From NCBI GenBank assembly GCA_016787785.1, contig JAEUTO010000005.1, positions 372,001-436,000 on the forward strand: a DNA stretch of 64,000 nt. Direction: 5' to 3'. The DNA comes from Bacteroidia bacterium. Its GTDB lineage: Bacteria > Bacteroidota > Bacteroidia > B-17B0 > Aurantibacillaceae. Positions 1 to 64,000 of this stretch are shown here, piece by piece. Both the position numbers and the translations under genes were made by a program. Every line of letters begins with the position of its first letter. The first letter of the stretch is position 1. Under the pieces are notes generated by a model. That model ran no database searches. It was not told the origin of the DNA and saw only the letters and a program-made list of their open reading frames with translations.

Positions 1-46
1 TTTTACTTTAAAAGTAGTTAACATTTTTTATCGTAAAACATTACCT

Positions 47-1600
47 ATGAAAAAAATATCCATTTTAATATTAATACTGTTTTCGTGTTCATTTTATGCG
101 CAAATTTTGCCGTATCTGAACGCTTCAACTGCTAACACTAACGAGTTTCCGGTTGATGCTGATACAAATATTTATATGTTTCACGGTAATAGGCTTGTAA
201 AAACAGATAAAAATTTTAATACTATTTGGGCCAAGACATATGCTGGTTTAAATTTTTCTAATTTATTGCTTTCAAAAACAGGGAGCATGTATTTTATTGC
301 TAAAAATGGTTCATTCGGTATTTACTTCGGAAAACTCAACCCAAATGGCAGCGTAAGTTGGGTTAAAACTACTCAGGCAATAAATGCCATTCTATCTGCA
401 ACAACTTCAATTTCGTATACGCTTAATTTAACTAGTTTATTATTGGACAGAAACAATGATCTTTTACTTTCCGGAGATAATTTTTTGCTTAAAACAGATA
501 CGCTTGGTAACGGAATTAAAATAAAAGTTTTTAATGGTAACACGGGAACTACTCCAATGCAAGGCTTATCCATAATATGTGATTCTGCCGGTATATATAA
601 ATTAGCCGGTGCCGGAACTATGGCCCTTTCAGGAGGTTCTGGCGTTAGTATATATTCATTTTCCGATATTACCAATGCTTTTACAAGCGTTAAGAATCAT
701 TTAACAGGTAACTATCAAAGTTTTAGCTGGGGATTTACAAGATCAAGATTCGCAAATAGTTTTTATGCACGTCTTCAAGGATATTCGATTCCTGCTTCAA
801 TTCCAATTAACCAATTGGCTAAATTTGATATAAGCGGAAACGCGAAATGGTTTAAAGCGATCTCAAACTCCTTTATGAATCCTGCCCAAATTGCATTTTA
901 TGTTAACGAAAATAATAATGGTGATCTGTTTTACGCCACGGGTACTTACAATTCAAACGTATTATATACAAGTGCTTTTTTAAAGTTAGATTCTAATGGG
1001 GTTGGAAATAATTTTCAAACCGCTATGCTTTACAATTATAATATTGGACCTTCTTTTTATGCTGTTCCTTCACACGCGCCGCATTCGATATATAACGGTA
1101 GTTATTATTTTGACGTTTCGGGTTACTCTTTTCCAAATAATCCTTTAACGATTCAAAAATTTAGTTCTGCTTTAACGTTTTCTTGTTCAAATACTATAAC
1201 TGATAATAGCAGTAACGCCGGCCCTATATTTCCGCAAACAATGGTTAGCCCAACAATACAACCTGTTACTTCATTTACGTTAAGTAATTTTTCTACCTCT
1301 GCCACGCCTGTTACGTTCTCTGTAAATCTAAATTTTTGCCTGGTTACTGGCGCAAATGAAAAAAGTTTAATGGCGAACGATGTCTTCATTACTCCTAACC
1401 CCGCTCAGGATAAATTAAAAATAAAATTGAGTAATGATCTAATTGCAGATGTAATTGAAATTATAGATATGAATGGTAGAGTGATAAGCAATTATTATTC
1501 CACTTCTGAAATTAATATTAGCGAACTTAATGCAGGTATTTATTTTTTGAATATAAAAGCAGGCAATACAACATTAAAAAAGAAATTTTTGAAAGAATAG
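47..1600 (+). CDS. Secreted protein with T9SS type A sorting domain
   Basis: A 517-residue protein with an N-terminal signal peptide of about 19 residues (hydrophobic core ending SFYAQ) and a C-terminal T9SS type A sorting domain over the last 75 residues. The sorting domain shows the usual pattern: an ITPNPAQDKL motif, a GRV strand, an LNAGIYFLNI strand and a basic end (KKKFLKE). The family is exported by Sec, crosses the outer membrane through T9SS and is attached to the surface or released. The central 400 residues have repeated strand-like segments (LKLDSNG, KTDTLGNG) typical of beta-propeller-like secreted proteins of this phylum, but no catalytic motif is recognised. The cargo function is unknown. 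A terminator follows directly. Confidence 0.85.
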   Translation: MKKISILILILFSCSFYAQILPYLNASTANTNEFPVDADTNIYMFHGNRLVKTDKNFNTIWAKTYAGLNFSNLLLSKTGSMYFIAKNGSFGIYFGKLNPNGSVSWVKTTQAINAILSATTSISYTLNLTSLLLDRNNDLLLSGDNFLLKTDTLGNGIKIKVFNGNTGTTPMQGLSIICDSAGIYKLAGAGTMALSGGSGVSIYSFSDITNAFTSVKNHLTGNYQSFSWGFTRSRFANSFYARLQGYSIPASIPINQLAKFDISGNAKWFKAISNSFMNPAQIAFYVNENNNGDLFYATGTYNSNVLYTSAFLKLDSNGVGNNFQTAMLYNYNIGPSFYAVPSHAPHSIYNGSYYFDVSGYSFPNNPLTIQKFSSALTFSCSNTITDNSSNAGPIFPQTMVSPTIQPVTSFTLSNFSTSATPVTFSVNLNFCLVTGANEKSLMANDVFITPNPAQDKLKIKLSNDLIADVIEIIDMNGRVISNYYSTSEINISELNAGIYFLNIKAGNTTLKKKFLKE

Positions 1601-1628
1601 ATGTTTTTCCCAATAATCTCTATATTAA

Positions 1629-1655
1629 TAAACCGGTTAGCGCCGGTTTTTTTTA
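1629..1655 (+). terminator. Rho-independent terminator
   Basis: Stem AACCGG / CCGGTT with loop TTAGCG, followed by a T run. It closes the T9SS protein gene at 47-1600 and separates it from the sigma-factor operon. Confidence 0.75.
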
Positions 1656-1794
1656 TTTTTAACATTCTTTTAAAGAAACAATTTAGTTTACTTAAAAAAT
1701 TAAATGAACTTTCAATTCTTTCACGTGTACAGGTTAGCAGAAGCACGATACATTAAACTGTAAATGAGGTCTCATATAAAATTTGTAAAGGTGT

Positions 1795-2385
1795 ATGCCG
1801 CAACAAACGCGTAAGTATAAATTCTTAAGTGATGAAGAGTTAATGTTCTGTTTGAGCAATGGCGAAGTAGTGGCATTTGACGAGATCTATGAACGTTATA
1901 GTAAACGCCTGCTGGGTTATTTTATTCGCATGTTGAATTTTGACAAGGAGCTCGCAGAAGACGCGTTGCAGGATCTGTTCTTAAAAATTGCGGAGGCACC
2001 TGAACGATTTGATAAAAGTCGCTCTTTTAAAACCTGGATATTTTCAGTAGCCTCTAATAGTTGCAAGAATTATTACCGGCATAAAAAAATAGTTTCAGAA
2101 AGTAATGAAGAAATAAAATATATAAATGAAAGCGTGAACGATACTGCGTTTTTAAACACGGCAAGTAAAATGGATGGGCTCACGTTCAGAAAAATGCTGG
2201 GAGACATTTTAAACGAACTTTCTGCTGAAAAAAAAGAAGCGTTTATTTTGAAGTACCAGGAAGAAAAAACAATAGCAGAAATTGCGTTAATACAAAATTG
2301 CCCGGAGGGTAGCGTAAAATCAAGATTACATTATACACTAAAAGTTCTCGAAGAAAAATTAAAAATATTTAAGCCTGTAAATTAA
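1795..2385 (+). CDS. RNA polymerase ECF-type sigma-70 factor
   Basis: A 196-residue sigma factor with only regions 2 and 4, as in ECF (group IV) factors. Region 2 lies at about residues 24-95 (FDEIYERYSKRLLGYF, then LQDLFLKIAE and the promoter-melting segment KTWIFSVASN). Region 4 lies at about 140-190, with the helix-turn-helix segment CPEGSVKSRLHYTLKVL. It should redirect RNA polymerase to a small regulon. The next gene starts 5 bases after its stop and encodes a small single-pass membrane protein, the usual place for an anti-sigma factor. The following membrane glycosyltransferase-like gene is translationally coupled, so all three probably form one operon. The signal sensed is unknown. Confidence 0.9.
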   Translation: MPQQTRKYKFLSDEELMFCLSNGEVVAFDEIYERYSKRLLGYFIRMLNFDKELAEDALQDLFLKIAEAPERFDKSRSFKTWIFSVASNSCKNYYRHKKIVSESNEEIKYINESVNDTAFLNTASKMDGLTFRKMLGDILNELSAEKKEAFILKYQEEKTIAEIALIQNCPEGSVKSRLHYTLKVLEEKLKIFKPVN

Positions 2386-2390
2386 TTAAC

Positions 2391-2777
2391 ATGGAAAACA
2401 AGAACGAACTGGATAATTTTCTCAGCGATAAAATGTCGGTAGAGGACCTGAATTTAAAAGTGCCACAACTTTCTGCAGAATCCAGAAAGAAGATATTTGG
2501 GCGCAAGAAAGCGAGTAGAGGAGAGATAGAAGATTTCTTCTCGCTGGTGGCAGCATTCCTAAATTTTAAAATAAAATTATACCATGCCGTTATTGCTACT
2601 GTAGTTATTGGTGGTGTTATTTTATTTTTCACTAAAGATGATAAAAGCAACAAGACCGAAGCGCATGTAAGCGAATACGTTTCTAATATCGCTTCTGTAA
2701 AAAGCTCTACTGTACTTTCAAGTATTTACACATTTGGTTTAAACAAAAAACAAACGTATGATAACGGAACAAATTAA
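2391..2777 (+). CDS. Small membrane protein, probable anti-sigma factor
   Basis: A 128-residue protein with a charged cytoplasmic N-terminal half (about 1-60) containing ESRKKIFGRKKASRGE. One predicted transmembrane helix follows at about residues 66-82 (AVIATVVIGGVILFF), then a short Ser/Thr-rich external tail. No clear zinc-binding anti-sigma motif (HxxxCxxC) is present. The anti-sigma role is inferred from position (5 bases after an ECF sigma gene) and topology, not from a recognised domain. Its last 20 bases overlap the start of the downstream TPR/glycosyltransferase-like gene, suggesting coupled translation. Confidence 0.6.
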   Translation: MENKNELDNFLSDKMSVEDLNLKVPQLSAESRKKIFGRKKASRGEIEDFFSLVAAFLNFKIKLYHAVIATVVIGGVILFFTKDDKSNKTEAHVSEYVSNIASVKSSTVLSSIYTFGLNKKQTYDNGTN

Positions 2778-5052
2778 TAACCAAGAGCAGTTGCCCGTAG
2801 AGCAACCCCAAAGTGCTTTTAAGTACTTTCCATTCTTTAACAAAAAACAACCGCTGTTTGTTTTGGTGCTTTTAGGTATTATTTTTTACTGCACGTCGTT
2901 ATATAACGAGTATGCTTTGGATGATAGCATTGTCATTCATCAAAATAACTACGTATTAAAAGGTGTTGCCGGTATAAAAGATATATTAACAAAAGATGCT
3001 TACGATGCTTTTTACCGACGTATGAATGCAACAGATCAATTGCAGGGCGGAAGGTACCGGCCCTTGGCCATTGTGAGTTTTGCGTTGGAACAGGAAATAA
3101 TTGGAACTTACAGAACAGGCTTTTATATGTTTGCAGAAGATGTAAACAAGAATGGCAAGATAGATAACGATAAAATTGAAACACCGGATTCGCCGGCATC
3201 TCCAGCGTCGGTTAGTAAAAGGAAGTCGGGTGGAGGAAACATTGATCCTGCACCGTTGCAAATAAATTATGAATGCAACGATTTTATGGATTTGAATAAC
3301 GACCATGTTGCTCAACTAAATGAGTGCTATAATTGCTGGGATCTGAATAAAAATTTTAAGGATGACGCATCTGAAGATCTAAACCATGATGGCGTTTTTA
3401 ACGAAGTGGATTGTCAGACCAAAGGCGCTTTTTTAAGACACTTTAATAATATGTGGACCTACATTTTAGCCTGTGTTTTACTTTATTTGTTGTTTAGCCG
3501 TTATATCTTTAAAGAAAGACAGGACATGGCTTTTTTAGCGGCCCTCATTTTTTTAATTCATCCTGTTCATACAGAAATTGTGGCCAATGTAAAAGGCCGA
3601 GAAGATATTTTTTCAGTAATATTTATTGCTCTTACATTTTTATTTTCATTTAAATATAACAACTCAAAAAAGATAAGTTCACTCATAATTGTAGGTCTTG
3701 CTTTTTTCCTGGCCTTGTTATCAAAGGAATATGCCATTGTGCTTTTAGTACTTATTCCACTTGCGCTTTATATTTTTGATAGAGAAAAAATAAAAGCTGC
3801 TAATTTAGGTCTGTTAAGCTTAAGCCTGTTTGTTTTTGGATCTATTTATATGGTCATGCGTTTAATTTCTGTAAAGATCTCACCGGGTTTGCCTGACACC
3901 GAACTTCTAAATAACCCTTTTTTATTGGCAACAGGCGAACAAAAATTTGCATCTGAAGTTTTTGTAATGCTTAAATATCTTGTGCTTTCTGTTTTTCCAA
4001 ACGCATTAACCTGCGATTATTCTTATGCACAAATTCCATACAGCGATCTTAGTGATGTTGGATTTATCATTTCTTTAATTTTAAATCTTGGTCTTCTGAT
4101 TTTAGGAATTAGGTTAACTATTAAACGTCATGTTTTAGGTTTTGCCATTATAACTTATTTTTCATTTTTAATTTTAGTTACAAATTTTATTTTCCCTGTT
4201 GGCGCAGTCATGCGTGAAGGATTTTTATTCCACGCATCCATTGGTGTTGCCATTGCCATTGCGTGGTTAGCATTAACTGGTTTAGAAAAATTAAAGTCTA
4301 TTTCATTTACTGCAAAACGAACTGTATTGATGAGTTCTTTACTTGTAATTTTAATTTTATGTGGTTGCAAAACCTGGGAACGTAACTGGGATTGGAAAAA
4401 TGATGTGACCTTATTTTTAAAAGATGTAAAAACTTCGCCCCACTCTGTTTTGGTTTTAGGTAATGCAGGTGCGCGCTGGATAGACCTGGCAGATACGAAA
4501 GAGATCACAGGTGTATCCTTGCCGGGCGAAGACCCCACACAATTTAATGATTATAATGGTCAGTTAAAAATTACCAACGAAGAAATGCAACAAGGCGATT
4601 ATGTTGACAAGAGAGAGGCCGCCCTCAAAAAAGGTATGGGTTATTTAAAGCATGCTGTTGAGTTGCATCCTCGTTACGTAAATGGTTATTTAAATTTAGG
4701 TTTAGCTAGTTTTAAATTGGGTAACGATAAAGACGCCATCTATTATTGGAAACTGGCAGAACATCTTTATCCGGATAATCCATATTTACAAAATTACTAT
4801 AGGGTGTATTCTAATATATTAAAGACACGAGGCGTTGAAGCGTTTGACGCGGGTAAGGTACATGAGTCTGCAGTAGCATATAATATGTGCACTATTGTTG
4901 TGCCAAATGACCCTCATGCATGGTACGGTTTGGGTGGTGCTTATTATAATTTAAAAACCTATGACAAAGCAAAACAATGTTGGGAGAAGGCTTTAAGGTT
5001 AGACCCTACTTACGAAGAGGCAAAAAAAGCACTTAATACTTTATCGCAATAA
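2758..5052 (+). CDS. TMTC-like membrane glycosyltransferase (GT-C) with C-terminal TPRs
   Basis: A 764-residue polytopic membrane protein. TM1 (about residues 32-48) is followed by the acidic pair YALDD (D55, D56), the catalytic-type Asp motif of GT-C enzymes, and by RPLAIVSFAL. About ten more hydrophobic segments run from 232 to about 545, including the conserved HPVHTEIVANVKGREDI block. At least two or three tetratricopeptide repeats occupy about 615-764 (GYLNLGLASFKLGNDKDAI, AWYGLGGAYYNLKTYDKA). This layout is that of bacterial relatives of TMTC O-mannosyltransferases. An unusual insert at about 126-219 between the first loop and TM2 is rich in EF-hand-like D-x-N-x-D/N motifs (DVNKNGKID, DLNHDGVFNEVD) and in Cys. 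Substrate unknown. It overlaps the upstream probable anti-sigma gene by 20 bases. Confidence 0.8.
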   Translation: MITEQINNQEQLPVEQPQSAFKYFPFFNKKQPLFVLVLLGIIFYCTSLYNEYALDDSIVIHQNNYVLKGVAGIKDILTKDAYDAFYRRMNATDQLQGGRYRPLAIVSFALEQEIIGTYRTGFYMFAEDVNKNGKIDNDKIETPDSPASPASVSKRKSGGGNIDPAPLQINYECNDFMDLNNDHVAQLNECYNCWDLNKNFKDDASEDLNHDGVFNEVDCQTKGAFLRHFNNMWTYILACVLLYLLFSRYIFKERQDMAFLAALIFLIHPVHTEIVANVKGREDIFSVIFIALTFLFSFKYNNSKKISSLIIVGLAFFLALLSKEYAIVLLVLIPLALYIFDREKIKAANLGLLSLSLFVFGSIYMVMRLISVKISPGLPDTELLNNPFLLATGEQKFASEVFVMLKYLVLSVFPNALTCDYSYAQIPYSDLSDVGFIISLILNLGLLILGIRLTIKRHVLGFAIITYFSFLILVTNFIFPVGAVMREGFLFHASIGVAIAIAWLALTGLEKLKSISFTAKRTVLMSSLLVILILCGCKTWERNWDWKNDVTLFLKDVKTSPHSVLVLGNAGARWIDLADTKEITGVSLPGEDPTQFNDYNGQLKITNEEMQQGDYVDKREAALKKGMGYLKHAVELHPRYVNGYLNLGLASFKLGNDKDAIYYWKLAEHLYPDNPYLQNYYRVYSNILKTRGVEAFDAGKVHESAVAYNMCTIVVPNDPHAWYGLGGAYYNLKTYDKAKQCWEKALRLDPTYEEAKKALNTLSQ

Positions 5053-5179
5053 AATAATTTAAAGATCGCTGTAACCATTTAGCCAAAATTTGTTATAGTT
5101 AGCGGCCAGAAGTTTAAATAAAGTAATTTAAAAGCGTTTAATTAATTTGTTATTTTTTATAAAGCTAAATCCCGAGCTT

Positions 5180-7612
5180 ATGTTGTACAAACGTTTTAAG
5201 AGAACGTCAATAGTATTTCTTTTGTGCAGCATATTTGAGTCTGCTTCTTTTGCGCAAACTGTTGCAGGCAAAATAGTTGATTCATTAAATGTACCTGTTC
5301 CTTTTGCAACAATTGCTTTATTAAAGGCAAAAGATAGTTTACTGGCAAAAGGAAATTTTAGCAATGATAAAGGAGCGTATATTTTCGAAAATATTTCGCC
5401 AGGAGATTATTTTATCAAAGCCGCTTCGGTGGGATACAAAGATGGATTTAGTTCTGTTTTTAAATTAGATAGCTCTGTAGCTTATTCTGTTCCGGATATC
5501 ACTCTTGGGAACAAAGAAGTTAGTCTGAATGAGGTTTCGGTAACAGTGCAAAAGAAGATCTTTGAATTTAAAAATGGAAACATTACGGTTAATGTAGATG
5601 GCAGCCCGTTAGCAGTCGGAAATACTGTTTATGATCTGCTCTCAAAAATGCCGGGTGTAGTTGTAGACGGCGAGAATATTTCTATTGTTGGAAGAGACGG
5701 GGTGAAAATAATGATCGACGACAGGATCCAACAGATATCCGGCCCGCAATTGATCAACCTTCTTAAAAGTTTAAATGCTTCAGTGGTGGACAAAATCGAG
5801 ATCTTAAAAACGCCCTCTGTAAAAAATGATGCAGCGGGTACTGGCGGTATGATCAACATCAAGACCAAAAAAACCAAGATCACCGGTTTTAGTGGTAGCG
5901 CTAATGTATCTTACCAGCAAGGTTTTTATGCGAATAAAGATGGCGGCTTTTCTCTTAATTATAAAGGGAAGTCGGCAACGTTTTTTAGCGGCATAAATTT
6001 TGGTCATGATGAAATGCAATACACCAGTATTTATAAAAAGAATATTACTTATAATTCTGTTACTACTTTATTTGATCAAAGAACGGTTGAAAGAGCTATA
6101 AATCAAAACGTATCTTACAATATTGGAACAGATTTTTATTTAAACAAAAAAAATACAATTGGTTTCAGGATAGATGGTTCTAATGGAAATGCAACGCCCT
6201 ATAGGAATGGCAATAATTTTTTGAGTGATAATAGTCCCGGATACGACAGGCTGGAGTTTAGGTCGGTGAGACCAAATGATTGGTATTATCGGAATTATAA
6301 TATTAATGCCGAGCACTTGTTTGATACGTTGGGGACAAAATTAAAATTCTCTGCCGATTATACTGAAAGCTTTGATGTGTATAAAGGTTTTTTAGAAAGT
6401 CGTTTTCGCGATAAAGATGAGAACGAAGTTTTGGATCCCAAGATCTTTCAGACATATAATACCCTTGATTTTAATTTGTATTCGGCAAAGCTGGATCTTG
6501 AAAAAAAACTCTCAAAAACATTGAATTTAGAAATGGGTGTAAAGGAAAATTACCAGGTAATGCTTAGCGATTTTATTTTCGAAAATAAAAACCATCAAAC
6601 TGGCACTTATTCTCTGGATACAAATTTTTCAAATGTATTTTCGTATAACGAAAGAGTTGATGCGGGATATCTTAATTTGCAAAAACAATTAGACAAATTA
6701 AGCATACAAGTTGGATTGCGTGCCGAGAACACAACGGTTAACGGTGAAAGCAGAACGAGTAAAGTTAAATTCAGCAGAAACTATTTTCAGTTATTTCCTG
6801 TAATTAGTTTTGATTATAATCCTTCCGAAAAAAACAGTTTTCAATTATCCTACAACCGAAGAATAAACCGTCCGCAATACAATTTATTTAATCCTTACAA
6901 AGTATTTTTAAATCTTTTAGTGACGCAAATTGGGAATCCTTACTTAATGCCCGAATACAGTAATACCATTGAATTTACACATGGATATAAAGGAAGTATT
7001 TACAACACACTTACTTATTTTACGATCACCGATAATTTGTTCTTTTACCCGGTACAAAATGATTCTACTAAAGAATCTCTTCATAAAGTGGACAACCTGA
7101 AAAACAGTAGTATCAATATTGGCAGCTATTCGTTGTTTATTCAAAAAGAAATAAAAAGATGGTGGATGCTTAATTTTAACGGGTCGATTAATTTTGTTTC
7201 TTTTTCCGGCACCATCGACGGACTTACTTATTCCGGCGCATCCTTCCCTGTTTACCTTTATATAAATAACAGGTTTGTGTTTCCAAAAAAATGGATTTTA
7301 GAGCAAAGTACTTTTTTGCATGCACCAGGCATGGTTGGGATTTATGATAATGCTCCGCGATGGGGTGCCAATTTAGCGGTTCGCAAAACATTTTTTAACG
7401 ACAAACTAAATATTTCCCTTGGTGTAAATGATATTTTTTATACAAACGTGGTTCGTACAAGAGTCATATTTCAAAATCAGGATACAGATCTGTATTCTAC
7501 ATTTGACCAAAGGAGATTTACTGTAGGCGTAAATTACAATTTTGGTAAAATTAAAGTACAACAACGCAAAACAAAAAGTAACGATGAGGAAAAGGCAAGG
7601 TTAACGCATTAG
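5180..7612 (+). CDS. Outer membrane beta-barrel protein, TonB-dependent receptor-like
   Basis: An 810-residue outer-membrane protein. I chose the ATG at 5180, which gives a clean signal peptide (MLYKRFKRTSIVFLLCSIFE, then ASFAQ); an upstream in-frame TTG at 5147 would add residues before it. A carboxypeptidase-regulatory-like Ig fold follows (about 27-112: VAGKIVDSLNVPVPFATI, GAYIFENISPGDYFI). Next is a plug-like domain (about 130-225: TVYDLLSKMPGVVVDG, then VDKIEILKTPS and GGMINIKTKK), then a long barrel with alternating aromatic strands ending NYNFGKIKVQ. The family (outer membrane beta-barrel family protein) resembles TonB-dependent receptors, but substrates are mostly unknown. Nothing nearby identifies a ligand. 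Confidence 0.85.
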   Translation: MLYKRFKRTSIVFLLCSIFESASFAQTVAGKIVDSLNVPVPFATIALLKAKDSLLAKGNFSNDKGAYIFENISPGDYFIKAASVGYKDGFSSVFKLDSSVAYSVPDITLGNKEVSLNEVSVTVQKKIFEFKNGNITVNVDGSPLAVGNTVYDLLSKMPGVVVDGENISIVGRDGVKIMIDDRIQQISGPQLINLLKSLNASVVDKIEILKTPSVKNDAAGTGGMINIKTKKTKITGFSGSANVSYQQGFYANKDGGFSLNYKGKSATFFSGINFGHDEMQYTSIYKKNITYNSVTTLFDQRTVERAINQNVSYNIGTDFYLNKKNTIGFRIDGSNGNATPYRNGNNFLSDNSPGYDRLEFRSVRPNDWYYRNYNINAEHLFDTLGTKLKFSADYTESFDVYKGFLESRFRDKDENEVLDPKIFQTYNTLDFNLYSAKLDLEKKLSKTLNLEMGVKENYQVMLSDFIFENKNHQTGTYSLDTNFSNVFSYNERVDAGYLNLQKQLDKLSIQVGLRAENTTVNGESRTSKVKFSRNYFQLFPVISFDYNPSEKNSFQLSYNRRINRPQYNLFNPYKVFLNLLVTQIGNPYLMPEYSNTIEFTHGYKGSIYNTLTYFTITDNLFFYPVQNDSTKESLHKVDNLKNSSINIGSYSLFIQKEIKRWWMLNFNGSINFVSFSGTIDGLTYSGASFPVYLYINNRFVFPKKWILEQSTFLHAPGMVGIYDNAPRWGANLAVRKTFFNDKLNISLGVNDIFYTNVVRTRVIFQNQDTDLYSTFDQRRFTVGVNYNFGKIKVQQRKTKSNDEEKARLTH

Positions 7613-7613
7613 T

Positions 7614-8690
7614 TTATTTATTCATCACGCTATTTTGAATACGAATACTTTCTTCGTGTAACAGCTGGCAAATTTTTTCTACGTGATTCCTTGAGATACC
7701 TAATTTTTCTGCTAATTGAGCGCGTGTTCGTAAAATTTCCTGCCAACGCTCAAGTTGAAAAATAGTGATGTCGTGTTCTTTTTTATAAGCACCAATTTCT
7801 TCAATGATCTGTGTGCGTTTTTTTAGAACATTAATTAATTCTTCATCCACTTCGTCAATAATGTTTCGCAGCTCTGCCAATTTATCAATAACAGCATCAT
7901 CGTTAGAGCGCTGTTTTCGTAAAATTAATTTTGAGACAAGTTCATTTAATTGTACAGGTGTTAATTGTTGTTCGGCATCACTCAAAGCAATGGCGGGATT
8001 AAAATGGGATTCTATCATTAAACCATTCATACCAAGATCTAATGCTTTTTGTGCAACAGAGGGAATTAATTCGCGGTTACCGCTAATATGACTCGGATCG
8101 CAAATAATTGGTAATTCAGGAAATAAAGTTCTTAGTTCAATTGGCAATTGCCACATGGGTTTGTTACGGTATTTCGTTTTACCATAAACATAAAAACCTC
8201 TGTGTATCGCAGCAAGTTTTGTAATACCACTATTATTGATCCTTTCAATTGCTCCGCGCCATAATTGAAGGTCGGCATGAATGGGATTCTTAACCATTAC
8301 GGGCACATCAACTCCTTTTAAGACGTCGGCAATTTCTTGTACGCTAAATGGGTTAACAGTAGTGCGGGCGCCTATCCATAATACATCAATACCATGTTTT
8401 AGGGCTAATTCAGTATGCTGGGCATTGGCAACTTCTACCGTAATTTTAAAGCCAAATTCTTTTTTTATTTCAACCAGCCATTTTAAAGCCTCTTCGCCTT
8501 TGCCCTCAAAGGCATTGGGCCTGGTGCGGGGTTTCCATACGCCGGCGCGGAATAAAGCCACTTTCCCGGTTTCTTTTAGCCCTTTTGCGGTATTAACAAG
8601 CTGTTCAAGTGATTCGGCACCGCAGGGGCCGGCAATAAGCAGTGGTTGTGTGTTTGAGGGTAACCAGGTATGTAAAGGCTCTATTTTCAT
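7614..8690 (-). CDS. aroF: Bifunctional DAHP synthase / chorismate mutase
   Basis: A 358-residue fusion catalysing the first step of the shikimate pathway (PEP + erythrose 4-phosphate to DAHP) and the branch-point step chorismate to prephenate. Residues about 1-260 are a KdsA-like (type I-beta) DAHP synthase: LLIAGPCGAES, FRAGVWKPRTRPNAFEGKG, DVLWIGARTT, VMVKNPIHAD, IICDPSHISGNRE. Residues about 262-358 are an AroQ chorismate mutase (LAELRNIIDEVDEELINVL, RTQIIEEIGAYKKEH). In this arrangement the mutase domain commonly mediates feedback control by prephenate. The gene converges on the preceding barrel gene with a one-base gap. A hairpin lies just upstream of its start. The gene symbol is one of several in use for this fusion. 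Confidence 0.92.
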   Translation of the reverse strand: MKIEPLHTWLPSNTQPLLIAGPCGAESLEQLVNTAKGLKETGKVALFRAGVWKPRTRPNAFEGKGEEALKWLVEIKKEFGFKITVEVANAQHTELALKHGIDVLWIGARTTVNPFSVQEIADVLKGVDVPVMVKNPIHADLQLWRGAIERINNSGITKLAAIHRGFYVYGKTKYRNKPMWQLPIELRTLFPELPIICDPSHISGNRELIPSVAQKALDLGMNGLMIESHFNPAIALSDAEQQLTPVQLNELVSKLILRKQRSNDDAVIDKLAELRNIIDEVDEELINVLKKRTQIIEEIGAYKKEHDITIFQLERWQEILRTRAQLAEKLGISRNHVEKICQLLHEESIRIQNSVMNK

Positions 8691-8699
8691 TTAGAAAGA

Positions 8700-8722
8700 C
8701 AAACCGTTAAATAACCGGTTTG
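8700..8722 (-). promoter_or_regulatory. Leader hairpin upstream of DAHP synthase gene
   Basis: Arms CAAACCG and CGGTTTG (7 bp) with a 9-base loop, 10 bases upstream of the ATG at 8690. It could affect translation or mRNA stability of the aromatic-pathway gene. No T run follows, so it is not an obvious terminator, and no leader peptide was seen. Confidence 0.3.
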
Positions 8723-8785
8723 AGAGCTGAAAATTACCCTTTTTATGGTATTTAAAAAACTAAATCATTCAACTAGCTTTATAAC

Positions 8786-8941
8786 ATGAATTTAGAGAAT
8801 TTAGAAAAGCCTAAAACGCCCATATTCTTTCAAAATAATTGTCCTTTAACTGTTTTTGCCGATTGTTGCAAAAAGAAAAAAGATTGCTGCAAAAATTTTA
8901 AAAAAGGCGACCGTTGTAAAAAATGCCCCGGAAGAAAATAA
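8786..8941 (+). CDS. Small Cys/Lys-rich protein (51 aa)
   Basis: A 51-codon ORF, ATG to TAA, that would be missed by length cut-offs. The N-terminal half is ordinary (MNLENLEKPKTPIFFQNNCP). The C-terminal half is dense in Cys and Lys: DCCKKKKDCCKNFKKGDRC then KKCPGRK, seven Cys in total including two CC pairs. It is followed after 29 bases by a strong terminator, which supports it as a real transcription unit. Short CC/K-rich proteins of this kind recur in Bacteroidota genomes. A metal-binding or nucleic-acid-associated role is plausible but only inferred from composition. Confidence 0.6.
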   Translation: MNLENLEKPKTPIFFQNNCPLTVFADCCKKKKDCCKNFKKGDRCKKCPGRK

Positions 8942-8970
8942 TATAAATTTTGTTTGAGTAAAAAGTAAAA

Positions 8971-8998
8971 GCCACCGAAAATTTTCGGTGGCTTTTTT
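8971..8998. terminator. Bidirectional rho-independent terminator
   Basis: Perfect 11-bp inverted repeat with arms GCCACCGAAAA and TTTTCGGTGGC, with a T run on the right and an A-rich tract on the left. It therefore works for both the small Cys-rich gene (+) and the sirtuin gene (-), which converge here. Confidence 0.85.
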
Positions 8999-9001
8999 GC
9001 T

Positions 9002-9697
9002 TTACAAATTTTTATACAACTCTTCTTTTAAACTTTTAACACCATTAACGGCAGTTTGCTTTATGTGGCGTAATTGTTTTATGTAATCTAAATTAAAATC
9101 GCCCGGATCTACCAACCACTTTGGTGTATTTGCATTTACAAAGTTGATAATCCCAGCTGCAGGATAAACATTTAAAGAAGTACCTACAACGACAAAGAGA
9201 TCTGCTTTTTCTGCACTAAGGTTGGCTTGTTCCATTTGAGGAACATCTTCGCCAAACCAAACAATATGCGGCCTTAATTGCGAACCCATTACACAAAGAT
9301 CGCCCAATAAAATTTCCGGTTTTTTTAATGGATAAACTAATGACGGATCTGCAGTGCTTCTCGCTTTCATTATCTCACCATGCAAGTGCATTACGTTTTT
9401 GCTTCCTGCGCGTTCGTGCAGATCGTCCACATTTTGTGTTATTACCTGCACATCAAATTTATTTTGCAATTCGGCAATAAATTCGTGCGCTGCATTTGGT
9501 TTAGCGGCAATTACCTGTTTACGACGTTGATTGTAAAATTCTAAAACTAATTCCCTGTTCTTTACCCACGCTTCCGGGGTTGCCACATCTTCTATTTTAT
9601 GTTCTTCCCAAAGCCCGCCTGAATCGCGAAAGGTTTTAATTCCGCTTTCTGCACTTATTCCTGCACCGGTAAATACTATCAGGCGTTTTTTGAACAT
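9002..9697 (-). CDS. cobB: SIR2-family NAD-dependent protein deacylase
   Basis: A 231-residue sirtuin. The NAD-binding start is VFTGAGISAESGI, with FRDSGGLW, the TQNVDDLHERAG loop and the catalytic His in MHLHGEI. GTSLNVYPAAG lies near the end. The enzyme removes acyl groups from lysine using NAD+. EFYNQRRK contains the Y-x-x-R pair that in SIRT5/CobB-type sirtuins binds negatively charged acyl groups, so desuccinylase/demalonylase activity is plausible. The four zinc-binding cysteines of canonical CobB are absent: the small-domain region has one Cys only (GDLCVMGS). Such zinc-less sirtuins occur in Bacteroidota. Two bases separate it from the upstream DPP IV gene's stop. Confidence 0.9.
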   Translation of the reverse strand: MFKKRLIVFTGAGISAESGIKTFRDSGGLWEEHKIEDVATPEAWVKNRELVLEFYNQRRKQVIAAKPNAAHEFIAELQNKFDVQVITQNVDDLHERAGSKNVMHLHGEIMKARSTADPSLVYPLKKPEILLGDLCVMGSQLRPHIVWFGEDVPQMEQANLSAEKADLFVVVGTSLNVYPAAGIINFVNANTPKWLVDPGDFNLDYIKQLRHIKQTAVNGVKSLKEELYKNL

Positions 9698-9698
9698 A

Positions 9699-11867
9699 TT
9701 ATAAATTCTCTTTTGTAAACTTCAACATTTTCGAAAAAATGTGTAAGCGTGTGTAACCACCGCTAATGCCGTGGCTTTTATTTGGATAAAGCATAAAATC
9801 AAATGGGATATTATTATTTACCAATGCGTTTGCCAATTCCATACTGTTTTGTAAATGTACATTATCGTCTGCGCTTCCGTGGATCAATAAAAATTTACCT
9901 TTTATGCCTTTCACAAAATTGGTTGGCGAGTTATCTTCGTAACCACTTTTATTATCCTGCGGTTTACGTAAAAAACGTTCGGTATAAATATTATCATAAT
10001 ATTTCCAGTTTGTAACCGGCGCTACGGCAATTGAAGTTTTAAAAACATCTCCACCTTTTGAAATTAATAACGAAGCCATATAACCACCGTAACTCCATCC
10101 CTGGAAGCCGATACGTTTACTGTCAACGTAAGATTGTTTTCCTAAATATTTTGCTACTTCTATCTGGTCTATTGTTTCTAGTTTTCCTAGCTGCATATAA
10201 GTACTGTGTTTGAACTGGCGGCCACGTCCTTGCGTCCCTCTATTATCTACACAAACAACCATGTAGCCTTCCTGGTTAAGCATGCTGTGCCAAAAATAAT
10301 CAATGCCGTCCCATGCGTTATTTACTTCGTTAGCACCCGGCCCACCATACGCATACATGTATACCGGATATTTTTTTGTTGAATCAAAATTTTGCGGCTT
10401 CAACATCCAGCCGTTTAACTCAACACCTTCAGAAGTTTTAAATTTGAAAAATTCTTTAGTAGACAAATTATAATTTTTCATAGTGCTTTTTAACACCTTA
10501 TTGTCTTCCAGTAATTTTACCGTTTTTCCGTCAATGCTGTTTAATTCATAAACCGGTGGTGTATTTGCATCACTATGACTTGAAATATAATATTTAAAGC
10601 CTGGTGTAAATTCAAAGTTTGTAAAACCGGGTTTGGTTGATAAACGTTTCTTATCTTTTCCATTCAACTTAATACTATACACATCACGGTTAATGGCTCC
10701 GTTCTCTGTAGATACATAATAAAGCGTTTTTGTTTCCTCATCAAAGCCGCTAAACTCCATAACATCCCAAGGGCCGCTGGTGATCTGATTAATTAATTTA
10801 CCGCTGATGTCGTAGTAATATAGATGATTGTATTCATTACGCTCGCTCGAAATAATAAATCCTTTATCGCCAACAAAACGCAAATCGTCTGTTACGTCAA
10901 CATATGTTTTACTCTCATCCGTGTAGGCAACAACACCTTTTCCATTAACAACATCAGTAAAAAGTATTTCTAATTTATTTTGTAAACGGTTTAAGCGGGT
11001 AATAGAAAGTACCAAAGGATTATTAGTGAACTGAATTCGCGGAATATAGATATCTTTTTCTGCACCAATATCTGCAGTAACTGTTTTTTTGCTGGCCTCG
11101 TCAAAAATATGAACGGATACAATTGAATTATCTTCACCGGCCTTTGGATACTTAAAAGTATATTTAGTGGGATACAATTCACCATTATAATAATCCATCG
11201 TATATTCTTTTACACGGGTCTCATCAAATTTTACGTAAGCTAAATATTGACTGTTACTGCTCCAATCAAAATAATCTGCACGCGCAAACTCTTCTTCATA
11301 AACCCAGTCGGCCCAACCGTTCTTAATTTTATTGGCTTCGCCATCGCGCGTAACTGTTACTTCAAGGCCGGTATCCAAATGTTTAATGTATAAATTATTA
11401 TCTCTTACATACGCCACTTTTTTTCCGTCAGGCGAAAAGTTTGGAAACATTTGTTGTCCTTTATCTGATAGTTGTGTGGTTTTTTTTGAAGCAATGTCAT
11501 AAACATAATAATTTGCTTTTGGCGAACGGCGATATACGTTTGCAAGATTCTCGTAAAGCAATAATTTATCTTCGTTCGGACTGAACTGGTAAGTATTTAT
11601 ATCAAGTTGTTTATCATTGAATTTTAAGTCACTTGCTTTAACCAGGTCCTTAATTTTATTCCCAGTTTTTAAGTCGAACTGGCTTAACGTTAATTCTCCA
11701 GCCTGGCTCACAATATCAACGTAATTTACGCCATCGTTCATAACGTTAAAACTTTCAGCATGTTTTGCATAAAACATACCACTTGCCCAAATATTCTCTA
11801 ATGTTAGTTTTTGTTGCGAGAAAACTAAAACGGGAATTGAAATAAGAATGAATACTAATTTTTTCAT
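9699..11867 (-). CDS. Dipeptidyl peptidase IV family (S9) serine peptidase
   Basis: A 722-residue secreted or periplasmic peptidase with signal peptide MKKLVFILISIPVLVFSQQ. An N-terminal eight-bladed beta-propeller (about 25-470) carries the DPP IV Glu-Glu motif in GWADWVYEEEFARADY, which binds the substrate amino terminus. The C-terminal alpha/beta-hydrolase domain (about 480-722) contains the nucleophile in GWSYGGYMAS, the acid in HGSADDNVH and the His in PNKSHGI. The full length is typical of the family. It should cleave Xaa-Pro dipeptides from peptide N-termini. It is probably cotranscribed with the downstream sirtuin, though a functional link is not evident. Confidence 0.93.
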   Translation of the reverse strand: MKKLVFILISIPVLVFSQQKLTLENIWASGMFYAKHAESFNVMNDGVNYVDIVSQAGELTLSQFDLKTGNKIKDLVKASDLKFNDKQLDINTYQFSPNEDKLLLYENLANVYRRSPKANYYVYDIASKKTTQLSDKGQQMFPNFSPDGKKVAYVRDNNLYIKHLDTGLEVTVTRDGEANKIKNGWADWVYEEEFARADYFDWSSNSQYLAYVKFDETRVKEYTMDYYNGELYPTKYTFKYPKAGEDNSIVSVHIFDEASKKTVTADIGAEKDIYIPRIQFTNNPLVLSITRLNRLQNKLEILFTDVVNGKGVVAYTDESKTYVDVTDDLRFVGDKGFIISSERNEYNHLYYYDISGKLINQITSGPWDVMEFSGFDEETKTLYYVSTENGAINRDVYSIKLNGKDKKRLSTKPGFTNFEFTPGFKYYISSHSDANTPPVYELNSIDGKTVKLLEDNKVLKSTMKNYNLSTKEFFKFKTSEGVELNGWMLKPQNFDSTKKYPVYMYAYGGPGANEVNNAWDGIDYFWHSMLNQEGYMVVCVDNRGTQGRGRQFKHSTYMQLGKLETIDQIEVAKYLGKQSYVDSKRIGFQGWSYGGYMASLLISKGGDVFKTSIAVAPVTNWKYYDNIYTERFLRKPQDNKSGYEDNSPTNFVKGIKGKFLLIHGSADDNVHLQNSMELANALVNNNIPFDFMLYPNKSHGISGGYTRLHIFSKMLKFTKENL

Positions 11868-11962
11868 TTTAACTAAGTGTTGGTGAATTTATGAAATTAA
11901 TCTTAAAATAACCGAAAATAAATATGCGCTAAATACCCCTAAAAGGGTGAAAAAAATGGCTT

Positions 11963-12325
11963 TTAGCCATGATATACCCGTGAAAAAACAATTAAGCCGT
12001 TTTTTATTTGTAAAACCTCGCCAACCCGAAGATCTTCGTCGGTTTTAACGTGCCTTATGTATTCCATAAAAACCTGTTCGTCATCTGCCGTTAATTTTAG
12101 CACTTCGTAGTTTAAGGTTGGCAACCTGTTAAAGGCATCCTGCCACCATTCACGTAAGGCTTGCTTCCCTTTTATTAAGCCTTGTGTTTCGGGTTTGTGA
12201 ATTTTCAATTTCGGACTAAAATGTTCGGCATTATCGTTGTAAAGTGATAATAATTTTTCAAGGTCGTGCGCATTAAATGCTTCAAACCATTTAAGCGCAA
12301 TTTTTTTATTTTGTTCGGGAAGCAT
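11963..12325 (-). CDS. NTF2-like / SnoaL-like domain protein
   Basis: A 120-residue single-domain protein with the SnoaL/NTF2-like pattern: an N-terminal helix LKWFEAFNAHDLEKLLSLY, HFSPKL, GLIKGKQALREWWQDAF and a C-terminal strand pair VLQIKNGLIVFSRVYHG. These cone-shaped folds are small isomerase/cyclase-like or ligand-binding proteins, and no specific substrate can be assigned. The start codon lies only 17 bases from the divergently transcribed amidohydrolase start, so any promoter must lie inside one of the two coding regions. Confidence 0.75.
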   Translation of the reverse strand: MLPEQNKKIALKWFEAFNAHDLEKLLSLYNDNAEHFSPKLKIHKPETQGLIKGKQALREWWQDAFNRLPTLNYEVLKLTADDEQVFMEYIRHVKTDEDLRVGEVLQIKNGLIVFSRVYHG

Positions 12326-12342
12326 ATTTCTTAAATTTGATC

Positions 12343-14124
12343 ATGCTAAAAAACGCTTTTATTTTAATAGTAACAATTTCTTTTTTGTTTTCTTGTTCAC
12401 CCGAAAAGATCAAAGTAGACACAATATTGCATAACGCAGTTATATATTCGGTTGATTCTTTATTTACTACTTATGAAGCTATCGCCATTAAAGATGGTAA
12501 AATAACAGAAGTAAATACAAATGATGTGATCTTGCAAAAATATGGATCGGAAAACACAAGAGACCTTAATGGAAAAGCCGTATTTCCCGGGTTTATAGAT
12601 GCACATTGCCATTTTTATGGTTACGGAAAAGGATTGAATGAATTGGATCTGGTGGGCACAAAGTCTTTTGAGGAAGTAATTGAAAGAACTATTGCTTTTG
12701 CGAAAGAACGAAACATGTTTCCGGAAACGAACAGCAACAAATTAAAAAAAATTACTGCAGAAGAAGATTGGATCATAGGGCGGGGCTGGGATCAAAACGA
12801 TTGGGAGAATAAACAGTATCCTGACCGGATGAAATTAGATTCGTTGTTTCCGAATACGCCGGTTATTTTAAAAAGAATAGATGGCCATGCTGCTTTGGCA
12901 AACGCCGCTGCACTTAATTTGGCTGGAATAAACAGTCCTGAAAAAATTAAAGGCGGAACAATAGAGTCTATGCCCTGGCCATATAATGAACAGGTTGGAG
13001 ATAAATCTATGTTAAAAGAAGGATTTGTGTTAACAGGTATGTTAATTGACAATGCAGTAGATCTGGTAACAGAAAAGATACCGAAACCAAGTAAAGAACA
13101 AATACAAAAAGCGTTATTAAAAGCGCAAAAAAACTGCCTGGCAGCTGGTTTAACTACTGTTGATGATGCGGGCCTTGAAAAGAATATTGTAGATGCGATC
13201 GATGAGCTTCAAAAAAAGAATGAACTTAAAATAAAAGTGTACGCTATGCTTACACCAACACAAGAGAACCTGGATCATTATTTAAAAAAAGGGATCTATA
13301 TTTCAGATAGACTAACGGTTCGCTCTTTTAAGTTTTATGGTGATGGTGCTTTAGGATCAAGAGGTGCTTGTCTTTTAAAAGAGTATGCCGATAAAAAAGA
13401 CTGGAAAGGGTTTTTACTGAATGATCTGGATTATTATATGAAAATGGCAAGTAAAATGGAAGAGAGTGGATTTCAAATGAATACACATTGTATTGGCGAT
13501 TCAGCCGTTTGGGCTATTTTAAATGTTTACGGCTCTAACCCTATAATGTTTGGAGATGTGGATGGAAAGTTGTTTAAAGAGATCTGCAAAAAAAGAAGAT
13601 GGCGCATAGAACACGCACAGGTAGTAGATAAAAAACACCTTGAATATTTTAAGAATTTGTCTGTAATACCTTCAATCCAACCAACACATGCTACCAGCGA
13701 TATGTATTGGGCAAAAGACAGGTTAGGAGAAGAAAGAGTTAAAACCGCGTATGCCTACAAGGATCTTTTAGATTCAGTTGGAGTAGTGGCGCTGGGTACC
13801 GATTTTCCGGTGGAAGACATCTCGCCATTTAAAACTTTTTTTGCAGCTGTGGCAAGGCAGGATAGTAAAGGTTTTCCCAAGGGTGGTTTTCAAATGGAAA
13901 ACGCTTTATCGCGCCAGGAAACTTTAAAAGGGATGACCATTTGGGCAGCCTATTCTAATTTTGAAGAAAAAGTAAAAGGTAGTTTAGAAAAAGGAAAAAG
14001 CGCCGACTTTATTATTTTAGATACCGATATTATGAAATGCAAAATAGAAGATGTTCTAAAAACTAAAGTTTTAGATACCTATTTAAGCGGTGAAAGGGTA
14101 TATTCACTCAATGAGCCTAAGTAA
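12343..14124 (+). CDS. Amidohydrolase lipoprotein (YtcJ-like)
   Basis: A 593-residue amidohydrolase. I chose the ATG at 12343, which gives a lipoprotein signal with lipobox LFSC; an in-frame TTG lies six bases upstream. Metal-site motifs of the amidohydrolase superfamily are present: DAHCHFYG (HxH on strand 1), GHAAL, the His in MNTHCIGD, IEHAQVV and the catalytic Asp in LGTDFPVED. The YtcJ-like group (with N-substituted formamide deformylases) hydrolyses amides of unknown identity. The lipobox predicts anchoring to a membrane on the periplasmic side. A T9SS protein gene follows 54 bases later. Confidence 0.87.
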   Translation: MLKNAFILIVTISFLFSCSPEKIKVDTILHNAVIYSVDSLFTTYEAIAIKDGKITEVNTNDVILQKYGSENTRDLNGKAVFPGFIDAHCHFYGYGKGLNELDLVGTKSFEEVIERTIAFAKERNMFPETNSNKLKKITAEEDWIIGRGWDQNDWENKQYPDRMKLDSLFPNTPVILKRIDGHAALANAAALNLAGINSPEKIKGGTIESMPWPYNEQVGDKSMLKEGFVLTGMLIDNAVDLVTEKIPKPSKEQIQKALLKAQKNCLAAGLTTVDDAGLEKNIVDAIDELQKKNELKIKVYAMLTPTQENLDHYLKKGIYISDRLTVRSFKFYGDGALGSRGACLLKEYADKKDWKGFLLNDLDYYMKMASKMEESGFQMNTHCIGDSAVWAILNVYGSNPIMFGDVDGKLFKEICKKRRWRIEHAQVVDKKHLEYFKNLSVIPSIQPTHATSDMYWAKDRLGEERVKTAYAYKDLLDSVGVVALGTDFPVEDISPFKTFFAAVARQDSKGFPKGGFQMENALSRQETLKGMTIWAAYSNFEEKVKGSLEKGKSADFIILDTDIMKCKIEDVLKTKVLDTYLSGERVYSLNEPK

Positions 14125-14178
14125 ATGTGTTTTTTTAATTAATTTTATACTGTTAGTATAAAAACTAAATTATTCTAC

Positions 14179-16881
14179 ATGAAAAACTTTTTATCCATTG
14201 CAGCTCTTTTATTATTTACTAAGGCAGGTATTTCCCAAAATAATAAGATCGTACAACACAATTATATTTTTTCAGCAGATTCGTTAGCTGGATTTGACGA
14301 AGTAGCGGCGAAAAATTCAGCGGTCTCTGAAGGTTTTTTGGGTGAAGAATTTAAAGTAAGAATGTGGTCGTTAAAACGCTCTTACGTAAACAGTAAATAT
14401 GGCATTACACCAGAAATTCATAAATACAAAAACTCAAGTTATAATCTACGCCCTTCGTCTGCGGCTGTTTGTGTGAACGAAGATTTTGAAGCCTCTGCTC
14501 CGGGAATGATCACAACTGCAAACCAAATTGCGGGATGGACATTGAGCTCAGGATTAAATCAATTCCCATCAACCTCGTGCAACATGACCACAACGGGTGC
14601 GCCCGCCGAATCAGAATTGATCTCAGCTTCAGGATATATTGACCCTGTTATTGGAGCAGTATACCCGATCTATTCTGTTTTTGGAACGGGGTCAAATTCA
14701 GGTAACACTGTAAACCCGGGTATCACTAATATGTATGGTAGTAAATTTCTCCGTCTTAATAGCAATATAAATAATTACAGCATCGAAAAAATTTCAAAAA
14801 CGATCGTTGTTACGCCGGCAAATTGTTTGTTTCAATTTGCATTTATTACAGTTTTCTCTACGGGGCATACCTGTTGTGATGCCGGAGCAATGAAAATTAA
14901 TTTAATTAATGCTACAACCAGCTCTCCTATAACTTGCCCTAATTTCACTATTTCTGCACCAAGCTCAGCCTGTGCTTCAAGCACGGATGCGCCCGCATAT
15001 TATAATACACAATCTGGTACACCGGCTACCACGGCTAGCGCACTGGTTTTTAATAAATGGAAGATCGGTTCGGTAGATCTTTCTGCTTACATGGGTCAAA
15101 ATATTACTATCGAGATGCTTGCTTCCGACTGTACAGCCGGTGGCCATTATGGCTATGCTTATATTGATGCACAATGTTCGCCAATGGCAATTACATTTAA
15201 TAACAACCCTGTTTCTGCTGCAAATCCCGCAGTAACATTTCCAACATGTGGCGCTACTACTTTTACTATTACAGCCCCTCCGGGCTTAGGGCCTTATTCA
15301 TGGGCTGGCGTTGGTGTTAACCCGCCTTACAACACACCTGCATTTACGAATCAAACCTTTACTACAAATTTTGCGGGGACATATACTTTAATAATGAACC
15401 CAATTGGTTCTTGCGCACCACTTACAAAAGTTGTAACCTTATCCGTTAGCCCATCTCCATCTCCTTTATCTATAACTGGAAATACTGCTATCTGCTCTGC
15501 AGCGGCTTCAACATTAACAGTTAATGGTGCGAGCACATATACATGGAGCACAGGATCAAATAGTAATAGTATAGTTCTTTCTCCACCTGTTACTACTAGT
15601 TATGCCGTTTCTGGAACAGATATTAATGGTTGCACAACTTCGGCAAACTTTACTGTGAATGTTGGCCCAATAAATCTTACTGTATCTGGTTCAAATATCG
15701 TATGTAGTGGCTCAAGCGCCACATTTACTTTGAATGGTGCTAGTTCTTATTCTTTAAATTCTGTTGCATGCGCTACTACTATAAATATTTTACCCACTGC
15801 AACTACAAATTATACTATTTCAGGATCTAATTCGCCAAGTTGCGTGAGCACTCAAACATTTAATGTTTTTGTAAACAGCAACTGTGCTGATGTGTGGCCC
15901 GGCGATGCCAATAGCGACGGCGTTACCAATAACCTTGATATTTTAGAATTAGGCTTACATCTTACACAAACGGGTCCACCACGCGCAAGTACAAGTAATT
16001 TATGGCAATCGTATTTTGCAAACAACTGGATAGGTTTTATTAGCAATGGAAAAAATTTATGTCATTCGAATTGTAATGGAGATGGAATAATTGATCTTAA
16101 CGATACATTAGCGATTTATAATAATTACAATTTAACTCACTCATTTAAAAGCAATAGTGAAAGTATCATTAATCCGCAGTTAGTTATTATTCCTGATCAA
16201 AGCTTTGTTGCTAGCGGTAATTGGGGAACTGCCTCTATTTATTTGGGCGATGCCAGTAATTCAATTTCAAATCTTAATGGTGCTGCATTTAATATTACGT
16301 TTTTCAATACATTCCCTATTGCAAATGATAGCGTTTATGTTGATTTTCCTGTTTCTTTTCTCAATGCTAGTAATCAAAATTTACATTTCAGAAAAAAACA
16401 ATATAATAACGGTGTTATTAACGTTGCTACAACACACACTAATAATATAAATGTAAATGGTGATGGTAAAATTGCGGTGTTTCACTTTAAAGTCGATCCG
16501 GGTTTTCAAGGCTACGACCAATTTCATTTTGGCTTATCTTTAGCATATAAATCAGATGCAAACGGAATAGTTACACCTTTAACTATTGGCGTTGATACAA
16601 TAACAAATGTTGGGATTCCAAATGGATTAAGAGAAAATAATTTGGAAAACACTATTTACCTATTTCCAAATCCAACAAAGGGATCGGTAACAATTAAAAG
16701 TAATAGCGAGATAAAAAAAGTAGAAGTTATAACTATTGCCGGACAAATTTTAGTAACTGAGAATGCTAAAGGTAATTCGCATCAACTAAATTTAGAATCG
16801 TTTGCAAAAGGAATTTATTTTGTGAAGATCTATAATGTGAGCGGACAGGTGGGAATGAAAAAAGTAGTTACAGAAGATTGA
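14179..16881 (+). CDS. Large secreted protein with dockerin-like repeat and T9SS sorting domain
   Basis: A 900-residue protein with signal peptide MKNFLSIAALLLFTKAGISQ. Residues about 100-330 form a jelly-roll-like lectin or cleaved-adhesin region. Ig-like/PKD-type segments follow at about 330-570 (GNTAICSAAASTLTVNG). A dockerin-type calcium-binding pair is at about 573-655, with loops GDANSDGVTNNLDILELG and NCNGDGIIDLNDTLAI. A cohesin-like strand region precedes the T9SS type A sorting domain (last about 75 residues, LFPNPTKGSVTI to KKVVTED). It is probably a surface adhesin or matrix protein. The dockerin may bind an internal or partner cohesin-like module, but no partner is visible nearby. 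Confidence 0.85.
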   Translation: MKNFLSIAALLLFTKAGISQNNKIVQHNYIFSADSLAGFDEVAAKNSAVSEGFLGEEFKVRMWSLKRSYVNSKYGITPEIHKYKNSSYNLRPSSAAVCVNEDFEASAPGMITTANQIAGWTLSSGLNQFPSTSCNMTTTGAPAESELISASGYIDPVIGAVYPIYSVFGTGSNSGNTVNPGITNMYGSKFLRLNSNINNYSIEKISKTIVVTPANCLFQFAFITVFSTGHTCCDAGAMKINLINATTSSPITCPNFTISAPSSACASSTDAPAYYNTQSGTPATTASALVFNKWKIGSVDLSAYMGQNITIEMLASDCTAGGHYGYAYIDAQCSPMAITFNNNPVSAANPAVTFPTCGATTFTITAPPGLGPYSWAGVGVNPPYNTPAFTNQTFTTNFAGTYTLIMNPIGSCAPLTKVVTLSVSPSPSPLSITGNTAICSAAASTLTVNGASTYTWSTGSNSNSIVLSPPVTTSYAVSGTDINGCTTSANFTVNVGPINLTVSGSNIVCSGSSATFTLNGASSYSLNSVACATTINILPTATTNYTISGSNSPSCVSTQTFNVFVNSNCADVWPGDANSDGVTNNLDILELGLHLTQTGPPRASTSNLWQSYFANNWIGFISNGKNLCHSNCNGDGIIDLNDTLAIYNNYNLTHSFKSNSESIINPQLVIIPDQSFVASGNWGTASIYLGDASNSISNLNGAAFNITFFNTFPIANDSVYVDFPVSFLNASNQNLHFRKKQYNNGVINVATTHTNNINVNGDGKIAVFHFKVDPGFQGYDQFHFGLSLAYKSDANGIVTPLTIGVDTITNVGIPNGLRENNLENTIYLFPNPTKGSVTIKSNSEIKKVEVITIAGQILVTENAKGNSHQLNLESFAKGIYFVKIYNVSGQVGMKKVVTED

Positions 16882-16892
16882 TCTGATTAAAT

Positions 16893-17582
16893 TTAAAAGA
16901 TCTGTTTTAGTTCTTTTAAGTTAGTGATCTGTTTCCCGGTAAAATTTTTAGAATTCTCATGCGAAAAGTATATTGCATCCCAACCCGCATTTAAAGCGCC
17001 TTCTACATCACTGGTAAAATTGTCGCCTATCATAATGCATTCTTCTTTTTTAGCACCTGCAAATTTTTCGGCTAATCTAAAAATTTGTTCATCGGGTTTT
17101 GTAAGGTCATGCTCTTCGCTAATTATTACATTTTTAAAATAAGCACGTAAGCCGCAGCCGTCAATTTTTATGAACTGTATTTCTTTAAAGCCGTTGGTTA
17201 TAATGTGCAAATGATAGTTTTGTTTTAAATAGTCCAGCGTTTCAATACAACCATCCTTAAGATGAGTTCCTTTAGGGGCGCGATTAAGATAATGATCTGT
17301 AATAATTAAATTCTCGTCGTAATTATCGTAATCAAATTGGTTAAACACCAAATTAAAACGATGGTTGCGTAAATACTGTTTGTCTATTTCTTTTTTAGCG
17401 TATTGCAGCCAAAGTTGCGCATTGGTTTTTTTATAGGTTGTGTGAAAATTGCTATAATCCGTTTTTAATTTCGCGTTAAGATCAAACTCTAAAAATAATT
17501 GCTCCAAAACATGGCCTGAGTTCTTTTCAAAATCCCAAAGTGTATCATCAAGATCGAAAAAAATATGTTTAATGTCTTTCAA
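16893..17582 (-). CDS. yjjG: YjjG-family HAD pyrimidine nucleotidase
   Basis: A 229-residue HAD-superfamily IA hydrolase. Motif I is FFDLDDTLWDF (nucleophile and acid Asp), motif II is IITNGF (Thr), motif III is KPDEQIF (Lys), and motif IV is MIGDNFTSDVEGA. The length and the DLDDTLWDF signature match YjjG, a house-cleaning nucleoside 5'-monophosphatase for non-canonical pyrimidine nucleotides. The start appears to be TTG at 17582, because the conserved KDIKHIFFDLDD start follows immediately and no ATG lies nearby. It converges with the large T9SS protein gene. Confidence 0.85.
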   Translation of the reverse strand: MKDIKHIFFDLDDTLWDFEKNSGHVLEQLFLEFDLNAKLKTDYSNFHTTYKKTNAQLWLQYAKKEIDKQYLRNHRFNLVFNQFDYDNYDENLIITDHYLNRAPKGTHLKDGCIETLDYLKQNYHLHIITNGFKEIQFIKIDGCGLRAYFKNVIISEEHDLTKPDEQIFRLAEKFAGAKKEECIMIGDNFTSDVEGALNAGWDAIYFSHENSKNFTGKQITNLKELKQIF

Positions 17583-17612
17583 ATCACGAAACTATTAAAT
17601 TTTGAATTTAAA

Positions 17613-18077
17613 TTAGATCACGCCCCAGATTGCTAACTGATCGTGAAAAAGATACAGAATAAAATATAATCCAATAGCCCATATCACCACCGAAACACTT
17701 AAATACAAAATTACTTTTTTCTTGTCCTTAAAAAATTTCTCGGCAAAAAAGGCACCAATGGGTTGCGAGATCAGAGGAGTAATAGCTGCAATTCCTGCAA
17801 GGCCAAAACGTTGCTTAATGCGTATCATCCTCCTCGTTGTTTTTGTAAATATTTTTTTATGGATATTTCTTTTATCGCGGTAGTTATCCATCCATCTTAA
17901 AATGGCGGCGCTTAAATTGGTAAAGATTACGTTGCCGGTTATACCTCCTGCGCAGGCTACTAAAATAACTTTAATAAAATTGTACTTAAATACTACCACA
18001 GCGGTAGGCATACCCAGTTTAACAAAAAAGAAAGTACAGGTAAGAAAAACGGAAAATATTTTTAAGAATTCGTTCAA
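17613..18077 (-). CDS. Small multi-pass membrane protein of unknown function
   Basis: A 154-residue protein with three or four hydrophobic segments: about 8-30 (FSVFLTCTFFFVKLGM), 33-52 (KVILVACAGGITGNVIF), a charged middle stretch (RDKRNIHKKIFTKTTRR), a re-entrant-like RFGLAGIAAITPLISQPIGA at about 90-110, and a final helix around VILYLSVSVVIWAIGLYFI. The glycine/proline-rich re-entrant segment followed by a helix resembles small-multidrug-export or VTT-like folds, but I cannot assign a family with confidence. The start is probably TTG at 18077, since starting at the next Met would cut the first helix. Confidence 0.6.
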   Translation of the reverse strand: MNEFLKIFSVFLTCTFFFVKLGMPTAVVVFKYNFIKVILVACAGGITGNVIFTNLSAAILRWMDNYRDKRNIHKKIFTKTTRRMIRIKQRFGLAGIAAITPLISQPIGAFFAEKFFKDKKKVILYLSVSVVIWAIGLYFILYLFHDQLAIWGVI

Positions 18078-18171
18078 GTTTTCGTCAAATTAACACATAG
18101 CAGGGTTGTAAAGCAAATTTATTCTTACCAATATTTGTTATTTTAAAGCAACTAAACTATTAAGATATAGC

Positions 18172-18202
18172 TTGCCGCTATTGAATAAAATGCTTAAATT
18201 TG
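18172..18202 (+). promoter_or_regulatory. Bacteroidota-type promoter of glutamate dehydrogenase gene
   Basis: A TTG at 18172-18174 and a -7 box TAAATTTG at 18195-18202 (consensus TAnnTTTG) are separated by 20 bases, 30 bases before the gdh start. Predicted from consensus only. Confidence 0.5.
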
Positions 18203-18232
18203 CCCCCCAGCTAACAACACTAAAATTTACTT

Positions 18233-19507
18233 ATGTCAACACACACAGTAAATGCAACACAAGCACACGATAGTATGTTTGATGCTGTATTGGCCCGTTT
18301 AGATGTGGCCGCCAAATTAATGAACCTTAGTGATGAGGTTTTACAAGTACTCAGAAACCCAAGCAAACAAGTTAAAGTAAGCCTTCCCATCATGATGGAT
18401 AATGGTAAAATTCAGGTTTTTGAAGGATACCGTACAGTTCACAGCACTCATTTAGGTCCAAGCAAAGGCGGCATTCGTTATGCAATGGATGTAAATGCGG
18501 ATGAGGTTATGGCCTTAGCTGCATGGATGAGTTTTAAATGCGCAGTTGCAAATTTACCTTATGGTGGAGCAAAAGGCGGTATTAAGTGCGAGCCTCGTAA
18601 CATGAGTGTTGGCGAATTAGAGCGTTTAAGTCGCGCCTATGCTGTTTCTATGAAAGATGTATTTGGTGTTAACAGGGATATTCCTGCGCCGGATATGGGA
18701 ACAAGTGGAAGAGAAATGGCCTGGATATTAGATGAATTCAATAAAATAAATGGCGAAGATAGCCCTGGTGTAATTACCGGGAAACCAATTGCTATAGGCG
18801 GTTCATTGGGCCGCGATGCTGCAACAGGCAGAGGTGTTATGGTTAATACTTTAGCAGCTCTTAAAAAAATGAACTTAAAAGCTAACGAAGTTACTGCAGT
18901 AGTGCAGGGTTTTGGTAACGTTGGTTCGCATGCTGCACGTTTACTTTCTGAAAAAGGAGTTAAAATTGTAGGTATTGGCGATCATACAGCTTCTTTTTAC
19001 AACGAAAAAGGTATTGATATTGCTGCAGCCATTGATTTTGCTGCTAAAAATAACCGCGTTTTAAAAGGCTTTAAAGGCGCAACAGAAATTAAAGCTGAAG
19101 AATTACTTACCAGTAAATGTGATGTTTTGGTGCCTGCGGCTTTACAAAATGTAATTACTGAAGAAAATGCCGGAAAGATCCAGGCTAAATTGATAGTAGA
19201 AGGTGCTAACGGACCAACTACTCCTGAGGCTGATCCAATCTTAAATGATAAAAAAATCATCTGTGTTCCGGATATTTTAGCCAATAGCGGCGGTGTAACC
19301 GTAAGTTATTTTGAGTGGGTTCAAAATAAAGCAGGCTATTACTGGACAGAAGAAGAGGTTAATACTAAGCACGATCTTAAAATGGAGATCGCTTTTGAAG
19401 CCGTTTGGAACAATGCAACCCAGTTTAAAACGGGTATGAGAATTGCGGCCTATATTACAGCATTACAAAAAATAGAACAAGGCGTTAAGCTTAAAGGCGC
19501 GTATTAA
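18233..19507 (+). CDS. gdhA: Glu/Leu/Phe/Val dehydrogenase (glutamate dehydrogenase)
   Basis: A 424-residue dehydrogenase of the hexameric type: STHLGPSKGGIRYAMDV (substrate-binding Lys), PYGGAKGGIKCEPRNM (catalytic region), PAPDMGTSGREMAWI, and the nucleotide-binding fold VQGFGNVGSHAARLL. It interconverts glutamate and 2-oxoglutarate with ammonium. The GFGNVG pattern without an obvious NADPH-specific basic residue suggests NAD-type use, but cofactor choice is inference. A Bacteroidota-type promoter lies upstream and a strong terminator downstream, so it is monocistronic. Confidence 0.93.
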   Translation: MSTHTVNATQAHDSMFDAVLARLDVAAKLMNLSDEVLQVLRNPSKQVKVSLPIMMDNGKIQVFEGYRTVHSTHLGPSKGGIRYAMDVNADEVMALAAWMSFKCAVANLPYGGAKGGIKCEPRNMSVGELERLSRAYAVSMKDVFGVNRDIPAPDMGTSGREMAWILDEFNKINGEDSPGVITGKPIAIGGSLGRDAATGRGVMVNTLAALKKMNLKANEVTAVVQGFGNVGSHAARLLSEKGVKIVGIGDHTASFYNEKGIDIAAAIDFAAKNNRVLKGFKGATEIKAEELLTSKCDVLVPAALQNVITEENAGKIQAKLIVEGANGPTTPEADPILNDKKIICVPDILANSGGVTVSYFEWVQNKAGYYWTEEEVNTKHDLKMEIAFEAVWNNATQFKTGMRIAAYITALQKIEQGVKLKGAY

Positions 19508-19528
19508 TTGTTAATTGACTGACTATAA

Positions 19529-19570
19529 AACACTTAGGCTTTAATAAATAATAAGCCTGAGTGTTTTTTT
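19529..19570 (+). terminator. Rho-independent terminator after gdhA
   Basis: Long inverted repeat, left arm AACACTTAGGCTT and right arm AAGCCTGAGTGTT, with one T-G wobble in the 13-bp stem and then eight or more T. Confidence 0.85.
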
Positions 19571-19622
19571 TGTTTAAAAAAATTTATAGATTTGTTATAA
19601 TAGATTTAACAATTTCAAAAAC

Positions 19623-20249
19623 TTGGTAGCACTATTAATCATACTTGCTTATTTAATAGGTTCAATTCCCACAGCGGTTTGGATCGGTAAGGCTTTTTAT
19701 AATATTGATGTGCGTGAATTCGGAAGCGGAAACGCCGGCGCCACCAATACTTTTAGGGTTTTAGGCCAAAAAGCAGGTATTCCAGTATTAATTATCGATA
19801 TTTTAAAAGGAAGCCTGGCTGTTTTATTGGCGTTTCTTAGTCCTTATGTATTTGAAAGCGACGAATTCGTTAATCTTCAACTTGCCCTGGGTATTGCGGC
19901 ATTGGTTGGACATATTTTTCCGGTTTTTGCAGGGTTTAGGGGTGGAAAAGGTGTTGCTACCATTTTAGGGATAGTAATGTGCATTTTGCCATTATCGTGT
20001 AGTGTTGCTTTATTTATCTTTTTGATCGTATTATTTACGTCGCGTATGGTTTCTTTATCTTCTATGTTGGCCGGTGTAGCTTTTCCATTTATTCTACATT
20101 TTATTTTTGGTAACACTAATCCAATACTTACAACTTTTTCAATTGTAGTTGCTTTATTATTGATCGTAACGCACCGTAAGAATATTGTTCGCATTTTAAA
20201 CAAACAAGAATCAAAAATTAAATTCGCAAGCAAAAAAGTTTCGGTTTAA
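19623..20249 (+). CDS. plsY: Glycerol-3-phosphate acyltransferase PlsY
   Basis: A 208-residue multi-pass inner-membrane enzyme that transfers an acyl group from acyl-phosphate to glycerol 3-phosphate, the first step of phospholipid synthesis. All three family motifs are present: GSIPTAVWIGK followed by REFGSGNAGATNTFRVLG, GHIFPVFAGFRGGKGVAT, and the C-terminal RKNIVRIL. About five transmembrane segments are visible. The start is TTG at 19623, which gives the conserved beginning of the first helix (VALLIILAYLIGSIP); no ATG is available. Confidence 0.93.
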   Translation: MVALLIILAYLIGSIPTAVWIGKAFYNIDVREFGSGNAGATNTFRVLGQKAGIPVLIIDILKGSLAVLLAFLSPYVFESDEFVNLQLALGIAALVGHIFPVFAGFRGGKGVATILGIVMCILPLSCSVALFIFLIVLFTSRMVSLSSMLAGVAFPFILHFIFGNTNPILTTFSIVVALLLIVTHRKNIVRILNKQESKIKFASKKVSV

Positions 20250-20331
20250 TGGCATTCACTTCTAAATATTATTATTATTTGTTCCTCTATCTATAGGGCT
20301 GTAATTTTATTTACATATAATTTTTATTATA

Positions 20332-20357
20332 AACCGGCCCGCCAGCCGGTTTTTTTA
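20332..20357 (+). terminator. Rho-independent terminator after plsY
   Basis: Stem AACCGGC / GCCGGTT with a six-base loop CCGCCA and a following T run, 27 bases before the phenylalanine hydroxylase start. Confidence 0.75.
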
Positions 20358-20384
20358 TTTCCCACAATTTAAAAATAAAAAAAC

Positions 20385-21143
20385 ATGAGACCAACAGAAC
20401 AAATTTACAGCAATTACACACCAGAAGACTTTTTAGTTTGGAAAACATTATTTAAACGCCAGTTAAAAAATTTAGAGAATAAAGTTTCTTCCGAATTTTT
20501 GTATTCATTAGAAAGAATAGAATTTAACGCAGAAGTGATTCCGGATTTTATACAGGTGAATAAAAAATTAGATACCCTTACCGGTTGGCAATTAGTTACG
20601 GTGCCAAATATCAGCGAGGCAGATGAATTTTTTAAATTTCTGGCGCAAAAAAAATTTACCTCTACCTGCTGGCTGCGGACCATACAACAATTAGATTATT
20701 TAGAAGAGCCGGATATGTTTCATGATGTATTTGGCCATACACCTTTACTTAGCAATAAAAGTTACTCAGTGTTTTTTGAATCAATGGGTAAACTTGCACT
20801 TAAACACATCCATAACAAAGAAATTATTTTGAAACTTCAGCGTTTGTATTGGTTCACTATTGAGTTTGGTTTAATTAAAGAAGGCAATAAATTAAAAGTC
20901 TTTGGTGCCGGAATTATTTCCTCTAAAGAAGAAACCGAAAATGCGATTAGTAACAGATCGTTAAAAGAAGATTTTGATATTTACAGAATTATGGAACATG
21001 ATTTTAGAACAGACATTTTGCAGAATAAATATTATGTTATCGATTCGTTTGAACAATTGATTGAATGCTTAAAGCAATTTGAAACAGAAATAGAAGAAGT
21101 ATTATTGCAACATATTAGGGTCTGCAAAACGGCGGTCGTATAA
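20385..21143 (+). CDS. phhA: Phenylalanine 4-monooxygenase
   Basis: A 252-residue aromatic amino-acid hydroxylase of the short bacterial type (catalytic domain only). It uses Fe(II), tetrahydropterin and O2 to convert phenylalanine to tyrosine. The iron ligands are visible as the two His of PDMFHDVFGHTPLL and the Glu of YWFTIEFGLI. It was chosen to start at the ATG at 20385, directly after the plsY terminator. The 3' end overlaps the convergent di-haem peroxidase gene by 42 bases. Confidence 0.92.
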   Translation: MRPTEQIYSNYTPEDFLVWKTLFKRQLKNLENKVSSEFLYSLERIEFNAEVIPDFIQVNKKLDTLTGWQLVTVPNISEADEFFKFLAQKKFTSTCWLRTIQQLDYLEEPDMFHDVFGHTPLLSNKSYSVFFESMGKLALKHIHNKEIILKLQRLYWFTIEFGLIKEGNKLKVFGAGIISSKEETENAISNRSLKEDFDIYRIMEHDFRTDILQNKYYVIDSFEQLIECLKQFETEIEEVLLQHIRVCKTAVV

Positions 21144-22154
21144 AAACTCTTTATCCGTTAAAGTAAGCAAAAAAGAAAGGATCTCTTTTTTTTGTTGTGC
21201 AGTTAAATTACCTACTTTGTTGATGAGTGTATCGGCCCTCTCATCATGGTTAGCCGAATTGGAATAATGTTCAATAACATCTTTTAGTTTTTTAAATCTA
21301 CCATCGTGCATGTAGGGGTAGGTCATTTCAACATTGCGCAAACCCGGTACTTTAAATGTTTTATAATCTTTTTCAATTTCGGTCAACTTACCCCTGCCAA
21401 AATCATTCAAAGAAGTGTCTATCTTAATACCGTTATTCCTGTAACTGTTATCTGTAAACAAAGGCTCTTTGTGGCAGGTGGCGCATTTGGCTCTGAATAA
21501 TTGTAAACCATTTTTTTCTGCCAGCGAAAAAGTATCTTGCTTGCGCATATACTTATCGTACTTTGAGTTGGAAGTGATCATTAAGCCTGTAAATTGTGCC
21601 AGCGCTTTTAGCATTCGTTCAGAATTTATCAGGGTATCTTTATAAGCCTTATTAAATAATCTTACATATTCTTTATTGGCGCGTAACTTTAAAACCACAT
21701 TTGCCAAACTCTCATCCATTTCAATAGGACTAGTAATTGGATTTATAGGCTGTACTTCTAAATTATTTACACCGCCATCCCACATATACGCATCTTTCCA
21801 GATCAGATTTTGTAAAGCGGGAACATTTCGCGTGCCTATTTTTGCATAGATCCCATGACTCAATTTATGATCAATATGGGCAAATGCTGCTATGCGTTGG
21901 TGACAAGTACCACAGCTTACACTATTATCTTTTGAAAGTAAATTGTCGTAAAATAATTTACGACCCAAAACAAAAACATCGGGATTTAATTTATTTTTTT
22001 TAAAACTGTAAATAGGTTTTGGAAATCCTTTTGGGATCTTTAGCTTAACATCTTTTTTTGTGATCTTAAAATAAGGGTTCTCAATTACAAAACTGTTGCA
22101 TAACGCAAATGCGGCAATTAAAATAAAAAGAGTATAAACGATCTTATTTTTCAT
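21102..22154 (-). CDS. Di-haem cytochrome c peroxidase family protein (MbnH-like)
   Basis: A 350-residue exported protein with an N-terminal hydrophobic segment (residues 5-18) and two c-type haem motifs, CGTCH at 81-85 and CATCH at about 225. Family hallmarks include FYDNLLSKDNSVSCGTCH, GTRNVPALQNL and PGLRNVEMTYPYMHDGRF. The start codon overlaps the stop of the MbnP gene by 11 bases. In the known MbnH-MbnP pair, MbnH is a MauG-like enzyme that oxidises a Trp of MbnP to kynurenine during copper handling. The pairing here supports that role over a simple H2O2 peroxidase, but this is inference from family and context. Confidence 0.87.
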   Translation of the reverse strand: MKNKIVYTLFILIAAFALCNSFVIENPYFKITKKDVKLKIPKGFPKPIYSFKKNKLNPDVFVLGRKLFYDNLLSKDNSVSCGTCHQRIAAFAHIDHKLSHGIYAKIGTRNVPALQNLIWKDAYMWDGGVNNLEVQPINPITSPIEMDESLANVVLKLRANKEYVRLFNKAYKDTLINSERMLKALAQFTGLMITSNSKYDKYMRKQDTFSLAEKNGLQLFRAKCATCHKEPLFTDNSYRNNGIKIDTSLNDFGRGKLTEIEKDYKTFKVPGLRNVEMTYPYMHDGRFKKLKDVIEHYSNSANHDERADTLINKVGNLTAQQKKEILSFLLTLTDKEFLYDRRFADPNMLQ

Positions 22155-22857
22155 TGGGCATTAGTTCAAACATGTCTTTATAGTTATCGGCTATCACTGT
22201 TGCGTTCTTAAGATCGGTTACGGATGATAGTTTTGAAAAATCAATGGCGTTGGGTGTTTTTAAAATTTCCAACACATTTACTTTAATTTTTATTTCTTTG
22301 GTAATGGTCTTTTCATTTTTACCAAGATCAAAAGAAACTTTGCGAATGCAATTGGTTGGTTGTTTGTATCCACCAATATGGTATTCAAAAAAATGCCCTG
22401 GCGATAAAGATGTGTTTGCCCGACCTTCCAGCTTTAAAAAAATGTATCCGGTATTCCAGGCCCAAAACATGGCATTTACAGGGTCTAATGCGCCTGATTG
22501 CGCGCCGCTGCAATTATGTAAACTATCTACGCCAATTATAAAATCCATGCTGGTATAATTTCCTTCGGGGACCTTTGACAGTAAAATTTTTTTACTTCCC
22601 TCTTCATCCTCATCAATTAGAAACGTTTCGTTTATAAAAAGATCTTTTCCCGAAACTGCCTTAAAATGAAAATTACTTACATAGTACTTTAATTTACTTA
22701 CAGTAAAGGTTTGCCCCAGTTCATTTTTATAAATGGAAGAGTCTAGTTTAAGCGCCTGGTTATTTACGAAATGATTAAAACTTAAACTTAAATTTTGCGC
22801 GTTGATGCTAACAAAAGTAAGTAGAAAACAAACCAATATAATATTCCTTTTTTTCAT
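22144..22857 (-). CDS. MbnP family copper-associated protein
   Basis: A 237-residue secreted protein with signal peptide MKKRNIILVCFLLTFVSINA. The MbnP pattern is present: LSLSFNHFVNNQAL, FTVSKLKYYVSNFHF, IIGVDSLHN, and the segment NAMFWAWNTGYIFLKLEG with two Trp (W132, W134). A C-terminal HIGG stretch follows. Characterised MbnP/CorA-type proteins bind copper and carry a Trp converted to kynurenine by their MbnH partner. The adjoining overlapping di-haem gene makes this a complete pair. Which Trp is modified here cannot be decided from sequence. Confidence 0.85.
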   Translation of the reverse strand: MKKRNIILVCFLLTFVSINAQNLSLSFNHFVNNQALKLDSSIYKNELGQTFTVSKLKYYVSNFHFKAVSGKDLFINETFLIDEDEEGSKKILLSKVPEGNYTSMDFIIGVDSLHNCSGAQSGALDPVNAMFWAWNTGYIFLKLEGRANTSLSPGHFFEYHIGGYKQPTNCIRKVSFDLGKNEKTITKEIKIKVNVLEILKTPNAIDFSKLSSVTDLKNATVIADNYKDMFELMPNEK

Positions 22858-22899
22858 TTTAATTAAAAATTAAAGTTAGAATATTTTTTTGGTAGTTTT

Positions 22900-23517
22900 T
22901 TATTTTGTTCTGTAAAATATTCGGCAACCGAACGACTGTGTTTCGGGTTTTGAAACTGGTTTGTTATTTATGAGATTATCCAAAGCGTTAGCAATGTAGG
23001 GTGTTGCCTTTTCGGGATGCTCACCATTATCATCAATTGCTCCGCTGTATTTTATTACCCAATTAGTGTTTTCTTTCCAAATTATGTATGCATGTGGTGT
23101 ATGTAAAGCCCCAAAATTTTTGCCCACGGTTTGTGTTGCATCATACAGATATGGAAAATTTAATTTTTCATCAGCCGATTTTTTTTGCATTAATTCAAAG
23201 GTCTCTTCTTCATAAACCAGCGTATCCATTGAATTTATAGCAATTAAAGGAACACCTAATGGTTTATATTTTGAATTGAGATCGTTTAAACGTTTAGGAT
23301 ATAGTTTTGCAAAAGGGCAATGATTGCAGGTAAACACAACCACAAACCCTTTTGCATCTGGAAAAGCACTTAAAGAAACAATTTTATTATCTACATTTTT
23401 TAAACTAAAATCTTTTACGGTTTTACCAATTACAGAATTGGAATTGTTTCTGTCTCCTTTAAACGAATAAAGTGAAACAATTAATAAAGTAGATATGCAA
23501 CCTTTAAACCAATTCAT
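22900..23517 (-). CDS. Exported redoxin / thioredoxin-fold protein
   Basis: A 205-residue protein with a short N-terminal hydrophobic signal (CISTLLIVSLYSFKG) and an AhpC/TSA-like thioredoxin fold: IGKTVKDFSLKNVDNKIVSL, then FVVVFTCNHCPFAKLYPKRL with a CxxC active site, and GALHTPHAYII with the cis-Pro region. It is probably a periplasmic thiol reductase or peroxidase. In this operon it could deliver electrons or assist metallation or disulphide status of the copper proteins. Its ATG follows the multicopper oxidase stop directly with no gap, indicating tight coupling. Confidence 0.82.
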   Translation of the reverse strand: MNWFKGCISTLLIVSLYSFKGDRNNSNSVIGKTVKDFSLKNVDNKIVSLSAFPDAKGFVVVFTCNHCPFAKLYPKRLNDLNSKYKPLGVPLIAINSMDTLVYEEETFELMQKKSADEKLNFPYLYDATQTVGKNFGALHTPHAYIIWKENTNWVIKYSGAIDDNGEHPEKATPYIANALDNLINNKPVSKPETQSFGCRIFYRTK

Positions 23518-25224
23518 TTAGTTTTTTACAAATTTTTGTGTGGTAATTGATTTTGTTTTCTTGTCCATTAGCTGAACAAAATAAACACCTTTGGCAAGTG
23601 TTGAAACATCTATTCCTTTGCTCATTTCAGGTTGAGGTAGCATCATCACTGCCTTACCGTTGATGTTAACGATGGTGATGTAATATACTTCGGTAGTCAT
23701 GTCTCCCATTTTAATAGTTAATTTATCCTCGGTTGGATTTGGAAACAGAGAAAAGGAAATGATCTCTTTTTTTATTTCGTTAAAACCAGCCGGATTAGTT
23801 ACAACAAACTGTCCCATCATACCGTCATCTTCATGATTTGAAAAATGGCAGTGGTACATGAACGGATGAATGGCATCCGCGTAATCATCAAACTTAGCAA
23901 CAAAAGAAACCGACTCACCTTTCGGAACGTACATAACATCTTTCCACCCCGCCTCATGAGAACCAACAGCAGCGGTACTGCCATTTCTATCTACAATTTT
24001 AAATTCAACATCGTGGATGTGGAAGGTGTGTCCAAAAACATTGTTATTTACAACTGTCCATTTTTCAATATCATTTAAATTAACTGTTTTGTTAATTGTA
24101 TTTAACACAAAGGATGCATTATCAAAATTAAATGGAATCGGGTTCGGTCCTGGATTACCATTTGTGATGTTTAACGTTCTGGTTACTGTTGCATTTGCAG
24201 ATGTCCAATACACATTGCTAGCCAATACGGGTGGCACCGAGGTTACGGGGTTTGCGGTTGGCGCAATAACATTAATATGTAATACCGGAAAATCAATGTT
24301 GTTTAATAAGCTTCCAAACTGTCCGCTGGAAGCCGGTTCTGCCCCCGGAAACCCAAAAGCCTGACCAGAGTTGTAAGCCTTTAAATCAATGCTTGATCCA
24401 ACTAAGTCATTACCTAAGTTTACCATTATTTCAACTCTTTCTCCCACCATTAATTTAACGCGGGTAACAGCAACAGGCGCATTTACTAAACCGCCGTCGT
24501 TTGCAATAATGTAAAAAGTTCGGTTATCACTAAAGCCAAGATCGTAACCCCTTTCTATTTCGGCATTTAAAATTCTTAATCTCACATATTGTTTTGGCAA
24601 GCTAACTTGTGCGCTTGGCGTGCCGTTTGTAAGCATATAGTCGCCATAAGAAACATTTGTAGTTACAAATTGATTGCTGGCATCATATCTTCTGCTGGTT
24701 AGTACCAATGGAATATCATCTACACCATATTTTCTTGGTAAGGTTAATGCGCTTTCTGCAGCATCCCTAACAATAATAAATCCACCAATTCCTTTGCTTA
24801 AATGTTCTAATGTCATTTCGTGTAAGTGCGGATGATACCAATAGGTACCGGCATTATTAGTTACCTTCCAATAAGGTTGCCATAAGGTACCCGGAGGAAT
24901 GACCTGATGTGGCCCGCCATCCATAACGGCTGGTAAATGCATGCCATGCCAGTGTATGGTTGTGCTATCATTCAATTTATTTTTCACGTTCATGTGCACG
25001 GTATCGCCTTTGTTGAAGAATAAAGTTGGCCCCCAAAAATTATTATTGATGCCACCAGTAATGGTTTGATTTCCGCTAAGAAGTTGCTTAAAGGTATCTT
25101 TAACAGCCAGGTTAAAAGTTGTGCCTATCAACGTATCCGGTATCCACAAATTATTATAAGTTTGCGCTTTCATGTTTGATAAAACAACAAAAATAATAGC
25201 GAAAGAGAGAAGAGTTTTTTTCAT
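23518..25224 (-). CDS. Multicopper oxidase with T9SS sorting domain
   Basis: A 568-residue three-domain multicopper oxidase exported by Sec (signal MKKTLLSFAIIFVVLSNMKA) and T9SS. All four copper-ligand motifs are present: HWHGMHLP, WYHPHLHEM, HTFHIHDVEF and the type 1/3 motif HCHFSNHEDDGMM (Cys, His and axial Met). The last 75 residues are a T9SS type A sorting domain (FPNPTEDKLTI to TTQKFVKN), so the enzyme is expected on the cell surface. Possible activities are cuprous oxidase or laccase-like; the copper-handling neighbours favour the first. It lies between YHYH and redoxin genes in a minus-strand operon. Confidence 0.93.
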   Translation of the reverse strand: MKKTLLSFAIIFVVLSNMKAQTYNNLWIPDTLIGTTFNLAVKDTFKQLLSGNQTITGGINNNFWGPTLFFNKGDTVHMNVKNKLNDSTTIHWHGMHLPAVMDGGPHQVIPPGTLWQPYWKVTNNAGTYWYHPHLHEMTLEHLSKGIGGFIIVRDAAESALTLPRKYGVDDIPLVLTSRRYDASNQFVTTNVSYGDYMLTNGTPSAQVSLPKQYVRLRILNAEIERGYDLGFSDNRTFYIIANDGGLVNAPVAVTRVKLMVGERVEIMVNLGNDLVGSSIDLKAYNSGQAFGFPGAEPASSGQFGSLLNNIDFPVLHINVIAPTANPVTSVPPVLASNVYWTSANATVTRTLNITNGNPGPNPIPFNFDNASFVLNTINKTVNLNDIEKWTVVNNNVFGHTFHIHDVEFKIVDRNGSTAAVGSHEAGWKDVMYVPKGESVSFVAKFDDYADAIHPFMYHCHFSNHEDDGMMGQFVVTNPAGFNEIKKEIISFSLFPNPTEDKLTIKMGDMTTEVYYITIVNINGKAVMMLPQPEMSKGIDVSTLAKGVYFVQLMDKKTKSITTQKFVKN

Positions 25225-25251
25225 TATTGGAGATCTAATAAATTGATAATA

Positions 25252-26547
25252 CTAATTTGACTTAATAATTTTTTGCGTTGTTTTTTGGTTATCCGATTCT
25301 AATATCAAAAAATAAATGCCGTTAGAAAGTTCTGTCATGTCTAAAGAATAAGCAATGCTTGGTTGTAAATAATCTATCGTTCGCACAATTCTTCCTTTAT
25401 TATCAACCAATTTACCTTTTACGTTATTCTTGCTTTCTACATCCATATAAATAAACAAATAGTCCTGCGTTGGATTTGGCATTACCGTAAATTTAATTGG
25501 AAGTTTTTGCTGATCGTTCAAGCCGGTTGATGATGGTGTATAAACAGTTGTTGCTTCGCTTATTACTACATGGCTTCCGGTTGGCCCAGTATTGCCGGCC
25601 TGCACGGTTCCATAATAAGTTGGCCCAAGTACAAATGGATAAACAGGATAACCTGTAGCATCAATAGTTACAAAATAAGCGTAGGTTCCTGCGGGATATT
25701 CAGGAGTAACACAAAAGCGTCCGTTATGAAAATCAAGATCGCCAGAACCAGCTACGTACACATAATCTTCTAACATGTTACCTAAAGGATAAGTTGCGTT
25801 TACCGGCGGACCACCATTACGTGTAGTTGGTGTGGTTGGCGATGCAGCTGCTGAAGCGGAGTTAGCACCTAATAAAACAGAACCTGTACTTGGTGCTAAA
25901 ACAAAACTCGGTGTCATTCTTTTTATGGCACCTGTACCATTTGTATTCGTGTATGCATAAGCACCATAAACCGGGAAGCCATCAAAGGCATATCCAATAA
26001 TTGGTGAGTGAACAGTTGTAAGTGTTGAATTATATAAGCAACTTGGATTAACATGATTGTGGTAAGCACCGTTTGGTGCCGGATGTCCTAAACAAGCGTC
26101 AAAACTAACGCCTTCATACACCAACGCGTTACGGTTAAAACCAGTAGTTGTAGCGCCCATAGTAAATGCGCTGCCGTTCCAGTACTGCCCGTCTTTTGGA
26201 TTAAAGATGGCAACACCATTGCTCCAAAGTCCCATATTACCTAAGGCGGTAAAAATTGGCGTTGAGGTATTTTGAACCGGCGCCAAAGTAAATTTGCAAA
26301 CAAAATTTTGATTGGTTGGCGTGTTAGGATTAGCTGTCCACGGACCAATGTTATAACCTGGAATACAAGAAGCGCTTACATAAACCTGCGTAGCCGAGTA
26401 TTGCACAGTTTGCACGTTTGATGGCAAATTATTATAACCGGTTGCGCTGGTTGTGTTAATGGCCCAAGAGGTAATTAATGGACTAAGTTGCGCTTGTGCA
26501 GACACTGCAAATGCGCCGATAGAAAGGGATAGGATTATTTTTTTCAT
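25252..26547 (-). CDS. YHYH-domain secreted protein with T9SS sorting domain
   Basis: A 431-residue secreted protein (signal MKKIILSLSIGAFAVSAQA) carrying a YHYH domain at about 70-320. Visible elements are YEGVSFDACLGHP, APNGAYHNHVNPSCLY, IGYAFDGFPVYGAYAY and LDFHNGRFCVTPEYPAGTYA. The His-rich motif suggests metal binding, though the family function is not established. The final about 80 residues form a T9SS type A sorting domain (VMPNPTQDYLFI to TTQKIIKSN). It is first in a run with the multicopper oxidase 27 bases downstream. A promoter-like motif matching one upstream of the small membrane protein gene lies just before its start. Confidence 0.87.
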   Translation of the reverse strand: MKKIILSLSIGAFAVSAQAQLSPLITSWAINTTSATGYNNLPSNVQTVQYSATQVYVSASCIPGYNIGPWTANPNTPTNQNFVCKFTLAPVQNTSTPIFTALGNMGLWSNGVAIFNPKDGQYWNGSAFTMGATTTGFNRNALVYEGVSFDACLGHPAPNGAYHNHVNPSCLYNSTLTTVHSPIIGYAFDGFPVYGAYAYTNTNGTGAIKRMTPSFVLAPSTGSVLLGANSASAAASPTTPTTRNGGPPVNATYPLGNMLEDYVYVAGSGDLDFHNGRFCVTPEYPAGTYAYFVTIDATGYPVYPFVLGPTYYGTVQAGNTGPTGSHVVISEATTVYTPSSTGLNDQQKLPIKFTVMPNPTQDYLFIYMDVESKNNVKGKLVDNKGRIVRTIDYLQPSIAYSLDMTELSNGIYFLILESDNQKTTQKIIKSN

Positions 26548-26572
26548 AAGGTTGAATTTCTTGCTTTATTGA

Positions 26573-26603
26573 TTAGATGCTGTTTGATTTTAAAACTTGC
26601 GGT
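26573..26603 (-). promoter_or_regulatory. Putative ECF-sigma promoter upstream of YHYH gene
   Basis: On the minus strand ACCGCAAGTTTT, 12 bases, then CATCTAA, ending 25 bases before the YHYH start. The same two boxes with the same 12-base spacing occur at 27382-27412. The downstream box resembles ECF -10 elements (TCTAA). Confidence 0.5.
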
Positions 26604-26614
26604 TAATATATGAT

Positions 26615-27085
26615 TTATTTTGGCGGCCCACCATGTGGGGCAAAAAGATGCGTGAGGTCCTGCACCAGGGCGTTAAAATTCTCAAGTTGCTTGTCTTTAC
26701 AAATAGCCTTTATTTTTTGAAAATGATCAAAATTTAAATTATCAAGTGCTTTTTGATTTTCGGAAATAGTTAGGATAATAGAATCTGCTTTGGCTTTATC
26801 GATCGTAGTATTTGTTAACAGGGAGTATAGTTCATCGTGCAACTCTCTTGAATTTTTATTTAACTCATGCATTTTACTGCGATGGTCTGCAATAATTACT
26901 TCATATTGCTTTTGTTGTTCGGCATCAAAATTTAAACGTTCTATAATTATTTTTTTTGGCCCTTCGCCACGCGGCGGATGATCAGAATGCTGTGGCCCTG
27001 ATCTGAAGAACATAAGTGCCAAAGTTCCCAGGTTAATTAGCAGTAAGCCAATAACTGCAATACCTAACAGTTTTGTTTTGTTCAT
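26615..27085 (-). CDS. Spy/CpxP-like periplasmic metal-stress protein
   Basis: A 156-residue membrane-anchored periplasmic protein. An N-terminal helix (about 6-27, LLGIAVIGLLLINLGTLALM) is followed by a helical, charged domain with the LTXXQ-like pattern LNFDAEQQKQYEVIIADHRSKM and helical repeats to residue 150. It has a His/Pro-rich segment (HSDHPPRGEGP) and ends APHGGPPK. The family (periplasmic heavy metal sensor / Spy / CpxP / ZraP) buffers metal and folding stress. In sigma operons such proteins often modulate the anti-sigma pathway. Five bases separate it from the upstream small membrane protein gene. Confidence 0.8.
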   Translation of the reverse strand: MNKTKLLGIAVIGLLLINLGTLALMFFRSGPQHSDHPPRGEGPKKIIIERLNFDAEQQKQYEVIIADHRSKMHELNKNSRELHDELYSLLTNTTIDKAKADSIILTISENQKALDNLNFDHFQKIKAICKDKQLENFNALVQDLTHLFAPHGGPPK

Positions 27086-27090
27086 GACGA

Positions 27091-27375
27091 TCAGTTATAA
27101 TTAATAATGTTATCGTTTAGCAAATGGTACTGTTGCGCCAATGTTTGCAATTCGGAACTTTTTTTAGCACTAGTTGTTCTTAAAACAAAAACGTTTAAAA
27201 GAACAAGAACAACAAATGATGCAGCCGCTGCCCAAACTAATTTGGAAGGCGCCACGTTGGTTTTGGCACTTAAACGATCAAGTATCTTAGAGTAGAGGTA
27301 AGGATTTACTTCAGCCGGCTTCAAGCCGTTAAGACTGTTTTCGGTATCCTGTATCCATTTTTCTTTGGCGTTCAT
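27091..27375 (-). CDS. Small membrane protein, probable anti-sigma factor
   Basis: A 94-residue protein with a cytoplasmic N-terminal part (about 1-45, QDTENSLNGLKPAEVNPYLY and KILDRLSAK), one transmembrane helix at about 47-66 (AAAASFVVLVLLNVFVL) and a short helical tail. It lacks the zinc anti-sigma motif, but its position 36 bases after the ECF sigma gene and its topology fit an anti-sigma role. A copy of the ACCGCAAGTTTT-N12-CATCTAA motif lies directly upstream of its start. Confidence 0.6.
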   Translation of the reverse strand: MNAKEKWIQDTENSLNGLKPAEVNPYLYSKILDRLSAKTNVAPSKLVWAAAASFVVLVLLNVFVLRTTSAKKSSELQTLAQQYHLLNDNIINYN

Positions 27376-27381
27376 ATATAG

Positions 27382-27412
27382 TTAGATGTTTATTGTTTTA
27401 AAAACTTGCGGT
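27382..27412 (-). promoter_or_regulatory. Second copy of the putative ECF promoter motif
   Basis: ACCGCAAGTTTT, 12 bases, CATCTAA on the minus strand. It starts in the sigma gene stop codon and ends 6 bases before the anti-sigma-like ATG. If it is a promoter, the transcript would be nearly leaderless. Confidence 0.45.
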
Positions 27413-27957
27413 CATTTTTCATTTTTTTCGTAATAATCCCCCAAAATTTTCTGGAGATTCTGTTTTGCCCTAAAAAGAAGCGATTCTACCGACGGAACCG
27501 AGACCTTCATTACAGCGGCGATCTCTGCATAACTGAGGTCTTCGAGCTTACTTAAAATAAAAGCTGTTTTTTGATTCTCGGGAAGTTTATCTATAGCAGC
27601 AAATAAAATGGTAGCCCGCTCTTTATTTTCTAACTGCACGCCGGGGTGTATAAAATGAAGCGCTTCAATTTTTACTTCCCCTTTTTCGTTCGAAAAAATA
27701 GTTTGAAAAAAAGCGAATCTTTTTTTGCGATTCTTAGCTCTTAAAAATTCTAAAGAGCGCGTTACTGCAATGCGGTAGATCCAGGTTGAAATTTTTGATT
27801 CGCCTTTAAACTGGTGTAATGAATTGTGGATAGCGATAAAAACTTCCTGCGTTACGTCTTCAGCATCTTCAACATTTTGTAAATACTTTAAGCAAAGGTT
27901 ATACACCATTGCTCCATATTTTTCATATAACGCTTTAAATTCCGGATCGTCTGGCAT
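27412..27957 (-). CDS. RNA polymerase ECF-type sigma-70 factor
   Basis: A 181-residue ECF sigma factor. Region 2 is at about 8-75 (FKALYEKYGAMVYNLCLKYL, DAEDVTQEVFIAIHNSLHQF, STWIYRIAVTRSLEFLR). Region 4 is at about 118-170 (LPENQKTAFILSKLEDLSYA, VSVPSVESLLFRAKQNLQKIL). It is distinct from the sigma at 1795-2385. It heads the block leading into Spy-like, YHYH, multicopper oxidase and MbnP/MbnH genes, so copper or redox stress is the likely regulon theme. The DUF3124 gene ends 12 bases upstream, probably in the same transcript. Confidence 0.92.
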   Translation of the reverse strand: MPDDPEFKALYEKYGAMVYNLCLKYLQNVEDAEDVTQEVFIAIHNSLHQFKGESKISTWIYRIAVTRSLEFLRAKNRKKRFAFFQTIFSNEKGEVKIEALHFIHPGVQLENKERATILFAAIDKLPENQKTAFILSKLEDLSYAEIAAVMKVSVPSVESLLFRAKQNLQKILGDYYEKNEK

Positions 27958-27969
27958 GCAAGCCTAAAA

Positions 27970-28482
27970 TTATTTAATTACAATTCCATAGGTAACAAAA
28001 GAAACGCTGGCGTGACTATTATTATTTATGATCGCTTGTATTAACGGACTGTTTGCCGATCTTACAGCGCCCCAATTTACTACAAAATTAGCACCGGGTC
28101 CGCCTTTTGTTTCGGCTTGCTCAACAACAAATTCTATAGAACTCATGGGTTTAACTAAAATGGTTGACTTGGTATACTCTTTTAATAACTCGCCCTGCGA
28201 ACCGTAATAATTTACACTGGTAACGTAAATACTATCTTTAAAACTAATATTGCGCACGCTTAATGTTGCAGATAATTGTTGTGTTTTAGATCCATCCATC
28301 AAATAAATATTCGAATAAATTGGAACATAAACAGCCTGCTTAACGGTAAAAAGGCTATCTTCTATTTTAGCATAATTATATACCGGGCTCGGAAGGTGTA
28401 TCTTTTCATTTGTTTCGGAATTGCAGCCGGCAAAAAATAGTAGCAGACCCGCGATCGAAAATGTAAACTGTAATTTTCTCAT
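27970..28482 (-). CDS. DUF3124 domain lipoprotein
   Basis: A 170-residue lipoprotein with lipobox FAGC at residues 17-20. The DUF3124 domain follows: QAVYVPIYSNIYLMDG, LSATLSVRNISFKDSIYVTS, YGSQGELLKEY, FVVEQAETKGGPGANFVVNW and a final FVTYGIVI strand. Function is unknown for the family. It sits at the 5' end of the putative copper/redox operon, 12 bases before the ECF sigma gene, which suggests a periplasmic accessory or sensing role; that is inference. Confidence 0.82.
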   Translation of the reverse strand: MRKLQFTFSIAGLLLFFAGCNSETNEKIHLPSPVYNYAKIEDSLFTVKQAVYVPIYSNIYLMDGSKTQQLSATLSVRNISFKDSIYVTSVNYYGSQGELLKEYTKSTILVKPMSSIEFVVEQAETKGGPGANFVVNWGAVRSANSPLIQAIINNNSHASVSFVTYGIVIK

Positions 28483-28521
28483 GTTCTTAAAGATACAAAT
28501 GTTTAACCAAAAGACAAAAAA

Positions 28522-28547
28522 AAGAGGCAGCTTACCTGCTGCCTCTT
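28522..28547 (-). terminator. Terminator of the T9SS protein gene (minus strand)
   Basis: Ten-bp stem AAGAGGCAGC / GCTGCCTCTT with loop TTACCT. On the minus strand it is followed by a T-rich run. It separates the gene at 28572-29276 from the DUF3124/sigma operon. Confidence 0.8.
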
Positions 28548-28571
28548 AATATGTGCCATGTTTAACGGCTC

Positions 28572-29276
28572 TTATCTTGCAATTATTATTTTTCTTACTT
28601 CTTTTATGTCGCTGGAATTAACAGATAAATAATAAACGCCACTTTCAAGGCCGTTTAACTCTAATTGTATTTTTTTAGAAGGAAGGAAATTTTTGCTGTA
28701 AACTTTTGCGCCTAATAAATTAAAGATACTTATTTCACTTTCGTTAAACGACCCTGAAATTGTTTCAATACTAATATTATTGTTTGCGGGATTTGGATAA
28801 ACATTTAGTTTACTGCTATTTAATTTATTTTCTACTACCGCAGTTGCAATGCTGCAGTTAGCAGATGGCGTTACAATGGCAGAACAACTGGAGGTATTTA
28901 ATGTTAAAGTACTTTGGTTAACAATGGTTGCTCCCGGTTCAAGTATTATATTGCAGGCAACTGTTGATCCGGCCATTATATAAACAGTTGAAGTGTTTAC
29001 TACATAAAGGTTACCACAACCTTTTGATCTTACATGGTACGCCGAGTTTGCTTTTAAAACACCAACCCTGCAAAAACCGCTTGCGCCGCTGCTTAATGTA
29101 TCCCATACTACAGCATTGTTGCACAACAAAAGTGTTTGGGTTGATTCGGTAAACGTATTTACCGAAGTGCCGGCGGTAAAGGTGTGCATGGCTGAGTAAG
29201 CCGACTGGTTACAAGCTACTTGTGAATTTGCAACACATGCAAATAATATAGCAAAAGAGAATAAAAGTTTTTTCAT
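28572..29276 (-). CDS. Small secreted protein with T9SS sorting domain
   Basis: A 234-residue protein with signal peptide MKKLLFSFAILFACVANSQ and a T9SS type A sorting domain over the last about 75 residues (VYPNPANNNISIET to VRKIIIAR). The mature region (about 20-155) is Cys/Ser/Thr-rich with short beta-helix-like strands (VYIMAGSTVACNIILEPGAT, IVNQSTLTLN), recalling right-handed parallel beta-helix surface proteins. No enzymatic motif is visible. It has its own terminator and is not part of the downstream sigma operon. Confidence 0.82.
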   Translation of the reverse strand: MKKLLFSFAILFACVANSQVACNQSAYSAMHTFTAGTSVNTFTESTQTLLLCNNAVVWDTLSSGASGFCRVGVLKANSAYHVRSKGCGNLYVVNTSTVYIMAGSTVACNIILEPGATIVNQSTLTLNTSSCSAIVTPSANCSIATAVVENKLNSSKLNVYPNPANNNISIETISGSFNESEISIFNLLGAKVYSKNFLPSKKIQLELNGLESGVYYLSVNSSDIKEVRKIIIAR

Positions 29277-29428
29277 TTGAAAGAGTTTTAAATTTTTTCA
29301 AATGTAACAATACAGCTAAATAATTTTCAGATGAATGACTATAAAGCCTTTTAAAATTACTGTGCTGCCAAACTTACGTAGTAAATAATTTTACATTGAG
29401 CAGGAGAAGCGTTTTGTTGAGTAAATGC

Positions 29429-29821
29429 CTAATCCATTGGGGTACAGATCTCAATTAAAAAACCATTGAGGTCTGTAACATAAGCTACAACTTGTCCCCA
29501 GGGTTTTGTTTTTGCTTGCTCAACTAAAATAGCGCCGGCCATTATGGCACCGGCAACTGCTTTTTCTACATCATCGGTAGTAAAGCCTATTTCCATTCCA
29601 AAAGGTTTTTTGCCTCGTTCGCTTTCAACAAATCCTTTTGAAAGATTTTTGTTTGCTAACTCTATCGCACAAAAAGAAAGGGTAGTATCGCCAGTTGCTA
29701 ATTCGCCATACTCATTTTCTCCTGCAATAAATTTACGTTTAAAACCAAAAGCGTTTTCATAAAATTCAATTGTTTTGGTTACGTCTTTTACGTAAAAAAT
29801 GGTGTAGGCAAATTTTATCAT
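29429..29821 (-). CDS. VOC family (glyoxalase-like) protein
   Basis: A 130-residue protein. I chose the internal ATG at 29821 because the conserved start MIKFAYTIFYVKDV follows directly; an upstream extension to 29866 would add 15 hydrophobic, non-conserved residues. Two beta-alpha-beta-beta-beta units typical of vicinal oxygen chelate proteins are visible: YVKDVTKTIEFYENAFGFKR, and GFTTDDVEKAVAGAIMAGA then YVTDLNGFLIEICTP with the metal-ligand Glu. Members include glyoxalases, dioxygenases and resistance proteins; the substrate here is unknown. Confidence 0.85.
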   Translation of the reverse strand: MIKFAYTIFYVKDVTKTIEFYENAFGFKRKFIAGENEYGELATGDTTLSFCAIELANKNLSKGFVESERGKKPFGMEIGFTTDDVEKAVAGAIMAGAILVEQAKTKPWGQVVAYVTDLNGFLIEICTPMD

Positions 29822-29851
29822 AACTTTTATTTTGAGTAAAAATAAGAAATA

Positions 29852-30025
29852 TAACCACATAGACACATAGTTTTATCCTCCTTTGGAGTAGGTGGCGCGA
29901 AGCGACGGAGGAGGGTTTTCAAAAGCTCAACAAAAGTAAAACATAGGATTTCTTCGCTAGCGAAGAAATTTATGTGAACCTATCTTTGGCATACAGTCGG
30001 TCCTAACCTATGTTTCTATGTGTTT
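29852..30025. repeat. Composite intergenic repeat: CACATAG arms, GC-rich double hairpin, central hairpin
   Basis: The left end ACCACATAGACACATAG and right end CTATGTTTCTATGTGTTT are near inverted repeats. Inside lie one GC-rich double-hairpin module (29876-29915: CTCC-TTT-GGAG then CGC-GAA-GCG) and a central self-complementary hairpin at 29948-29969 (ATTTCTTCGC / GCGAAGAAAT around TA). Related elements occur at 44791-44901, 58563-58716 and 61080-61217. No ORF is present. Confidence 0.7.
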
Positions 30026-30031
30026 AAAATT

Positions 30032-30640
30032 TTAAGCTACTATAGTTCTAAACGTCAAATTTATTCGTGGTGCAAATAGTTTTGTAGTTGGCGGCAAACG
30101 GTGCAACCAGTTTGTTTGCGTTGCATCTTTCATTAGCAATAAACTTCCATGTTCCAATATCAGCGCAACAGTTTCTTTTGTTCGTTTATGTTTAAAGGCA
30201 AATTTCCGTTCCGCGCCAAAACTTAAAGAAGCTATTGTGCCATTCTTTTGCAGCGCCTTTTCATCATCGCTGTGCCATGCCATGCCTTCGTTACCATTAT
30301 GGTACAAATTCAAGAGACAGGAATTAAATGTGGCACCACTCATTTTTTCTGTTAACTGCTTTAATTCTAAAAGCTCTTTTGTCCAGGGTAAAGCTTGTTT
30401 GGTTGTGTTAGAGTAGGTGTAAGGATAATTTTGATTAGCATACCAGGCTACTTTTCTTGGTGTAACAATATGCTTGCCATAAATGATGGCTTCATCATTT
30501 TTCCATTCAATGGTATTTAATAATGTTTGGTAATAATTACTTGCTTGTTGCTTGTCCATTATTTTTCCGAAATAATTTACTGTACCATCAAAGGGTAATA
30601 AATTTTCGGTTGGATCTGCTTCAAATAAACTCACAAACAA
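30032..30640 (-). CDS. AlkB-like 2-oxoglutarate-dependent dioxygenase
   Basis: A 202-residue Fe(II)/2-oxoglutarate dioxygenase of the AlkB family, which repairs alkylated bases in DNA or RNA. The iron ligands are the HxD of GMAWHSDDE and the distal His of NWLHRLPP. The 2-oxoglutarate-binding Arg is in RINLTFR. The nucleotide-lid motif LNLYHNG is also present. The start is not certain: TTG at 30640 gives the longest form, with a GTG two codons later. It is followed after 20 bases by no partner gene of obvious relation. Confidence 0.88.
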   Translation of the reverse strand: MFVSLFEADPTENLLPFDGTVNYFGKIMDKQQASNYYQTLLNTIEWKNDEAIIYGKHIVTPRKVAWYANQNYPYTYSNTTKQALPWTKELLELKQLTEKMSGATFNSCLLNLYHNGNEGMAWHSDDEKALQKNGTIASLSFGAERKFAFKHKRTKETVALILEHGSLLLMKDATQTNWLHRLPPTTKLFAPRINLTFRTIVA

Positions 30641-30660
30641 AATTACATTTTTATAGTAGA

Positions 30661-30954
30661 TTACTTTTTACTGAAAGCTAATTTTTTTGCTTTTAAAGCT
30701 GCGCGTAGTTTTGGTAAAGAGCCCGGACCCATGCCATGAAGTTCTAAAATTTCAGCTTCTGAATATTTTGATAGTTGAGCCAATGTTTTTATACCTGCAT
30801 TTTCGAGGGCGCGTCTTGCAGGTGCTGCGAGTAAAGAAAGAAAACCGTTCTCAGGTTTTCTCTCCTCTTCGCAAATGGGGCAGGTAGGACAATCACTACT
30901 TTTATAGTATGTATGTCCTTTGCTGCAGGTTCTTAATTGTTTTTTTGCGCACAT
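30661..30954 (-). CDS. Zinc-ribbon protein with RNA polymerase alpha-CTD-like helix-hairpin-helix
   Basis: A 97-residue protein with two parts. An N-terminal zinc-ribbon-like segment holds Cys and His at CSKGHTYYKSSDCPTCPICE. A C-terminal helix-hairpin-helix domain (about 42-90) matches the RNA polymerase alpha C-terminal domain (APARRALENAGIKTLAQLSK, LELHGMGPGSLPKLRAAL). Such stand-alone proteins are common in Bacteroidota; the HhH part should bind DNA. Its ATG overlaps the stop of the upstream SRPBCC gene by one base, so they are cotranscribed. Confidence 0.8.
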   Translation of the reverse strand: MCAKKQLRTCSKGHTYYKSSDCPTCPICEEERKPENGFLSLLAAPARRALENAGIKTLAQLSKYSEAEILELHGMGPGSLPKLRAALKAKKLAFSKK

Positions 30955-31364
30955 CAGTTATTTTCTGTGTACTTTTTAAAGTTATCAAGTATGGCTTGCC
31001 AACCTGCTTTTTGCATATCACCTGGGTTCATTGATTCAGGATCAAAGGTCTCTACTACTTTAGTTTCGTTACCATTGCCGGCAAAACTAATTTTTACTTT
31101 TCTGCCATCTTCCAAAGTGTATTCTATTAATTTGTTTTGCTGCACGTTTGTGTATATGCCACCAAAGTCAAAACTAAAGCTACCATCTTTTGCTGCCATG
31201 GTAGTGCTAAATTTTCCTCCAACGCGCAGGTCGTTATCTGCCTTTGGCGCATGCCAATCATCTGATGCCTGACACCATTTTGTAACGTGCTGCGGTTCGC
31301 TCCAGTATTTCCAAACTTTTTCTACCGGCGCTTTAACTGTGGTTTCAACTGTTATTGTTTCCAT
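30954..31364 (-). CDS. SRPBCC (AHSA1-like) domain protein
   Basis: A 136-residue single-domain protein of the START/Bet v1-like fold: TVETTVKAPVEKVWKYWSEP, HVTKWCQASDDWHAP, KFSTTMAAKDGSFSFDFGG, YTLEDGRKVKISF and the C-terminal helix GWQAILDNFKKYTE. Members bind hydrophobic ligands or act as Hsp90-activator-like proteins. Function here is unknown. Its start is ATG at 31364. Confidence 0.85.
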   Translation of the reverse strand: METITVETTVKAPVEKVWKYWSEPQHVTKWCQASDDWHAPKADNDLRVGGKFSTTMAAKDGSFSFDFGGIYTNVQQNKLIEYTLEDGRKVKISFAGNGNETKVVETFDPESMNPGDMQKAGWQAILDNFKKYTENN

Positions 31365-31616
31365 TGTTTATTTTTTTTTGATCTGTTCAGCACAAATTTA
31401 ATAGGTCCTTTTTAAAAAGCAAGGTTTCGAACGAAAATTAAGCGTCTGTTTACGCAAATAATTATTAACCCGTCTATATGCTGCCAACATTACCAGTATA
31501 TGAACCAGTTATTTGCGCCCACTTACCAGATATATAAAACCGGCCTTAAAAACTTTCCTTTTGCTTGCGACACACGTATAAATAAATAGAAACAACAACC
31601 TAAATAAATATATATT

Positions 31617-31910
31617 ATGGAAACAAAAGAAAATGTGAGAAGGATTCCAAGGAGAATAGTTCTCGTTAGCACAATATTATTATTCGCTGTTTCAACAACA
31701 GCAAATACACTTAGCATAGCAACCAATCCCATGAAAGAAAATATGTTCGTGTTCTATTTAACGGCGATCTTTTTCTTTGCTTTATTTTTACTGTATGTAC
31801 TGGTTTCGCGTTTACCAAAAAACAGCCATAACATTGAAGCTGAACTTAAAGCCATAAATGTTAGAAGAAAACATCATCATTACCGCAAAATAATTAAGAA
31901 AACGGCTTAA
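31617..31910 (+). CDS. Small two-helix membrane protein of unknown function
   Basis: A 97-residue protein with a basic N-terminus (ENVRRIPRR), two hydrophobic segments at about 14-34 (VLVSTILLFAVSTTANTLS) and 42-63 (FVFYLTAIFFFALFLLYVLV), and a basic His-rich cytoplasmic tail (RRKHHHYRKIIKK). The codon pattern and an upstream gap of 250 bases suggest a stand-alone gene. I do not recognise a family. An antisense ORF at 31523-31732 is a shadow. Confidence 0.55.
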   Translation: METKENVRRIPRRIVLVSTILLFAVSTTANTLSIATNPMKENMFVFYLTAIFFFALFLLYVLVSRLPKNSHNIEAELKAINVRRKHHHYRKIIKKTA

Positions 31911-31983
31911 TACAAACCAGTTACCACCCCAATATATCATGTTCGCGCGAACCGGGGATCTAATTCTTCACAAAATTTATAAT

Positions 31984-33270
31984 TCAATTTAAGTCCAAAA
32001 TTTGTAAAAGACAATCTTTTTTGGATACGATATCTACATAAAAAATACATTCAATGTTGTTATCTGAAATGGATTTAAAATTTTGTGGGTGATATTTATT
32101 TGAAACGCCTGAATCTATTTGTTTTAAGAGCTGCATGTTTTCATTGTATAAATAATAGCTCCACTTTCCCGCAGTGTTTGCGGAAAGTATAGCTACATTT
32201 TTATTTGGCAGTAAGATCATCTTATCGAAATCGGCATAATCATTTAGTGGGATCTTTTTTTGAAGTAAAATATTAAAACTAGTATCTGTTGTAGTAAACT
32301 GTATCTCTTTTTTACTGGCCCCAATATGGCTAAGTGTAATGTAATTATTTGCTTGAGTTGCAAAAAATTCATTGATGTTTACCCAGTCTGAATAACTTTG
32401 ACTCTGTTTTAATACATCTGCAAAATGCGGTATTTCTGTAAGCTTATTTTTAGTGAAGCAGTATAAATGATTACTGTTCTTTAAAGTAAACTGATCCAAG
32501 TTAGAAGTAGCAAAATAATAGGCGTTATCTTTTTTCGAAACTTCAGATAGTTCTAATCTGCCCTTATCGTTATGCGGCGTTTCTGTTACAGAAAGAATAT
32601 CAAATACATTTATCCATCCGCGTTTTTCATCTTTATGCACTTTTGAAGTTGACACACGAATAATCTCCGCTTTTTCATCGCCTTTATTATTTTTATTATC
32701 AATATTACTTCTTGTAAAGATCAATAGCTCGTCTTTTTCGATAAAAATATTCTTTAAAATGCAGGAATAAGGCCTTTGTACAAACCACATCTGTGATCTT
32801 AATTGCATATTGGTTTTAATGATCACCGGTTGCCAGGCAGAAAAAGATCTTTCGCCAACTTTCAAATAATCGAAAAAAAGAGCACCAATAGTAAATTGTT
32901 TTTTTATTGGGTCGTAAATTATTTTCTCACCAATAAACGATCTTGCAATTTGTTTGATCTTATAATTTTTATCGGTTGTTATTAATATTCCCATTCCTTC
33001 ATCATATACAACTCCTTTCAGTTCAAATAATCGGTTAATGAGTGTATCACGATCTTTTTCTTCTTTTTCAATGGCATGAATTTCACCAACCAATAAATGG
33101 TCACTTTTTTCATCCGCCACGTCATCATTTAGTTTAAGCGCAAAACCTTTAAAATTAAAATTATGTTGTGTGATCTCGTTAGCCAGCGGAACTGAAGTAA
33201 CAGTTTGACCTTTTAGTTGCGTGGATATAAAAAGGCAAATAAGAAAAGATGTAAATAAAATTCTCGTCAT
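31984..33270 (-). CDS. Secreted protein of unknown function (428 aa)
   Basis: A 428-residue protein with a signal peptide (MTRILFTSFLICLFISTQLK). The mature protein has many short beta strands spaced like beta-propeller blades (KLTEIPHFADVLKQ, YYFATSNLDQFTLKN, KWSYYLYNENMQLLKQID), with no recognised family motif and no T9SS tail, so it is probably periplasmic. Its ATG overlaps the stop of the upstream gene (33267-33620) by 4 bases, indicating an operon. Confidence 0.65.
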   Translation of the reverse strand: MTRILFTSFLICLFISTQLKGQTVTSVPLANEITQHNFNFKGFALKLNDDVADEKSDHLLVGEIHAIEKEEKDRDTLINRLFELKGVVYDEGMGILITTDKNYKIKQIARSFIGEKIIYDPIKKQFTIGALFFDYLKVGERSFSAWQPVIIKTNMQLRSQMWFVQRPYSCILKNIFIEKDELLIFTRSNIDNKNNKGDEKAEIIRVSTSKVHKDEKRGWINVFDILSVTETPHNDKGRLELSEVSKKDNAYYFATSNLDQFTLKNSNHLYCFTKNKLTEIPHFADVLKQSQSYSDWVNINEFFATQANNYITLSHIGASKKEIQFTTTDTSFNILLQKKIPLNDYADFDKMILLPNKNVAILSANTAGKWSYYLYNENMQLLKQIDSGVSNKYHPQNFKSISDNNIECIFYVDIVSKKDCLLQILDLN

Positions 33271-33620
33271 ACACCTATTTCCACTTCTATCATAGGTGCT
33301 TTGGTGCCGGCCGGCCCAAATATTAAATTGGCAATGGCACCTTTCATAAACGATGTTTGTTCTAATAAAGGTTTCACGGTTTTAAATAAAACCTCTGCAT
33401 TTGGGCCATACATAAACAAAGTGGCATCTGTATCGTCCATAGCCACTTCGTGTCCATCATAGTCGCCCACCTTATTATCTGAAATTATTTTTGTGAGACG
33501 AATTTCCAGCTCATGTAACATATCCAGGTTATCGTGCGGGTAATGAAAACTAATAATAACGGCATGTTCTTTGCCATATTTGCTTGAATAACCTTCTGAA
33601 ATATTTTCGAACAGTTCCAT
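33267..33620 (-). CDS. Conserved small protein of unknown function
   Basis: A 117-residue soluble protein. I chose ATG at 33620 (MELFENISEGYSSKYGKEHA); the longer reading from 33671 adds 17 residues with no obvious homology. The pattern of strand-helix-strand-strand-helix (AVIISFHYPH, LDMLHELEIRLTKII, ATLFMYGPNAEVLFKTVKP) suggests a ferredoxin-like fold. Function unknown. It precedes the secreted protein gene with a 4-base overlap. Confidence 0.6.
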   Translation of the reverse strand: MELFENISEGYSSKYGKEHAVIISFHYPHDNLDMLHELEIRLTKIISDNKVGDYDGHEVAMDDTDATLFMYGPNAEVLFKTVKPLLEQTSFMKGAIANLIFGPAGTKAPMIEVEIGV

Positions 33621-33676
33621 TTTTGTTTTAGATTCAGAAATAAATGTAAAAAATTTTTCAAACGAAAACAACAGCC

Positions 33677-34069
33677 TTACTTTAAGCCTTTGTTTATGAT
33701 CTCTTTTAAAACAGCGGCATCCACTTCTTCTAATTTGTTAATGTACAGGCAACCTTTTCCGGTTTTGTGCTTACCAAGTTTTTTAAGAAGCGCTGCATTC
33801 TCAACCGCTCCCGAAATATATAAGGCAAAATTTTGTTTGCGGGGCGAGAAACCCATGATGAACCAATCCAATTCACGGCCGCTCTCGTACTTTAAAACTT
33901 TATCGCCAAAACCAATAATAGCAGTGCCCCACATTTTGGCTTTTGCCTTTGTTGCTTTCTCCATTAAACTAATAATTGCCAGCGCATCTTTTTGCCTTTC
34001 TTTCTCAGTTATTTTTTTTACAAATGCATCAACGCTAAGCTCCGTCTTTTTTGTTTTTAATTCTGCCAT
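33677..34069 (-). CDS. DUF1801 domain protein
   Basis: A 130-residue protein of the DUF1801/YdhG-like family: VDAFVKKITEKERQKDALAI, KMWGTAIIGFGDKVLKYESG, WFIMGFSPRKQNFALYISG, KHKTGKGCLYINKLEEVD. The family has a compact alpha/beta fold and unknown function. The start is ATG at 34069. Confidence 0.85.
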   Translation of the reverse strand: MAELKTKKTELSVDAFVKKITEKERQKDALAIISLMEKATKAKAKMWGTAIIGFGDKVLKYESGRELDWFIMGFSPRKQNFALYISGAVENAALLKKLGKHKTGKGCLYINKLEEVDAAVLKEIINKGLK

Positions 34070-34133
34070 GATATTAAATTAAAAAATAAATGTAAAAAAT
34101 TTTAATAGGGAAAACAAGTTGTAAGCTAACAAG

Positions 34134-34637
34134 TTATTTTTTACAGGAATTATCGGTCATCACACTCATGCCGCCCGATAAATTAATAATGTTTTTAAAA
34201 CCATTTTGCGTTAACTGGTGCGAAGCCCTTGGACTGCGATGACTATGTGAGCAATACACAATGATCTCAGCGTTCTTGTATTTCTCAAGCTCTTTCAATC
34301 TCGTTTTCAGATCATCAACCGGAATATTAATGGCATTTTTTAAAGAACCAAAATCAGGATCAGTCTTGCCTTCAAATTCTTCTTTGGTTCTTACATCCAG
34401 CAAAATAGTTTTTGGATGCCCTTTAATATAATCGCAAACCTTTGTTGTTTCTATAGTTTTAAAAGTAATAGAGCTGGCTAAAACGCGGTCCATTTTACAA
34501 TGCGGACATTTACCTGCTTGTGTAAAAACTTCTTTATCACAATCCTGCCCACAAGGCATGCATTTGTAATTTTGCGCTTTCGCAAAAAAAGAGAAAAAGA
34601 AAATGGTAATTAAAAGAACTATTTTTTGAGAGGTCAT
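34134..34637 (-). CDS. Exported rhodanese with heavy-metal-binding domain
   Basis: A 167-residue periplasmic protein with signal peptide MTSQKIVLLITIFFFSFFAK. A Cys-rich heavy-metal-binding segment follows at about 24-50, with CMPCGQDCDKEVF and KCPHCKMDRVL. The rhodanese domain (about 60-162) has LLDVRTKEEFEG, NAINIPVD and the catalytic Cys in VYCSHSHRSPRAS, and ends GFKNIINLSGGM. Rhodaneses transfer sulphane sulphur; the metal-binding segment suggests a link to soft metals such as copper, as in other Bacteroidota proteins of this layout. Confidence 0.87.
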   Translation of the reverse strand: MTSQKIVLLITIFFFSFFAKAQNYKCMPCGQDCDKEVFTQAGKCPHCKMDRVLASSITFKTIETTKVCDYIKGHPKTILLDVRTKEEFEGKTDPDFGSLKNAINIPVDDLKTRLKELEKYKNAEIIVYCSHSHRSPRASHQLTQNGFKNIINLSGGMSVMTDNSCKK

Positions 34638-34704
34638 AATATCACAAATTGCTGGTTAAATGTACAAAGCTTTTTGGAGAGGGAAAAATCTATTGGCGTA
34701 TGGA

Positions 34705-34745
34705 TTAGATCCCGATACTTATTGGGGCCGCGCTAACGGATAGCT
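34705..34745. repeat. Short intergenic hairpin repeat with GCTAACGG tail
   Basis: Hairpin CCCGAT / ATTGGG (loop ACTT) followed by CGCGCTAACGGA. The hairpin-plus-CTAAC layout recurs in the gaps at 36117-36174 and 37005-37085. Confidence 0.4.
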
Positions 34746-34769
34746 ATTTGATCCAAATTGATAGTTATT

Positions 34770-35459
34770 TTATTTCGTTTTTTTTGGCGTACCGAAAACA
34801 TAAGCGAGTCCAATCAACACATTGTTGCTGTTGTTATTTGTTTTCAGATCAGCATAAGGTTGTGGAACGGCAATGTTGTAAAGGCCATAATTGTGTCTAA
34901 GCACTAAAGCAAGCCGTAAAGCTTTTGAAACAGGTAGCGAAATGCCCACATCGCCGGTTATACCAATATCGAAGCGTTTGTAATAGGAAGTAAAGTCGGC
35001 AACTAAAACACCCGTAACATTTGGTCCGCTATATGTAAATGTTGATTTGAGTAGGCGGCCAAAATAAGGCCCTACTTCGCCAAAAAAGCGGATTTTTTTT
35101 CCTTGCGTGAAACGAATAAGAAGTGGAACTGTTATGTAATCAAGACCAATATCCGTTTTATATTCCCCAATTTTGTTGCCATTTGCGTCTGGAAAATCGC
35201 CTTGTGCCCTGCCGCCTTTTTTTTCGAACGAAGCACCTGTTCTGATAGAAAAGTGTTTATGAAAATTATACATAAAAGTAAGGCCTGATGAAAATACAGG
35301 CTTCAGTTGGTAATCGTTCTCATTGATGCTAATGCCTGAAAGATGCGCATAACCTGCACCACCTTCTATGCCGGCTTCAAATGTATGTTGTTGGCTAAAG
35401 GCCGTTGTGCTTAAAATAAGTATAATCGCGAAGATAAATGATATGCTAAGTCTGTTCAT
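34770..35459 (-). CDS. Outer membrane beta-barrel (porin-like) protein
   Basis: A 229-residue protein with signal peptide MNRLSISFIFAIILILSTTA and an eight-strand-like barrel of the PorT/OmpX-type family common in Bacteroidota: FEAGIEGGAGYAHLSG, SGLTFMYNFHKHFSIRTGAS, LDYITVPLLIRFTQGKKIRF, GEVGPYFGRLLKS, FDIGITGDVGISLPVS, NVLIGLAYVFG. Location is the outer membrane. Function is not specified by sequence. Confidence 0.82.
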   Translation of the reverse strand: MNRLSISFIFAIILILSTTAFSQQHTFEAGIEGGAGYAHLSGISINENDYQLKPVFSSGLTFMYNFHKHFSIRTGASFEKKGGRAQGDFPDANGNKIGEYKTDIGLDYITVPLLIRFTQGKKIRFFGEVGPYFGRLLKSTFTYSGPNVTGVLVADFTSYYKRFDIGITGDVGISLPVSKALRLALVLRHNYGLYNIAVPQPYADLKTNNNSNNVLIGLAYVFGTPKKTK

Positions 35460-35518
35460 TACAGGGTATTATTTTCTAATGCGCAATGTACTAAAAAATA
35501 GCACGGTAGTTTTTGTGT

Positions 35519-36064
35519 TTATCTCCACGCCCAGGAATCATCGAGATTGTATTTTATACTAAGAAAGTTAGCTAGTTCTTTTAGTTTGTTTGTCAAACTG
35601 TCTACAGTTTTAATTTTGTCTTTAGGGATAATGAAGGATTGCCCGCCTTTTAATTTTAAATAAAAGGTTGCGCTTGTTTCGTTTATTTCTACTACTTCCT
35701 TTGTCATCACTTTACTTTCGCTACCATTGTCTCTTGCGATAATATGATCGTTGTTCAATTCCAAAGTAACAGGTTGTCCCAACTTATCTTTGTAATTTTC
35801 TCTTATAAAACTTCGGTAATGCTTTACGTAATGTTGTCTTTCCCACAAGGGATAAATAAAAAACCACAAAAGCCCTAGAATAAAAAATGTAATAGCTAAA
35901 GTATAATTGTTTAGCAATAAAAGAAAAAACCCACCTACGATGTAGATAGCTGGCGATACAACTTTATTGCGTAGTCTCTTCGCTTTGATCCTATCCGACT
36001 TTGAAGCGGTATAAAGTTGATATTCTAAAAAATCTTTTTCTTCTATGCTGTATTCTATTATCAT
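35519..36064 (-). CDS. YcxB-like membrane protein
   Basis: A 181-residue protein with an N-terminal beta segment (MIIEYSIEEKDFLEYQLYTA), two transmembrane helices at about 36-75 (SPAIYIVGGFFLLLLNNYTL, AITFFILGLLWFFIY), and a C-terminal YcxB-like domain with LELNNDHIIARDNGSESKV, EINETSATFYLKLKGG and SFIIPKDKI. The family is found widely and has no established function. Confidence 0.75.
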   Translation of the reverse strand: MIIEYSIEEKDFLEYQLYTASKSDRIKAKRLRNKVVSPAIYIVGGFFLLLLNNYTLAITFFILGLLWFFIYPLWERQHYVKHYRSFIRENYKDKLGQPVTLELNNDHIIARDNGSESKVMTKEVVEINETSATFYLKLKGGQSFIIPKDKIKTVDSLTNKLKELANFLSIKYNLDDSWAWR

Positions 36065-36116
36065 TGGTTTATCTTATTATGCATAAGGTTATCTTCTGTT
36101 TTAAAGATACAAAATG

Positions 36117-36174
36117 GTTTGGAATTTGTAAAGACCGGATTACAAATCCACGGCGAACTGGGGTAGTTAGCGGG
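36117..36174. repeat. Short intergenic hairpin repeat
   Basis: Contains GGATT-ACA-AATCC (36137-36149) nested in a longer ATTTGTA / TACAAAT pairing, and ends GTTAGCGGG at 36166-36174. It matches the layout of the repeats at 34705 and 37005 and overlaps the very end of the OmpA-like gene. Confidence 0.4.
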
Positions 36175-36979
36175 AAATTATTTTTTTAAGTACTGGATCA
36201 TAATCCCAGGAAAGGATCGAAAAATAGGCTCGCCGGTTCGTTGCTTTTAAAAGCTCTTTCTCTTCTTTTATTTTTGATTTTTGTATTACATCTTTCGATA
36301 AAAAAGGTTTTGTGTCACCATGTCCTTTTGTGGCTATTCTTACACTGTCAATACCAAAAACTATCAATTTATTTTTTATTGCTTTTGCCCTTAACTCAGA
36401 TAATTTTAAATTATTTTCTTCGTCATAGGCATTAGCGTTGATCTCAATAATTATTGTTGGATTTTTTAATAGAGTGTTTTTTAAACAAAATAGCGAGGTG
36501 TCAGCGTCAAATTCGTCGCACTTAACAAGTTCTACTGAATTCTTTTTAAAATTAAAACAAGGTCCTCTTTGTAAAAAACAGCCCTCCTGCATTTCCACAT
36601 CTGCCTTGTAAATTCCAATATTTGGCTTGTATGTAAAATAAGTCGTGTTGGAGTTCATATATCTTTTTGGACCAAAGTATAAATAAGGGCAATCCGCTGG
36701 CGCAGGGTATTTTTTTTGTCTGAGACGATGATCCTGGTAAGCATACAAACTTGTTTTATGATTTCTCATCAATGACCTTGATATGGTAAAACTATAATGT
36801 CCTGTTGTATCACAATCTGTTTCAATGAACAAAGTATCGAAGGAAAGTCTTACTTTACAACAAAAAATTGCTTTTTTCTCATCGCGGGGATCCGAAACCT
36901 TACCGGAGACCTCAATTGTTTCAGTTTGTGAAAATATAAACCGACTTAAAAAAATAAATATGTAAAGGAATTTTTGCAA
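36167..36979 (-). CDS. OmpA-like domain protein
   Basis: A 270-residue secreted protein with signal peptide MQKFLYIFIFLSRFIFSQ. The start is TTG at 36979, since the signal begins there and no ATG is available. An N-terminal carboxypeptidase-regulatory-like segment (about 22-110: VSGKVSDPRDEKKAI, CDTTGHYSFTIS) precedes a C-terminal OmpA-like peptidoglycan-associated domain (about 170-260): IIEINANAYDEENNLKLSEL, RAKAIKNKLIVFGIDSVRI, KGHGDTKPF, ATNRRAYFSI. It would be anchored in the periplasm at the cell wall. It borders the accessory island downstream. Confidence 0.78.
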   Translation of the reverse strand: MQKFLYIFIFLSRFIFSQTETIEVSGKVSDPRDEKKAIFCCKVRLSFDTLFIETDCDTTGHYSFTISRSLMRNHKTSLYAYQDHRLRQKKYPAPADCPYLYFGPKRYMNSNTTYFTYKPNIGIYKADVEMQEGCFLQRGPCFNFKKNSVELVKCDEFDADTSLFCLKNTLLKNPTIIIEINANAYDEENNLKLSELRAKAIKNKLIVFGIDSVRIATKGHGDTKPFLSKDVIQKSKIKEEKELLKATNRRAYFSILSWDYDPVLKKIISR

Positions 36980-37004
36980 TAAATATTAGTTAAAGATAAG
37001 CTTT

Positions 37005-37085
37005 TGCACGGATTAAAAATCCGCTCTAACGGGGAGGGAAATGCATATGTGCATATTTTAACAGACTGACATCCGTTAGTCTAAA
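37005..37085. repeat. Intergenic hairpin repeat at the island edge
   Basis: Hairpin CGGATT-AAA-AATCCG (37009-37023), then CTCTAACGGGG, an ATGCA / TGCAT hairpin, and an AGACT / AGTCT hairpin containing CCGTTAG. It lies between the OmpA-like gene and the end of the DUF4238 gene. Confidence 0.45.
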
Positions 37086-37097
37086 ATGAATTATAAA

Positions 37098-37973
37098 TTA
37101 TATAATTTCTCCATTTCTATATCTAAATTCTCCAGCGACTATAACATATTGGTTACTATTGCGAATTATTAATTTTTGCAACCCTTCATTTTGCGAGTCA
37201 GTTGCTTCATGAATTATATTTGGTTGGTAAGAACGCATTTTATTTCTTTTATCATTTGAACCAGGATAATGTATATAAACAAGATAATCAGGAGATAATG
37301 GAAAATATATTTCACTTTCCGGACAAAGGCATTCAAATCTTCTGGTCCGATTAAGTAAAACAACCGGATTGTCACTTGTAAACCATGGTTTTTGTTCCTG
37401 AGATTTTAAAATTACAATTTCATAATGCTGAAGTCTAATCCAAAGGTGTTCAAGAAAATATAATAATACACGATTAATCGCCTGTTCCGGACTTAAATCT
37501 AACAAAATTCGATAATGAGGCCTTTCCAAGATGCTATTTAGATCTGCAAAAGAAGTAGCATTGTGTCCCAATATTGACATCAAAAAGGTTCTCTTATTTG
37601 CATGGTTTAATATTCCAAAAACCCAATTTCTCCAAATATCAGACCTACAAGTCAAATTCCCTATCGTTTGCAAAATCATTGCGCAAGATTTGTCAATTAT
37701 TTTTGATCCTTCAATTAGCTCGTCGATAATACTGTTATATTCATTTTCAAGCTCTCCATTAAGTTGTTCGAACATTCTCTGAATTCTTATATCTTCACTT
37801 TCAATGTCAAAATGATTTGTCGCAATTGTAAAACCCTCGATACTTTTTTGACGAGAAAAGTTTTCACCTCTTTTTAGAACAGATACCATCCACTGGTTGT
37901 TTTGATTTACATAACCAAACTTTTTCAAATAAACACGGGGAATAATATGTTGATCTTGATTTGTAGGAGTCAT
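37098..37973 (-). CDS. DUF4238 domain protein
   Basis: A 291-residue soluble protein of the DUF4238 family. The N-terminal signature is QDQHIIPRVYLKKFG and the mid-protein signature PWFTSDNPVVLL; VYIHYPG and a C-terminal NSNQYVIVAGEF strand follow. The family has no assigned biochemical function; the conserved His and Asp suggest an enzyme. It is last in a four-gene minus-strand operon-like set (ATPase, GT51, nucleotidyltransferase, DUF4238). The coding sequence looks more AT-rich than the housekeeping genes around the island. Confidence 0.8.
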   Translation of the reverse strand: MTPTNQDQHIIPRVYLKKFGYVNQNNQWMVSVLKRGENFSRQKSIEGFTIATNHFDIESEDIRIQRMFEQLNGELENEYNSIIDELIEGSKIIDKSCAMILQTIGNLTCRSDIWRNWVFGILNHANKRTFLMSILGHNATSFADLNSILERPHYRILLDLSPEQAINRVLLYFLEHLWIRLQHYEIVILKSQEQKPWFTSDNPVVLLNRTRRFECLCPESEIYFPLSPDYLVYIHYPGSNDKRNKMRSYQPNIIHEATDSQNEGLQKLIIRNSNQYVIVAGEFRYRNGEII

Positions 37974-38002
37974 TATTTTTAAATTTCAGTAACATTTTTA
38001 TA

Positions 38003-38698
38003 CTATTTTGTTTCATTCAGTATTTTAGTAGTATTTAATTTTATTTGCCTACTGAAAGTTTTCCAAGATCGATATACTCTGACTGAAGCTCCTTTTACCT
38101 CTATTGAATGTTTGCCTTTTAGATTTATCACAATGAGTGATAGGCTATTGTTAATGTTTTTTGCTATAGGAAATTCATTTGTATTAGGTATTTTGTAAGT
38201 GTCAATTAACCCATTTTTTAGTTGATATTCTGGAACTTCAAATAAATTTAAATCCCAGTATTTCGTTTGAATGTCATTTTTAGGGTTAATTATTTTATTT
38301 CGATATTGATCAGCCCAAGAGTTGAACTCTTCTTCTAGTTCCAAAAAAAGGTCCTCGTTAACAATTGAAAAGTCTAGATCACTGTCTTTTGTAAATAAAC
38401 GGCCATAATTTGGAGGGTAACTAATAGAAAATCCTGTTTTTGCACTGCCAATTAATTTCACTTCAGAAGCATTAATTTCCAATTTATCAGCGAGATACTG
38501 AATAATTTGTTCAAATAATATAGGTTTTGAGTTAAAAATATACGGGCAATTATTAACTATATAATGCCTGAGAAAAGAATCTTTTTCTTTCTCGTTTATA
38601 TTTTTATAATTTTCAGAAAACTCTTCTGCAATTGTTAGGTGTATACTTATTGAAGATGCAGTCTTAGAAAGATTGAGGTAGTTTTGTATGTCAACCAT
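38003..38698 (-). CDS. Nucleotidyltransferase-fold protein
   Basis: A 231-residue protein. I chose ATG at 38698 (MVDIQNYLNLSKTASS), which overlaps the upstream GT51 gene's stop by 8 bases; a longer reading to 38767 would run far into that gene. The nucleotidyltransferase signature is present: GSAKTGFS at about 84-91 and the metal-binding pair in KDSDLDFSIV (D107, D109). A C-terminal basic region (VRVYRSWKTFSRQIKLN) follows. It could transfer a nucleotide to a protein, RNA or small molecule. Closest in pattern are uncharacterised stand-alone enzymes rather than tRNA or poly(A) enzymes. Confidence 0.75.
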   Translation of the reverse strand: MVDIQNYLNLSKTASSISIHLTIAEEFSENYKNINEKEKDSFLRHYIVNNCPYIFNSKPILFEQIIQYLADKLEINASEVKLIGSAKTGFSISYPPNYGRLFTKDSDLDFSIVNEDLFLELEEEFNSWADQYRNKIINPKNDIQTKYWDLNLFEVPEYQLKNGLIDTYKIPNTNEFPIAKNINNSLSLIVINLKGKHSIEVKGASVRVYRSWKTFSRQIKLNTTKILNETK

Positions 38699-39260
38699 AG
38701 ATTTTAAATTGCTTGTATGAACTATGTTTATCGTATAAACTAAGAAGATGGTTTTTACGCATTTCAATTTGGTAACGTCTTCTTAGGTTATTGTTTTGTG
38801 ATTCTGGGTATTTAATTCTTGCGATTATTTCCGCACATGTTTCATTCGAAATCACTTGAGAAGGGTCAATTCCAAGTTTGTTGAAAACTTGGTCAATACC
38901 CTGCATTCCTGCGCCATAATAGGCAACGTAAAGATAAATTGTTGGAATGTCTTTACGTGGAACTAATTCGCTTAAGGTGGTAGCTAAGAAGATTTCTTTT
39001 ATTTTTCTTTTAAGTTTTTTTTCAAAATCATTGGTAAGTACTCTTACAAGTTGTTGTTCTATAGTACTTGCGCCTTCAACTTTTTGATATATTAGACTAT
39101 TTTTTATAGCTCTTAAGATTGCAACAATATCAAATCCTAAGTGATATCTAAACCTATGATCTTCTCCTGAAATTAAGAACTTCTCAAGAGTTTGGTTTGG
39201 TAATGGTTTTGTTTGAGTTTTGATTTTTTTGTATTCAAGTAATAGCCTTTCCTTTAGCAA
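38691..39260 (-). CDS. Orphan soluble GT51 peptidoglycan transglycosylase domain protein
   Basis: A 189-residue protein that is essentially a bare GT51 domain. The motifs in order are: catalytic Glu in GEDHRFRYHLGFD (E33), GASTIEQQLVRVL (63-75), KRKIKEIFLATTLSEL (84-99), KDIPTIYLYVAYYGAGM (103-119) and CAEIIARIKYPES. In PBPs and MtgA this domain polymerises lipid II and is preceded by a transmembrane anchor; here no signal peptide or helix is visible. The start is uncertain: TTG at 39260 is used, and about 25 in-frame codons upstream look coding but offer no ATG and no membrane segment. It lies between an ATPase and a nucleotidyltransferase gene. Confidence 0.78.
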   Translation of the reverse strand: MLKERLLLEYKKIKTQTKPLPNQTLEKFLISGEDHRFRYHLGFDIVAILRAIKNSLIYQKVEGASTIEQQLVRVLTNDFEKKLKRKIKEIFLATTLSELVPRKDIPTIYLYVAYYGAGMQGIDQVFNKLGIDPSQVISNETCAEIIARIKYPESQNNNLRRRYQIEMRKNHLLSLYDKHSSYKQFKIYG

Positions 39261-39363
39261 AAGATAATCTTGCTTGTAAACTCGTTGACCAATGACCGAT
39301 ATAATCTTTCTTAAAGGAATAAGTTTCTTTTTAAATAATTACTTCAAAGCTATAGCTAAAGTT

Positions 39364-41541
39364 TTAAGCTAGTTGTTTTACCTTTTTATACAAATCAACT
39401 AAATGAAAAACAGATAAATCAATCAACGGTTCATACATAAAAGCGTTTACATGAATATTTTCTGGAGTCATTAAATTAACTCGTTCTAGAGTCATTAGAA
39501 TTGATCTATCTGAATTCACTGTCTTAAAATGTTTTAATAGTTCCTGAGTTTGATGTGATGTTATAACCAAAGTATTAGAATTAGGGATTTTGCTCATCAT
39601 ATACTCCTCCGCCCTAAGACGTATAGCAATAGATAAAGTGATTTTATTTTCGAGCAATATTTCATTTACAGTGTTTTGTCTTTCAATTGAGTCTGCAGTT
39701 TCATAGACCAAATCCTTTACGAGTTTAGTGCCAAAGGAAATGCTTTGGTTTGAGGTATTAGAAAAACTAGTATGGATCAAATGAAGTATATCATTACAAG
39801 TAATGCTGCTAGTGTTGGCCTTCAAATGTAAACAAGAAGTAAGCAAGTTGTAATTTGAACTTGCACTACCTTCTGTGTACTCAATTAGATTTCTAATAAA
39901 TGGAATAATGCTTACAAACACTTCCTGATTAGATAGACGTTGTTTGAAATCAGCAAATACATTATTTCTATATTTCCCTTGTAATAATTCAATTTCTCTA
40001 TTATCTTTTTTGATAACCATATAGACAGCTTTCCAGTCTAAATATAACCGGGAGGCAACAGTTCTATAAAAATCGAAATTATGAGTGAGTATTATTAGTT
40101 TGAAATTTGTATTATGATGCAATTCTTTTATATACTCAATAATTGCATATTTATTCTTATAGTCAAATGAATCAGCAATATCATCTAAAATTAATAATGT
40201 TCTTTGATTTAATTGTCTTCTTGATTCTATATCAAATAATAATTGGAGGATATAGAAGGCTTTCTGTTCACCTTTGCTAAGTATAGAAAGAAGTGTATTT
40301 TTATCTTTTCTCACTGGCACCTGGTTATGGTCTTTATAATTAAATTCAAGACTTGCTGTTTCTTCTTTTAATATAACATCTTCTTGATTTATGAGTTTAA
40401 TTTCAAAGGGAACATAAAATCTTTCATTAAAAGTTTTAATAGTTTCTTCCCAGATAACAAATTCCTTTTTTGCTTCTTTGATTATAGCTTCGATTTCTGT
40501 TTTTTTACTTTCGTAAAATTGAACAAGGTCTAATGTTTCTTTTGGAAGTGTTGAAATGTAATTTAACCATACTTTTTTTCTGAAGTCTTCGTACTTTTCA
40601 AGTTCTACTAATAAAACGTTATCTTTTTCAATAGCATTTTTAAAGGACCTGAGTTCGGCGTTAGCTCCTATAGATTTATCAACTTGGTCAAATGACTTTT
40701 TTAGTTTTTCGTCATTAACAATGCTTGTTATTTCTTTTTGAACTAATAATTGTAATTCTTTCGCAGAATTAATTTCTATATTGTCACTAAGTGTAAATTT
40801 ATGCCCTGCGTCAAAATAAGAATTATCTTCAGTTGATTTTAGGAGCTCATTTGCTTGAAAAGTTCCGAACGAATTGTTTGAACCTTTAAAAAATCTTGAT
40901 TTATTTAAAAGGTCGTTATAATTATGAATATATTGAGTTAAAAGAGGTTGATTCTTTTCTAGAAATTTTTTTACATTTCCTTTTTTATCGAAAATATCAT
41001 TGTAACGAAAACTATAAGCTTTCGGTTTGTCAACTAGTAATTTTGAAATATTCAATGTTAATTCAAAGAAAGTATCTTTATGTGATTCACTAAACACACT
41101 AATAAATTCGGTTTCACAGTCAGTGCTTTGTGAAACTTGCTTTAATTTCTTTATATACTCACCCTTCTTTTCATCTAATTCAGAATAAATCGCATCATAT
41201 TTTTTCTTTAAATCTTTACTTGCGATGAATGAACTTATTTTATTCGATGTGTCATAAGTACTGTCTTCTGTATTAACCACTAAAATCGTTTCTGTTGAAA
41301 TAGGATTACCATCAACAAGAATGTTATGTATAGAGGGTCTATTATCATAAACTCGATCACAGGGCATTGTTTTAGCATCGTTTTTCGAAATAAGTTCTAG
41401 CGTTTTTGCGAACGAAGTTTTCATTGTGCCATTTGGTGCATAAATTAGGAAAGAGCCAGTATTAAGTTGAGCAAAGTCAAATTTATGATCTAGTTTACCT
41501 ATTCCAAAGCAATTTTGTAGCTGTATTTCTATTACATTCAT
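39364..41541 (-). CDS. AAA_13-type (ABC/SMC-like) ATPase, putative defence protein
   Basis: A 725-residue ATPase of the RloC/PrrC-like AAA_13 class. The N-terminal Walker A variant is APNGTMKTS (residues 35-43, Met where Gly is usual). A long helical, coiled-coil-like middle (about 90-390) separates it from the ABC signature LSKGEQKAFYILQ (about 417), Walker B LLILDDIADSFD (about 450) and the H-loop ILTHNFDF (about 484). The C-terminal region (about 530-725) ends TPENIHVNAFMYEP and has no recognised anticodon-nuclease motif. It is the first gene of the island and probably its sensor or motor. The ATG at 41541 gives the conserved start IQLQNCFGIGK. Confidence 0.82.
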   Translation of the reverse strand: MNVIEIQLQNCFGIGKLDHKFDFAQLNTGSFLIYAPNGTMKTSFAKTLELISKNDAKTMPCDRVYDNRPSIHNILVDGNPISTETILVVNTEDSTYDTSNKISSFIASKDLKKKYDAIYSELDEKKGEYIKKLKQVSQSTDCETEFISVFSESHKDTFFELTLNISKLLVDKPKAYSFRYNDIFDKKGNVKKFLEKNQPLLTQYIHNYNDLLNKSRFFKGSNNSFGTFQANELLKSTEDNSYFDAGHKFTLSDNIEINSAKELQLLVQKEITSIVNDEKLKKSFDQVDKSIGANAELRSFKNAIEKDNVLLVELEKYEDFRKKVWLNYISTLPKETLDLVQFYESKKTEIEAIIKEAKKEFVIWEETIKTFNERFYVPFEIKLINQEDVILKEETASLEFNYKDHNQVPVRKDKNTLLSILSKGEQKAFYILQLLFDIESRRQLNQRTLLILDDIADSFDYKNKYAIIEYIKELHHNTNFKLIILTHNFDFYRTVASRLYLDWKAVYMVIKKDNREIELLQGKYRNNVFADFKQRLSNQEVFVSIIPFIRNLIEYTEGSASSNYNLLTSCLHLKANTSSITCNDILHLIHTSFSNTSNQSISFGTKLVKDLVYETADSIERQNTVNEILLENKITLSIAIRLRAEEYMMSKIPNSNTLVITSHQTQELLKHFKTVNSDRSILMTLERVNLMTPENIHVNAFMYEPLIDLSVFHLVDLYKKVKQLA

Positions 41542-41619
41542 TTAATATTTGTTAATCTAATTTAATACATAAAATAAACCAATATAAACCACAAAAACAC
41601 CTACCTCCAGCAGTAGGTA

Positions 41620-41673
41620 CTGTTTATTTCCTCCTCCGCCCTCCGGGCACCTCCTCCAAAGGAGGACACTGTG
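41620..41673 (-). repeat. GC-rich double-hairpin repeat
   Basis: Read on the minus strand: CCTCC-TTT-GGAGG, then GCCC-GGA-GGGC, then GGAGGAGG and AAATAAACA. It is related to the copies at 29876, 44184, 44311 and 44744. Confidence 0.7.
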
Positions 41674-41681
41674 TTTGCTTG

Positions 41682-41796
41682 CGATGAACTAGGTTCCGGA
41701 ATGCTGCGTGAGCGATTGCAGTGGAAATCCTTTTTGTGAGGGTGCGAACAAAAAGATTGGAACGTAAAGCGCGACCCAAAGGGGCACGCCCCCCAA
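41682..41796. repeat. Structured intergenic element
   Basis: Holds a hairpin with arms ATCCTTTTTGT (41727-41737) and ACAAAAAGAT (41748-41757) with one bulged C, flanked by GCGATTGCAGTGG and TTGGAACGTAAAGCGCGACC, and ending in GGGGCACGCCCC. No ORF. Together with the GC-rich repeat and a promoter, this accounts for most of the 413-base gap 41542-41954. Confidence 0.45.
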
Positions 41797-41886
41797 ATTT
41801 CTATCTTTAATCCTAAATCTTTAGTCTTTAGTCCTCATACCCCCTCCTTTTCAACAAAAATTTTCAAAAAAGTTGATATTTTTTGG

Positions 41887-41915
41887 TTTGACCCCCTGTT
41901 TTTTGACTACATTTG
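41887..41915 (+). promoter_or_regulatory. Bacteroidota-type promoter of glutamine synthetase III
   Basis: TTTG at 41887-41890 and TACATTTG (TAnnTTTG) at 41908-41915 separated by 17 bases, 39 bases before the start codon. Consensus match only. Confidence 0.55.
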
Positions 41916-41954
41916 TAAAAATTTTGATAAAAAACCTATTTAACCCCCTATAAA

Positions 41955-44144
41955 ATGACCACAAGACGAATTTTAGCCATGCAGGACGTTGTAAACCGTG
42001 TGCCTGTTGCCCTTGAGAAATCAGACAAAAAAGTTTCGGAGTACTACGGCTCTGACGTATTTGGCATGGATGCCATGCGCGAATTCCTTTCGGAAGAAGC
42101 ATTTGACAGCATTCAAAACTCTATGAACCAGGGCACTATTGTAGAACGCAAAATGGCCGACCAGGTTGCTGCCTGCATGAAAGCCTGGGCGCAAAGCAAA
42201 GGTGTTACACATTTCACACACTGGTTCCAGCCACTATCGGGCGCTACTGCCGAAAAACATGATGGATTTTTTGAACCTATTGCCGGTGGCCGCGCCATTG
42301 AGCGTTTTAGCGGTAATGCATTAGTGCAACAAGAACCCGATGCTTCTTCTTTTCCAAACGGTGGTATTCGTAATACTTTCGAAGCGCGTGGTTATACAGC
42401 ATGGGATCCAACATCGCCTGCATTTATCTGGGGACAAACATTATGCATTCCCACCATTTTTATTTCATACACAGGTGAGTCTTTAGATTTTAAAACGCCT
42501 TTATTAAAATCGTTACACGCTATTGATAAAGCTGCAACAGATGTTTGTCAGTATTTTGATAAGAACGTTACCAAAGTAATTGCAACATTAGGCTGGGAAC
42601 AAGAGTATTTTTTAATTGATTCTGCTTTATATAATATCCGTTACGATCTTCAACAAACTGGTCGTACGTTATTTGGTCATGCTCCGGCAAAGGGCCAACA
42701 GTTAGAAGATCATTACTGGGGTTCTATCCCGGAAAGAGTTGCAGCTTACATGCGCGATTTTGAATACGAATCTCATTTATTAGGAATACCTGTGCGTACC
42801 CGTCATAACGAAGTAGCGCCTGCACAATTTGAGTGCGCGCCTGTTTTTGAAGAAACAAATTTAGCGGTAGATCATAATTTATTATTAATGGATGTGATGG
42901 AAAAAGTTGCCATCCGTCATAACTTCCGTGTGTTATTACACGAGAAACCTTACGCCGGTGTTAACGGTAGCGGTAAACACAATAACTGGAGCTTAGCAAC
43001 CAACGGCGGAAAAAATTTATTATCGCCGGGCAAAACACCAAAAACCAATTTACAGTTCCTTACATTTTTTGTAAATACTGTAATGGCAGTTTATGAGCAC
43101 GCTGATTTGTTGCGTGCTTCTATTGCCTCTGCAAATAACGATCACCGTTTGGGTGCTAACGAAGCGCCGCCGGCTATCATGTCGGTTTTTTTAGGACAAC
43201 AATTATCTAATGTGTTGGATGATCTTGAAAAAGCAGTTCACAGCGGCAAGATGAGTCCGGAAGAAAAAACAAAATTAAAAATGAACATCGGTCGTATTCC
43301 TGATATTTTATTAGATAATACAGATCGTAATCGTACTTCGCCATTTGCATTTACCGGAAATAAGTTTGAGTTCCGCGCGGTTGGTTCTTCTGCCAACTGT
43401 GGTGGACCAATGACCGTGTTAAATGCCATTGTTGCAGAACAATTAGTGGCCTTTAAAAAAGAAGTAGATGCGTTGATTGATAAAAAAGTAGAGAAAGATG
43501 AAGCCATCTTCCAGGTATTAAAAAAATACATTATTGCCAGCAAACGTATTCGTTTTGAAGGAAACGGTTATGGCGATGAGTGGAAAGCAGAAGCAAAAAA
43601 ACGTGGTTTAGCAAACATTGCTACAACGCCGGGCGCGTTAGATGCGATGATCTCAAAAAAATCGTTACACATGTTTGAGTCACAAGGTATTTTAAATCAC
43701 CGCGAACAGGAAGCACGTTACGAAATTGCTTTAGAAACATACACTAAGAAAATTCAGATCGAATCACGTATCATGGCAGATATGGTGAATAACCAAATTA
43801 TCCCTGCCGCTTTAAATTATCAAAAGACCTTAATTGAAAACGCAAAAGGTTTAAAAGAAATTTTAGGCGCTGCAGAATTTAAAAAAGCTGCCGATACACA
43901 AATTGATCTGATAAAAGAGATCAGCGAGCATGTTACAATTATTAAAAAAGCAGCGGATGATATGACCGAAGCGCGTAAAAATGCAAATAATTTAGACTCT
44001 GCAAAGAAACAAGCACATGCCTATTGCGAAAAAGTAAAACCATTTTTTGAAACTATACGTTACAATGTAGATAAGTTAGAGAACATTGTAGATGATGCAA
44101 CATGGCCGTTGCCTAAGTACAGAGAAATGCTTTATTTACGTTAA
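41955..44144 (+). CDS. glnN: Glutamine synthetase type III
   Basis: A 729-residue GSIII enzyme forming glutamine from glutamate, ammonium and ATP. Signatures of the type III family are visible: FTHWFQPLSGATAEKHD near the N-terminus, GWEQEYFLID (metal-binding Glu pair), RTRHNEVAPAQFE, VNGSGKHNNWS, EAPPAIMSVFLG, DRNRTSPFAFTGNKFEFRAV and a long helical C-terminus unique to GSIII (DMTEARKNANNLDSAKKQAH). Length matches the family (about 720-730). A Bacteroidota-type promoter precedes it and a terminator follows. It is functionally complementary to the glutamate dehydrogenase gene in this window. Confidence 0.95.
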   Translation: MTTRRILAMQDVVNRVPVALEKSDKKVSEYYGSDVFGMDAMREFLSEEAFDSIQNSMNQGTIVERKMADQVAACMKAWAQSKGVTHFTHWFQPLSGATAEKHDGFFEPIAGGRAIERFSGNALVQQEPDASSFPNGGIRNTFEARGYTAWDPTSPAFIWGQTLCIPTIFISYTGESLDFKTPLLKSLHAIDKAATDVCQYFDKNVTKVIATLGWEQEYFLIDSALYNIRYDLQQTGRTLFGHAPAKGQQLEDHYWGSIPERVAAYMRDFEYESHLLGIPVRTRHNEVAPAQFECAPVFEETNLAVDHNLLLMDVMEKVAIRHNFRVLLHEKPYAGVNGSGKHNNWSLATNGGKNLLSPGKTPKTNLQFLTFFVNTVMAVYEHADLLRASIASANNDHRLGANEAPPAIMSVFLGQQLSNVLDDLEKAVHSGKMSPEEKTKLKMNIGRIPDILLDNTDRNRTSPFAFTGNKFEFRAVGSSANCGGPMTVLNAIVAEQLVAFKKEVDALIDKKVEKDEAIFQVLKKYIIASKRIRFEGNGYGDEWKAEAKKRGLANIATTPGALDAMISKKSLHMFESQGILNHREQEARYEIALETYTKKIQIESRIMADMVNNQIIPAALNYQKTLIENAKGLKEILGAAEFKKAADTQIDLIKEISEHVTIIKKAADDMTEARKNANNLDSAKKQAHAYCEKVKPFFETIRYNVDKLENIVDDATWPLPKYREMLYLR

Positions 44145-44153
44145 TAATTTAAG

Positions 44154-44177
44154 AACCCGCTGAAAAGCGGGTTTTTT
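44154..44177 (+). terminator. Rho-independent terminator after glutamine synthetase
   Basis: Stem AACCCGC / GCGGGTT with loop TGAAAA, followed by a T run. Confidence 0.85.
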
Positions 44178-44183
44178 GTTTTA

Positions 44184-44238
44184 GTCACAAAGTGTCTCCC
44201 TCTGGAGGGAGTACCCGAAGGGGGAGGGAATAAACAAT
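44184..44238 (+). repeat. GC-rich double-hairpin repeat
   Basis: CACAAAGTGT, then CTCCCTC-TG-GAGGGAG, then CCC-GAA-GGG, then GGGAGGGAATAAACAAT. It is a direct repeat of the module at 44295-44362, including the flanking CACAAAGTGT and AATAAACAAT. Confidence 0.7.
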
Positions 44239-44292
44239 ACTATAATTCATAGCCACTATCTTTTATTTTCTTTTTTAATTTCGTCTCATTTT

Positions 44293-44806
44293 GGCGTAAG
44301 CACACAAAGTGTCCCCCTCACGGAGGGGGTGGCGCGAAAGCGACGGGGGAGGGAATAAACAATGAAAATTAACAATCATAATCTTTACAGTAAACATCTT
44401 AAAACATTTGCACATAAAAATAGAAAGCAAATGACAAAAGCGGAAAGTTGTTTGTGGAAGTATATTTTACGCTTAAAACAGACAGGTTTTACTTTTAACC
44501 GTCAAAGACCAGTTTTAAATTACATAGCAGATTTTATGTGTAAAGATCTAAAACTAATTATTGAAGTTGACGGTTATACACATTTAATAGAAGAGGTTAT
44601 TATTAATGATAAGATCAGGCAAAAGGATTTAGAAAATGCAGGATACAGGGTAATAAGATTTAAGGATGAAGAAATTTTAAAAGAAATTGATTTTGTAAAG
44701 GAAAAAATAATACAAATCATAAAAGAGGTAAGACATTAGAGGTCCCTCCCCCGCCCTTTGGGCACCCCCTCCGTGAGGGGGACAAACAACTTTGTGTGCT
44801 TACGCG
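44293..44806. mobile_element. Putative repeat-bounded unit carrying a DUF559 gene
   Basis: The left arm (44293-44353) reads CGTAAGCACACAAAGTGTCC, then CCCTC-ACG-GAGGG, CGC-GAAA-GCG and GGGGGAGGG. The right arm (44744-44806) is its inverted copy: CCCTCCCCC, GCCC-TTT-GGGC, the same CCCTC hairpin, then CAACTTTGTGTGCTTACGCG. The DUF559 gene starts 8 bases after the left arm and stops 4 bases before the right arm. No transposase is encoded, so mobility is inferred from the arrangement. Confidence 0.5.
44362..44739 (+). CDS. DUF559 domain endonuclease-like protein
   Basis: A 125-residue protein of the DUF559 (Vsr/restriction-endonuclease-like) family: MTKAESCLWKYILRLKQTGF, FNRQRPVLNYIADFMCKDLK, LIIEVDGYTHL with the acidic residues of a PD-(D/E)XK-type site, and RFKDEEILKEIDFVKEKI. 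The family is predicted to be nucleases, not characterised well. It is framed by inverted GC-rich repeats, and its ATG is formed within the conserved AATAAACAATG that follows the repeat module. Start ATG 44362. Confidence 0.83.
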   Translation: MKINNHNLYSKHLKTFAHKNRKQMTKAESCLWKYILRLKQTGFTFNRQRPVLNYIADFMCKDLKLIIEVDGYTHLIEEVIINDKIRQKDLENAGYRVIRFKDEEILKEIDFVKEKIIQIIKEVRH

Positions 44807-44901
44807 AATTTGTAGTATAGATTTTATTCGCAAAGCGAATAAAATTATGTGTAACTCATTTAAGTTTAGCTAAACCTTTTCTCTCTGTGCCTATGTGGTT
44901 T
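44791..44901. repeat. CACATAG-type intergenic element (right portion)
   Basis: Contains AACTTTGTGTGCTTACGCGA, a central hairpin ATTTTATTCGC-AAA-GCGAATAAAAT (44821-44845, 11 bp), a GTTTAGCTAAAC palindrome, and the right end CTGTGCCTATGTGGTTT. It is fused to the right arm of the DUF559 unit. Confidence 0.6.
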
Positions 44902-44951
44902 AAAAACGCAGTGGGATTTTTTTTTATTTTGTAATAGCAAATCAACCCTTT

Positions 44952-44981
44952 GTATACAAAAAATCGGTTTTTATATACAAT
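44952..44981 (+). promoter_or_regulatory. Direct-repeat operator, probable LytTR site upstream of the kinase
   Basis: GTATACAAA at 44952 and ATATACAAT at 44973, 21 bases apart start to start. The same sequence and spacing occur at 46724 and 46745, before the secreted-protein operon. LytTR regulators bind pairs of direct repeats spaced about two helical turns, so this could be an autoregulatory site. Confidence 0.5.
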
Positions 44982-45003
44982 AAGTCTTCTCAAAAAAAAA
45001 TAA

Positions 45004-46014
45004 TTGTATTTTAGATGGCTGAACAGATCATTTAAAATAGCGTTATTGATATTGCAGGTATTGGCATGGTTCATGCTTCTGGCCTTTCCATACCTTAACA
45101 AACCACCCGGTGTTGACCATTTTTTGTGGAGCTTTAACCTGGAGCATTTTTTATATTATTTTTTCCTCATCGTTTTTTTTAACCTCAATTATTTTTATTT
45201 CATTCCTTATCTCTTTCAAAAACAGAAATTTTTGAAATTCTTTAGTGCGGTAATTCTTAGCTTTATCATTATAATTCTTTCGCGAACATTTATAGTGGAG
45301 TTTTTATTTCCAAAAAGAGAAATTTCGGAGTTTCGTTTTCATTTTTCCGCTGCGGGTTATCTTATTATAGCCTATGCCATAAGTACAGCGTTTAGGGCTT
45401 TGCAGGATTGGTTTGTTGCTAAGCAGGAAAAAGAAGTTTTAATTTCTGAAAAACAAAAAGCGGAGCTAGCAGTTTTGAGACACCAGTTAAGTCCACACTT
45501 TTTATTTAACACCTTAAATAATATTACCGAGTTAATGCATAAAGATGTAAATGTGGCTGAGGAATACGTTGGCAAACTGGCAGCTCTTTTGCGCGAATTA
45601 CTTCAAAAAGAAAAACTCGAAAAGATATTACTGCGCGATGAATTAAATTTTGTAAAAAATTATGTTGATCTCCAAAAAATAAGGTTGAATGAAAACAATA
45701 AATTGAGTTTTCACGTACTTGGAGATCCTAAAAATTTAATGATAGAACCCTTTATTTTAATAAATTTTGTTGAGAATGTATTTAAGCATGGTTTAGGTGA
45801 CAACAATAAGCTGGTAATTCATATTAAAATTGAAAACAGTGTTGTTGAACTGATCACGGAAAACACTATTTCGGAATATAAAAAAGATCAATCGGGTGGA
45901 ATTGGTCTGGCAAACATTCAAAAACGTTTGCAGTTGATCTATCCCCAAAAGCACGATCTCCACATTTTATCTACTGATAAATATTGCGTTAATTTGAAGA
46001 TCGATCTTGCATGA
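45004..46014 (+). CDS. LytS-type sensor histidine kinase
   Basis: A 336-residue membrane kinase. Four transmembrane segments lie in residues about 8-140 (ALLILQVLAWFMLLAFPYL, LYYFFLIVFFNLNYFYFI, VILSFIIIILSRTFIV, AAGYLIIAYAISTAF). The His-kinase domain of the LytS/YehU type follows: HQLSPHFLFNTLNNITEL with the phospho-acceptor His, DELNFVKNYVDLQKIR, the N-box FVENVFKHG and the G-box GGIGLANIQKRL. The start appears to be TTG at 45004. It overlaps the response regulator gene by 4 bases, so the pair is co-translated. Confidence 0.88.
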   Translation: MYFRWLNRSFKIALLILQVLAWFMLLAFPYLNKPPGVDHFLWSFNLEHFLYYFFLIVFFNLNYFYFIPYLFQKQKFLKFFSAVILSFIIIILSRTFIVEFLFPKREISEFRFHFSAAGYLIIAYAISTAFRALQDWFVAKQEKEVLISEKQKAELAVLRHQLSPHFLFNTLNNITELMHKDVNVAEEYVGKLAALLRELLQKEKLEKILLRDELNFVKNYVDLQKIRLNENNKLSFHVLGDPKNLMIEPFILINFVENVFKHGLGDNNKLVIHIKIENSVVELITENTISEYKKDQSGGIGLANIQKRLQLIYPQKHDLHILSTDKYCVNLKIDLA

Positions 46015-46709
46015 AAAAATTTACTTGCATAATTATTGATGATGAGCCTCTGGCCATTGATAAATTAACACGTTTTATTGAGAAGGAAAAGAGCTTTATT
46101 ATTTCGGCAAAATACACGAGCGTTACAGAAGCCGAAAAAACGCAAAATTTTAATAATGTTGATGTTATTTTTTTAGATGTTCAAATGCCTTTGATGTCAG
46201 GAATGGATCTGGCTAAAAAGAATAAGATCACGCGACCAATTATTTTTACAACGGCTTACGATAAATATGCTGTAGAAAGTTTTGACCTGAATGTAGTAGA
46301 TTATCTTTTAAAACCCTACACCTACGAACGTTTTGAAAAGGCTTGTAAAAAAGCGATCGATCGTTTGTTAGGTGAGCAAAACAAAAAACAAGACCCCGGT
46401 TTTATTATCATAAATTCAGAGCATCAGGTTTTTAAAATAAATTATAACGATATTTTATATATTGAAGGATTAAAAGATTACGTTAAAATTCATACGCTCG
46501 CTCACGACAAACCAATTTTAACGCGGCAAAATCTAAAAAAGATAGGAGCACAGCTGCCGGAAGACCTTTTTATTCGTGTTCACCGGTCGTATATTGTTGC
46601 TCTTAACAAGATCCAAAAAGTAGCCAAACAAAAGATGATCATCCATGGAACCGATATTCCTTTAGGCGACCTTTTTAAAGACGATTTTTTACAACGCTAT
46701 TTTAAATAG
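46011..46709 (+). CDS. LytTR-family response regulator
   Basis: A 232-residue response regulator. The receiver domain (about 1-120) has the acidic IIDDEP cluster, the phospho-acceptor Asp in VIFLDVQMPLMSG, Thr in IIFTTAYD and Lys in LLKPYTYERF. The C-terminal LytTR DNA-binding domain (about 135-232) shows NDILYIEGLKDYVKIHT, KIGAQLPEDLFIRVHRSYIV and LNKIQKVAKQ. It is partner to the adjacent kinase. Candidate operators lie both upstream of the kinase and downstream of this gene before a secreted-protein operon, which it may control. Confidence 0.92.
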   Translation: MKKFTCIIIDDEPLAIDKLTRFIEKEKSFIISAKYTSVTEAEKTQNFNNVDVIFLDVQMPLMSGMDLAKKNKITRPIIFTTAYDKYAVESFDLNVVDYLLKPYTYERFEKACKKAIDRLLGEQNKKQDPGFIIINSEHQVFKINYNDILYIEGLKDYVKIHTLAHDKPILTRQNLKKIGAQLPEDLFIRVHRSYIVALNKIQKVAKQKMIIHGTDIPLGDLFKDDFLQRYFK

Positions 46710-46723
46710 GCGGTATTGGTTTA

Positions 46724-46786
46724 GTATACAAAAGCAGATTGTTGGTATACAAAATTAAGTGTACGTGATTTTATCTTATAATTTTG
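46724..46786 (+). promoter_or_regulatory. Probable LytTR operator and promoter of the secreted-protein operon
   Basis: Two GTATACAAAA repeats at 46724 and 46745 (21 bases apart), then a -7 box TAATTTTG at 46779-46786 (TAnnTTTG), 18 bases before the ATG at 46805. Confidence 0.55.
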
Positions 46787-46804
46787 GTTTAAACCCAATT
46801 AATT

Positions 46805-48139
46805 ATGAGAAAAAATTATTTTTATTCAGCGCTCTTAGCTTTAATAAGTTTTACATCTGTGCTTGGACAGGCGCCAAGCTTAACATTATTAAACTCGTAT
46901 TCTTTAACGCCAAATGCTACCGATACCATTGGTGCATTTGCAAGGATCTATTACCATCAACCAAGAAATAAATTTTATACTATTTATGCCGCAAGGCAGG
47001 CAGGTAGTGCTTCACCAGCCGGCGTACTATCGAACTTTGCCTGGCGCGAGTACAACGCTAGTATGGTGTATACGGGCAATCACGGCAGTTTACCGGGGCA
47101 AACAGGTGCCGGTGATTTTGCTATGGTTATGGTAGATAGTAACTATTATCATTTAACATTGGCGTCGCCAACCGCAAATTATAAACTCACTAAGTACGAT
47201 GATGATTTTAATATTCTTAGTTCAAAAACAATTACTTTAAACTCATGCTCTTCAAATATCGATCAGCTTTTAAATTACACCAATGGAAGATTAATAATAG
47301 GGGCAATGAATGATGCCGGCGTTTGTCCACCGGTAAATCCTCCAAGCCTTTCACTTGCGCCGTTGTCAGAGATCCATCAATACGACCTTAATTTAAATTC
47401 TGTAGCAACACCAACAATAATTTCTCAAACTAAAATAACCTGGGGTTCCAGCATGATATTTAACGCAGGAAATTATTACGAGGTAACAATGGAAAATTTT
47501 AATACACGCGATCTTTATGCTTATAAATACGATGCCAATTTTACGTATATCAATAAAACGCTTTTGCATAATGATGGGCAATGGAGCCAGGGTGTTATCT
47601 GGAACGCGGGGTATTATTATGTGGCACATCATACCGGTGAGCACAATGAAGGAAATGTACTCATAGGTATTTATGATAACAACTGGAATATTGTAAACAC
47701 CACTACTGTTACCAATTTTGCTGTGCCCACAACTACAGGCAGTACAAGTTATAATTGTAACAGGCCTTTTTTAACGCTGGTAGGAAATAAACTCTACGTG
47801 TCGTACGATATTGAAAAATATGTTGTGCCAGTAAATAAAAAAGATTGGCAGGCAGCTGTAAAAGTTTACCAGATAAGTGGCATTACAAATATTAATGAGA
47901 TCGAGTCAGCCCGGCAGCTTTTGGTTTATCCTAATCCCGCAAGCGAAAAGATCACTTTAAAAACCACAGCGCCAACAGGCGAAAACGAAGTTCTTACAAT
48001 AACAGATCTATTAGGTAGAATTGTTTTTGAAAGCAGTTTTACGAATGAAATAAATATTAATACAGCATCGTGGGACAAAGGCGTTTATACCTATCAATTA
48101 AAAAACAAAACCGTAAAAGGGAAAATAATTATTGAATAA
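46805..48139 (+). CDS. Secreted protein with T9SS sorting domain
   Basis: A 444-residue protein with signal peptide MRKNYFYSALLALISFTSVL and a C-terminal T9SS type A sorting domain (about 370-444: VYPNPASEKITLKT, GVYTYQLKNKTVKG). The middle is rich in strands with Tyr/Asn (YYEVTMENFNTRDLYAYKYD, NAGYYYVAHHTGEHNEGNV) suggesting a beta-propeller surface protein. No enzymatic motif is seen. It is first in a two-gene operon with a T9SS hydrolase (2-base gap), directly after the LytS/LytTR genes and their candidate operator. Confidence 0.85.
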   Translation: MRKNYFYSALLALISFTSVLGQAPSLTLLNSYSLTPNATDTIGAFARIYYHQPRNKFYTIYAARQAGSASPAGVLSNFAWREYNASMVYTGNHGSLPGQTGAGDFAMVMVDSNYYHLTLASPTANYKLTKYDDDFNILSSKTITLNSCSSNIDQLLNYTNGRLIIGAMNDAGVCPPVNPPSLSLAPLSEIHQYDLNLNSVATPTIISQTKITWGSSMIFNAGNYYEVTMENFNTRDLYAYKYDANFTYINKTLLHNDGQWSQGVIWNAGYYYVAHHTGEHNEGNVLIGIYDNNWNIVNTTTVTNFAVPTTTGSTSYNCNRPFLTLVGNKLYVSYDIEKYVVPVNKKDWQAAVKVYQISGITNINEIESARQLLVYPNPASEKITLKTTAPTGENEVLTITDLLGRIVFESSFTNEININTASWDKGVYTYQLKNKTVKGKIIIE

Positions 48140-48141
48140 CT

Positions 48142-49227
48142 ATGAAAAGATCTATTTTATTTTTAGCCGGCATTATTTCTATACTAAAAATTAATGCGCA
48201 AAGTTTGCCGCCAACAGCTCAGGCATTGTACAACGAATTTTATAATAACGATGTAGGCCGGGGGCAATACGCTATAAACAATGGGGCGCAGGCACTTGCC
48301 ACCGCAGATGGAAAATCGTTTTATTTAAAATGGATGCCAACCGGCGCCACGCCATCTTTAACCCCATTGCTTGTTACCATGCATGGATCAACAGGAAATG
48401 TGTTTGACGAGTTTTATCTTTGGCATCAGAAGGCAGCTGCAAAAGGTGTAGGCATTATTGCAATGCAATGGTACAGAGGTGCTGCCTCAGTTTCACCCAA
48501 TGATTATTTTGAGGACACTGTAATTTACAGATACATCGATACGGCTCTAAAGAGAATAAAATACCCTTCTAATAAAGCATTTTTACATGGTTTTAGCAGG
48601 GGTTCTGCACGGTCCTATGCAATTGCGTTTTACGACACGCGTCCATCTATCGGCAAGAATTATTTTTGTACAGTATTGTCTAATTCAGGAAAACCTGATT
48701 CAGTTTATACCTTGTATGCGCAGATAAATTCTGGGATGTATGGCCATTCGTTATATAACGGAAAACGATGGGCTATGTTTTGCGGAGGTCTTGATCCCGG
48801 GGTTCAAACCGCCTGTTGGGCAATGAATAATGCTAAGAACTGGGTGCAATTAAATGGTGGAAATGTTGGGCTTTACATTTCAGATCCAAATTTAGGCCAT
48901 GGCGGTTTTCATCAAACACCGGCTTATATAGATTCCGCATTAAATTATTATTTACCATGTTTTACAGGCAATGTTGGTATCAAAGAAAATGTAAATAAAA
49001 ATAAACTGGATGTTTTTCCAAATCCATGTAAAGGTAGTTTTGAAATTAGATGCGACGCAGAAATTGCAGATGTTGAGATCTTTAACACTATCGGGCAAAT
49101 TGTTTACCGCGAAAAAATTAACGCTTCGCAGAAACGAATAACTCCCGGTTTGAAGAGCGGCGTGTATTTTTTGAAGATCGATTTTGGAATTGCTAATGAA
49201 ATGAAAAAAATAATTATTGAAGAGTAA
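48142..49227 (+). CDS. T9SS-secreted alpha/beta-hydrolase (esterase/depolymerase-like)
   Basis: A 361-residue protein with signal peptide MKRSILFLAGIISILKINAQ. The alpha/beta-hydrolase fold is at about 45-270: oxyanion region PLLVTMHGSTGN, nucleophile elbow HGFSRGSARS (Ser in G-F-S-R-G), acid candidate in CGGLDPG, and His in LGHGGFHQT. The pattern resembles PHB-depolymerase-type esterases, but the substrate is unknown. The last about 75 residues are a T9SS type A sorting domain (VFPNPCKGSFEI to MKKIIIEE). It is coupled to the preceding secreted-protein gene and probably has the same regulator. Confidence 0.83.
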   Translation: MKRSILFLAGIISILKINAQSLPPTAQALYNEFYNNDVGRGQYAINNGAQALATADGKSFYLKWMPTGATPSLTPLLVTMHGSTGNVFDEFYLWHQKAAAKGVGIIAMQWYRGAASVSPNDYFEDTVIYRYIDTALKRIKYPSNKAFLHGFSRGSARSYAIAFYDTRPSIGKNYFCTVLSNSGKPDSVYTLYAQINSGMYGHSLYNGKRWAMFCGGLDPGVQTACWAMNNAKNWVQLNGGNVGLYISDPNLGHGGFHQTPAYIDSALNYYLPCFTGNVGIKENVNKNKLDVFPNPCKGSFEIRCDAEIADVEIFNTIGQIVYREKINASQKRITPGLKSGVYFLKIDFGIANEMKKIIIEE

Positions 49228-49235
49228 AATAAGAA

Positions 49236-49262
49236 AGCCGGTATGATACACCGGTTTTTTTA
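49236..49262 (+). terminator. Rho-independent terminator
   Basis: Stem CCGGT / ACCGG extended by A-T pairs with loop ATGATAC, then seven T. It ends the secreted-protein operon and faces the convergent gene at 49276. Confidence 0.65.
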
Positions 49263-49275
49263 TGCATGCACTTTA

Positions 49276-50433
49276 TTAGTCAATAATTATTTTCTTTGTT
49301 TCGCTTGTGTTTTTTGTTTTGACCTCAATAAAATAAATGCCTTTATTTAAATGGTGTTTAAACGAAGATATGTTTTCTGTTGAATGAAAAACTAATTTAC
49401 TTTCAGTATCATAAATCTTTATTTCTTCAATGGTACTATTATCATTTAACGCAATATGTATCTGATCTTTTAACGGATTAGGATAAATTGTAAAAGTTGA
49501 ATGCTCGTTTTTATTTTTATTTAAACCCATAACATTCGAATATTTACTCACATACACCATTATATAATTTCCGGCGCCGAGTTTTATAACTGCTGGATCG
49601 GCCTGAACACCGTTACTTGTGATCGACCCGACACAATTAGTAAAAGTGGGGTTCCAGCCAATGCCATCAATTGTGCTTTTAAACCAGATGGCACCAGTTT
49701 GTGGCGAAGGTGTTCCATAAAAACGAAAGGTTGATCCGCCTCCCGGTATATCCGACATAAGGTTACCTGTAAAATTGTGGTTAGCATCTGAAGCAATAGT
49801 TGTTGTTCTTGTAAACGCAAGCCCGTCATTTGAAATAAAATGAAAAGCACCGGCTGCCGGAAAAGCTCTTGGTGCCGTATAATGCCAGGCGCTTCCTATC
49901 TTAACGGCCGCCGGATCAATTGTGATAGAGTCAGCAACGGCAACTCTCACACCGGGCTCCCATGTGTAATTTACGCCATCGCTTGATATTGCAGAATAGC
50001 AATGGTAGGTGGAATCCAACATGGTTAATGTGTTTGTTTTTGAAGATGAAAAATACATTCTTATTTGCCCGTTATCTGCTATTACCAATGTTGGATCGAA
50101 AGGTTTTTTAAAAGTTGGAGGAAGTCCATTAAAAACAGCCAGTGTGGGCGTGCCCCAGGTTAGTCCGCCGTCTGTAGATTTTTTTACCGCCACTTTATCA
50201 AAAGCTGTATTTGTTGGAGAAGCTGGTGCAGGAAACCATTGAAACGCACAATAGATCGTTCCGGTTGAATGTTGTGTAATACTTGGTACACCTGCTGAAT
50301 CCTGAAATAAATTATTATTTGTCCAGGTAATGCCATCACTACTGCTACATGCTATAAGGTCAAAACCGTTTGGCGCTTGCGGGAAAAATGAATTTGAACA
50401 AAAGATGAAGAGTAGCAGTAATAATTTTTTCAT
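49276..50433 (-). CDS. Sialidase-like beta-propeller protein with T9SS sorting domain
   Basis: A 385-residue protein with signal peptide MKKLLLLLFIFCSNSFFPQ. The propeller region (about 20-300) has Asp-box-like repeats: SSDGITW, STDGGLTWGTP, SSDGVNYTWEPG. PFDPTLVIADNGQIRMYFS is a typical sialidase/glycosyl-hydrolase-like five-blade feature. The catalytic Asp/Glu set of true sialidases cannot be confirmed. The final 75 residues form a T9SS type A sorting domain (IYPNPLKDQIHI to SETKKIIID). It is probably surface-exposed and carbohydrate-related. Confidence 0.8.
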   Translation of the reverse strand: MKKLLLLLFIFCSNSFFPQAPNGFDLIACSSSDGITWTNNNLFQDSAGVPSITQHSTGTIYCAFQWFPAPASPTNTAFDKVAVKKSTDGGLTWGTPTLAVFNGLPPTFKKPFDPTLVIADNGQIRMYFSSSKTNTLTMLDSTYHCYSAISSDGVNYTWEPGVRVAVADSITIDPAAVKIGSAWHYTAPRAFPAAGAFHFISNDGLAFTRTTTIASDANHNFTGNLMSDIPGGGSTFRFYGTPSPQTGAIWFKSTIDGIGWNPTFTNCVGSITSNGVQADPAVIKLGAGNYIMVYVSKYSNVMGLNKNKNEHSTFTIYPNPLKDQIHIALNDNSTIEEIKIYDTESKLVFHSTENISSFKHHLNKGIYFIEVKTKNTSETKKIIID

Positions 50434-50451
50434 AAGAGTAATTTGCTTACT

Positions 50452-50856
50452 CTAAAATAAAAAGAAAAAGTATGCGGCGGCCCATCTCGCTAAAATTTCT
50501 TTTGCATAACCAATTACTTCTCCATTTTGATTTTGTACCGTGCCATCGGGCAATATCTTGCCAATTAATTTCTTCTCCGCGTCATAAATATTATTGTCTT
50601 CTTTAATGGTTCCAACTAATTTATGCGCTTCATTTTCAATATGCCCGTCGGGGGCAATAAAGCCAATAACGATGGAATTTTTACCGAGTACGGTGCCATC
50701 GGTTTTAAATTTCCCAACCACTTTATTGGTTTCATCCAAAACAGTACCGTCTTTTTTAATAGTGCCAATAAAAAGATTATCTGGCCCTTGAAGAGCCTGT
50801 GAATAGGAGATAAAAGAAAGAAGTGTGAGTGCAGTAAAAAAGGCTATTTTAAACAT
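50452..50856 (-). CDS. Secreted 17-residue-repeat (beta-flower-like) protein
   Basis: A 134-residue protein. I chose ATG at 50856 (MFKIAFFTALTLLSFISYSQ, a signal peptide), since the longer reading adds 16 unrelated residues. The mature protein has five tandem 17-residue repeats of constant length, each starting G-x-I/F and containing DG near position 6: GTIKKDGTVLDETNKVV, GKFKTDGTVLGKNSIVI, GFIAPDGHIENEAHKLV, GTIKEDNNIYDAEKKLI, GKILPDGTVQNQNGEVI. This five-fold pattern matches the small five-fold beta-flower proteins of Bacteroidota. The function is not known. It ends in a hydrophobic tail (WAAAYFFFLF). Confidence 0.72.
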   Translation of the reverse strand: MFKIAFFTALTLLSFISYSQALQGPDNLFIGTIKKDGTVLDETNKVVGKFKTDGTVLGKNSIVIGFIAPDGHIENEAHKLVGTIKEDNNIYDAEKKLIGKILPDGTVQNQNGEVIGYAKEILARWAAAYFFFLF

Positions 50857-50904
50857 AAACGTTATTTTTAAGTATAACAATCCGGTCGGATAAAAGTTCA
50901 GCAC

Positions 50905-52389
50905 CTATGCTTTATCTTTTTTATTCAGTTTTTCAAGGCTTTTGCTAATGTATTTTTCTGAAGGCATTAAGGTTGTTTGAATGCGTTTAGCGTAAAAAAT
51001 GCTATCGGTAATACTTTTGTTCTTTTCTTCAATAATGTCTTTTTGGTGCTGGATCTCGGCATTACTTAATTCAAGCAAGCGGTTGGCTTTTTGTTTGGTG
51101 ATGAAAGCCCTAAATAATACAATTGCCAAAACAACTATTAGCACAACTACAATTATTAAAACATTGCGAAAATTATTTTGTTTTTCGATCACCTGTTTAG
51201 AAAGTTCTTTTTCTTTTTCAAGGGAGTTGATCTTTAACTCCTGCTTGTCTTTTTCGTACCGGGCCGACATTTCATTTACCTGCCTTGAATTTTCAGAATT
51301 TAATAAAGTATCCTTTATTGCGTTGTACTTGTCAAGGTAATCGTATGCAGTTTCAAAATCTTTTTTTCCATGGTAGGCAGCGGCAAGTATATGGTAACAT
51401 TCACTCATCCCAAATTTTATATCTGCTTCTTCTACTTTTTTTAATATTGGTTTTAGTGTAGTTATCGATTCGTTATACTGCCCGTTATCAAGGTATAAAT
51501 TACTCAGGTTAATGCCATTGGCAATAATTATTTCATCATTACCAAGCTCTTCACCCATTGGTATAGCTCTTTGATAATATTCAATGGCCTTATCATTTTC
51601 TCCCAATACATCATAAAGGCTTCCAATATTGCAGAGCGCGCCGGCAATAAGCGTTTTGTTATCCTCCGCTTCGGCAGCCTTTAAAAAATCAAGTGCATAA
51701 GCCAACGCTTTTTTATTGTCGCCCATGTATGAATAAATATTACTTAAGTTTCCTATTCCGTTCATATAGCCTTTCATATCGCCAATTTCCTTGTCAATTG
51801 CCATGGCTTTAGTTACATAATCCAAGGCAAGCTGATATTTTTTCATAGATTCATAAACCAACGCAAGATTACCATAATCAGAAGCAATAGAATATTTATC
51901 TCCTGATTTTTCATCAATAGCTAAAGCTTTAAAATAATATTCGGCAGACTTTGAATAATTTCCGAGGTCCATCAACATGGTTCCGCGAAAATTATAACTT
52001 TTTGCTTTTTGATGAAGATTCCCAACAGAATCCGCTGTTCTTTCCCATTGGTCAAGATCAGTTAAAAATTCTTTCTGAAGATTGGCGGCACGAATACCGT
52101 TTGACATGACCTCAAAGCTTCTGAAAATGCCGTTAATGAACTTTAGCTTTCTCGAAAGCGCCAATGCTTCTTTTGAATAGCGCAACGTTTTTTCGGGATC
52201 AATATTTTTATTGCGACTGGCAATACGCACCAATAATTTAACCCGATTGGTATCTTGCCGAGATGTTTTTAAGATGGCTTCAAGTGAATCGAGCGACTTA
52301 TTGAATTGCTCATTATTTTGTTGCGCAAAAAACGAACAAATGGCGCCCATGAAGACAAAAAATAAACTATAACGCAAATGCTTATACAC
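50905..52389 (-). CDS. TPR protein with transmembrane helix, lacking a phosphatase domain
   Basis: A 494-residue protein. Signal-like N-terminus LRYSLFFVFMGAICSFFA; about six tetratricopeptide repeats at about 70-370 (AKSYNFRGTMLMDLGNYSKS, DYGNLALVYESMKKYQLAL, AGALCNIGSLYDVLGENDKA). One transmembrane helix lies at about 412-432 (VLIIVVVLIVVLAIVLFRAF), then a coiled coil. It stops at EEKNKSITDSIFYAKRIQTT, the linker that normally joins such sensors to a SpoIIE (PP2C) phosphatase domain. The phosphatase is absent, so this appears to be a truncated or decoupled receiver. Confidence 0.85.
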   Translation of the reverse strand: MYKHLRYSLFFVFMGAICSFFAQQNNEQFNKSLDSLEAILKTSRQDTNRVKLLVRIASRNKNIDPEKTLRYSKEALALSRKLKFINGIFRSFEVMSNGIRAANLQKEFLTDLDQWERTADSVGNLHQKAKSYNFRGTMLMDLGNYSKSAEYYFKALAIDEKSGDKYSIASDYGNLALVYESMKKYQLALDYVTKAMAIDKEIGDMKGYMNGIGNLSNIYSYMGDNKKALAYALDFLKAAEAEDNKTLIAGALCNIGSLYDVLGENDKAIEYYQRAIPMGEELGNDEIIIANGINLSNLYLDNGQYNESITTLKPILKKVEEADIKFGMSECYHILAAAYHGKKDFETAYDYLDKYNAIKDTLLNSENSRQVNEMSARYEKDKQELKINSLEKEKELSKQVIEKQNNFRNVLIIVVVLIVVLAIVLFRAFITKQKANRLLELSNAEIQHQKDIIEEKNKSITDSIFYAKRIQTTLMPSEKYISKSLEKLNKKDKA

Positions 52390-52418
52390 AGACTTTAATT
52401 TATTAAAAGAATTAAAAA

Positions 52419-53135
52419 CTATTTATATTGCTGAGCGTGATAAATAGGTTGATCGTTTACAAAGTTAGCAATGATCTCAGCGCTCATTGAGCGGTTCTTA
52501 TTTTGTTTGATGTAATTTGAATAGCCTTTTACACTTTTCCATTTTTCAATTTTCAATTTTTCTTCATTTTCCCTGCTAAGTGAAAGTAGCTGGTAACCAA
52601 GTCCTGCTTCAATTGCGCGCAACTCATCGTCATAATTAATTTTATTTCTTGCTTTGGTAGAAAGCTGTTTAAAATGCCAGGCCACAAAATCAAAAAAACC
52701 ACCGGTCCTAAAATCTTCTATTCTGCTCATCTGAATTGCAATTAATCCTATTTGAGAATTAATGGAAAGGTTTTTAAGCAGAACACTATCTAAAGTTGTT
52801 TCGCTTAGGTTACTATACCAGATCTTGTAAGTACGTTGTTTAGGCGCTTTAAAAATGGAAGCAAAGGTAGGTTTTACCTTCACGATCTTTTGCGACTTTC
52901 TGAATTTGATTTTAATGTTCTGAAATTCTATTTTCGGAAAAAAACGCTGTACGTATGCAAATTTGTTTTTGAGGTTGAATGTTGAGTCGCCGTTTACAAT
53001 TATTATTTTATTAGCAGTGTCTTTAAAATTTGGCAAAATAGAATCGTTTATGTTTTTATAGTAAATGGTTTGCGAAAAACCGGTTTTTACTAAAAAGCAT
53101 AAAAGCAGTGCAAAAAAAGCGTAGTGTTTATTCAT
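52419..53135 (-). CDS. Secreted protein of unknown function (238 aa)
   Basis: A 238-residue protein with signal peptide MNKHYAFFALLLCFLVKTGF. The mature domain has strands VQRFFPKIEFQNIKIKFRKS and KIVKVKPTFASIFKAP followed by helices, with LRAIEAGLGYQLLSLSREN and KGYSNYIKQNKNRSMSAEI near the C-terminus. I do not recognise a family. The latter pattern is loosely like peptidoglycan-degrading accessory proteins but is not enough to assign one. It sits 29 bases upstream of the TPR gene, possibly cotranscribed. Confidence 0.55.
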   Translation of the reverse strand: MNKHYAFFALLLCFLVKTGFSQTIYYKNINDSILPNFKDTANKIIIVNGDSTFNLKNKFAYVQRFFPKIEFQNIKIKFRKSQKIVKVKPTFASIFKAPKQRTYKIWYSNLSETTLDSVLLKNLSINSQIGLIAIQMSRIEDFRTGGFFDFVAWHFKQLSTKARNKINYDDELRAIEAGLGYQLLSLSRENEEKLKIEKWKSVKGYSNYIKQNKNRSMSAEIIANFVNDQPIYHAQQYK

Positions 53136-53210
53136 ACATCAAAAATATAAAAATATATTCTACAATAAGGGCCTGTTTTAATTTTATATCATAAATTTGT
53201 TACCGGTTTA

Positions 53211-54089
53211 ATGCTTTATATTGTCCTCACAATAACGATCAGTGTTCTGCTCTTACTAGTTCTTAAGGCATTTCAAAAATATGGCGTTAATTCGCTGGTA
53301 GCTCTTGTATATAACTACATAAGCGCGGGACTTACAGGAATACTCTTTCTAAATTCAGGTATTAGCATTAAAGCCATTTTTAGTTCAGAATGGATCTTTA
53401 TTTGCATACCTCTTGGTGCGCTTTTTATTTCTATATTTTATTTAATTGCTCAAACGGCTCAAAAAATAAGCATTTCTACAGCATCAGTCGCTAATAAAAT
53501 GAGTGTAGTAATGCCCGTCTTGTTCTCAGTTATTTTCCTGGATCAACACCTGTCTTTTCTTAAGATTTTAGGTATAGTTTCGGCTCTGGTTGCTGTTTAC
53601 CTTTCAACTTACTCCTCAACCAAAAGATCTGTAAATGCAGGTTTAATTTGGTTGCCTATTCTGGTTTTTGTTGGCAGCGGGCTTATTGATATTACGATAA
53701 ATGCCAGCAACGAATTTTATATTAAAAGCAAGGATGAGAGCGCTTTATTTTCTATCTGCACATTTTTAACGGCGTTTATTGTTGGCGGCTTTATTTTAAC
53801 TTACAATGTTAGTGTAAAAAAATCCTTGACAATCAAAGATGTATTTGCGCTAAAAAATATAATAGGAGGAATTATTCTGGGCGTACCAAACTACTTCAGT
53901 ATTTATTTTATTTTTAAATCGCTCGATGCACACGTTTTTCAAAGCGCACAACTGTTCCCCGTTTTAAATCTTTCCAACGTTGCGCTTTCGGCATTTTTGG
54001 GATGGATCGTGTTTAAAGAAAAATTATCACCACTAAATCTTGCCGGAATTATTTTAGCTATTATATCCATTTTATTGATCGCCTTGTAA
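53211..54089 (+). CDS. EamA-family (DMT) transporter
   Basis: A 292-residue protein with about ten hydrophobic helices in two EamA repeats: first half LVLKAFQKYGVNSLVALVYN, SVVMPVLFSVIFLDQHLSFL and LVAVYLSTYSST; second half IIGGIILGVPNYFSIYFIFK, LFPVLNLSNVALSAFLGWIV, FKEKLSPLNLAGIILAIISI. The GxxxxxE-type ends fit a drug/metabolite exporter in the inner membrane. The substrate is unknown. Its stop overlaps the start of the YigZ gene (TAATG), and both precede the M42-like gene. Confidence 0.88.
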   Translation: MLYIVLTITISVLLLLVLKAFQKYGVNSLVALVYNYISAGLTGILFLNSGISIKAIFSSEWIFICIPLGALFISIFYLIAQTAQKISISTASVANKMSVVMPVLFSVIFLDQHLSFLKILGIVSALVAVYLSTYSSTKRSVNAGLIWLPILVFVGSGLIDITINASNEFYIKSKDESALFSICTFLTAFIVGGFILTYNVSVKKSLTIKDVFALKNIIGGIILGVPNYFSIYFIFKSLDAHVFQSAQLFPVLNLSNVALSAFLGWIVFKEKLSPLNLAGIILAIISILLIAL

Positions 54090-54703
54090 TGCTTTTTTCA
54101 GATTCATATCTTACAATAAAAGCGGCGCAACAAGCACTTATTAAAGAGCGCGGTTCAAAATTCATTGCTTATATTTTTCCGGTGAGCAGTGAAGCGGAAA
54201 TAAAAGAGCATTTAGGCCATTTAAAAAAAGAACATCCTACCGCCAATCATCATTGTTATGCCTGGCGACTTGGAGCAGATAAAGCTGCTTTTAGAGCAAA
54301 CGACGATGGTGAGCCCAATAATACTGCCGGAAAACCTATTTTAGGGCAGATACAGGCAAAGGACCTTAGTAACGTTTTGATAGTGGTTGTGCGTTATTTT
54401 GGTGGCACGCTTTTGGGGGTAGGCGGATTGATAAATGCCTATAAACAGGCTGCCGCGGAGGTTATTGCGGCGGCAGAAATATACGAACGTTTTATTTTAT
54501 TTGAATATAAAGTTGATTTTAATGAAGAAAGTATTAACTTGGTAATGCGAATTTTAAAAGAGAATAACGCAAAAATAATTTCGCACACATACGAAACAAA
54601 TAATGCGATCATTTTTCAAATAAAAAAACAAAATTCACTACAACTAGAAAAAGATTTTACGGAACTTTATACCTCAAAACTCAGTTATTTAAAAACAATT
54701 TAG
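54089..54703 (+). CDS. yigZ: YigZ family (IMPACT-like) protein
   Basis: A 204-residue two-domain protein of the YigZ/IMPACT family: GSKFIAYIFPVSSEAEIKEH, HHCYAWRLG, RANDDGEPNNTAGKPILGQI and VVVRYFGGTLLGVGGLINAY, followed by a C-terminal ferredoxin-like domain (YKVDFNEESINLVMRILKEN). It has been linked to ribosome or translation-related roles in some bacteria. The gene overlaps EamA by one base and is 8 bases from the M42-like gene. Confidence 0.9.
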   Translation: MLFSDSYLTIKAAQQALIKERGSKFIAYIFPVSSEAEIKEHLGHLKKEHPTANHHCYAWRLGADKAAFRANDDGEPNNTAGKPILGQIQAKDLSNVLIVVVRYFGGTLLGVGGLINAYKQAAAEVIAAAEIYERFILFEYKVDFNEESINLVMRILKENNAKIISHTYETNNAIIFQIKKQNSLQLEKDFTELYTSKLSYLKTI

Positions 54704-54711
54704 GCCACCTT

Positions 54712-55665
54712 ATGAAAAAAACAAAAGCCAACTCAGAATATACTCTCCTTAAAGACATGTGTCATATGCACGCCCCAAGCGGTAATGAGGTTGGCATGAA
54801 AATGTTCATTTTAAATTATATAAAAGAAAATTCAAAAAAGTGGAAACAAAAGCCAAAAGTTATTTATGGTGAAGGCTTCCAGGATAATATTATTTTGATT
54901 TTTGGAAAACCACGCACGGCCATTTTTGCACATATGGATAGTATTGGTTTTACCGTGCGTTACGGTAAACAACTGGTAAAAATTGGCGGACCAGTTACCA
55001 AAAGCGGATTTAAATTGATAGGATCTGATAGTAAAGGTTTGCAGGAAGTAGAATTAAAAGTAACCGATGATAAAAAAACCGGTATGCGCGAATTATCATA
55101 CAAAGGAAAAAGAGATTTTGAAACCGGCACCGAATTAACGTTTAAACCCAACTGGCGCGAAGATAAAGATCACATTCAGTGTTGTTATATGGATAACCGT
55201 TTGGGAGTTTATAGCGCTTTACAAGTGGCCGCTACTTTAAAAGACGGCGCAATTGTATTTAGCACTTACGAAGAGCATGGAGGCGGAAGCGTTGCCTATC
55301 TTCAAAGATATTTGCAGGAAAAATATAAGATCTCGCAAGGTTTGATCTCCGATATCTCATGGATCTCTGATGGCGTGAGTTATGCAAAAGGCCCGGTAAT
55401 TAGTATGCGCGATAGTTTAGTGCCACGCAGAAGCTACATTAATAAAATTATTTCTATTGCCCGAAAAAATAAATGCGCTTTTCAATTAGAGGTTGAAGGA
55501 AGTGGCGGAAGTGATGCCAAAGAACTACAAATGGCAGAGTATCCTTGGGACTGGTGTTTTATTGGTGCGGCAGAAGAGAATGTGCATACGCCAGATGAAA
55601 AGGTGCATAAAAAAGATGTTGAAGGAATGATAGCGCTTTATAATGTTTTGATGAAAGAACTTTAG
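54712..55665 (+). CDS. M42-like metal-dependent aminopeptidase
   Basis: A 317-residue peptidase of the M20/M42 (co-catalytic metallopeptidase) type. The metal-ligand pattern is visible: His and Asp in FAHMDSIG, Asp in CYMDNRLG, the Glu pair in STYEEHGGGS, Asp in LISDISWISDG, and His in NVHTPDEKVHKKDV. The fold in M42 enzymes includes a lid that forms large oligomers. It should release N-terminal amino acids from short peptides in the cytoplasm. It is probably cotranscribed with the upstream EamA and YigZ genes, and its end overlaps the convergent DUF1571 gene by 4 bases. Confidence 0.82.
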   Translation: MKKTKANSEYTLLKDMCHMHAPSGNEVGMKMFILNYIKENSKKWKQKPKVIYGEGFQDNIILIFGKPRTAIFAHMDSIGFTVRYGKQLVKIGGPVTKSGFKLIGSDSKGLQEVELKVTDDKKTGMRELSYKGKRDFETGTELTFKPNWREDKDHIQCCYMDNRLGVYSALQVAATLKDGAIVFSTYEEHGGGSVAYLQRYLQEKYKISQGLISDISWISDGVSYAKGPVISMRDSLVPRRSYINKIISIARKNKCAFQLEVEGSGGSDAKELQMAEYPWDWCFIGAAEENVHTPDEKVHKKDVEGMIALYNVLMKEL

Positions 55666-56507
55666 AAACCGTAATTTTTATTATTGCGGTTAAAGTCGGC
55701 TTCCTTAAAAGGTTTATTGATTTCTATTGACGAGTAATCGTAGCTTTCAAATAATCCTGCATCATCATAGAGGCTGATCGAAACCGGAAGCATCATTTTT
55801 TCGTCAATAAATAAAACGGCCTTTTTACAATATAAGGTTGGCACTTTTAAGGTCTTTCCTTTTTTTAAATACCCAAAATCATTTAAAAGATCGTTATTAT
55901 CGCGTAACAAATATTCATTCACACACAATTTAGAAGCAACAACGCCAACGGTTTCTTTTTCACCAACTTTATAATCTACATAAGAATAATTTTTATTCTC
56001 ATATTCCAACATATAACAGGTGTAACCATTTTTGTGCGATTTACCGTGATAGGTAAAATTCTTTAAACCATCTTTATCTTTACTTAAGGTTAGGGCGATA
56101 GAAGTTCCGATGAAGGAATAACCTAATTCGTGGATAGAATAATGCTGGTTCTTGCGCATGATGTTGCCCGTTGGATCAAGGCTTATGGTCATATACGGAA
56201 AAACATTTGGCTTTACCAGGGCTTTGCGCCCATATAGTTCGGTATTGTATAAAACTTCCAGTTTTTTTGCGCGGTTAACAAAATATACTTTGCGGGGATT
56301 TGTTTGTACCAGGTATTCTGAATTGGCAGAAGAGAACTTTTTATCAATACGTTCTAATGCAGCCACTTTTGTGCGCATAGTTTTCACATTTTTAATAGAA
56401 TCGTACATTTGATGCAGGATCTTAGCGGGAGTAATATCAGAGGGTTCCCTAAAAGAAAAACCAATTAGGAAAGCCGCGAAGAGAGATATGATAACTTTAA
56501 CGTTCAC
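55662..56507 (-). CDS. DUF1571 domain protein
   Basis: A 281-residue periplasmic protein with a short signal (VIISLFAAFLIGFSF) and a DUF1571 domain: LHQMYDSIKNVKTMRTKVAA, NPRKVYFVNRAKKLEVLYN, GYTCYMLEYENKNYSYVDY, KVGEKETVGVVASKLCVNEY and LPVSISLYDDAGLFESYDYS. The internal GEKETVGVVASKLCVNEYLL stretch resembles a LysM-like peptidoglycan-binding motif. The family has no assigned function; a lipoprotein-localisation-like fold is possible. Confidence 0.8.
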   Translation of the reverse strand: MNVKVIISLFAAFLIGFSFREPSDITPAKILHQMYDSIKNVKTMRTKVAALERIDKKFSSANSEYLVQTNPRKVYFVNRAKKLEVLYNTELYGRKALVKPNVFPYMTISLDPTGNIMRKNQHYSIHELGYSFIGTSIALTLSKDKDGLKNFTYHGKSHKNGYTCYMLEYENKNYSYVDYKVGEKETVGVVASKLCVNEYLLRDNNDLLNDFGYLKKGKTLKVPTLYCKKAVLFIDEKMMLPVSISLYDDAGLFESYDYSSIEINKPFKEADFNRNNKNYGF

Positions 56508-56576
56508 ACTTTAAGAACAATAAAAATAGCTAATAGTTTTTAGTTATTTTTGGGAATTGCTATAATAATTACTAAA

Positions 56577-57320
56577 ATGTCAATAATTGGAATTATACCT
56601 GCCCGTTATGCCTCCACAAGGTTTCCCGGGAAACCCCTGGTGGAAATAAAGGGTAAGTCGATGATACAGCGTGTTTACGAACAGGCCTGCAAGGCAAATT
56701 TATTGGGCCAGGTACTTATTGCTACTGATGATGAGCGCATTGCCAAACATTGTAAAACCTTTGGGGCAAAGGTTGTAATAACCAAAGCGGAGCATCCGAG
56801 TGGCACCGACAGATGTTTTGAGGCCTATAAACTAAATGGGCAAAAATTTGACCACGTTTTAAATATACAGGGCGATGAACCTTTTTTGGATCCCGCGCAA
56901 ATAAATTCTTTGGCAGAGGCATGCAATAAAGAAGTAGAAATAGCCACACAAATGATAAAATGCAACGATCATGCTGTGTTGTTTGATAAGGGCGAGGTAA
57001 AAATAATTTTAAATTCAAATAACGAGGCATTGTATTTTAGTCGCAATGTTATTCCTTTCATAAAAGGCGTTGATGAAAAAGAATGGCACAAACATTACAA
57101 GTATTACAGGCATGTAGGCATGTATGCGTACCGTGCAGATGTTCTGGAAAAAATAACACAGCTTAAACCTTCGGCTTTAGAGCTGGCAGAATCGTTAGAA
57201 CAATTGCGTTGGTTAGAACATGGTTATAAAGTAAAATGTGTTGAAACTACTTTTGACAGCCATTGTGTAGATACACCCGAAGACATTGAAAAGGTTATTC
57301 GTCTGATGAATATAAAATAA
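56577..57320 (+). CDS. kdsB: 3-deoxy-manno-octulosonate cytidylyltransferase
   Basis: A 247-residue enzyme that activates Kdo with CTP for lipopolysaccharide synthesis. I chose ATG at 56577 because MSIIGIIPARYASTRFPGKP is the conserved start; an in-frame TTG at 56550 would add nine residues. Other signatures are IATDDERIAKHC, PSGTDRCFEAY, NIQGDEPFLDPAQI and YYRHVGMYAYRADVL, plus the Asp in the CVDTPEDIEKV end. The QueA gene starts 14 bases later, so the two are probably cotranscribed. Confidence 0.93.
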   Translation: MSIIGIIPARYASTRFPGKPLVEIKGKSMIQRVYEQACKANLLGQVLIATDDERIAKHCKTFGAKVVITKAEHPSGTDRCFEAYKLNGQKFDHVLNIQGDEPFLDPAQINSLAEACNKEVEIATQMIKCNDHAVLFDKGEVKIILNSNNEALYFSRNVIPFIKGVDEKEWHKHYKYYRHVGMYAYRADVLEKITQLKPSALELAESLEQLRWLEHGYKVKCVETTFDSHCVDTPEDIEKVIRLMNIK

Positions 57321-57334
57321 TTGGTAGTTTTAAA

Positions 57335-58555
57335 ATGAGTTCCCATCCTTCTTTAATTGCCATAACAGATTACACTTACGATCTGCCGCAGGAAAAAATT
57401 GCCAATTATCCTTTAGAGAACAGGGACGCCTCTAAATTATTGCTTTATAAGAATGAGGAAATAAGTGAAACTATTTTTAAAAATATTGCCGATCATCTGG
57501 AAGAAGAAAGTGTTTTAATATTTAATAATACACGGGTTGTTCAGGCAAGGTTAAATTTTTTGAATGAGAAAGAGCAGGCCATAGAAGTATTTTGTTTAGA
57601 GCCATATCAGGAAGATCTTGATATTACGCAGGCCATGTTAAGCACCCAAAACGTAAAATGGAAATGTTTGGTTGGCAATCTAAAGAAGTGGCGCGAAGAA
57701 GAATTGGTTTTACGAATAAATGAAATTAGCTTGAAAGTAAAACTAATTGAAAAAAGAAATGAAGATGTGTTGGTAGAATTTTGTTGGGACCCGGCACAAT
57801 TAAGTTTTGCAGAAGTGCTCGAAAAAGCAGGGGCAATGCCTATACCACCGTACTTAAGACGTAAGAGTGAAGAACTGGATGCTACGAGATACCAAACCAT
57901 TTATGCAGAAAAGAACGGTTCGGTGGCAGCACCAACAGCAGGTTTGCACTTTACACAGCAAGTAAACGAAAAATTAAAGCAAAAAAACATTTCATCATTG
58001 TATGTTACGCTGCATGTTGGTGCAGGTACCTTTAAGCCTGTAAAGGCAGCAACTTTAGCCGGGCACGATATGCATGCCGAGTGGATACATGTAAGCAAAA
58101 CAACAATTACAGAACTAATAAAAAGTGGAGATAAAAAAAAGATAGCTGTTGGCACTACTTCATTGCGAACCTTTGAATCGCTTTATTGGATGGGTTTGAA
58201 GCTGTTTTGTGATCCTACGATAAAACCCACGGAACTTGAGATAGGACAGTGGTTTCCATACGAGATCATGCAAAAGGAACTAACAGTTACAGAAAGTTTA
58301 ACTGCGTTATTGCAATGGTTAGAAAAAAATAATTTAGAGCAATTAAGTTGTAAAACATCCATATTATTAGCCCCGCCCTATAAATTAAAAGTAGCGGATG
58401 GCATCATCACTAATTTCCATCAGCCACAAAGTACCTTGTTGTTACTAATAAGTTGCGTTGTAGGAAATAACTGGAAAAACATTTATAAATACGCTTTAGA
58501 CCATGATTTTAGGTTCTTAAGCTATGGAGACAGTTCGTTATTGATGAAACAATAG
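57335..58555 (+). CDS. queA: tRNA preQ1(34) S-adenosylmethionine ribosyltransferase-isomerase
   Basis: A 406-residue enzyme of the queuosine pathway that transfers the ribosyl moiety of SAM to preQ1 in tRNA to give epoxyqueuosine. Signatures: YDLPQEKIANYPLENRDASK, VLIFNNTRVVQARL, AMPIPPYLRR, RYQTIYAEKNGSVAAPTAGL, YVTLHVGAGTFKPVKA, AVGTTSLRTFES and ITNFHQPQSTLLLLIS. Its length is greater than the roughly 350 residues of E. coli QueA, as is usual in Bacteroidota members. It follows kdsB and is followed by an intergenic repeat. Confidence 0.93.
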   Translation: MSSHPSLIAITDYTYDLPQEKIANYPLENRDASKLLLYKNEEISETIFKNIADHLEEESVLIFNNTRVVQARLNFLNEKEQAIEVFCLEPYQEDLDITQAMLSTQNVKWKCLVGNLKKWREEELVLRINEISLKVKLIEKRNEDVLVEFCWDPAQLSFAEVLEKAGAMPIPPYLRRKSEELDATRYQTIYAEKNGSVAAPTAGLHFTQQVNEKLKQKNISSLYVTLHVGAGTFKPVKAATLAGHDMHAEWIHVSKTTITELIKSGDKKKIAVGTTSLRTFESLYWMGLKLFCDPTIKPTELEIGQWFPYEIMQKELTVTESLTALLQWLEKNNLEQLSCKTSILLAPPYKLKVADGIITNFHQPQSTLLLLISCVVGNNWKNIYKYALDHDFRFLSYGDSSLLMKQ

Positions 58556-58562
58556 TTTACAA

Positions 58563-58716
58563 TTTAAAACACATAGGCACATAGAAAAGAGTTTATCTAC
58601 TTCGTGCCGATGAGTTTCACATAAATTCTTTGCCAAAGGCAAAGAATCCCTATGATTTTCTTTTTAGTCGGCTTTGATTTTTCTTTTCTAAAACTCTATG
58701 TGCCTATGTGGTTAAA
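58563..58716. repeat. CACATAG-type intergenic element
   Basis: The left end AAAACACATAGGCACATAG and right end CTATGTGCCTATGTGGTTAA are near-perfect inverted repeats. Between them lie CTACTTCGTGCCGATGAGTT and a central hairpin ATTCTTTGCC-AAA-GGCAAAGAAT (58625-58647). It is the clearest complete copy in the window. No ORF; it fills most of the 268-base gap after queA. Confidence 0.75.
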
Positions 58717-58823
58717 AAAGCAAAATGACGTTAAAGTCTCTATATTTTAATGCTTTACCGAAAAAAAATTAAAATTGCCTTGTTTTTTTTAATATTTTTG
58801 GTAAAACAAATAATACTATTCTC

Positions 58824-59840
58824 ATGAAAAAAATCTATTTATCACTTTTATCATTAGCCTGTGGTTTAACTGTAAATGCGCAAACATTAACAGATGCTAA
58901 CCATTCCCCAGCCGTTGGAGATATGAGTACAACATGGCAATGCGATTCGCTGGCGATCACTCCCGGCGCTTCAGGTGCCGGTGCAACCTGGAATTTTGGA
59001 ACAATTGCAACGCATTCAAGCGTAGTAAACAATTACACGGCTGCGGTTAATACAAACACAAGTTATCCAATTCCGGGTGTAGCCGTTGCGTCTTCTATCA
59101 ATAATATTTCTTACTACAAAAGTACCGCAACAGATCTTAAATATTGGGGTGGCAATATTTTTGTTGGCGGTTTATCTGCTACATTGGTCTATACTGCTTC
59201 AGCTATTACGGCATCTTATCCTATGAGTCTTAATGGTACCGCTAATTCCGTAACTGGTGGAAGCATTTCAATCCCGTCATTATCACAAAACGGAACATTT
59301 ACCGGAAATAGTAAAACCCTTGCAGATGGCACAGGTACATTGATCCTGCCTTCTGGAACATATAATAATGGTATACGTGTGGTTACTAGTCAAACTATAA
59401 ATTTTACTGCGCCTTTAGGTTCGGGAACTGTTACTCAAATAAATTATGATTATTATGAAGCAGGAGTAAAAAATTCGCTATTTACAATTTCCACATCTAC
59501 ATTTCAGATCGGACCTCCATTTTCTTCAACCTCTACGCAAACTATAGTTACAAGAAGCAATCCCTCAACGGTTGGTGTAAAAGAAAATAAACAAAATGCG
59601 ATTGATCTTGTTGTTTTCCCAAATCCTTCAAGTGCAACTTTAAATTTTGTTACAGAAAGTAAAGAAGCAAAGCTTATTTTAATTTATGATATCAGCGGGA
59701 AATTAGTGGATACACAAACTATCACGGATGGTAAATTAAAATTAAATGTATCTGCTTACAATAACGGTTTATATATGTATTCGGTTATTGGTAACGCAAA
59801 CCAAACGCTAAGAACAGGTAAAGTAACTGTAAGTCATTAA
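58824..59840 (+). CDS. Secreted protein with T9SS sorting domain (tandem paralogue 1)
   Basis: A 338-residue protein with signal MKKIYLSLLSLACGLTVNAQ. It begins TLTDANHSPAVGDMSTTWQC and ends in a T9SS type A sorting domain (about 262-338: VFPNPSSATLNF to LRTGKVTVSH). It is closely related along its whole length to the next gene: shared NHSPA, GNSKTLADGTGTL, RVVTSQTINFT, TISTS, STSTQTIVTR and LYMYSVIGNANQTL. No enzyme motif is visible. A TAnnTTTG-like box (TATTTTTG, 58793-58800) lies 24 bases upstream of the ATG. Confidence 0.85.
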   Translation: MKKIYLSLLSLACGLTVNAQTLTDANHSPAVGDMSTTWQCDSLAITPGASGAGATWNFGTIATHSSVVNNYTAAVNTNTSYPIPGVAVASSINNISYYKSTATDLKYWGGNIFVGGLSATLVYTASAITASYPMSLNGTANSVTGGSISIPSLSQNGTFTGNSKTLADGTGTLILPSGTYNNGIRVVTSQTINFTAPLGSGTVTQINYDYYEAGVKNSLFTISTSTFQIGPPFSSTSTQTIVTRSNPSTVGVKENKQNAIDLVVFPNPSSATLNFVTESKEAKLILIYDISGKLVDTQTITDGKLKLNVSAYNNGLYMYSVIGNANQTLRTGKVTVSH

Positions 59841-59864
59841 TCGCAATAGAAAATAAACATTCAA

Positions 59865-59893
59865 AAAAGCCATCCTTTTTAGGATGGTTTTTT
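59865..59893 (+). terminator. Rho-independent terminator
   Basis: Stem CCATCCT / AGGATGG with a TTTT loop, preceded by A and followed by T runs, after paralogue 1. Confidence 0.8.
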
Positions 59894-60006
59894 GTTTAAT
59901 GCCCCTATGTTTGTTAAAATTCCCTCATTTAACTCCTTTATCCCAAAAAAGTTAAAAAGAACTTGTTTTTTTTTCTATTTTTGGTGAAATACTAAAATAA
60001 AAAAAC

Positions 60007-61017
60007 ATGAAAAAAATTTATCTATCTTTCTTTACAGCTTTAGCAGGTTTGTCTTTAAACGCACAAACATTAACCGACGCTAACCACTCTCCGGCAGCAG
60101 GAGATATGTATTCAACTTACCAATGCGACTCTGCAGCTATTAGCACAGGTGCGGCAGGTGCCGGTGCATTATGGAATTTTACAGGTGTTGCAACACATAG
60201 CAGCATTGTAAATAATTATACTGCTACCGCAAATTCAAATGCTTCTTACCCAATTCCAGGTGTACAGATGGGTTCAGCAGCATCTAATTTATCGTATTAC
60301 AAATCTAGCGCAACCAGCTATAATTATTGGGGTGGTAATGTTACAATTGCAGCAATTGCAGCATCATTTGTTTATTCTGCACCTGCAGTTTTAGCGGCTT
60401 ATCCAATGAGTTTATCTACAACAAGTAATGCTGCTACTGCAGGAAGTGTTGCGATCCCTGCTTTATCACAAACAGGAACATTTACAGGTAACAGCACAAC
60501 ACTTGCTGATGGAACAGGAACTTTAGCTTTAGTTACCGGAACTTATACAAGCGCTATCCGTGTAGTTACTTCTCAAACAATTAACTTTACTGTACAATTA
60601 GGTGCAGGATCTGTAACTCAAAAAAATTGGGATTACTATAACGTAGGTACTAAAGAAGCTTTATTTACTATTTCAACTTCTACAATTGTTGCACCATTAG
60701 CAGGTACATCAACTCAAACAATTGTAACCCGTCACAAACCATTAGTTACAGGTATTAAAGAAGCGAATACAACTTCATTTAACTTAGTTGTTTTCCCTAA
60801 CCCATCAAGCACTACTGTAAATTTTGCTACAGAAAATACAGAAGCAAAACAAGTAGCTGTTTATGACGTTACAGGTAAATTAGTTGCAAAACAAAATTTA
60901 ACAGAAGGTAAATTAACGTTAGATGTTTCTTCTTACACAACAGGTTTATACATGTACAGTGTAATTGGTAATGCTAACCAAACTTTAAAAACAGGTAAAA
61001 TTACTGTTAGTCACTAA
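60007..61017 (+). CDS. Secreted protein with T9SS sorting domain (tandem paralogue 2)
   Basis: A 336-residue protein, a tandem duplicate of the preceding gene. Signal MKKIYLSFFTALAGLSLNAQ, then TLTDANHSPAAGDMYSTYQC, GNSTTLADGTGTL, RVVTSQTINFTVQLGAGSV and a T9SS type A sorting domain ending LKTGKITVSH. Its codons look more uniform than those of its twin, as expected of a highly expressed gene. The leader region is also duplicated: a TATTTTTG box (59976-59983) with the same T-rich run before it lies 23 bases upstream of the ATG. It has its own terminator. Confidence 0.85.
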   Translation: MKKIYLSFFTALAGLSLNAQTLTDANHSPAAGDMYSTYQCDSAAISTGAAGAGALWNFTGVATHSSIVNNYTATANSNASYPIPGVQMGSAASNLSYYKSSATSYNYWGGNVTIAAIAASFVYSAPAVLAAYPMSLSTTSNAATAGSVAIPALSQTGTFTGNSTTLADGTGTLALVTGTYTSAIRVVTSQTINFTVQLGAGSVTQKNWDYYNVGTKEALFTISTSTIVAPLAGTSTQTIVTRHKPLVTGIKEANTTSFNLVVFPNPSSTTVNFATENTEAKQVAVYDVTGKLVAKQNLTEGKLTLDVSSYTTGLYMYSVIGNANQTLKTGKITVSH

Positions 61018-61037
61018 TAATAAATTTTTTTTAAGAA

Positions 61038-61066
61038 AAGCCACTCATATCGGGTGGCTTTTTTTG
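61038..61066 (+). terminator. Rho-independent terminator
   Basis: Stem AAGCCAC / GTGGCTT with a 9-base loop and following T run, after paralogue 2. Confidence 0.8.
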
Positions 61067-61079
61067 TTTAATACAATTT

Positions 61080-61217
61080 AAGCCACATAGAAAACATAGG
61101 AACATAGACAAAAACAACTTTGTGCTTATGAGTTCTACATTTTTTCTTCGCGCAGCGAAGGAAATTCTATGTTTTCCTTATTTTTTCTATGAAAATCCTA
61201 TGTATCTATGCGGTTAA
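61080..61217. repeat. CACATAG-type intergenic element
   Basis: Left end AAGCCACATAGAAAACATAG, then AACATAG and AACTTTGTGCTTATGAGTTC, a central hairpin TTTCTTCGC-GCA-GCGAAGGAAA (61143-61164, one G-T wobble), and right end CTATGTATCTATGCGGTTAA. It occupies the gap between the paralogue terminator and the yqeY gene. Confidence 0.7.
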
Positions 61218-61294
61218 TTTTTCTTTTTAGTTTAAGCGGTCTTTATATATGGTTAATTTTTTTATTTTTGTATGTAAATTAAATAAGAGCGAAT

Positions 61295-61735
61295 ATGAAT
61301 ATTGAAGAAAAAATAAACGGTGAAATAAAAACAGCCATGTTGGCAAAGGATGCAAAAAAGTTGGAAGCACTGCGTGGCATAAAATCAGTTATATTATTAT
61401 TAAAAACGTCGCCTGAAGGTTTAACGGATGACAGTGTTAATAAGGCATTACAAAAAGAAGTAAAAAAACGTAAAGAATCTGCGGAGATCTATAAAAGCCA
61501 AAACCGTCCCGATCTTGAAGAAGTTGAATTATCGCAGGCCGCTATAATAGAAGAATATTTGCCAAAACAAATGAGTGAAGAGGAAGTAAAAGCGGAGTTG
61601 GTTAAAATTATAGCTTCTGTTGGTGCAACTGGCCCCGGTGATATGGGCAAGGTAATGGGCGCTGCTTCAAAAACTTTGGCTGGCAAAGCCGATAATAAAA
61701 TGGTATCTGTTTTAGTAAAACAATTGTTGGGATAA
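61295..61735 (+). CDS. yqeY: GatB/YqeY domain protein
   Basis: A 146-residue single-domain protein: NIEEKINGEIKTAMLAKDAK, LEALRGIKSVILLL, KRKESAEIYKSQNRPDLEEV, EYLPKQMSEEEVKAELVKI and DMGKVMGAASKTLAGKAD. The same domain forms the tRNA-binding tail of GatB in the Asp/Glu-tRNA amidotransferase; stand-alone YqeY proteins are common and their role is not settled. It converges with tonB across a bidirectional terminator. Confidence 0.92.
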   Translation: MNIEEKINGEIKTAMLAKDAKKLEALRGIKSVILLLKTSPEGLTDDSVNKALQKEVKKRKESAEIYKSQNRPDLEEVELSQAAIIEEYLPKQMSEEEVKAELVKIIASVGATGPGDMGKVMGAASKTLAGKADNKMVSVLVKQLLG

Positions 61736-61787
61736 TTATTTTCCTGCAATCTTAATTTCCCTTCACAGTATAAGTTTATCAAAACAA

Positions 61788-61816
61788 AAAAGGCCGGAAA
61801 CTAGTCCCGGCCTTTT
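61788..61816. terminator. Bidirectional terminator
   Basis: Ten-bp stem AAAAGGCCGG / CCGGCCTTTT with a 9-base loop between the convergent yqeY and tonB-like genes. Confidence 0.8.
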
Positions 61817-61852
61817 ACACATATTTACAACACACCTTAACCAGACCCTAAA

Positions 61853-62665
61853 CTAATTAAGTTTAAATTTTATTGGCAATTGATAATATACTTTTACCGG
61901 TTGACCTTTTACAGTGGCGGGACTTTTAAAATTGGGTATCATACCAACTACGCGCAAAGCTTCTTCATCCATTCCATAACCGGCGTTGTTCAATAATGTA
62001 AGGTTACACACTTTTCCTTTTTCATCTACTACAAACTTTACATACACCGAACCTTGTTTGCCATATTCGGAAGCAACAACGGGATACTTTATATTTTTTG
62101 ATACAAACTGATATAGCGCTTTTAAGCCGCCTTCAAATTCCGGTTGCGTGTCTACGCCATACGACTCTTCTACATCTTTTTTTCCGCCACCAGTACTTGT
62201 AATTGAACCAGTGGTTTTTCCATCTGTATCGGTTGTTCCGGTTGTAGCAACAGAACCTGTTCCTGTTGTTACAGGAGTATGATCTATGTTTACTGAATTC
62301 GTTGAAACAATTGCAGAGTCGGTTATTCTTCTTGCAATTTCATCAGATGTTTTAGGATCTGATTTTGTTTTAGTTTCAGCTTCTGTTTTTTTCTCTGCAG
62401 GTTCATCTTTTTTAAGATCAAATATTGTTACCGTAGAAGAATCCTGAATAACTAATTGTGAATTGTCTTGATCAGGCATATTATTTCTGTTACTATAATA
62501 ATAGGCTATAGACATAAATGTTCCAAATCCAAATATCATTATCGATAATGATTTAAATATGGTACTGCCATAAGAAGAACGAATTGCGTATGCACCATAA
62601 TTTTTATTTCTCTTAGCAAAAATAATCTCGTTTATTTTTTGCTGGTTGTTCATTAGGTAGCTCAT
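61853..62665 (-). CDS. Energy transducer TonB
   Basis: A 270-residue TonB-like protein. A cytoplasmic start (NNQQKINEIIFAKRNKNYGA) leads into one transmembrane helix at about 34-52 (SLSIMIFGFGTFMSIAYYY). An acidic/Lys and Thr/Gly-rich periplasmic spacer follows (about 75-170, KKTEAETKTKSDPKTSDE). The TonB C-terminal domain (about 178-270) shows PEFEGGLKALYQFVSKNIKY, GSVYVKFVVDEKGKVCNLTL and YQLPIKFKLN. It would energise outer-membrane transport such as the receptor-like barrel at 5180, though no link is shown here. Confidence 0.9.
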   Translation of the reverse strand: MSYLMNNQQKINEIIFAKRNKNYGAYAIRSSYGSTIFKSLSIMIFGFGTFMSIAYYYSNRNNMPDQDNSQLVIQDSSTVTIFDLKKDEPAEKKTEAETKTKSDPKTSDEIARRITDSAIVSTNSVNIDHTPVTTGTGSVATTGTTDTDGKTTGSITSTGGGKKDVEESYGVDTQPEFEGGLKALYQFVSKNIKYPVVASEYGKQGSVYVKFVVDEKGKVCNLTLLNNAGYGMDEEALRVVGMIPNFKSPATVKGQPVKVYYQLPIKFKLN

Positions 62666-62837
62666 AGTCTTGTTTTTTTAAAGGTTTGATCTTTTTTTGT
62701 ATTCTTCCTTGATACAACTTAGATCCTGATGTAAAATTAGAGCTATGGCAGGGAATATAAAACCAACTACTTAAATGTGGTAGCTTTTGTTTTTTAAGTG
62801 GATTAAAGTAAAAGGGAAATGGTTTATATGATTAAAC

Positions 62838-63794
62838 TTAAAAAGTACAGTCTGCTACATTTCTTCTGGTTACCTTCTCGGTCAATTCCCCGCCAAATAA
62901 GGGAGAGAAGCTTACCATGATCTCGGCAGTATGAGGCGAAGCTCTAAAAACCTTGTTTATAGAGAGGTCGTAGGCCAAACCAACATTTAAAGTCTCTAAT
63001 ACTTTAAACTGTACAATGGCACAAACAAAATTCTTGCCTCGTATGCTGGCACCAAGCGCAAAACGTTTGTTGTAGTAATTCATAATATTCAACTCCAGTG
63101 AAGGTAAACCTGTAATAGGACTATGTGCATTAAGTGCAATCATTAATTTATCAAAATCATTTATTTTAAATTTTTTACCAATGCTAAAATTATAGTGCGG
63201 TAATAATCTTGATGGCGAACCTATTTGACCGCCGATACCCGATTGTTTAAAAACCGAGGCCTGCTGTAAACACAGATCCATAAAGAATTTTTTATTTGTG
63301 ATCCGTATGCCGGGCACCAGATCTGGATAAGCCCAAATCGACCCGTTACTATTTGCAACAGCAGGATCATTTCTGTCTAAATTATTTCTTGTGAGTTTAA
63401 ATTGTTTTACGCCCGCAAATAATCCAAACGACATGATCGTTTTTTTTGTAACCAATAAATGAAACGTGTAGGATAACCAAATATCATTATGCACGAAATT
63501 ACCGGCCTGGTCCTGGTCAACGTAGATGCCAACATTATGCCATTTGGTGTAGCCGCGTTTTGGAACAAAATTATAATTAAAAGACACAAAACCTGATTTG
63601 GGATTATTTGAAAAGCCTATCCACTGCGTTCTTGCTCCAAAAATAAGTTCATACGGCGCGTTAATGGATGTGCCGGATGCGGCGGGATTGTAGCCGATCT
63701 TATTAAAAATAAATTGGGTATACTGAGGAAATTGCTGAGCCTTTATAAGTACACAGCAAAAACATAAAATTATATATAAGGTAAATTTCCTCAT
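62838..63794 (-). CDS. PorP/SprF family T9SS membrane protein
   Basis: A 318-residue outer-membrane beta-barrel with signal MRKFTLYIILCFCCVLIKAQ. PorP/SprF motifs: QQFPQYTQFIFNKIGYNPAA, GARTQWIGFSNNPKSG, FVHNDIWLSYTFHL, HTAEIMVSFSPLFGGE. Such proteins sit beside large CHU_C-tailed secreted proteins and are needed for their secretion or attachment through T9SS. The ATG overlaps the stop of the upstream CHU_C gene (ATGA), which confirms the usual pair. Confidence 0.92.
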   Translation of the reverse strand: MRKFTLYIILCFCCVLIKAQQFPQYTQFIFNKIGYNPAASGTSINAPYELIFGARTQWIGFSNNPKSGFVSFNYNFVPKRGYTKWHNVGIYVDQDQAGNFVHNDIWLSYTFHLLVTKKTIMSFGLFAGVKQFKLTRNNLDRNDPAVANSNGSIWAYPDLVPGIRITNKKFFMDLCLQQASVFKQSGIGGQIGSPSRLLPHYNFSIGKKFKINDFDKLMIALNAHSPITGLPSLELNIMNYYNKRFALGASIRGKNFVCAIVQFKVLETLNVGLAYDLSINKVFRASPHTAEIMVSFSPLFGGELTEKVTRRNVADCTF

Positions 63795-64000
63795 CTTAGA
63801 ATAGTAATATCTCCTTTAAGTAGTTTATTCTTATCACCTCCATCGTAATAAAAAACATAATAATAAGTGCCGTCCAATACCTTTATACCATTCCATGTTC
63901 CATCCCAGGGAATATAATTTTCTTTTTGTGAATGCACTTGTTGCCCCCACTTATTGTAGATATACAAAGCAAACTTAGGATACTTATCTATATTATAAAT
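63791..64000 (-). CDS. Gliding motility-associated C-terminal (CHU_C) protein, 3' fragment
   Basis: Only the last 69 codons lie in the window, running off its right edge. The reading frame matches a CHU_C / T9SS type B sorting domain: PKFALYIYNKWGQQVHSQ, PWDGTWNGIKVLDGTYYYVF and KLLKGDITILR at the end. The upstream part of the gene is outside the window, so size and function are unknown. The stop overlaps the PorP/SprF start codon, so the pair is an operon. Confidence 0.85.
   Translation of the reverse strand: MYNIDKYPKFALYIYNKWGQQVHSQKENYIPWDGTWNGIKVLDGTYYYVFYYDGGDKNKLLKGDITILR

Follow-up and report, generated by a model that had tools for sequence, protein, structure and literature searches.

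REP and REPIN sequences are small dispersed palindromes that form inverted pairs around a single gene, occur as gene-less doublets and match in type the lineage of that gene. Rickettsia palindromic elements (RPE) are palindromic repeats that insert in frame in protein genes; we know of no gene that belongs to them. Earlier work on intrastrand triplex motifs reportedly includes that of Hoyne et al. in 2000. RPE are named, and part of the REP features compared here described, in the accessible text of PMC3733652. For the bacterial intrastrand triplex motifs (TM, TMECO), Holder et al. (2015) give in vitro evidence of triplex formation by an E. coli motif (PMC4666352). The parts of that paper available to us report the motifs as sites of genome instability, associated neither with transposons, phages or plasmids nor with any functional class of neighbouring gene; they report no partner gene, and the words ‘endonuclease’ and ‘DUF’ are absent from this text. 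In Legionella pneumophila, repeated segments that contain a DUF559 nuclease together with a transposase are described as recombination hotspots (accessible part of PMC12308824). The openly licensed literature, as far as its text was accessible, yielded no published link between DUF559 and these repeats.

The window (the whole 64,000-nucleotide stretch analysed here) holds a DUF559 gene between two inverted modules, with a direct copy of the left module upstream, as a sequence-only reading of this DNA had observed. The features are as follows:

44186..44229, + strand: upstream direct copy of the module, with CACAAAGTGT, hairpin CTCCCT-CTGG-AGGGAG and tail GGGGGAGGGA
44291..44312, + strand: left outer end, GCGTAAGCACACAAAGTGT, with an inverted copy at the right end
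44313..44354, + strand: left module, with arm CCCCCTC, loop ACG, arm GAGGGGG, a small GCG hairpin and mirror tail GGGGGAGGGA
44362..44739, + strand: DUF559 gene, 125 aa, nuclease of Vsr / I-Bth0305I type
44743..44784, − strand: right module, inverted, with gene-facing tail GGGGGAGGGA, a small GCCC hairpin and outward-facing arms GAGGGGG/CCCCCTC
44789..44808, − strand: right outer end, ACTTTGTGTGCTTACGCGAA, forming an inverted pair with the left outer end

The framing of the gene is tight, as the reading had claimed, with figures one base lower than its 8 and 4: the left-module tail ends 7 bases before the ATG, and the right module begins 3 bases after the stop. The outer ends, correctly matched by the same reading, are 95% complementary over 20 nt (44291–44310 versus 44789–44808), and the hairpin arms are 100% complementary over 22 nt (44310–44331/44763–44784). 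The upstream copy carries the same AATAAACAAT and was recovered by the genome-wide module search (as locus L007; loci and genomes are given below by our L and G numbers). Across the 4.6 Mb genome the left module matches seven places (E<1e-4), this locus accounting for three, while DUF559 matches just once, at 44362–44739. A strict two-gap pattern of the module finds five copies in this genome, two of which flank the DUF559 gene, one on each side; the reversed control of that pattern gives no match in 150 genomes. These counts and the empty control indicate that the window copies are not a product of chance.

The outer end GCGTAAGCACACAAAGT (44291–44310) also starts a different, longer dispersed repeat in the window's genome (L009 and L012, from about base 1500), and a longer repeat with this beginning lies near glnA3 in relatives; a second MITE-like family with a common end is possible. 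Elsewhere in the window, a 725-aa protein (39364–41541, − strand) has a start that we take to resemble an AAA-type ATPase of the RloC/PrrC kind, and a Flavo-1 small RNA match (RF01705, 41698–41780, 53.8 bits) is the sole Rfam hit at gathering threshold.

In the DUF559 subfamily of the window, the module reads roughly (GGCACACAG)TATCCCCCTC, a loop of 3–4 nt, GAGGGGG, a spacer and GGGGGAGG-A. The spacer consists either of a few nucleotides or of a second, small hairpin with a sequence-variable stem. The arms covary among copies (CCCCCTC, CCTCCTC, CTCCCT, CCCTCTCC and others), each having its own complement and a matching tail. This G-rich tail of a C-rich/G-rich hairpin is a mirror image of the second arm; in the left window module it agrees with the mirrored arm at 7/7 positions and with the direct arm at 6/7. 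The modules found beside DUF559 genes number 155; the arm is asymmetric in 148, of which 134 also have a tail of sufficient length. Every arm G is matched in 90 of the 134 when the tail is read as a mirror and in 58 when read as a direct copy, against a mean of 39 for permuted arms (maximum 48, 200 runs). At arm A positions the tail base is A in 100 cases, T in 72, G in 20 and C in 8. In an antiparallel triplex of the purine motif, the triads are G on G:C and either A or T on A:T. A tail that copies the arm directly was considered and fits more poorly, although a module-by-module comparison separates the two less clearly: of 144 modules, 54 favour the mirror, 25 the direct copy, and 65 are ties. 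Because of this weaker comparison, and because the module copies are related, we grade triplex formation, going by tail–arm symmetry alone, as likely and not proved.

Folded as single-stranded DNA, five modules do modestly better than their shuffles (z −1.5 to −2.6), with −11.1 kcal/mol for the left window module (z −1.9) and −11.5 kcal/mol for the right (z −2.1). The two arms pair in four of the five, the exception being the upstream window copy, whose first arm pairs with the tail. We therefore refine the earlier view of structured hairpin repeats: the module is an intrastrand-triplex-type motif, a hairpin with a mirror tail, more than a simple hairpin. It has the pyrimidine arm, purine arm and mirror purine third arm (G on G, A/T on A) of that class, and shares with the published motifs the C-rich, G-rich and mirror G-rich arms, a dispersed distribution, some inverted pairs and variation between close strains. 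It differs in the second loop, which spans 12–15 nt and holds its own small hairpin in the two flanking window modules, against 1–6 nt in the search described in the accessible text of PMC4666352; short-loop versions occur in relatives. The modules are of a known kind; the DUF559 partner is new to the literature accessible to us.

A case of the same pairing looks to have been missed in the table of PMC4666352 itself, in the part available. Motif 9 of E. coli K-12 (1351204–1351239) lies about 168 bp downstream of ycjD, annotated as DUF559, whose product is 33% identical to the window protein, has the same domain and is a predicted PD-(D/E)XK nuclease according to the accessible part of PMC1189080. 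The chance that any of 18 motif loci falls within 250 bp is about 0.003, for a case that was not randomly picked. A sapF-ycjD-fabI query is covered to at least 80% in 3,330 of the 5,375 E. coli genomes with a match, and the strains examined that lack ycjD have an efflux operon at that position. This operon is eefRABCD (PMC12817139, as far as accessible), so that the ycjD locus, unlike the window, offers no simple empty site.

The association of modules with DUF559 genes crosses phyla. A first detector, built on the strict exact repeat, was too narrow and missed the two flanking modules of the window; its replacement, a pyrimidine hairpin with a G-rich purine tail, was tuned after the first loci had been seen. 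With this one detector, a module counted for a solitary gene when it lay at most 300 bp upstream or 250 bp downstream. DUF559 matches were present in 94 of the 150 relatives searched. The solitary loci are the best matches among the matches listed; 91 were analysed and 89 kept (L188 gave no hit and L179 a frame of 373 aa), and 96 raw hits including double hits reduce to 93 unique genes. A module lies near 79 of these 93 genes, among the matches listed, whereas after first-order shuffling of these flanks 0.58 genes have one (maximum 3) and distant sequence of the same loci carries 0.05 modules per 300 bp; the rows of this and the other association counts, genes and genomes alike, are phylogenetically non-independent. 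In named genomes of several phyla, a module accompanies 54 of 80 loci (best 80 of 513), against a null of 1.3 (maximum 5) and a background of 0.02 modules per 300 bp. Since the search alignment was led by E. coli YcjD, this set is mostly Proteobacteria, with some Cyanobacteria, Verrucomicrobia, Chloroflexi and Bacteroidia. By the detector, 14 of the 93 solitary genes (among the matches listed) and 26 of the 80 named-genome genes (best 80 of 513) have no module. The flanking of DUF559 genes by the repeat, whose consistency the sequence-only reading had proposed to test, is seen for most genes examined in both sets. Around the 93 solitary genes, the tail faces the gene in 48 of 73 nearest upstream modules and 29 of 40 nearest downstream modules. 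L084 and L085 are tandem duplicates of a DUF559 gene and module unit, about 560–570 bp apart.

We consider that the gene and its modules very probably make up one mobile unit. The best explanation of the unit, which we hold with moderate confidence, is a homing-type nuclease element with triplex-hairpin ends, of which the gene-less modules would be derivatives. The main rival has the modules mobile or expanding by other means (another enzyme, or replication slippage at triplex hairpins) and makes DUF559 genes passengers, inserted or kept at unstable DNA. We judge it unlikely, though the published link of triplex motifs with genome instability (accessible text of PMC4666352) would suit it.

How module copies are distributed bears on both. 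The repeat count called for by the sequence-only reading gives, for the strict window-type pattern, 36 positive genomes of 150, beside the five copies in the window's own genome. Where a window-type DUF559 is present (assigned by hand, protein identity at least 58%), 13 of 14 genomes carry modules, against 23 of the 136 others (p=1.5e-8), these 23, which have modules without a matching DUF559, being in the rival's favour; with the modules beside the gene left out, the enrichment is weak (6/14 versus 23/136, p=0.03). Against it, all strict modules of five genomes lie near the DUF559 gene: the only two flank it, one per side, in G001, G039 and G075, both are just upstream in G013, and all three lie 390–630 bp upstream in G036. 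The fraction beside the gene is 2/5 in G000, 2/3 in G047, 2/6 in G077 and 2/12 in G073. A second module type, that of L050, occurs in 13 of 150 genomes and in none in the control. An L050-like gene (identity at least 61%) is found in six of the 13 (G020, G025, G033, G034, G074 and G106), and the highest counts of this module all fall in genomes with such a gene (25 in G106, 12 in G020, 8 in G025); G011 has a deleted one. The close relative G018 contains four window-type and seven L050-type modules and no DUF559 match, as the passenger account would allow; the gene may have been lost there, or the modules moved by another enzyme.

Across genera, module type goes with the lineage of the DUF559 gene and is not set by the host genome, which speaks against the passenger account. 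Over 79 genes, protein identity correlates with module similarity (Mantel r=0.45, p=0.001, null maximum 0.09), also between genera (r=0.36, p=0.001). Similar DUF559 proteins in different genera have a module score of 27.1 (335 pairs), whereas dissimilar paralogues within one genome average 18.0 (24 pairs), compared with 19.6 for unrelated pairs. As gene and module are linked, the correlation shows joint inheritance as a unit and counts against random capture of local repeats.

One candidate for the other enzyme, a RAYT, is unsupported as mobiliser in the window's genome, where RAYT / Y1 transposase (PF01797) has no match. The 5′ foot of 157 modules shows the REP/RAYT tag GTAG twice and CGTC six times. 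The modules nevertheless have the dispersed palindromes matched to a flanked gene that mark REP systems, along with inverted pairs that enclose one gene, doublets that lack a gene and a type that goes with gene lineage; what sets them apart is a Vsr-type nuclease in place of the Y1 transposase and the third, mirror arm. A REP/RAYT-like relation with DUF559 replacing the transposase, as first suggested from the sequence, gains support from the flanking counts, the missing PF01797 and the empty and filled sites described below.

The window protein belongs to DUF559 (PF04480; E=4e-30, 104.3 bits, cut-off 20.6) and keeps E68, D70, D83 and R99, which are invariant across a 37-member alignment. An AlphaFold2 model (37 family members, pLDDT 89.7) has as its nearest solved structure the DUF559 protein 3hrl (Foldseek E 2.7e-7, profile E 8e-33). 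The catalytic domain of the homing endonuclease I-Bth0305I (3r3p; Foldseek E 8e-5, profile E 1.2e-6) also matches, and E. coli Vsr comes next as a weak match (E=0.03). By sequence and model, the protein thus resembles a homing endonuclease. PADLOC ranks a methyl-directed restriction enzyme model first (E=7.4e-6) and a homing-endonuclease model second (E=1.5e-5). Some DUF559 loci (L048, L055 and L075) adjoin what are presumably restriction genes. A Caulobacter methyltransferase mutant requires the DUF559 protein VsrA for its DNA-damage response (accessible part of PMC12907096), which fits DUF559 as a DNA-cutting enzyme. Pairwise dN/dS is 0.02–0.19 in seven of eight comparisons, some with saturated dS (>1), the eighth giving no value; by this measure the gene is under purifying selection.

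The likeness to I-Bth0305I covers catalytic-domain sequence and fold and extends to insertion into conserved genes, with empty alleles at LeuRS sites. In contrast to 3r3p, a mobile intron protein, the DUF559 insert stays in frame and has triplex-type module ends, and no intron or intein carrier was seen. The frames concerned are long DUF559 proteins, planned as a negative control on the supposition that they were helicase fusions. Pfam rejected this and revealed in-frame insertions into housekeeping enzymes, which made them unusable as a control. All 24 that were scanned, from 27 distinct long frames of relatives (L043, L044 and L045 left out), are DUF559-interrupted enzymes: LeuRS in 15, MetH in eight and HsdR in one. 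The reading frame is continuous, and the Pfam scans of these 24 proteins found no intein domain at the cut-offs used. Among 14 DUF559 proteins scanned from named genomes, a scan that left out some shorter fused frames, 11 have a recognisable host enzyme (class I tRNA synthetases three, MmeI four, and a radical SAM enzyme, TrpC, TrpF and RimM one each) and three show no other family; the RimM case, with DUF559 ahead of the RimM domains, is possibly a simple fusion.

Hairpins stand on both sides of the inserted domain in 22 of 28 cases, compared with 13 of 329 background windows. The full module test finds 12/28 upstream, 18/28 downstream and 7/28 on both sides, against 7/329 in background. In a separate count over the long proteins, a module stood just before the domain in 10/28 and after the reading frame in 0/28. 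The in-frame units mostly have their tails outward, opposite to most solitary genes, a polarity that the model we propose does not explain. One leuS frame (L026, in G079) contains two separate in-frame DUF559 domains, at positions 112–213 and 501–600.

At orthologous sites, units and modules have been gained and lost, judging from the states found side by side. LeuRS site A, readable in 24 of 26 aligned genomes, has module, DUF559 and module in G034, G037 and G035, a module alone in G018, G006 and G002, and no module in 18 genomes including G000; G011 and G025 may retain a tail scar. G034 and G035 have one leuS match each, and the second match of G037 is a module at the ssb site, so the DUF559-bearing leuS is apparently the sole leuS gene in these three. 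This coexistence of gene-bearing versions at the same sites distinguishes the modules from RPE. In another leuS loop, an in-frame module without a DUF559 gene is present in the window's genome, G020, G025 and G006 and absent from G018, while several of the 18 aligned genomes have other repeats in this loop. The leuS loop near KKLWRLF (L150, L151, L153, L155, L156, L164) is a hotspot for different in-frame palindromic repeats, including the TTCGACTCCGCTCAG type, which is also found at the amidohydrolase junction of G007.

The window site itself varies. G020, whose glutamine synthetase fragment is 99% identical to that of the window, retains both left modules and the intervening spacer nearly unchanged and diverges exactly at the tail end; this site has neither DUF559 gene nor right module, and the closest DUF559 of G020 is on another contig (L049). 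G018 has no module here and the same 3′ flank as the window. At an amidohydrolase site (gene present in 39 of 40 genomes, 30 loci read), G020, G034 and G025 have module, gene and module, G002 has a decayed gene, and G011 keeps both modules with the gene deleted except for its first bases; the junction has no module in the other 25 of the 30 loci, G007 and G010 among them. The ssb site carries a module or remnant, with differing arms, in six of eight genomes and none in G018 and G034. Empty and filled states, for which the sequence-only reading had advised looking, therefore exist at the window, amidohydrolase and LeuRS A sites and, for the module, at ssb. Flanks at these four sites are too diverged for a target-site duplication to be defined.

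These sites also speak against a regulatory account, in which the hairpins are terminators, attenuators or operator sites for the DUF559 gene and other copies are further targets of its protein. The window tail ending so close ahead of the start codon and the purifying selection on the gene would agree with it. We nonetheless find it very improbable, given modules on both sides of the gene, modules inside LeuRS and MetH reading frames and in leuS without the gene, and orthologous sites that alternate between empty, module and full. There is equally little to recommend a Vsr-like defence or repair nuclease acting on or against triplex repeats, adjacency being targeting and not mobility: the VsrA phenotype in Caulobacter, the top PADLOC match and the neighbouring restriction genes suit it, but it leaves unexplained why entire units come and go at orthologous sites and why they insert in frame into LeuRS, MetH, TrpC and TrpF.

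We return to the homing-type element with triplex-hairpin ends and suggest how it might work. The modules would be the ends of the unit: their pyrimidine and purine arms would pair, and the mirror G-rich tail could fold back to supply the third strand. Each DUF559 protein would recognise modules of its own type, reading the triplex fold, and would break or nick DNA at the target; repair would then copy the module-bounded unit into the target. A unit that loses the gene and keeps its ends would leave gene-less modules behind, which would account for the dispersed ones. Since translation can pass through a module without meeting a stop, a unit can take up residence in frame in an essential gene and endure there as an additional domain of the protein. 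Not all of these parts are equally secure. That DUF559 is the mobiliser, the nuclease itself moving the repeats, seems probable; on whether third-strand folding matters we are evenly divided; and a homing-like break and copy, the route we favour, falls slightly short of even. A single-strand route as in IS200/RAYT elements, with folded ends as substrate, is possible and would produce the same anatomy.

Tentatively, and with more doubt than belief, we extend the idea to bacterial intrastrand-triplex repeats in general. These widespread repeats may be the ends and miniatures of a large, so far unrecognised class of nuclease-only mobile elements. On this view a Vsr/homing-type DUF559 enzyme would read a triplex-folded end and not a linear site, would need no transposase, integrase, intron or intein to move, and would time and again insert in frame into essential enzymes (LeuRS, MetH, TrpC and others), giving them a nuclease domain that is not spliced out. 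Tying the modules to one nuclease family would give many small bacterial repeats a testable source. It would also suggest a candidate enzyme for reading triplex folds, and a nuclease that exists as a built-in domain of essential enzymes. As E. coli K-12 has both parts, a DUF559 gene and a triplex motif, the idea can be tested there.
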